Below are positions 1 through 18,595 of a DNA stretch of 18,595 bases, piece after piece. Within the stretch, counting starts at the first letter, position 1; every line of letters starts with the position of its first letter. Source of the stretch: a bacterium (GTDB lineage: Bacteria > Actinomycetota > Humimicrobiia > Humimicrobiales > Humimicrobiaceae); NCBI GenBank assembly GCA_030611285.1, contig JAUWQC010000003.1, forward strand, positions 1 to 18,595. The letters run 5' to 3'. Both the position numbers and the translations under genes were made by a program. The notes beneath the pieces were generated by a model, which worked only from the letters and a program-made list of their open reading frames with translations, was not told the DNA's origin and made no database searches.

Positions 1-35
1 TTTTTTATAAATTTTAATAAATTTTAAGTATAGGG

Positions 36-959
36 GTGATTAAAATAGCCAGGTTAATCAGTGGGACTAGAATCTCACAGGACATTAAAAATGAAATAAC
101 CGAAGAAGTAAAAGAGATGAAAAGGACAAAAGGAATTGTGCCGGGTCTTTCGGTAATACTTGTGGGGGATAATCCTGCTTCGAAAGTGTATGTGAGAAGC
201 AAACAGAAAGGATGTGAAGAGGTTGGTTTTAAATCTGAAACTATAAGAATGGATAAGAGCGCGCCTACCGAAGATGTATTAAAGGAATTAGATAGATTGA
301 ATAACAGGGAAGATATTCATGGTATTTTGGTTCAACTTCCATTGCCGGAACAGATAGATAAAGCAAAGGTTCTGGAAGCAATATATCCTGAAAAAGATGT
401 GGATGGATTTCATCCTGTAAATATAGGAAAGTTGGTAACCCAGCAAAAGTGTCTGGTGCCGGCAACACCCTTGGGTATTATAGAAATGTTAAAAAGAGAA
501 AATATAGTAATAAAAGGCAAGAATGTTACTGTGGTGGGCCATAGTGAAATAGTCGGAAAACCTGTGAGCCTGCTTCTTTTAAATGAATGGGCTACGGTTA
601 CTATATGCCATATTGAAACCAGAGATCTAAAAATTCATACCATAGATGCGGATATCCTGATCGTAGCTACCGGCGTATCATATTTAATTAAGGGTGATAT
701 GGTTAAAGAGGGGGCTGTGGTTATAGATGTAGGAATCAACAGGATTACAAAAGATAAGGCGAACCAGGAACTCCTGGAATGGAGAAAAGAGGACTTTGAA
801 AATAAAGGCGCTACATTAATTGGGGATGTAGATTTCCTAAGAGTAGAACCTAAGGCTAGCTATATATCACCGGTACCGGGTGGAGTAGGACCTATGACCA
901 TTGCTATGCTGCTCAGCAATACGTTGAAGGCAGCAAAGAATATTGTTGGTATGAAATAG
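36..959 (+). CDS. folD: Bifunctional methylenetetrahydrofolate dehydrogenase/cyclohydrolase FolD
   Basis: Interconverts 5,10-methylene-, 5,10-methenyl- and 10-formyl-tetrahydrofolate in cytosolic one-carbon metabolism. The 307-aa product is slightly longer than the usual 280-300. The family signature YVRSKQK holds the catalytic Tyr52 and Lys56. VQLPLP follows near residue 99, then DVDGFHPVN at about 121, a Rossmann nucleotide-binding motif VVGHSEIVGKP at 166-176, and the C-terminal block ISPVPGGVGPMT. Two positions differ from the textbook pattern: PATP replaces PCTP near 142, and His169 replaces the usual Arg of VVGRS. The start is a GTG inside AGGGGTGATTAAA. No upstream ATG exists in the window, and the bases before it are A/T only. 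The gene converges on the radical-SAM gene, leaving an 11-base gap with no clear terminator. The family assignment is secure. Confidence 0.96.
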   Translation: MIKIARLISGTRISQDIKNEITEEVKEMKRTKGIVPGLSVILVGDNPASKVYVRSKQKGCEEVGFKSETIRMDKSAPTEDVLKELDRLNNREDIHGILVQLPLPEQIDKAKVLEAIYPEKDVDGFHPVNIGKLVTQQKCLVPATPLGIIEMLKRENIVIKGKNVTVVGHSEIVGKPVSLLLLNEWATVTICHIETRDLKIHTIDADILIVATGVSYLIKGDMVKEGAVVIDVGINRITKDKANQELLEWRKEDFENKGATLIGDVDFLRVEPKASYISPVPGGVGPMTIAMLLSNTLKAAKNIVGMK

Positions 960-970
960 AAACCGGATAA

Positions 971-2347
971 TTAAGAGTCATTCATATATTTCTTCAATAT
1001 TTTTTCTCCCCTTAATCTTAAGAATGTATCCAGGACTTCCTGATATCTTTCACATATTGGTTTGCTGTTGTCTTTGTAAATAAGGATAGAAGAATAAGCA
1101 CAGCCGCCCCCGCAAAGAGGAGCAAATTTACAGGTCCTGCATTTTTTAATATTAAGTATGGTTCTTTCTGTCCATAACTTTTTTTTATCAGGGTAGAATT
1201 CAAGTTTGGGACTGAATTTTCCAATAGCATAATCAGGATTTCCTATAGATTCCCCGCAGGCATATATATATCCGTCAGGGCAGAAGATATTAAGTTCCAA
1301 CAGGTTGCTCTCACAGTTAATAAATTTGGGAGAGACGTTCGGTGCACCTTTTACTAAATCTAGTATATGTCGTAATGGTTTGAACTTGTAAAAGCCAAAT
1401 GCATCTTCCACCGCTGGGTATTTATCATATACTTTAATCAATCTCTCCAGTAATTTTTCCTCGGGAATTATTATATTATCATAATCCAGGGTACTGTGAT
1501 CTGTAACCAGTGCCAGCATAATGTTAAAATCTGGATGTTTTATCCAGTTCTTCTTAGAAATATATTCATACAAATCAGGAAGATATTCTATATTGGTACT
1601 ATCAATATTTACCCTAACGTTAGTATGAATGTTATTTTTCAGAAGTAAATCTATGCTTTCAGATATTTTATCAAAACTTCCTTTGCCGGAAGGAAACTTT
1701 CTACGTTTGTTGTGGATTTCAGGAGGGCCATCAACGGTTATTTGAAGCATTCGTATTTTTTCTTTTACTGGTAGTAATATGTCAATGAAATCCTTAGCCA
1801 TTACCCCATTGGTGACTATGGTTATAAGGGCATCTTTTTCTTTGGCAAATTTAAGAATCTTTTTTACGAGAGGTTTGCTTTTTAAAAGTAAGGGTTCACC
1901 GCCAAATAATTCCACAGAGTCAACTTTACCGGATTTTTCTTTTGATATTTCTTCTGCAGCATTTATTGCATCATCCAAGATTTTAATGCTCATAAATTTA
2001 TTGGGATTGGAAGGCAGGTCCCTTTGAAAGCAGTAAATACATCTCAGGTTGCATTGGTAGGAAGGACAGAATACAAATCGCAGTAGTCCTGAGGATACTT
2101 TTTTTATATAGTTATTATAAAGCTCAACTAGTATTTCATCTTCTTTTTTTAAATCATAATAAAGGTAACCTCTCTCAATAAGATTTGAGAGAGGTTCAGT
2201 ATCAATGTTATTAAATTTTTTACCTTCAACTAAACTCCAGATATCATTTTCTATAATATCCAGCGCACCGGTTAAAGTATTATTTATAAGAGTATACCTG
2301 GAGTTTATTCTATGAGAGTAATTATAACCGCTTTGAAATAACTTCAT
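971..2347 (-). CDS. SPASM-domain radical SAM peptide maturase
   Basis: A 458-aa radical S-adenosylmethionine enzyme that probably modifies the 39-aa peptide encoded just upstream. The N-terminal ~85 residues resemble the small recognition domain found in front of many RiPP maturases; this assignment is an inference from position and composition. The radical SAM core begins at CPSYQCNLRCIYC, where Cys99, Cys103 and Cys106 form the CxxxCxxC [4Fe-4S] site. GGEP follows at 149-152 and VTNG at 178-181. A C-terminal SPASM domain carries Cys345, 356, 364, 403, 406, 412, 416 and 432 (CxxC, then CGGGC), enough for two auxiliary clusters. This architecture is shared with anaerobic sulfatase maturases and with peptide cyclases that make thioether or C-C crosslinks. 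No sulfatase is present, and a short Cys/Trp peptide gene sits 22 bases upstream, so peptide maturation is favoured. No ribosome binding site precedes the ATG, which suggests coupling to the upstream gene. The exact chemistry cannot be read from sequence. Confidence 0.92.
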   Translation of the reverse strand: MKLFQSGYNYSHRINSRYTLINNTLTGALDIIENDIWSLVEGKKFNNIDTEPLSNLIERGYLYYDLKKEDEILVELYNNYIKKVSSGLLRFVFCPSYQCNLRCIYCFQRDLPSNPNKFMSIKILDDAINAAEEISKEKSGKVDSVELFGGEPLLLKSKPLVKKILKFAKEKDALITIVTNGVMAKDFIDILLPVKEKIRMLQITVDGPPEIHNKRRKFPSGKGSFDKISESIDLLLKNNIHTNVRVNIDSTNIEYLPDLYEYISKKNWIKHPDFNIMLALVTDHSTLDYDNIIIPEEKLLERLIKVYDKYPAVEDAFGFYKFKPLRHILDLVKGAPNVSPKFINCESNLLELNIFCPDGYIYACGESIGNPDYAIGKFSPKLEFYPDKKKLWTERTILNIKKCRTCKFAPLCGGGCAYSSILIYKDNSKPICERYQEVLDTFLRLRGEKILKKYMNDS

Positions 2348-2369
2348 TTATAAATTACGAGTACAATTA

Positions 2370-2489
2370 TTATGACCAATTCCACCAGAAGCACCATACC
2401 CAGCAGCACATAGGACTAACGTCATCTTTTAGTCCTATCAGAGTTAAGTCCTTATTCCAGAGGTTTTTAGTCTTGTTAATAGATTTCAA
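2370..2489 (-). CDS. Putative Cys/Trp-rich RiPP precursor peptide (39 aa)
   Basis: A short gene with a TTG start at 2489, six bases after a perfect AGGAGG. It reads 39 codons to a TAA at 2370. The N-terminal part begins MKSINKTKNLWNKDLTLIGL and, with a following KDDVSP, looks like a soluble leader. The C-terminal part, residues 27-39, is MCCWVWCFWWNWS: three Cys (28, 29, 33) and five Trp (30, 32, 35, 36, 38) in thirteen residues. Such a lopsided composition in a peptide directly upstream of a SPASM radical-SAM gene, on the same strand and 22 bases away, is the usual layout of precursor plus maturase. An extended -10 promoter lies about 40 bases upstream. I do not recognise the core as a known RiPP family. 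No export gene or dedicated leader protease is adjacent, although an M56 peptidase lies upstream. Coding status is inferred from signals and context, not homology. Confidence 0.8.
   Translation of the reverse strand: MKSINKTKNLWNKDLTLIGLKDDVSPMCCWVWCFWWNWS
2410..2438. repeat. Perfect 10-bp inverted repeat inside the precursor gene
   Basis: Arms ATAGGACTAA (2410-2419) and TTAGTCCTAT (2429-2438) are exactly complementary around a 9-base loop. In the peptide gene the repeat covers the codons for the end of the leader, from about Leu17 to Met27, just before the Cys/Trp core. In mRNA it would fold into a stable hairpin. It could slow translation, protect the transcript or act as a protein-binding site; the sequence does not say which. 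Confidence 0.7.
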
Positions 2490-2494
2490 TTGAG

Positions 2495-2500
2495 GCCTCC
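2495..2500 (-). promoter_or_regulatory. Ribosome binding site of the precursor peptide gene
   Basis: Minus-strand AAGGAGGCCTCAATTG: a perfect AGGAGG (plus strand 2495-2500), with five bases (2490-2494) between it and the TTG codon at 2489. It fixes the start of the 39-codon gene and is among the strongest ribosome binding sites in the window. Confidence 0.75.
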
Positions 2501-2528
2501 TTTCTTAGAAGTTGTTTCTTCTTTTAGC

Positions 2529-2537
2529 ATTATACCA
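2529..2537 (-). promoter_or_regulatory. Extended -10 promoter of the precursor/radical-SAM pair
   Basis: Minus-strand TGGTATAAT is a consensus extended -10 (TGnTATAAT). No good -35 is found at the expected distance; the hexamer there is TTATTT, and extended -10 promoters often do without one. Predicted transcription would begin near 2522. That leaves a leader of about 33 bases containing the AGGAGG of the small peptide gene. Confidence 0.6.
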
Positions 2538-2589
2538 GATTAATAATAAAAAAATAATTATTTTAATAGTTTCAGTATATATTTTAAAT

Positions 2590-3654
2590 TTATCTTAAAA
2601 ATAAATAAAAATTATTTATTTTTATTACAAACATTATTTGAATTATTAGAAGTGTCAAAAATAGAATATACATCAGTATTTTAGGAAAGATACGGCTGTA
2701 AATCTTATCTGGATTAGTTTTAATAATCGAGTTAATCCTGTTTCTTAGTCTCACTTGACTGAATAAGCCATGAGGTGTGAATTGGAAGCTTTGTCCTGGT
2801 TGATAGGTGGGTTTTAAAGTTGAAATAGATCTTATTTTTAGAATAATATTAAGAATATTTTTAGCTATTTTTTTTACCGGTTTTCCAGTATATTTCACCA
2901 CGAGTTTATCGCTATCTTTATCCTGCTCAGTTCTAATTAATGAATATGCAATATAGGAAAAGGGATTAAAAAAGAGTAAGTCTCGTAATATCAATGCAAT
3001 CCAGCCAATAAGATTGTCATTTCTTTTAATATGTGATAATTCGTGTTGAATTAAAACCTCTTTTTCGTCAGTATTTAGCATATCTATTAATTTGGGAGAA
3101 AGAACCAGTGCAAAATTTTTAATTCCTATTATGAAAGGTGAGAAGTAATGCCTATGGGTCAAGCTTACGTAAGGAGCTTTTGTTTTTGTTTTTTGAGTAT
3201 AGTCATCTATAATGGTATAAATCTCAGGAATCTCTTTTCTACCAACTATATCTTCGTGTGCTAAATTTCTATAAAAGAGATAAAGAAGAACCCATCTTAC
3301 AACTAATATTGTGATTATACTAATTATTATTAATAATAGAACTAAATAGTTTATGTCAGAAAAGACTGCTGGACCTCTTTCAAATTCTTTAAACGTATTA
3401 ATAATATTATTTGGGTCAGGTAACCTAATTAAACCTATAATAGGATCTGATTGGGAATATGGTTTATCAATTTTTTCAGAAATAATTATAAACGGTTTTA
3501 TAAGTGGTAGGAAAAAAAATAAAATCCTGATATTCGAATCTTTTATCCTGAAAATAAATAAGAAGAATAGAACTAAAACCAGACTCACAAAACTATCATA
3601 AATAATTGGTAAAATATAATTTGTTAATATTTCTAATAAAACCATTAAATACAA
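2590..3654 (-). CDS. BlaR1-like M56 family membrane metallopeptidase without sensor domain
   Basis: A 354-aa integral membrane protein with a zinc-peptidase motif. Hydrophobic segments lie near residues 8-35, 43-58, 103-128, 215-240 and 326-348. The cytosolic peptidase part contains HELSH at 204-208 (His204, Glu205, His208); a downstream acidic stretch RTEQDKD at 241-247 could supply the third zinc ligand. In BlaR1/MecR1 systems such a peptidase responds to a signal and leads to cleavage of the BlaI repressor. Those proteins are about 580-600 aa and end in an extracellular penicillin-binding domain. Here the protein stops soon after the last membrane segment, so beta-lactam sensing is not supported. 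A BlaI-type gene lies upstream on the same strand, as expected for this pair. The first possible start is TTG at 3654; ATG at 3645 is an alternative, and neither has a clear ribosome binding site. Confidence 0.85.
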   Translation of the reverse strand: MYLMVLLEILTNYILPIIYDSFVSLVLVLFFLFIFRIKDSNIRILFFFLPLIKPFIIISEKIDKPYSQSDPIIGLIRLPDPNNIINTFKEFERGPAVFSDINYLVLLLIIISIITILVVRWVLLYLFYRNLAHEDIVGRKEIPEIYTIIDDYTQKTKTKAPYVSLTHRHYFSPFIIGIKNFALVLSPKLIDMLNTDEKEVLIQHELSHIKRNDNLIGWIALILRDLLFFNPFSYIAYSLIRTEQDKDSDKLVVKYTGKPVKKIAKNILNIILKIRSISTLKPTYQPGQSFQFTPHGLFSQVRLRNRINSIIKTNPDKIYSRIFPKILMYILFLTLLIIQIMFVIKINNFYLFLR

Positions 3655-3851
3655 ATTATATAGAATTTATTGCTATTGTATTACTAAAAAATAAAAAAAT
3701 TAGTATTATCTATCATACTGATATTAATCTAAGATTATAAAAAGTAAAAAAATTTTATCCCTTAAGATTTTTTATTATGATTTACCTCTAAGAAATTTCT
3801 TGAATCTTCCATAAAATATTAGGCTAGTTTATCCAAAATAGGAAAATCTTA
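3655..3851. other. AT-rich spacer between the BlaI-type and M56 genes
   Basis: A spacer of 197 bases made mostly of A and T, apart from the hairpin at its repressor-side end. I see no convincing open reading frame, strong promoter or operator. The length is larger than usual for a tightly coupled BlaI-M56 operon. Confidence 0.4.
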
Positions 3852-3868
3852 TTAAGATTTTCCTATTT
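3836..3868. terminator. 15-bp palindromic hairpin at the end of the BlaI-type gene
   Basis: Arms 3836-3850 and 3854-3868 (AAATAGGAAAATCTT and its complement) pair perfectly around a three-base loop. The repressor stop codon sits in the centre. Only a short T stretch follows on the minus strand, so it may act as a weak rho-independent terminator, an mRNA 3' stabiliser or a partial attenuator before the M56 gene. Confidence 0.5.
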
Positions 3869-4298
3869 CTTTTAATAATCTTTCTATGCCTTCTTTGGAA
3901 ATGTTTTTACTGTCAGATAAAAATTTGGAAACCATGCCACTTGTACTTTCCTCAAGCAATTTATCTGAAACTGATTTTATTATACTTTTTGAAAGTTCTT
4001 TTTTATCAACTGCTGCAGAATAAATATAGGTTTTTGCAGTTTTATTCTGCTTCAGAAGCCCTTTTTCTGCCAGGGTAGTCATTGTTGACATTACGGTTGT
4101 GTAAGGGATAAATCCATGATCCTTGCTTTCAATTTCCTTTCTTAGCATATCCTCATGTACTTCTCTTACTGTTACTTTGCCTTTTACCCATGCAATCTTC
4201 ATTATATCAGCTTCTAAATTGCTTATACTATTAAGGCCATTTATTCCAATTTCTCCTGATTTTTTCTTAATTTCACCAGTCTTTGTCGTCTTTATCAC
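3852..4298 (-). CDS. BlaI/MecI/CopY-family transcriptional repressor
   Basis: A 148-aa protein with the BlaI/MecI winged-helix pattern. The conserved domain starts at about residue 26 with SNLEADIMKIAWVKGKVTVREVHE and continues through TVMSTMTTLAEKGLL to a C-terminal dimerisation half rich in Ser, Lys and Leu. These proteins bind operators as dimers and are inactivated when a partner M56 protease is activated. The partner gene lies directly downstream here. The start chosen is GTG at 4298 within GGTAGGTGATAAAG. The 25 residues before the conserved domain are lysine-rich and not conserved in the family, so a later start is possible. I found no strong TACA...TGTA-type operator; a weak 6-bp repeat GTATTC...GAATAC lies upstream at about 4331-4357. 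The targets, perhaps including the precursor/maturase genes, are not known. Confidence 0.88.
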   Translation of the reverse strand: MIKTTKTGEIKKKSGEIGINGLNSISNLEADIMKIAWVKGKVTVREVHEDMLRKEIESKDHGFIPYTTVMSTMTTLAEKGLLKQNKTAKTYIYSAAVDKKELSKSIIKSVSDKLLEESTSGMVSKFLSDSKNISKEGIERLLKEIGKS

Positions 4299-4686
4299 CT
4301 ACCTTTCTTAAAAATTTTATCAATTAGCTAACTGTATTCTCTATTAAAAACGTGGAATACTTTATACTATTTTTAAGTAAAAATCAAATTATCTTATAAA
4401 CTTATATTACTGGACAATATTTGAATGATTACCTAATTTATTTTAACATAAAATACCAATAGATATGATATTAATATTAAATATTAATTTTTTATATTTT
4501 TTATTATAACATATTATAAATAGGAAATAAAGGCTTCCTTCAGGAAGATGATGATTAGATAAGTCTTTCTAAACTCTACAAAAATTAATATAATATTACG
4601 GATATTGTTTAAGAAAGCTCATTTATAAGAAAATTAGAGCAGACAAATAAAAATTTCTTAAATGGATTACAGGAGAAGAGTATATC
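4299..4686. other. 388-base intergenic region between divergent genes
   Basis: Very AT-rich spacer between the BlaI-type gene (minus) and the corrinoid-activator gene (plus). It must hold divergent promoters, but no clear -35/-10 pair stands out among the many A/T runs. A small hairpin, CTTCCT-TC-AGGAAG, lies at 4534-4547. I found no cobalamin riboswitch-like conserved blocks and no convincing short coding sequence on either strand. Confidence 0.4.
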
Positions 4687-6594
4687 ATGGAAAATGGAAA
4701 GATTAAAATAATTATTGAGCCTATAGGAAAAAGGATATTTCTGAACAAACCGGTATGTGGACTTAAAGCAATTATTGATGCCGGGTTGGGTATAAAATCA
4801 GTCTGCGCTGGAAAAGGAACCTGTGGCAAATGCAGAATAGTTATTTTAAATAAAGAAAAAAAGCCAGCTAACAAAAAAGAACAGGAAATATTAAGCCCTG
4901 ACGAGATTGATAATGGTGTTAGACTGGCGTGTCAGCAAATTTTCGATAGGAATCTCATTATATATATACCTTCATCATCATTGAGTGAGGAGCAGAAACT
5001 TCAGGTTAAGGGCGAGGAGAAGATTATTGAAGTAGATCCTGTCTGCAATAAATATTTTGTAAAATTAAAAGAGGCTGATCTCGGAGATTTAGAATCTGAT
5101 TTTAGTAGAATCAAAAGTTTTCTTAAGAATAAATATAACCTGAAGGTTAATTCAATTGATTACAGGTCACTGGTTGAAATGCCTTCTATTATCAGGAATA
5201 ACTCATGGGAAATTACGGTTACAGTAAGAAATGATGAGATTATTCTGATTGAAGGAAAGGATAGGACAAAAAATAATTTTGGTCTGGCCATTGATCTGGG
5301 AACAACAAAAATTGCTTTTCTGCTTGTCGATTTGGTGACTGGAAAAACAATTGACAGCAAAGGAGTTATGAATCCCCAGGTTAGTTATGGGGAAGATGTA
5401 ATGAGCCGCTTAAATTTTGCTATGCAGAGCCAGGATAATGCAAATAAGATTCAGAAGGTAGTAGCAACTAAAATAAATGAAGCAGTAAGTGAACTTTGCA
5501 GGAAAAATAATTTAACGCATAAAGAAATAACCGAGATGACTGTTGTTGGCAACACTGCTATGCATCACCTGCTGCTGGGATTGCCTGTGAATCAGCTGGG
5601 GTTGTCTCCATTTGTTTCGTTGACTAATGACTCTTTACAAATTAAAGCCAGAGAAATTGGAATTAAAATTGCGCCCGGCGGATATATTTTTTTACCGCCT
5701 CCAATAGCAGGATTTGTAGGATCTGACCATTTAGCTGTGATCCTGGCCACAGAAATACATAAAAAGAAAGGTAACTACCTGGGTATTGATATCGGAACCA
5801 ATACTGAAATTGTATTAAAAAGCGGAAAGAAAATCACCAGTGTTTCTACTGCATCAGGTCCAGCATTTGAAGGAGCACATGTCAAATATGGTATGAGAGC
5901 AGCGCCGGGCGCCATAGAGAGAGTATTAATTGATTCTAAGACTCATATACCGTCTGTCCAGACCATTAATGATATAAAGCCTGTCGGTATTTGCGGTTCC
6001 GGGATTTTAGACGCAATAGCAGAACTGTTAAAGGCTGGCATAATAAACAGGAACGGCAAATTTAAAACTGATTTGGATTGTGTGCGCAGAGATAGCAAAG
6101 GAGAGTTTAGCTATATACTGGCGCCTTCAGGTGATGATAACAGGAGAAGAGAAAATAGTAATGTCCTGGAGAATGGTAAGTGTTTTACTAAGCGGTGTGG
6201 AGAAAAAGATATTTCAATAAACCAAAAAGACATTGTAGAAATTCAACTGGCAAAAGGGGCAATAAGAGCTGGTATTGAAGTATTACTTGAACATGCAGAT
6301 ATAAGCTTTAAAGATATAGACAGAATAATAGTTGCAGGCGCTTTTGGATCTTATATAGACCCTAAAAATGTTATTAATATTGGTATGTTCCCCAATGTTC
6401 AGTTAAGGAAAATCAGGCAGGTCGGCAATGCCGCAGGGGTTGGAGCAAAGATGATTTTAATTTCTAAAAAGCAGAGGGCAAATGCTGAAAAAATAGCTAA
6501 AAAAATTGGATATCTTGAACTGGCTGTATTTCCCAGTTTTAATAATCATTTCATAAACAGTATGCAGTTCCCCGCGCCTGATGAAATAATTTAA
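4687..6594 (+). CDS. [2Fe-2S]/ASKHA corrinoid activation protein (RACo-type, DUF4445)
   Basis: A 635-aa reductive activator of the family that returns oxidised corrinoid proteins from Co(II) to Co(I), coupled to ATP hydrolysis. An N-terminal plant-type [2Fe-2S] domain shows Cys40, Cys46, Cys49 and Cys82 (SVCAGKGTCGKC ... LACQ). A linker domain extends to about residue 195. The C-terminal ASKHA-fold ATPase has phosphate-binding motifs AIDLGTTK near 201-208 and GIDIGTNTE near 365, and ends with the block IVAGAFGSYIDP. Length and domain order match RACo. The ATG at 4687 follows AGGAGA by about ten bases. In acetogens and methyl-degrading anaerobes the gene usually neighbours methyltransferase and corrinoid-protein genes. 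None is present in this window, so the substrate is unknown. Confidence 0.9.
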   Translation: MENGKIKIIIEPIGKRIFLNKPVCGLKAIIDAGLGIKSVCAGKGTCGKCRIVILNKEKKPANKKEQEILSPDEIDNGVRLACQQIFDRNLIIYIPSSSLSEEQKLQVKGEEKIIEVDPVCNKYFVKLKEADLGDLESDFSRIKSFLKNKYNLKVNSIDYRSLVEMPSIIRNNSWEITVTVRNDEIILIEGKDRTKNNFGLAIDLGTTKIAFLLVDLVTGKTIDSKGVMNPQVSYGEDVMSRLNFAMQSQDNANKIQKVVATKINEAVSELCRKNNLTHKEITEMTVVGNTAMHHLLLGLPVNQLGLSPFVSLTNDSLQIKAREIGIKIAPGGYIFLPPPIAGFVGSDHLAVILATEIHKKKGNYLGIDIGTNTEIVLKSGKKITSVSTASGPAFEGAHVKYGMRAAPGAIERVLIDSKTHIPSVQTINDIKPVGICGSGILDAIAELLKAGIINRNGKFKTDLDCVRRDSKGEFSYILAPSGDDNRRRENSNVLENGKCFTKRCGEKDISINQKDIVEIQLAKGAIRAGIEVLLEHADISFKDIDRIIVAGAFGSYIDPKNVINIGMFPNVQLRKIRQVGNAAGVGAKMILISKKQRANAEKIAKKIGYLELAVFPSFNNHFINSMQFPAPDEII

Positions 6595-6793
6595 ATAGAT
6601 ATTCTCACATTCCTATTTTTGTTTATTTAATTCATAGCACTTCTGTATTTATAAATAATATAATAGTCATTTATGTATTTGCAAAATTATACAATAATAC
6701 AATTAAATAATTACTTGGAAAAATAGCATATTTTTAATAAAATTTATCTTACTAAGAAATAGCAAGGAAAATTTAGACCATAGATTTTAATAA

Positions 6794-7603
6794 ATGTTTT
6801 TAAATTTTACACAAAAAAAGAAAAAAGTTCTTTTATTTTTTATAAATATATTTATATGTGTTGCCATCATTTTATTAGTGTCTCCTTTAGTCAGCTGCGG
6901 AGCTTCTGGTACAGTTGATGAGATGAAGATTGCCGCTGATAGTAAAAAACTTATGGTCGGAAGTGATACTACTTATAAGCCTTTTGAATTTAAAGAAGAT
7001 GGAAATGTTGAAGGTTTCGATATAGATATTGCCAGAGAAATAGCAAAAAGAATGGATAAAGAGATAGAGATAATACCTATTACGTGGGACAGCACTTACC
7101 AGATTCCAGAAGATTTAAAGTTAGATATGATAATTTCAGCTGTTCCAATAACTGATGAAAAAGAAAATATGGTTGATTTTTCCAGTCCTTATTTTGTAAT
7201 GGAATATATGTTGGTTACTTTAAGCGAAACTGATATTAAAATTAAGGAAGATTTAAATGGTAAGGTTATTGGAATTTTAAAAACCGAAAAAAATTGTCTA
7301 AGCGAAGATTATTTGCTTAATTATAAAATTGAAAGTTATGATGATATTTTGACAATGTTCGATAACCTTGGAAACAAAAATGTTGATGGGGTCTTAATCT
7401 CGCTGCCTATCGGCGTTAATATGCTGCTTGAAAATAAAGGAATTTATATTGTACTGGAAGTTGTAAAATCTAATAAAGAATTTGGCATTGTATTCAGTAA
7501 AGGAAGTGCTTTAAAGGAAGAAGTTAATAGAATCTTAGAAGAAATTAAAGAAGACGGCACTTATGATGATATTTACAATAAGTGGTTTAATTATAACTTT
7601 TAA
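6794..7603 (+). CDS. Substrate-binding lipoprotein, amino-acid ABC transporter type (SBP_bac_3)
   Basis: A 269-aa extracellular binding protein. The signal peptide has a Lys-rich n-region (KKKK at 8-11), a hydrophobic stretch at about 12-30 and a lipobox LVSC ending at Cys35, so it is a predicted membrane-anchored lipoprotein. The mature part follows the periplasmic binding protein family 3 pattern: LMVGSDTTYKPFEFKEDGNV, then GFDIDIAREIAKRM, DMIISAVPITDEK, and a C-terminal GTYDDIYNKWF. Family members bind polar amino acids or similar small ligands and hand them to an ABC permease. No permease or ATPase gene is adjacent; the next gene is a rhodanese remnant. It may work with a distant transporter or as a sensor ligand-binder. 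The ATG has no strong ribosome binding site. Confidence 0.9.
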   Translation: MFLNFTQKKKKVLLFFINIFICVAIILLVSPLVSCGASGTVDEMKIAADSKKLMVGSDTTYKPFEFKEDGNVEGFDIDIAREIAKRMDKEIEIIPITWDSTYQIPEDLKLDMIISAVPITDEKENMVDFSSPYFVMEYMLVTLSETDIKIKEDLNGKVIGILKTEKNCLSEDYLLNYKIESYDDILTMFDNLGNKNVDGVLISLPIGVNMLLENKGIYIVLEVVKSNKEFGIVFSKGSALKEEVNRILEEIKEDGTYDDIYNKWFNYNF

Positions 7604-7663
7604 GCGCCAGGCTATTTTTTTTATTTTTCTAAAATAAAACAATTTTTGCATTCAATTGCTGGT

Positions 7664-10005
<2,342 letters not shown>

Positions 10006-10025
10006 TTTTTTATAAGTTTTTAAAT

Positions 10026-10799
10026 ATGACTGGCAATAAATTAAAAGAGAAAAATTCAACAGAAAAACAGTACAATGTTTTAAATATAAAGTGGAATGCC
10101 CTTGATGCTGTAATCTCCTTAATATTTTTAACGGTTGTACTTGTAGGCATTTATTTTGGTTCTGCAAAACTGTTTGAGGTACTGGCCGGCAAGCAATTTT
10201 TTAACTCTTCTAATATGGGCAATATAAGTTTTACTGTGTTATATGGAATTCAGATAGTGCTTATGCTGGGGGTGGTCTGGTTTTTTGCCATATTCTGGAG
10301 GAAGGCAAGTTTTAGGGATCTGGGACTGAGGTATTACAGTATCGCAAGAACCATCTGGTACTCTTTTCTTTCACTGCTTGCTATTTTTTTTGTCAGCTTC
10401 CTGTATGTGTTTTTAATGAATTCACTGTTTGGGATAGAAGCCCCTGCAAGCAAGATTGAAATACTGGTCGAAAACAGAAGCATATCAAGTAATATTCTGT
10501 TTGTAGTAGTGACGGTGATTGCCCCTTTTAGCGAAGAAGTTTTTTTCAGGGGATTCTTGTACTCAGCGTTTAAGAAAAGCTGGGGGGTCAATGTTGCCCT
10601 GCTTTTGTCCTCTTTTTTATTTGCTATAGTTCACCTGGAATTATATGCTTTCATACCTCTTGTGATTATTGGCTGGCTTCTGGCTTATTTATTTGAAAAG
10701 ACAAAATCTTTGATTCCAGCAATATTCCTGCATGGAGTGTACAACCTTATTCTAATATTGATTTTAATGAGAGAGATTGAAATTATAAAAATGTATTAA
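10026..10799 (+). CDS. CPBP-family intramembrane metalloprotease
   Basis: A 257-aa polytopic membrane protein of the CAAX protease/bacteriocin-processing (Abi) superfamily. Hydrophobic segments lie near 25-48, 70-92, 108-132, 155-170, 188-204, 208-224 and 229-248. The active-site signature is complete: SEEVFFRG with Glu170, Glu171 and Arg175, then His203 in FAIVHLE, and His236 in FLHGVYNL. Members cleave within the membrane; some process prenylated proteins or bacteriocin leaders, and others give self-immunity, but most are unassigned. It sits 20 bases after ligA and may share its transcript. A link to the RiPP-like locus about 7.5 kb away is possible in principle, but nothing in the sequence supports it. 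No clear ribosome binding site precedes the ATG. Confidence 0.9.
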   Translation: MTGNKLKEKNSTEKQYNVLNIKWNALDAVISLIFLTVVLVGIYFGSAKLFEVLAGKQFFNSSNMGNISFTVLYGIQIVLMLGVVWFFAIFWRKASFRDLGLRYYSIARTIWYSFLSLLAIFFVSFLYVFLMNSLFGIEAPASKIEILVENRSISSNILFVVVTVIAPFSEEVFFRGFLYSAFKKSWGVNVALLLSSFLFAIVHLELYAFIPLVIIGWLLAYLFEKTKSLIPAIFLHGVYNLILILILMREIEIIKMY

Positions 10800-10831
10800 T
10801 AGGGAAAAATATTTGTTAAAATGTTATGAAA

Positions 10832-10880
10832 ACCCGCCAGGAACCTCCCGTCCGCTTGCGACGGGGATGAATTGGCCGGT
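10832..10880 (+). ncRNA. Structured hairpin element, copy 1 (upstream of gatC)
   Basis: The core CCTCCCGTCCGCTTGCGACG followed by GGGATGAATTGG matches the element at 15633-15677. An inner stem CCCGTC/GACGGG encloses the loop CGCTTGC. An outer stem ACCCGCCA (10832-10839) pairs with TGGCCGGT (10873-10880) with one mismatch. The G/C content stands out from the surrounding A/T sequence. It lies 43 bases before gatC, in the gap after the CPBP gene, so it could be a leader element of gatCAB or a stranded transposon end. The paired copies suggest a conserved fold, but no function is known. Confidence 0.45.
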
Positions 10881-10922
10881 ATAGATTGTTAGTACCTGTG
10901 ATTCTTCAAAAAAGGATAGTTT

Positions 10923-11210
10923 ATGGAAAGAATTTCTAAAGATGATGTGAAGCGTGTAGCAGAACTGGCGGAACTGGAATTTGGTGAAAAGGATATAGAA
11001 AAAATTGCCTCTCAACTGGACAGGATACTGGACCACGTTGCAAATGTAGGCAGTGCAAATACCGAAGGAATTCCGCCGACATCACATATACTGGATATAA
11101 AAAATGTTTTCAGGGAGGATATGGCAGAAGAGTCAGTTACTCAGGAGTCCGCGCTTAAAAATGCCCCCGATGAGGCAAATGATGGCTTTAAAGTGCCAAA
11201 GATAGACTAG
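10923..11210 (+). CDS. gatC: Asp-tRNA(Asn)/Glu-tRNA(Gln) amidotransferase subunit C
   Basis: The small subunit that wraps around GatA and stabilises the GatCAB complex. Its 95 aa are typical of the family. It opens with ISKDDVKRVAELAELEF, followed by LDRILDHVANV and a central PPTSHILDIKNVFRED, and closes with NAPDEANDGFKVPKI, all hallmark GatC segments. The ATG follows AAAGGATAG within a usable distance. gatA begins 12 bases after the stop, so the two are co-transcribed. Confidence 0.95.
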   Translation: MERISKDDVKRVAELAELEFGEKDIEKIASQLDRILDHVANVGSANTEGIPPTSHILDIKNVFREDMAEESVTQESALKNAPDEANDGFKVPKID

Positions 11211-11222
11211 TAAGGAGGAATT

Positions 11223-12680
11223 TTGGAAATTCATTATCTTACTGCTCACCAGCTTAAAGACAGGCTGGAAAAAGGGCAGATATCCTGCACTGAGATTGTT
11301 AAGAGTATCTATTTAAGAATTGAAGAGGTTGAGGACAGGCTAAATTCATATATCAGACTGGAGAAGGAAAGTGCCTTATCCAGGGCAGGGGAAGTAGATA
11401 AGCTTATAAGCGCCGGAAGTGATATAGAAGATTTTATGGGCATGCCAGTTGCTGTAAAAGATAATATATGTACCAAAAATATAACTACAACCTGCGCATC
11501 CAGAATTTTAGAAAACTATATCCCTATATATAATGCTACGGTAATTGACAGACTGGAAAGCCGGAATTATATACTGGCTGGAAAGGCAAATATGGATGAG
11601 TTCGCAATGGGCTCATCCAATGAGAACTCCTATTTTGGTACTGTTAAAAACCCATGGGATACTGACAGGGTTCCGGGTGGGTCCAGCGGCGGACCTGCAG
11701 CCTGTGTTGCAGCAGGTGAAGCTGTATGCTCACTGGGATCTGATACCGGCGGCTCGATAAGGCAGCCTGCATCTCTTTGCGGCGTTGTCGGATTTAAACC
11801 CACATACGGGATGGTGTCCAGGTATGGACTGGTAGCGTTTGCGTCTTCCCTTGACCAGATAGGGCCGATTACAAGAGATGTTGAAGATTGCGCAGCGATG
11901 CTTAATATAATCTGCGGCCATGACAGAAAAGATTCCACCTCTATAAATATGGAGGTTCCGGACTATAAAAGCTTCCTTAAGGCAGACATAAAAGATATGA
12001 GAATCGGGGTTCCAAAGGAACTGATGGTTGAAGGTATCGACCGGGAAGTAAAAGAAGCAGTTTACAGGACCATCAAACTGGTCGAAGATATGGGCGGCAT
12101 AGTTGAAGAAATCTCACTACCCAACCTGGAATATGCGCTGAGTGTGTATTACATTATTGCCCCTTCTGAAGCCAGTTCAAACCTTTCAAGATTTGATGGA
12201 GTAAGATATGGATACAGGAACGTGGAAGCGGAGTCCTTAAGGGAAATGTACCGCAGAAGCAGGGCAGAGGGATTTGGAGATGAGGTTAAAAGAAGAATAA
12301 TGATAGGAGCCTACTGTCTGTCAGCAGGATATTATGATGCGTATTATGAGAAGGCGCAGAGAGTAAGAACGCTCATTATAAATGATTTTAAAAAAGCTTT
12401 TAAAAAATTTGATGTTCTAATCTCCCCGACATCGCCTACTACGGCTTTTAAGATTGGAGAGAAGATAGAAGATCCATTGACTATGTATCTTTCAGATATC
12501 TGCACTATACCGGTAAATCTGGCAGGGCTGCCGGCAATTTCAATTCCCGCAGGGCTGTCCGGTGGTAAATTGCCCATTGGATTGCAGATTATTGGAAACG
12601 TGTTGAGAGAGGATAATGTGCTTAAGGTAGCTTACAGTCTGGAGAAGGCAATAGGCTTTACCTGTAGGCCGGGGTTATAG
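11223..12680 (+). CDS. gatA: Asp-tRNA(Asn)/Glu-tRNA(Gln) amidotransferase subunit A
   Basis: The glutaminase subunit, which hydrolyses glutamine and channels ammonia to GatB. The 485-aa amidase-signature protein shows the complete Ser-cisSer-Lys triad: Lys79 in VAVKDN, Ser154 in PGGSSGGP and Ser178 in [10 protein letters not shown], the same spacing as in characterised GatA proteins. The start is TTG at 11223, four bases after AGGAGG (11213-11218), the best ribosome binding site in this operon, so the TTG is well supported. The C-terminal block [20 protein letters not shown] is also typical. Confidence 0.97.
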
Positions 12681-12767
12681 CAGATTACCAGGTGTTTTTA
12701 TCAGCTTATGCAAGATTGTTTTTTTTAAATTAATAAATAAATATTATATCATATCTGGACTGGGAAA

Positions 12768-14219
12768 ATGAAAAACGAATATGAACCGGTTATAGGCTTA
12801 GAGACCCATGTTGAACTTTATACCAATACCAAGATGTTTTGCGGGTGCAGGCTTTCATTCGGTGAGGAGAAAAATATATATACTTGTCCTGTATGCCTTG
12901 GACATCCGGGGTCACTTCCAGTTATAAATAAAAAGGCAATTGAATATGCCGCAAAGATTGCTCTGGCACTAAATTGTAAGATTAAAAGATATACTATCTT
13001 CCACAGAAAAAATTATTTTTATCCTGATATGCCCAAAAATTACCAGATTTCACAGTATAACCTGCCTCTGGGAGTCGGAGGCTACCTTGATGTTGATATG
13101 GGTGCCTATATAAGGAGAGTGAGAATAACAAGAGTGCATATGGAGGAAGATACGGGAAAACTCTTGCATAAGGGAACAACAGGAAGAATAAGTGAATCTG
13201 AAGCCAGTATAGTTGATTTTAACCGTGCCGGGACTCCTCTTATAGAAGTTGTTACTGAGCCGGATATAAGATCGCCCGGGGAAGCAAAGGAATATATGAT
13301 AATCTTGAGGAATTTAATTCTGTTTCTGGATGTTAGCAATTGCAGTATGGAAGAAGGGAGCTTGAGGTGTGATGCCAATGTTTCTGTAAGAAAAACAGGT
13401 GAAGATAAAATTGGCACAAAGACCGAGATTAAAAATTTAAACTCCTTTAAATTCCTGCAGAAGGGTCTGGAATATGAATTTAAAAGACAGATTAAAGTTC
13501 TGGAGGCCGGCGGTGAAGTAATTCAGCAGACAAGGCATTATGACAGTAAAACAGGAACCACCAAAGTCCTGCGTTCTAAAGAAGAAGCACATGACTACAG
13601 ATATTTTCCGGAGCCTGATCTGGTTCCTATTTATATAGAGGATAAGATGATAGAAGATATTAGAAAGACAATTCCTGAGCTGCCTTCTGTAAAAGCTAAA
13701 AGGTTTGAGAAGCAGTACGGCCTACTCAAACATGACAGTAGCTTTCTGGCTAATAATAGAGATCTGGCAGATTATTTTGAGCAGTGCTGCAGGTATTATA
13801 ATAATGCTAAAAATATTGCCAAATGGATAATGAGTAACTTCAGCGCACTTCTAAATAAAGAAAAAATGACTATTAAAGATAGCAGGGTAACTCCTGAGAA
13901 CCTCTGTAAGATGATGGAAATAATCGATAAGGGCAAAATCAGTTCTAAAATAGCCAAATTGGTATTTGAAGAGATGTTCAGCACCGGAAAGAACCCACAA
14001 AAGATTATTGAAGATAGGGGGCTGGAGCAGATAAGTGATGAAGGTTTGCTGGAAGTAATTATTGAAGATGTCATTAAAGATAATCCCGGTCCGGTGGAAC
14101 AGTTTAAGGAGGGCAAGGATAAAGCTATAGGCTTTTTAATTGGAAGAGTAATGGCCAAAACCAAAGGCAAGGCAAATCCCGGAATGGTAAATGAGATCAT
14201 AATTAAAAAATTAAGTTGA
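12768..14219 (+). CDS. gatB: Asp-tRNA(Asn)/Glu-tRNA(Gln) amidotransferase subunit B
   Basis: The kinase/transamidase subunit, which activates mischarged Glu-tRNA(Gln) or Asp-tRNA(Asn) and adds ammonia. Its 483 aa match the family. The N-terminal signature is VIGLETHVEL, followed by the cysteine-rich stretch MFCGCRLSFG ... TCPVCLGHPGSLP with Cys25, Cys27, Cys40 and Cys43. Then come NYFYPDMPKNYQISQY and a conserved HMEEDTGKL block. The C-terminal YqeY-like tail ends in LIGRVMAKTKGKANPGMVNE. It is separated from gatA by 87 A/T-rich bases and has only a weak ribosome binding site (GGGAAA before the ATG). With gatC and gatA it forms a complete GatCAB, implying that the organism makes Gln-tRNA, Asn-tRNA or both by the indirect route. 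Confidence 0.97.
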   Translation: MKNEYEPVIGLETHVELYTNTKMFCGCRLSFGEEKNIYTCPVCLGHPGSLPVINKKAIEYAAKIALALNCKIKRYTIFHRKNYFYPDMPKNYQISQYNLPLGVGGYLDVDMGAYIRRVRITRVHMEEDTGKLLHKGTTGRISESEASIVDFNRAGTPLIEVVTEPDIRSPGEAKEYMIILRNLILFLDVSNCSMEEGSLRCDANVSVRKTGEDKIGTKTEIKNLNSFKFLQKGLEYEFKRQIKVLEAGGEVIQQTRHYDSKTGTTKVLRSKEEAHDYRYFPEPDLVPIYIEDKMIEDIRKTIPELPSVKAKRFEKQYGLLKHDSSFLANNRDLADYFEQCCRYYNNAKNIAKWIMSNFSALLNKEKMTIKDSRVTPENLCKMMEIIDKGKISSKIAKLVFEEMFSTGKNPQKIIEDRGLEQISDEGLLEVIIEDVIKDNPGPVEQFKEGKDKAIGFLIGRVMAKTKGKANPGMVNEIIIKKLS

Positions 14220-14307
14220 TTATGTGCCAAAAATTAATATAATCTTAATTTTGATAAAGGTTAATTTTTAAAAAATATTTAATTATAAGTTTATGCCTGG
14301 AGTTGGT

Positions 14308-14335
14308 TTGACTGCAAGTGCCATGCTTGTATATT
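14308..14335 (+). promoter_or_regulatory. Putative sigma-70 promoter of the phosphofructokinase gene
   Basis: TTGACT (14308-14313) and TATATT (14330-14335) are separated by 16 bases; an overlapping -10 TATTGT would give 18. This is one of few near-consensus pairs in the window. Transcription would start near 14342, leaving a leader of about 55 bases that ends in the ribosome binding site GAGGAG before the ATG at 14396. Confidence 0.5.
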
Positions 14336-14395
14336 GTAAATAAATTATTAATTTTATTATTATTAACATTAACACGGTAGATAGAGGAGATAAAA

Positions 14396-15427
14396 ATGAT
14401 AAAGAAAATAGGTGTTTTATCTGGCGGAGGAGATTCTCCAGCAATAAATGCAGCTATAAGAGCAATTTATCTAAAGGCATCTGAGTATGGATATAAAGTA
14501 ATCGGGATTAAAAATGGATGGGAAGGCCTGGTTAAAGGCAATATAGTAGAACTGGACAGGGAATCAGTTTCAGGGATACTGGGAGAAGGCGGTACCATAA
14601 TTGGAACATCAAGGACTAATCCTTTCAAGATAGAAAATGGAGTTGAAAAGGTTAAAGAGAATATAAAAAAGTTTGAGTTGGATGCCATAATAACTATTGG
14701 CGGAGATGATACTAATGGAGTTATAACCAGGTTGGCCCAGTATGGAATAAAAGGTGTTGGTGTTCCTCAGACTATAGATAATGATATTGCTCATTCTGAC
14801 TATGCCATAGGTTACGGCTCTGCGCTGGAAGTTGTAACTGATTGTATTGATAAGCTTCACACCACAGCATCTTCACATAATAGAATAATGGTGGTAGAAG
14901 TTATGGGAAGAGATGCAGGTTGCCTTGCCCTGAATGGAGGGATTGCTGGTGGAGCTGATGTTATTTTAATTCCTGAGGTGGCTTTTGACTATGATGAAAT
15001 AGTGAATGTTATTGAAAAAAGAAGAGAAAGAGGCAAGAACTTTAGTATAATCGTAGTTGCTGAAGGAGCAAAGCCAGCTGAAGTTAAAAAGCAGGTAGCA
15101 ACTTCTAGAGAAGTTGACAGTTTTGGCCATGTGCAGCTTGGCGGAGTAGGCAATGTCATTGCCAGGGAAATTGAAAAAAGGACCGGCTATGGGACCAGAG
15201 TAATGATACTTGGCCACTTGCAAAGAGGCGGAAGACCGTCCGCTTTTGATAGGATTGTTGCTACCAGGCTGGGAGTAAAAGCTGTAGAATTAGTCCATGA
15301 AGGACAATTTGGCCAAATGGCAGTTATGGAAAATGGTGCAATAACATCAGTTCCTCTGGAGAAGGCTATAAAAGAAGAGAAGCCAATGGATCAGGAACTT
15401 TATGAATTGTCTAAACTCTTACATTAA
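14396..15427 (+). CDS. pfkA: 6-phosphofructokinase, GGDD type (ATP or pyrophosphate donor unclear)
   Basis: Phosphorylates fructose 6-phosphate in glycolysis. The 343-aa protein has the PFK core: VLSGGGDSPAINAAIR at 7-22, IGGDDT at 101-106, TIDND at 126-130 with the catalytic Asp128, MGRDAG, and a GGRPSAFDR block near the C terminus. The donor-site residue after GGD is Asp105, as in pyrophosphate-dependent enzymes, whereas ATP enzymes usually have Gly. The other diagnostic position is Gln125 in GVPQTIDND, neither the Gly of typical ATP enzymes nor the Lys of PPi enzymes. The phosphate donor therefore cannot be decided. The ATG follows AGAGGAGATAAAA, a good ribosome binding site. It has its own putative promoter and no obvious operon partner. 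Confidence 0.93.
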   Translation: MIKKIGVLSGGGDSPAINAAIRAIYLKASEYGYKVIGIKNGWEGLVKGNIVELDRESVSGILGEGGTIIGTSRTNPFKIENGVEKVKENIKKFELDAIITIGGDDTNGVITRLAQYGIKGVGVPQTIDNDIAHSDYAIGYGSALEVVTDCIDKLHTTASSHNRIMVVEVMGRDAGCLALNGGIAGGADVILIPEVAFDYDEIVNVIEKRRERGKNFSIIVVAEGAKPAEVKKQVATSREVDSFGHVQLGGVGNVIAREIEKRTGYGTRVMILGHLQRGGRPSAFDRIVATRLGVKAVELVHEGQFGQMAVMENGAITSVPLEKAIKEEKPMDQELYELSKLLH

Positions 15428-15632
15428 TCAATTTTCCAAAATAGATACTTCCAATAGATGATATTTTTTATAATCCTTGATTTATATAACAAATCAAAAA
15501 CCTTTATTTTCAATTACATTTTATTTTAATCTCTCAATAAGTCAAAATTGTATAATAATGAATATCAAATATAATGAACACCTGATGGTATTTTTGTGGT
15601 ATAATAAAAATAACAGTAAGGTTATTCAAGAG

Positions 15633-15677
15633 TTGCCGAGAAAACTCCGTCTGCTTGCAGCGGGGATGAATCGGTAA
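15633..15677 (+). ncRNA. Structured hairpin element, copy 2
   Basis: The inner stem CCG(T)CTGC-TT-GCAGCGG is followed by GGATGAATCGG. The outer stem TTGCCGA (15633-15639) pairs with TCGGTAA (15671-15677). Compared with the copy at 10832-10880, the GCTTGC loop region and GGGGATGAAT are identical, while both stem sides change together, which keeps pairing. This pattern suggests selection on an RNA or single-stranded DNA fold. Since it lies just before a TnpB-like fragment, it may come from an IS200/IS605-type element (subterminal hairpin or omega-RNA); that link is an inference. Confidence 0.45.
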
Positions 15678-15679
15678 AA

Positions 15680-15769
15680 AATACGCTGGGGCACAGCGGA
15701 ATTAACGCCTGTGGAGTTGAAGGGTTGCCTTCGACATTGAAGCAGGAAAAAGAATGCTTGGTAAACTAA
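15680..15769 (+). pseudogene. tnpB: Possible decayed C-terminal end of a TnpB-type (IS200/IS605) gene
   Basis: In one frame the sequence reads NTLGHSGINACGVEG and then LPSTLKQEKECLVN before a TAA at 15767-15769. Many TnpB proteins end in a poorly conserved tail of this kind, with a GHxGINACG-like stretch followed by a KQE motif; I rely on recall of that pattern, not on a search. No nuclease motifs, zinc-finger cysteines or upstream body of TnpB remain. If correct, almost the whole element has been deleted and only the 3' end is left. Confidence 0.45.
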
Positions 15770-15945
15770 GCGGGAGCCGCAGGGCTTGCTCTGTGGAGTG
15801 TTACTGTTAAATAATGTGTTAATGGAATAAGTCTGAAATTTTTTTTGGTTAACCTTCTAAATTAAAATCAGCATTTTTATGCATTATTTATATTATTTCT
15901 GTTTTTTGTTTAAAGGTGATTTTTAATAAGTGAAAGGAAATCAAG

Positions 15946-16293
15946 GTGAATAAAAGACTATATGTAGGAAATCTGGAGTACTCTACTACAGATAAAGAAC
16001 TGGAGGAACTGTTCTCCAGTGAAGGTAAGGTAACTTATGCAAAAGTAATTAGAAGTCTGGATGGTCGATCAAAAGGCTTCGGGTTTGTGGAAATGGAAAC
16101 TGATGAAGAAGCAACAAAGGCTATGGAAAAGTTTAACCAGAGTGATTTTAAGGATAGGAAACTTTTAGTAAATGAAGCCAGACCTCAGGAAAATAGGAGT
16201 TTTAGTGGAAATAGAAGAAGTGGTAATTACCGGAACACACCCAAAGATGATCTTAATTATAAGTTAAGAAAATTAAGAAAAAGGTTTAGGTAG
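15946..16293 (+). CDS. Small RRM-domain RNA-binding protein
   Basis: A 115-aa protein with a single RNA recognition motif. RNP2 is LYVGNL at 5-10 and RNP1 is KGFGFVEM at 43-50, including the aromatic residues that stack on RNA bases. The tail from about 80 onward is rich in Arg, Asn, Ser and Gly and ends in a basic KLRKLRKRFR, probably a nonspecific RNA-binding extension. Bacterial proteins of this type are often cold-induced and act as RNA chaperones. The GTG start follows AAAGGA by seven bases. The 5' leader is long and AT-rich, which would fit post-transcriptional control but is not evidence for it. The sigma factor gene lies downstream on the same strand after a 200-base gap. Confidence 0.92.
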   Translation: MNKRLYVGNLEYSTTDKELEELFSSEGKVTYAKVIRSLDGRSKGFGFVEMETDEEATKAMEKFNQSDFKDRKLLVNEARPQENRSFSGNRRSGNYRNTPKDDLNYKLRKLRKRFR

Positions 16294-16445
16294 TTTTCTT
16301 AGAATTCCCAGTTATGGTAAGATTCTGCAAGCAATTTTATCCACAATCCTGAATTAGGTATTTATTTAAATGCGTTTTTTAAAATTATTCTATTAATTTA
16401 TACTGGGTAAAAATCAAAAAGTTTAGATTATTTATAAGGATTAGG

Positions 16446-16494
16446 GTGATTAAAAATTAAAAGAGGAGTAGAGTTTAAATTAGAAGAAGTAAAG
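16446..16494 (+). other. Probable displaced 5' end of the sigma factor gene (frameshift at an A5 run)
   Basis: A good ribosome binding site AAGGA (16436-16440) stands five bases before GTG at 16446. That frame stops at once: GTG ATT AAA AAT TAA. Removing one A from the A5 run at 16452-16456 would give [16 protein letters not shown] in frame with the sigma gene at 16495. This resembles the usual start of principal sigma factors (a lysine/glutamate-rich helix before LISKGK). The base is therefore either a sequencing or assembly error, a real frameshift, or a site of transcriptional slippage. Confidence 0.55.
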
Positions 16495-17556
16495 ATGCTG
16501 ATCAGTAAAGGTAAAGTAGATGGCTTGCTTACAACGGAGGAAATTACCGAAACTCTTTCAGATATAGAGCTGTCCAAGGAACAGATTGAAAATATTTATA
16601 ATGTTATTCAGAATCTGGGGATAGAGATTGTAAGTGAAGAAGATGAAGATATTGATACTAAAGTTCAAAATATAAAAAAAGATAAGAATCTGTTAAAAAG
16701 AAGACAGAACCTTAATATAAAGTATCCTACTAATGACCCGGTAAGAATGTATCTTAAAGAGATTGGTAAGATAAGACTACTTACCGCTTTTGAAGAAGTG
16801 CAGCTGGCAAAGAGGATTGAAGCTGGAGATCCTGTATCAAAACAATTGGTGGTAAAGGCAAATCTGAGATTGGTGGTAAGCATTGCTAAAAAGTATATTG
16901 GAAGGGGTATGCTTTTTTTAGATCTTATACAGGAGGGTAATCTTGGATTGATAAGAGCGGTAGAAAAATTTGATTACAGGAGAGGTTTTAAATTTTCTAC
17001 ATACGCAACCTGGTGGATAAGACAAGCCATTACAAGATCTATTGCTGATCAGGCTAGAACTATTAGAATCCCGGTTCATATGATAGAGAATATTAATAAA
17101 TTGATAAGGGTTCAGAGGGAGCTGCTCCAAGAACTTGGTAGAGATCCTTCACCTGAAGAGATTTCAGAGAAAATGGATTTTACCCCTGATAAGGTAAGAG
17201 AAATAATTAAAATAAGCCAGCATCCTGTTTCATTTGAAACTCCAATAAGTGAAGAAGGTAATAGTCACCTTGGTGATTTTATAGAGGATTCGGAAGTAGA
17301 AGCACCTGCAGATGCTGCATCTTTCAAGATGCTTCAAAACAAACTAAAAGAGACACTTAATACATTAGATTATAGGGAAAGAAAAATTATAGAACTTAGA
17401 TTTGGTATAAATGATGGCCAACCGAAAACACTAGAAGAGGTTGGGAGGGAATTTGGTGTTACCAGAGAAAGAATTAGACAAATAGAATTTAAAACCCTAA
17501 ATAAATTACGAAGCCCAAACAGAAGCAAAGCTTTAAGAGATTTTCTAGAAAGTTAG
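16495..17556 (+). CDS. rpoD: Principal-type RNA polymerase sigma-70 factor
   Basis: A group-1 or closely related sigma factor, which directs RNA polymerase to -10/-35 promoters. The 353 aa contain a short region 1.1 ([16 protein letters not shown] at 2-17), and region 1.2 beginning [16 protein letters not shown] at 81. Region 2 includes [12 protein letters not shown] and the -10-recognition segment [15 protein letters not shown] at 167-181. Region 3 lies around RPS-like DPSPEEIS. Region 4 carries the helix-turn-helix [20 protein letters not shown] at 312-331 and ends KALRDFLES. The first ATG is at 16495, with only a weak GAAG before it, but the sequence just upstream looks coding in the same frame, so the true N terminus probably begins at GTG 16446 across an A5 run. 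The gene is otherwise complete. Confidence 0.95.
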
Positions 17557-17705
17557 TTTGTGGCTCATTTATTTAACATATTAAGATACTTATGATGTAG
17601 TTTTGTTTTAAATAGTAAAACAAACGTTGCGCTAGCAAGAGCTTCTAAAGTTTAAATTGTCATTAATCATTTTTATTGGATTCTATCTCCGCAGGAGGGA
17701 TAGTA

Positions 17706-18595
17706 GTGCCTTATAAAATAGTAGGTATTGGAGAAATATTGTGGGATGTATTTCCATATAGCAGAAAGTTGGGTGGAGCTCCAGCTAATTTTGCCTATTT
17801 TGTTAAAAAATTAGGACAGGATGGATTAGTTGCCAGTAGAGTTGGCCATGATTTCCTGGGAAAAGAGATTATGGATTCTTTATTTAAGCTTGGTTTAGCC
17901 GGGGATTTTATTCAAATTGATTCCAAACACCCAACTGGAACAGTTGATGTAAAAATAGATGATAGCGGACAACCGGATTATATTATAAATAAAAATGTTG
18001 CCTGGGACTTTTTAGAATTTAGTGATAGATGGAAAAAGCTTGCTGAAGAAGCCGATGTTATATGTTTTGGTACGCTGGCACAAAGGTCTTTAAAGTCCCG
18101 TAGGACTATTGTTAATTTTTTAAAAATGGCCCGGAGCACTGCTATTAAAGTGCTTGATATAAACTTGCGGCAAAACTTCTATTCTCTTAAAACAATTATC
18201 AGGTCACTGGAGCTGGCAACAATAATTAAGTTAAATAAAGAAGAACTCAGGCTTTTAAGAAATTTAATGAATTATTCCAATGAGAAAAATGATATTAATT
18301 TTTGCAGGAAGCTTATGAATGAATATTGTATAAAGCTGATATGTCTTACCAGGGGAGAAGATGGAAGCCTTCTTATAGATGAAAGTGATTATTATGATCA
18401 CCCTGGTTATAAAGTTTCTGTTGCCGATACAGTAGGTGCAGGAGACGCTTTTACAGCAGCAATGGTAATGCAGTATCTAAGTGGCAGGACACTTGGAGAA
18501 ATGAGCAGCTCAGCTAACAGATTAGGATCATGGGTAGCCTCACAAATTGGTCCCACTCCGGTACTGGACAAAGATATAAAAAAACTTTTTTTTAA
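17706..18595 (+). CDS. PfkB-family carbohydrate kinase, fructokinase-like (3' end cut by window)
   Basis: A ribokinase-fold sugar kinase. 296 codons are visible, and the frame is still open at the last base of the window (FF then AA), so the stop lies just outside; the family is usually 290-320 aa. The N-terminal segment reads IVGIGEILWDVFP, followed by the sugar-binding block LGGAPANFAYFVKKLG. The C-terminal signature DTVGAGDAFTAA holds the catalytic Asp. VLDINLRQNFYS and LTRGEDGSLL are further typical blocks. The ILWDVFP and GGAPANFA pattern points to fructokinase rather than ribokinase, but sugar specificity is not certain. GTG at 17706 follows AGGAGGGATAGTA, a strong ribosome binding site, which fixes this start. 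It lies 149 bases after the sigma gene. Confidence 0.9.
   Translation, partial: MPYKIVGIGEILWDVFPYSRKLGGAPANFAYFVKKLGQDGLVASRVGHDFLGKEIMDSLFKLGLAGDFIQIDSKHPTGTVDVKIDDSGQPDYIINKNVAWDFLEFSDRWKKLAEEADVICFGTLAQRSLKSRRTIVNFLKMARSTAIKVLDINLRQNFYSLKTIIRSLELATIIKLNKEELRLLRNLMNYSNEKNDINFCRKLMNEYCIKLICLTRGEDGSLLIDESDYYDHPGYKVSVADTVGAGDAFTAAMVMQYLSGRTLGEMSSSANRLGSWVASQIGPTPVLDKDIKKLFF

Follow-up and report, generated by a model that had tools for sequence, protein, structure and literature searches.

The window analyzed here, a stretch of 18,595 nucleotides of DNA, holds a four-gene cassette that represents a real and apparently undescribed RiPP family, as observed in its gene family, conservation, linkage, and domain content. 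The genes lie on the minus strand in the order BlaI-like repressor, M56 protease, precursor, and maturase, and they include the genetic hallmark of a RiPP: a short, conserved leader–core precursor gene beside a modifying enzyme. From these observations we infer the crosslink type, leader recognition, the role of the protease, and the biological function. In the proposed scheme, the N....LW leader of the precursor would be recognized by an RRE-like N-terminal domain of the maturase, which would oxidatively crosslink the C-terminal core, CC[W/F]..C.., most likely through thioethers joining Cys thiols to carbons of neighboring hydrophobic or aromatic residues. The membrane M56 metalloprotease would then remove the leader and may aid product release, and the BlaI-like repressor, where present, would control expression, with relief possibly provided by M56. 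We place the probability of this explanation as a whole, an undescribed RiPP family operating through these steps, at roughly 70%.

The precursor peptide gene (positions 2370–2489, minus strand) comprises 39 codons from a TTG start and encodes a 27-residue leader region (M..NKTKNLWN..; 2409–2489) followed by the core region CCWVWCFWWNWS (2373–2408), in which the modifications are expected to fall. A Shine–Dalgarno sequence, AGGAGG, sits 6 nt upstream of the TTG (2496–2501, minus strand), an extended −10 element, TGGTATAAT, lies farther upstream (2529–2537, minus strand), and 22 nt separate the precursor stop codon from the ATG of a 458-residue radical SAM ORF (971–2347). The last 13 residues of the peptide, MCCWVWCFWWNWS, contain three Cys and five Trp. 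Every one of these features, from the TTG start to the Cys- and Trp-rich tail, had been named in a preliminary description of this DNA, and each was recovered when the letters were read again. Most relatives compared carry a Shine–Dalgarno sequence resembling AGGAGG, a weak one in L033, and TGnTATAAT stands upstream of the precursor in five of seven aligned relatives, being missing from L039 and present as TATAAT without the TG in L043. A generic sigma-70 scan of the window called no promoter at 2529–2537, because the scan requires a −35 hexamer, and its total for the window was at the level of shuffled sequence (20 found, mean 22.5); it is conservation among relatives that backs the putative −10.

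Nine loci of the window's family, window included, keep the precursor frame open, and pairwise differences among the nine number 359, 242, and 616 at codon positions 1, 2, and 3, so that the third position dominates. Estimates of dN/dS are finite for 16 of 36 pairs (0.03–0.52) and saturated for the other 20. This pattern points to purifying selection on the precursor frame, and a gene put forward from a single sequence proves to be conserved as coding. Both alternative frames across the precursor carry stops in relatives; an overlapping RiPP-like frame (MTLVLCAAGYGASGGIGHNN..., CAAGYGASGGIGHNN) was rejected as a gene on the ground that such stops interrupt it.

A short, Trp-rich ORF just upstream of a gene, as this one is at most loci, also recalls an attenuator leader peptide that senses charged tRNA and controls the maturase in cis without being its substrate. 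We regard this as very improbable. The N-terminal half of the peptide is conserved as protein, no tryptophan gene is among the four cassette genes, and searches of the window returned neither an Rfam family at gathering scores nor a tRNA. The attenuator reading was dropped on gene order, because the peptide ORF still follows the M56 gene in the four genomes where the maturase is divergent (G290, G308, G299, and G184).

Read as a precursor, the peptide has a conserved anatomy. In an alignment of 33 precursors (profile A6), leader Trp 11 and Cys 28, 29, and 33 are invariant, and Met 1, Asn 5, and Leu 10 are nearly so (L034 numbering). This set omits P0123, P0125, P0128, P0130, and L053, which are identical or near-identical to rows that were kept, and L067, which is cut by a contig end; a table of 39 cores adds G257, G322, G391, G372, P0133, and P0134 but not P0132, which is the L070 peptide read from a longer start. 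The constant parts of the family are the leader Trp, usually as LW, and a core of the form CC[W/F]-x(2-4)-C. The preliminary description had anticipated a Cys/Trp tail at the same position in relatives, which is indeed present, together with a variable leader, whereas the N....LW leader motif is itself well conserved.

Three Cys and the aromatic residue after CC are kept in all 39 cores, that residue being Trp in 35 and Phe in four. Three, four, or five residues separate CC from the third Cys (20, 12, and 7 cores), and the third Cys is followed by Trp in 26 cores, Cys in four, Phe in three, Ile in three, Leu in two, and Tyr in one. Counted from CC onward, 35 cores contain three Cys, three contain four, and one contains five; in a third clade (G257, G322, and G391) the core reads CCW...CCWYW and is followed by a C-terminal tail. 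Beyond the Cys and the Trp or Phe after CC nothing in the core is constant, and no acceptor residues are evident. A search of 10 precursors against NCBIfam at E up to 10, in which HMMER filters drop most weak matches, found no family, nor did a Pfam search of the window peptide at E 0.001; the earlier remark that the core matches none of the precursor families named there (SCIFF, streptide, darobactin, subtilosin, Clo7bot) agrees with this lack of a match to any model tried.

Several uncultivated groups within a single bacterial phylum share the cassette. Searched against 396 genomes of that phylum, the 33-precursor profile matched 32 genomes at E <= 0.01, and its strong matches (E <= 1e-6) comprise 31 copies in 30 genomes, all 31 adjoining a maturase gene, an M56 gene, or both. 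Two weak matches (G243 and G385; E 0.005–0.009) are regarded as chance. Of the smaller profiles, one of ten precursors (A1) matched 17 of the 396 genomes, and one of 16 precursors (A4) matched 14 of 36 genomes of a second class.

A survey of maturase loci gave matches in 43 of 61 genomes; those below about 36% identity were taken as other SPASM proteins, the weaker matches in the window's family, at about 30%, among them. The window's family has 12 orthologue-grade maturase loci among 35 genomes, four of them incomplete: G012 is cut at the 3' end, and G003, G004, and G027 lack the 5' part. A peptide of 38–40 residues occupies the same position in nine of the 12, window included, at a distance of 1–25 nt from the maturase, or 197 nt in G002. 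The three peptide-less loci are precisely those without the 5' part of the maturase gene, and a profile search found no precursor elsewhere in these three genomes. In the second class, 20 maturase loci occur in 18 of 36 genomes at E <= 1e-30, and 18 of the 20 have a precursor on the same contig. The two misses, G223 and G299 contig 57, both lie at contig ends; the G299 contig 57 maturase has an internal stop, and in G223 an M56 gene and a truncated precursor are found where a different contig ends. A peptide is therefore present at 27 of 32 orthologous maturase loci (9 of 12 and 18 of 20), the other five being at a contig edge or without the maturase 5' part. The proposed pairing of precursor and SPASM maturase is supported, and the prospect raised alongside it, that homologous loci would consistently lack such a peptide, is not borne out.

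A scan of genome contigs returned one relative, L001, and a maturase profile run against 5.8 billion proteins (7993 candidates scored) found 190 at E <= 1e-60. Among the matches listed (120 of 190), the named relatives are Actinomycetota/Actinobacteria, Candidatus Humimicrobiaceae, Hydromicrobium, and Aquicultor, the others being labeled "bacterium" or metagenome. Against the same 5.8 billion proteins, two precursor profiles matched 11 and 8, with five proteins common to both.

The maturase (971–2347, minus strand; 458 residues) contains a radical SAM core (1559–2065; PF04055 over residues 95–263) with the cluster motif CNLRCIYC, and CxxxCxxC is found in 30 of 30 maturase ORFs scanned, window included. 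A SPASM auxiliary-cluster region follows (1052–1315), with CxxCxxxxxCxxxC and invariant Cys columns; the motif is found in 27 of the 30 ORFs, while L043 and L093 stop where the available sequence stops and L115 shows no motif. These cluster Cys motifs mark the protein as a probable SPASM radical SAM peptide maturase. Its N-terminal domain, approximately residues 1–85 (2093–2347), is predicted to be RRE-like: in a structure model with a pLDDT of 92.6 the order is strand–strand–strand–helix, three strands and then helices, and structural alignments to CteB (5wgg) and TigE (8vpo) include this N-terminus. No further Pfam match was found in the N-terminal part. A defense function was tried and rejected, as PADLOC returned only viperin (pVip) models for the maturase, the best of them scoring 58 bits across a portion of the radical SAM domain, and found no match for M56 or BlaI.

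Among the structures listed, CteB aligns best with the maturase; ChlB equals it in Z, but the CteB alignment also covers the N-terminus. CteB is the best PDB sequence match as well. The entries concerned, 5WGG and 5WHY, we take to be CteB of the SCIFF/ranthipeptide system (CteA–CteB), and CteB has an RRE. Shared with that system are a short precursor, a SPASM radical SAM enzyme, whose N-terminus may here likewise be an RRE, and a Cys-containing core. SCIFF differs in its six Cys in forty-five residues, against three in 35 of our 39 cores, and the present cassette differs in its M56 and BlaI partners; against the SCIFF maturase model TIGR03974 the window maturase scores 97 bits, where the cut-off is 425. 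In NCBIfam the highest scores come from the models of CefB (Cys-every-fifth, NF038107) and Clo7bot (TIGR04334), which match almost the whole maturase, at 178 and 140 bits against cut-offs of 600 and 600; by its model's name CefB goes with a Cys at every fifth residue, whereas the core here is CC..C.

A further point of comparison is PapB, a SPASM ranthipeptide maturase described in PMC9413430 as making Cys-to-Asp/Glu thioethers. Three members (P0131, P0133, and P0134) resemble its substrates in carrying Asp or Glu directly before the third Cys, but the other 36 cores do not, and the window maturase reaches 117 bits against the 340 of the PapB model, NF047865. Across the 25 NCBIfam models listed of 68 matched, its scores are far below the cut-off, and it rises above no curated cut-off of the CefB, Clo7bot, ryptide, PapB, and DynA equivalogs. 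Cut-offs were compared for the window maturase; eight other maturases of alignment A2 match the same models.

As to the chemistry itself, one core is free of Trp: CCFYLCL (L062), which keeps its three Cys. Since this core has no Trp, a chemistry constant across the family must involve Cys, and to judge from the aligned cores the constant handle is Cys rather than Trp. Thioethers are our best guess for the type of bond. The Trp–Trp crosslinks entertained in the preliminary description are unlikely as the general chemistry, given L062 and the three Cys kept in 39 of 39. More broadly, the maturase could make carbon–carbon or ether crosslinks on Trp, in the manner of a cyclophane, streptide, or darobactin, with the Cys serving for disulfides or metal binding. 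Cores consisting of 19–56% Trp, Phe, and Tyr would suit such an enzyme, as would the Trp or Phe that follows CC in every core and the sub-cut-off similarity of the maturase to the DynA, YhhB, and GrrM/OscB models; against it, eight cores besides the Trp-free one have only two Trp, the three Cys never vary, and the spacing from CC to the third Cys does. On balance we consider it unlikely.

The three invariant Cys could alternatively be thiolate ligands for a metal, for instance copper or iron, with maturation a minor trimming or redox step. The repressor's best NCBIfam match, CopY/TcrY, would fit (55 bits, with a cut-off of 122), but no metal transporter is found among the four cassette genes and the presence of a SPASM enzyme devoted to the peptide points to radical chemistry at its core. 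We consider metal binding as the main function quite unlikely. If Cys thioethers are indeed formed, a more elaborate and rather doubtful version would have all three Cys sulfurs bonded to Trp or Phe carbons in a polycyclic core, with M56 acting both as leader peptidase and as the sensor that relieves BlaI, in a self-regulating circuit of peptide, protease, and repressor. Such a Cys-to-aromatic pattern would match none of the families tested here.

The preliminary description presented a minimal locus of precursor and maturase. The locus also includes an M56 protease and, in most systems, a BlaI-like repressor. The M56-family membrane metalloprotease (2590–3654, minus strand; PF05569) is BlaR1-like and spans 354 residues from a TTG at 3654, although its relatives align to an ATG at 3645. 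It carries a HELSH motif (3031–3045), and HExxH is kept in all M56 ORFs scanned except one in L065, which is just the N-terminal fragment of a split gene. In G317, that gene (L065, 330–1435) appears as two overlapping pieces, from a frameshift or a sequencing error. The window protein aligns to BlaR1 (8exs/8exp) over residues 7–328 of 602, and its domain matches peptidase types only (M56, M48, and phage metallopeptidase). The structure model is poor (pLDDT 66.9), and no conclusion rests on it. The repressor gene (3852–4298, minus strand; PF03965, Penicillinase_R) encodes a BlaI/CopY-type protein of 148 residues.

An M56 domain and a Penicillinase_R repressor side by side recall BlaR1/BlaI. Here, however, they are linked to a RiPP precursor and maturase, and the M56 protein ends before the region of the extracellular beta-lactam-binding domain that a BlaR1 sensor adds to M56. 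Among 32 distinct systems (L067 and L096 counted as one), 30 have M56 immediately upstream of the precursor. The exceptions are G341 contig 96, where M56 is found beyond the maturase instead, and G002, whose contig stops before M56 would be reached. A BlaI gene is adjacent in 22 of the 32, and for three of the remaining ten (L038, L115, and L116) the contig ends too early. The order BlaI–M56–precursor–maturase recurs with different flanking genes elsewhere, and five genomes have a cassette without a BlaI gene: G034, G024, G299, and G184, which carry BlaI on another contig, and G308, whose whole genome (87% complete) yields no PF03965 match. Because M56 is retained in cassettes without BlaI and in those with a divergent maturase, we infer that it processes the peptide, regulation via BlaI being an added or alternative role.

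M56 could nonetheless serve regulation instead of processing. M56 and BlaI would then be a BlaR1/BlaI-type sensor pair that only regulates the cassette, and an unlinked housekeeping protease would remove the leader. This possibility carries real weight, though we would not favor it. The adjacency of BlaI to M56 in 22 systems and the alignment to BlaR1 speak for it, and a BlaI on another contig could still partner M56 in four of the five genomes above; the persistence of M56 in cassettes without BlaI, above all in G308, and the end of the protein short of the BlaR1 sensor region speak against it. A search for BlaI operators found a TACA..TGTA-type dyad only once, upstream of M56 in L043. Among the four cassette genes, none is of a known exporter or immunity type.

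A membrane metalloprotease beside a RiPP has a parallel in the epipeptide EpeX, for which PMC10885120, a review of leader proteases, describes the M50 membrane protease EpeP as thought to cleave and export the product; the present enzyme belongs to M56. A search of open-access literature found no paper that pairs M56 with a radical SAM RiPP, and a description elsewhere is possible; PMC6807378 mentions M56 and radical SAM in different elements.

Taken at face value, the sequences suggest that a radical enzyme probably crosslinks the peptide and that a membrane protease probably cuts it free. The radical SAM RiPP family that they add, apparently one without a name so far, occurs in Actinomycetota of Humimicrobiaceae and Aquicultor type, going by the names of database relatives, and in a third group. 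With a very small core made almost entirely of Cys and aromatic or hydrophobic residues, the family offers a compact test of how SPASM enzymes choose between thioether and aromatic chemistry. The cassette would also connect M56 (BlaR1-like) proteases with the maturation of peptides. Neither M56 nor BlaR1 is mentioned in the main text of the review on leader proteases (PMC10885120), so that this connection, if true, would point to a role for M56 proteins without a beta-lactam sensor.

Several minor features of these loci deserve mention. At 3836–3868 of the window, a hairpin of 15 pairs, followed by a T-rich tail, overlaps the stop codon of BlaI; its stem differs in L032–L034 yet still pairs, as judged by eye, which makes it a candidate for a conserved terminator separating BlaI from M56. 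The AT-rich palindrome TTAATATT-A-AATATTAA (4471–4487) lies between the BlaI-like gene and a divergent RACo-like gene and might serve either of them; it is longer in L034 and has one mismatch in L032. The divergent gene itself (4687–6594) encodes a RACo-type reductive activator of corrinoid proteins, with Fer2, RACo linker, middle, and C-terminal domains. In L036 (G003), the interval between M56 and the maturase is shortened and lacks both the precursor and the beginning of the maturase gene, a joint loss that suggests decay or a fault of assembly. The precursor–maturase gap of about 197 nt in L038 (G002; 313–509) contains short palindromes, CCACG..ACTAAAGT..CGTGG, that look like a repeat element. 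Finally, two loci carry a second BlaI-like gene: L095 (G261) has a second, divergent BlaI–M56 pair beside the cassette (7320–8439), and L041 (G057) has a second BlaI-like gene after the maturase (7756–8136).
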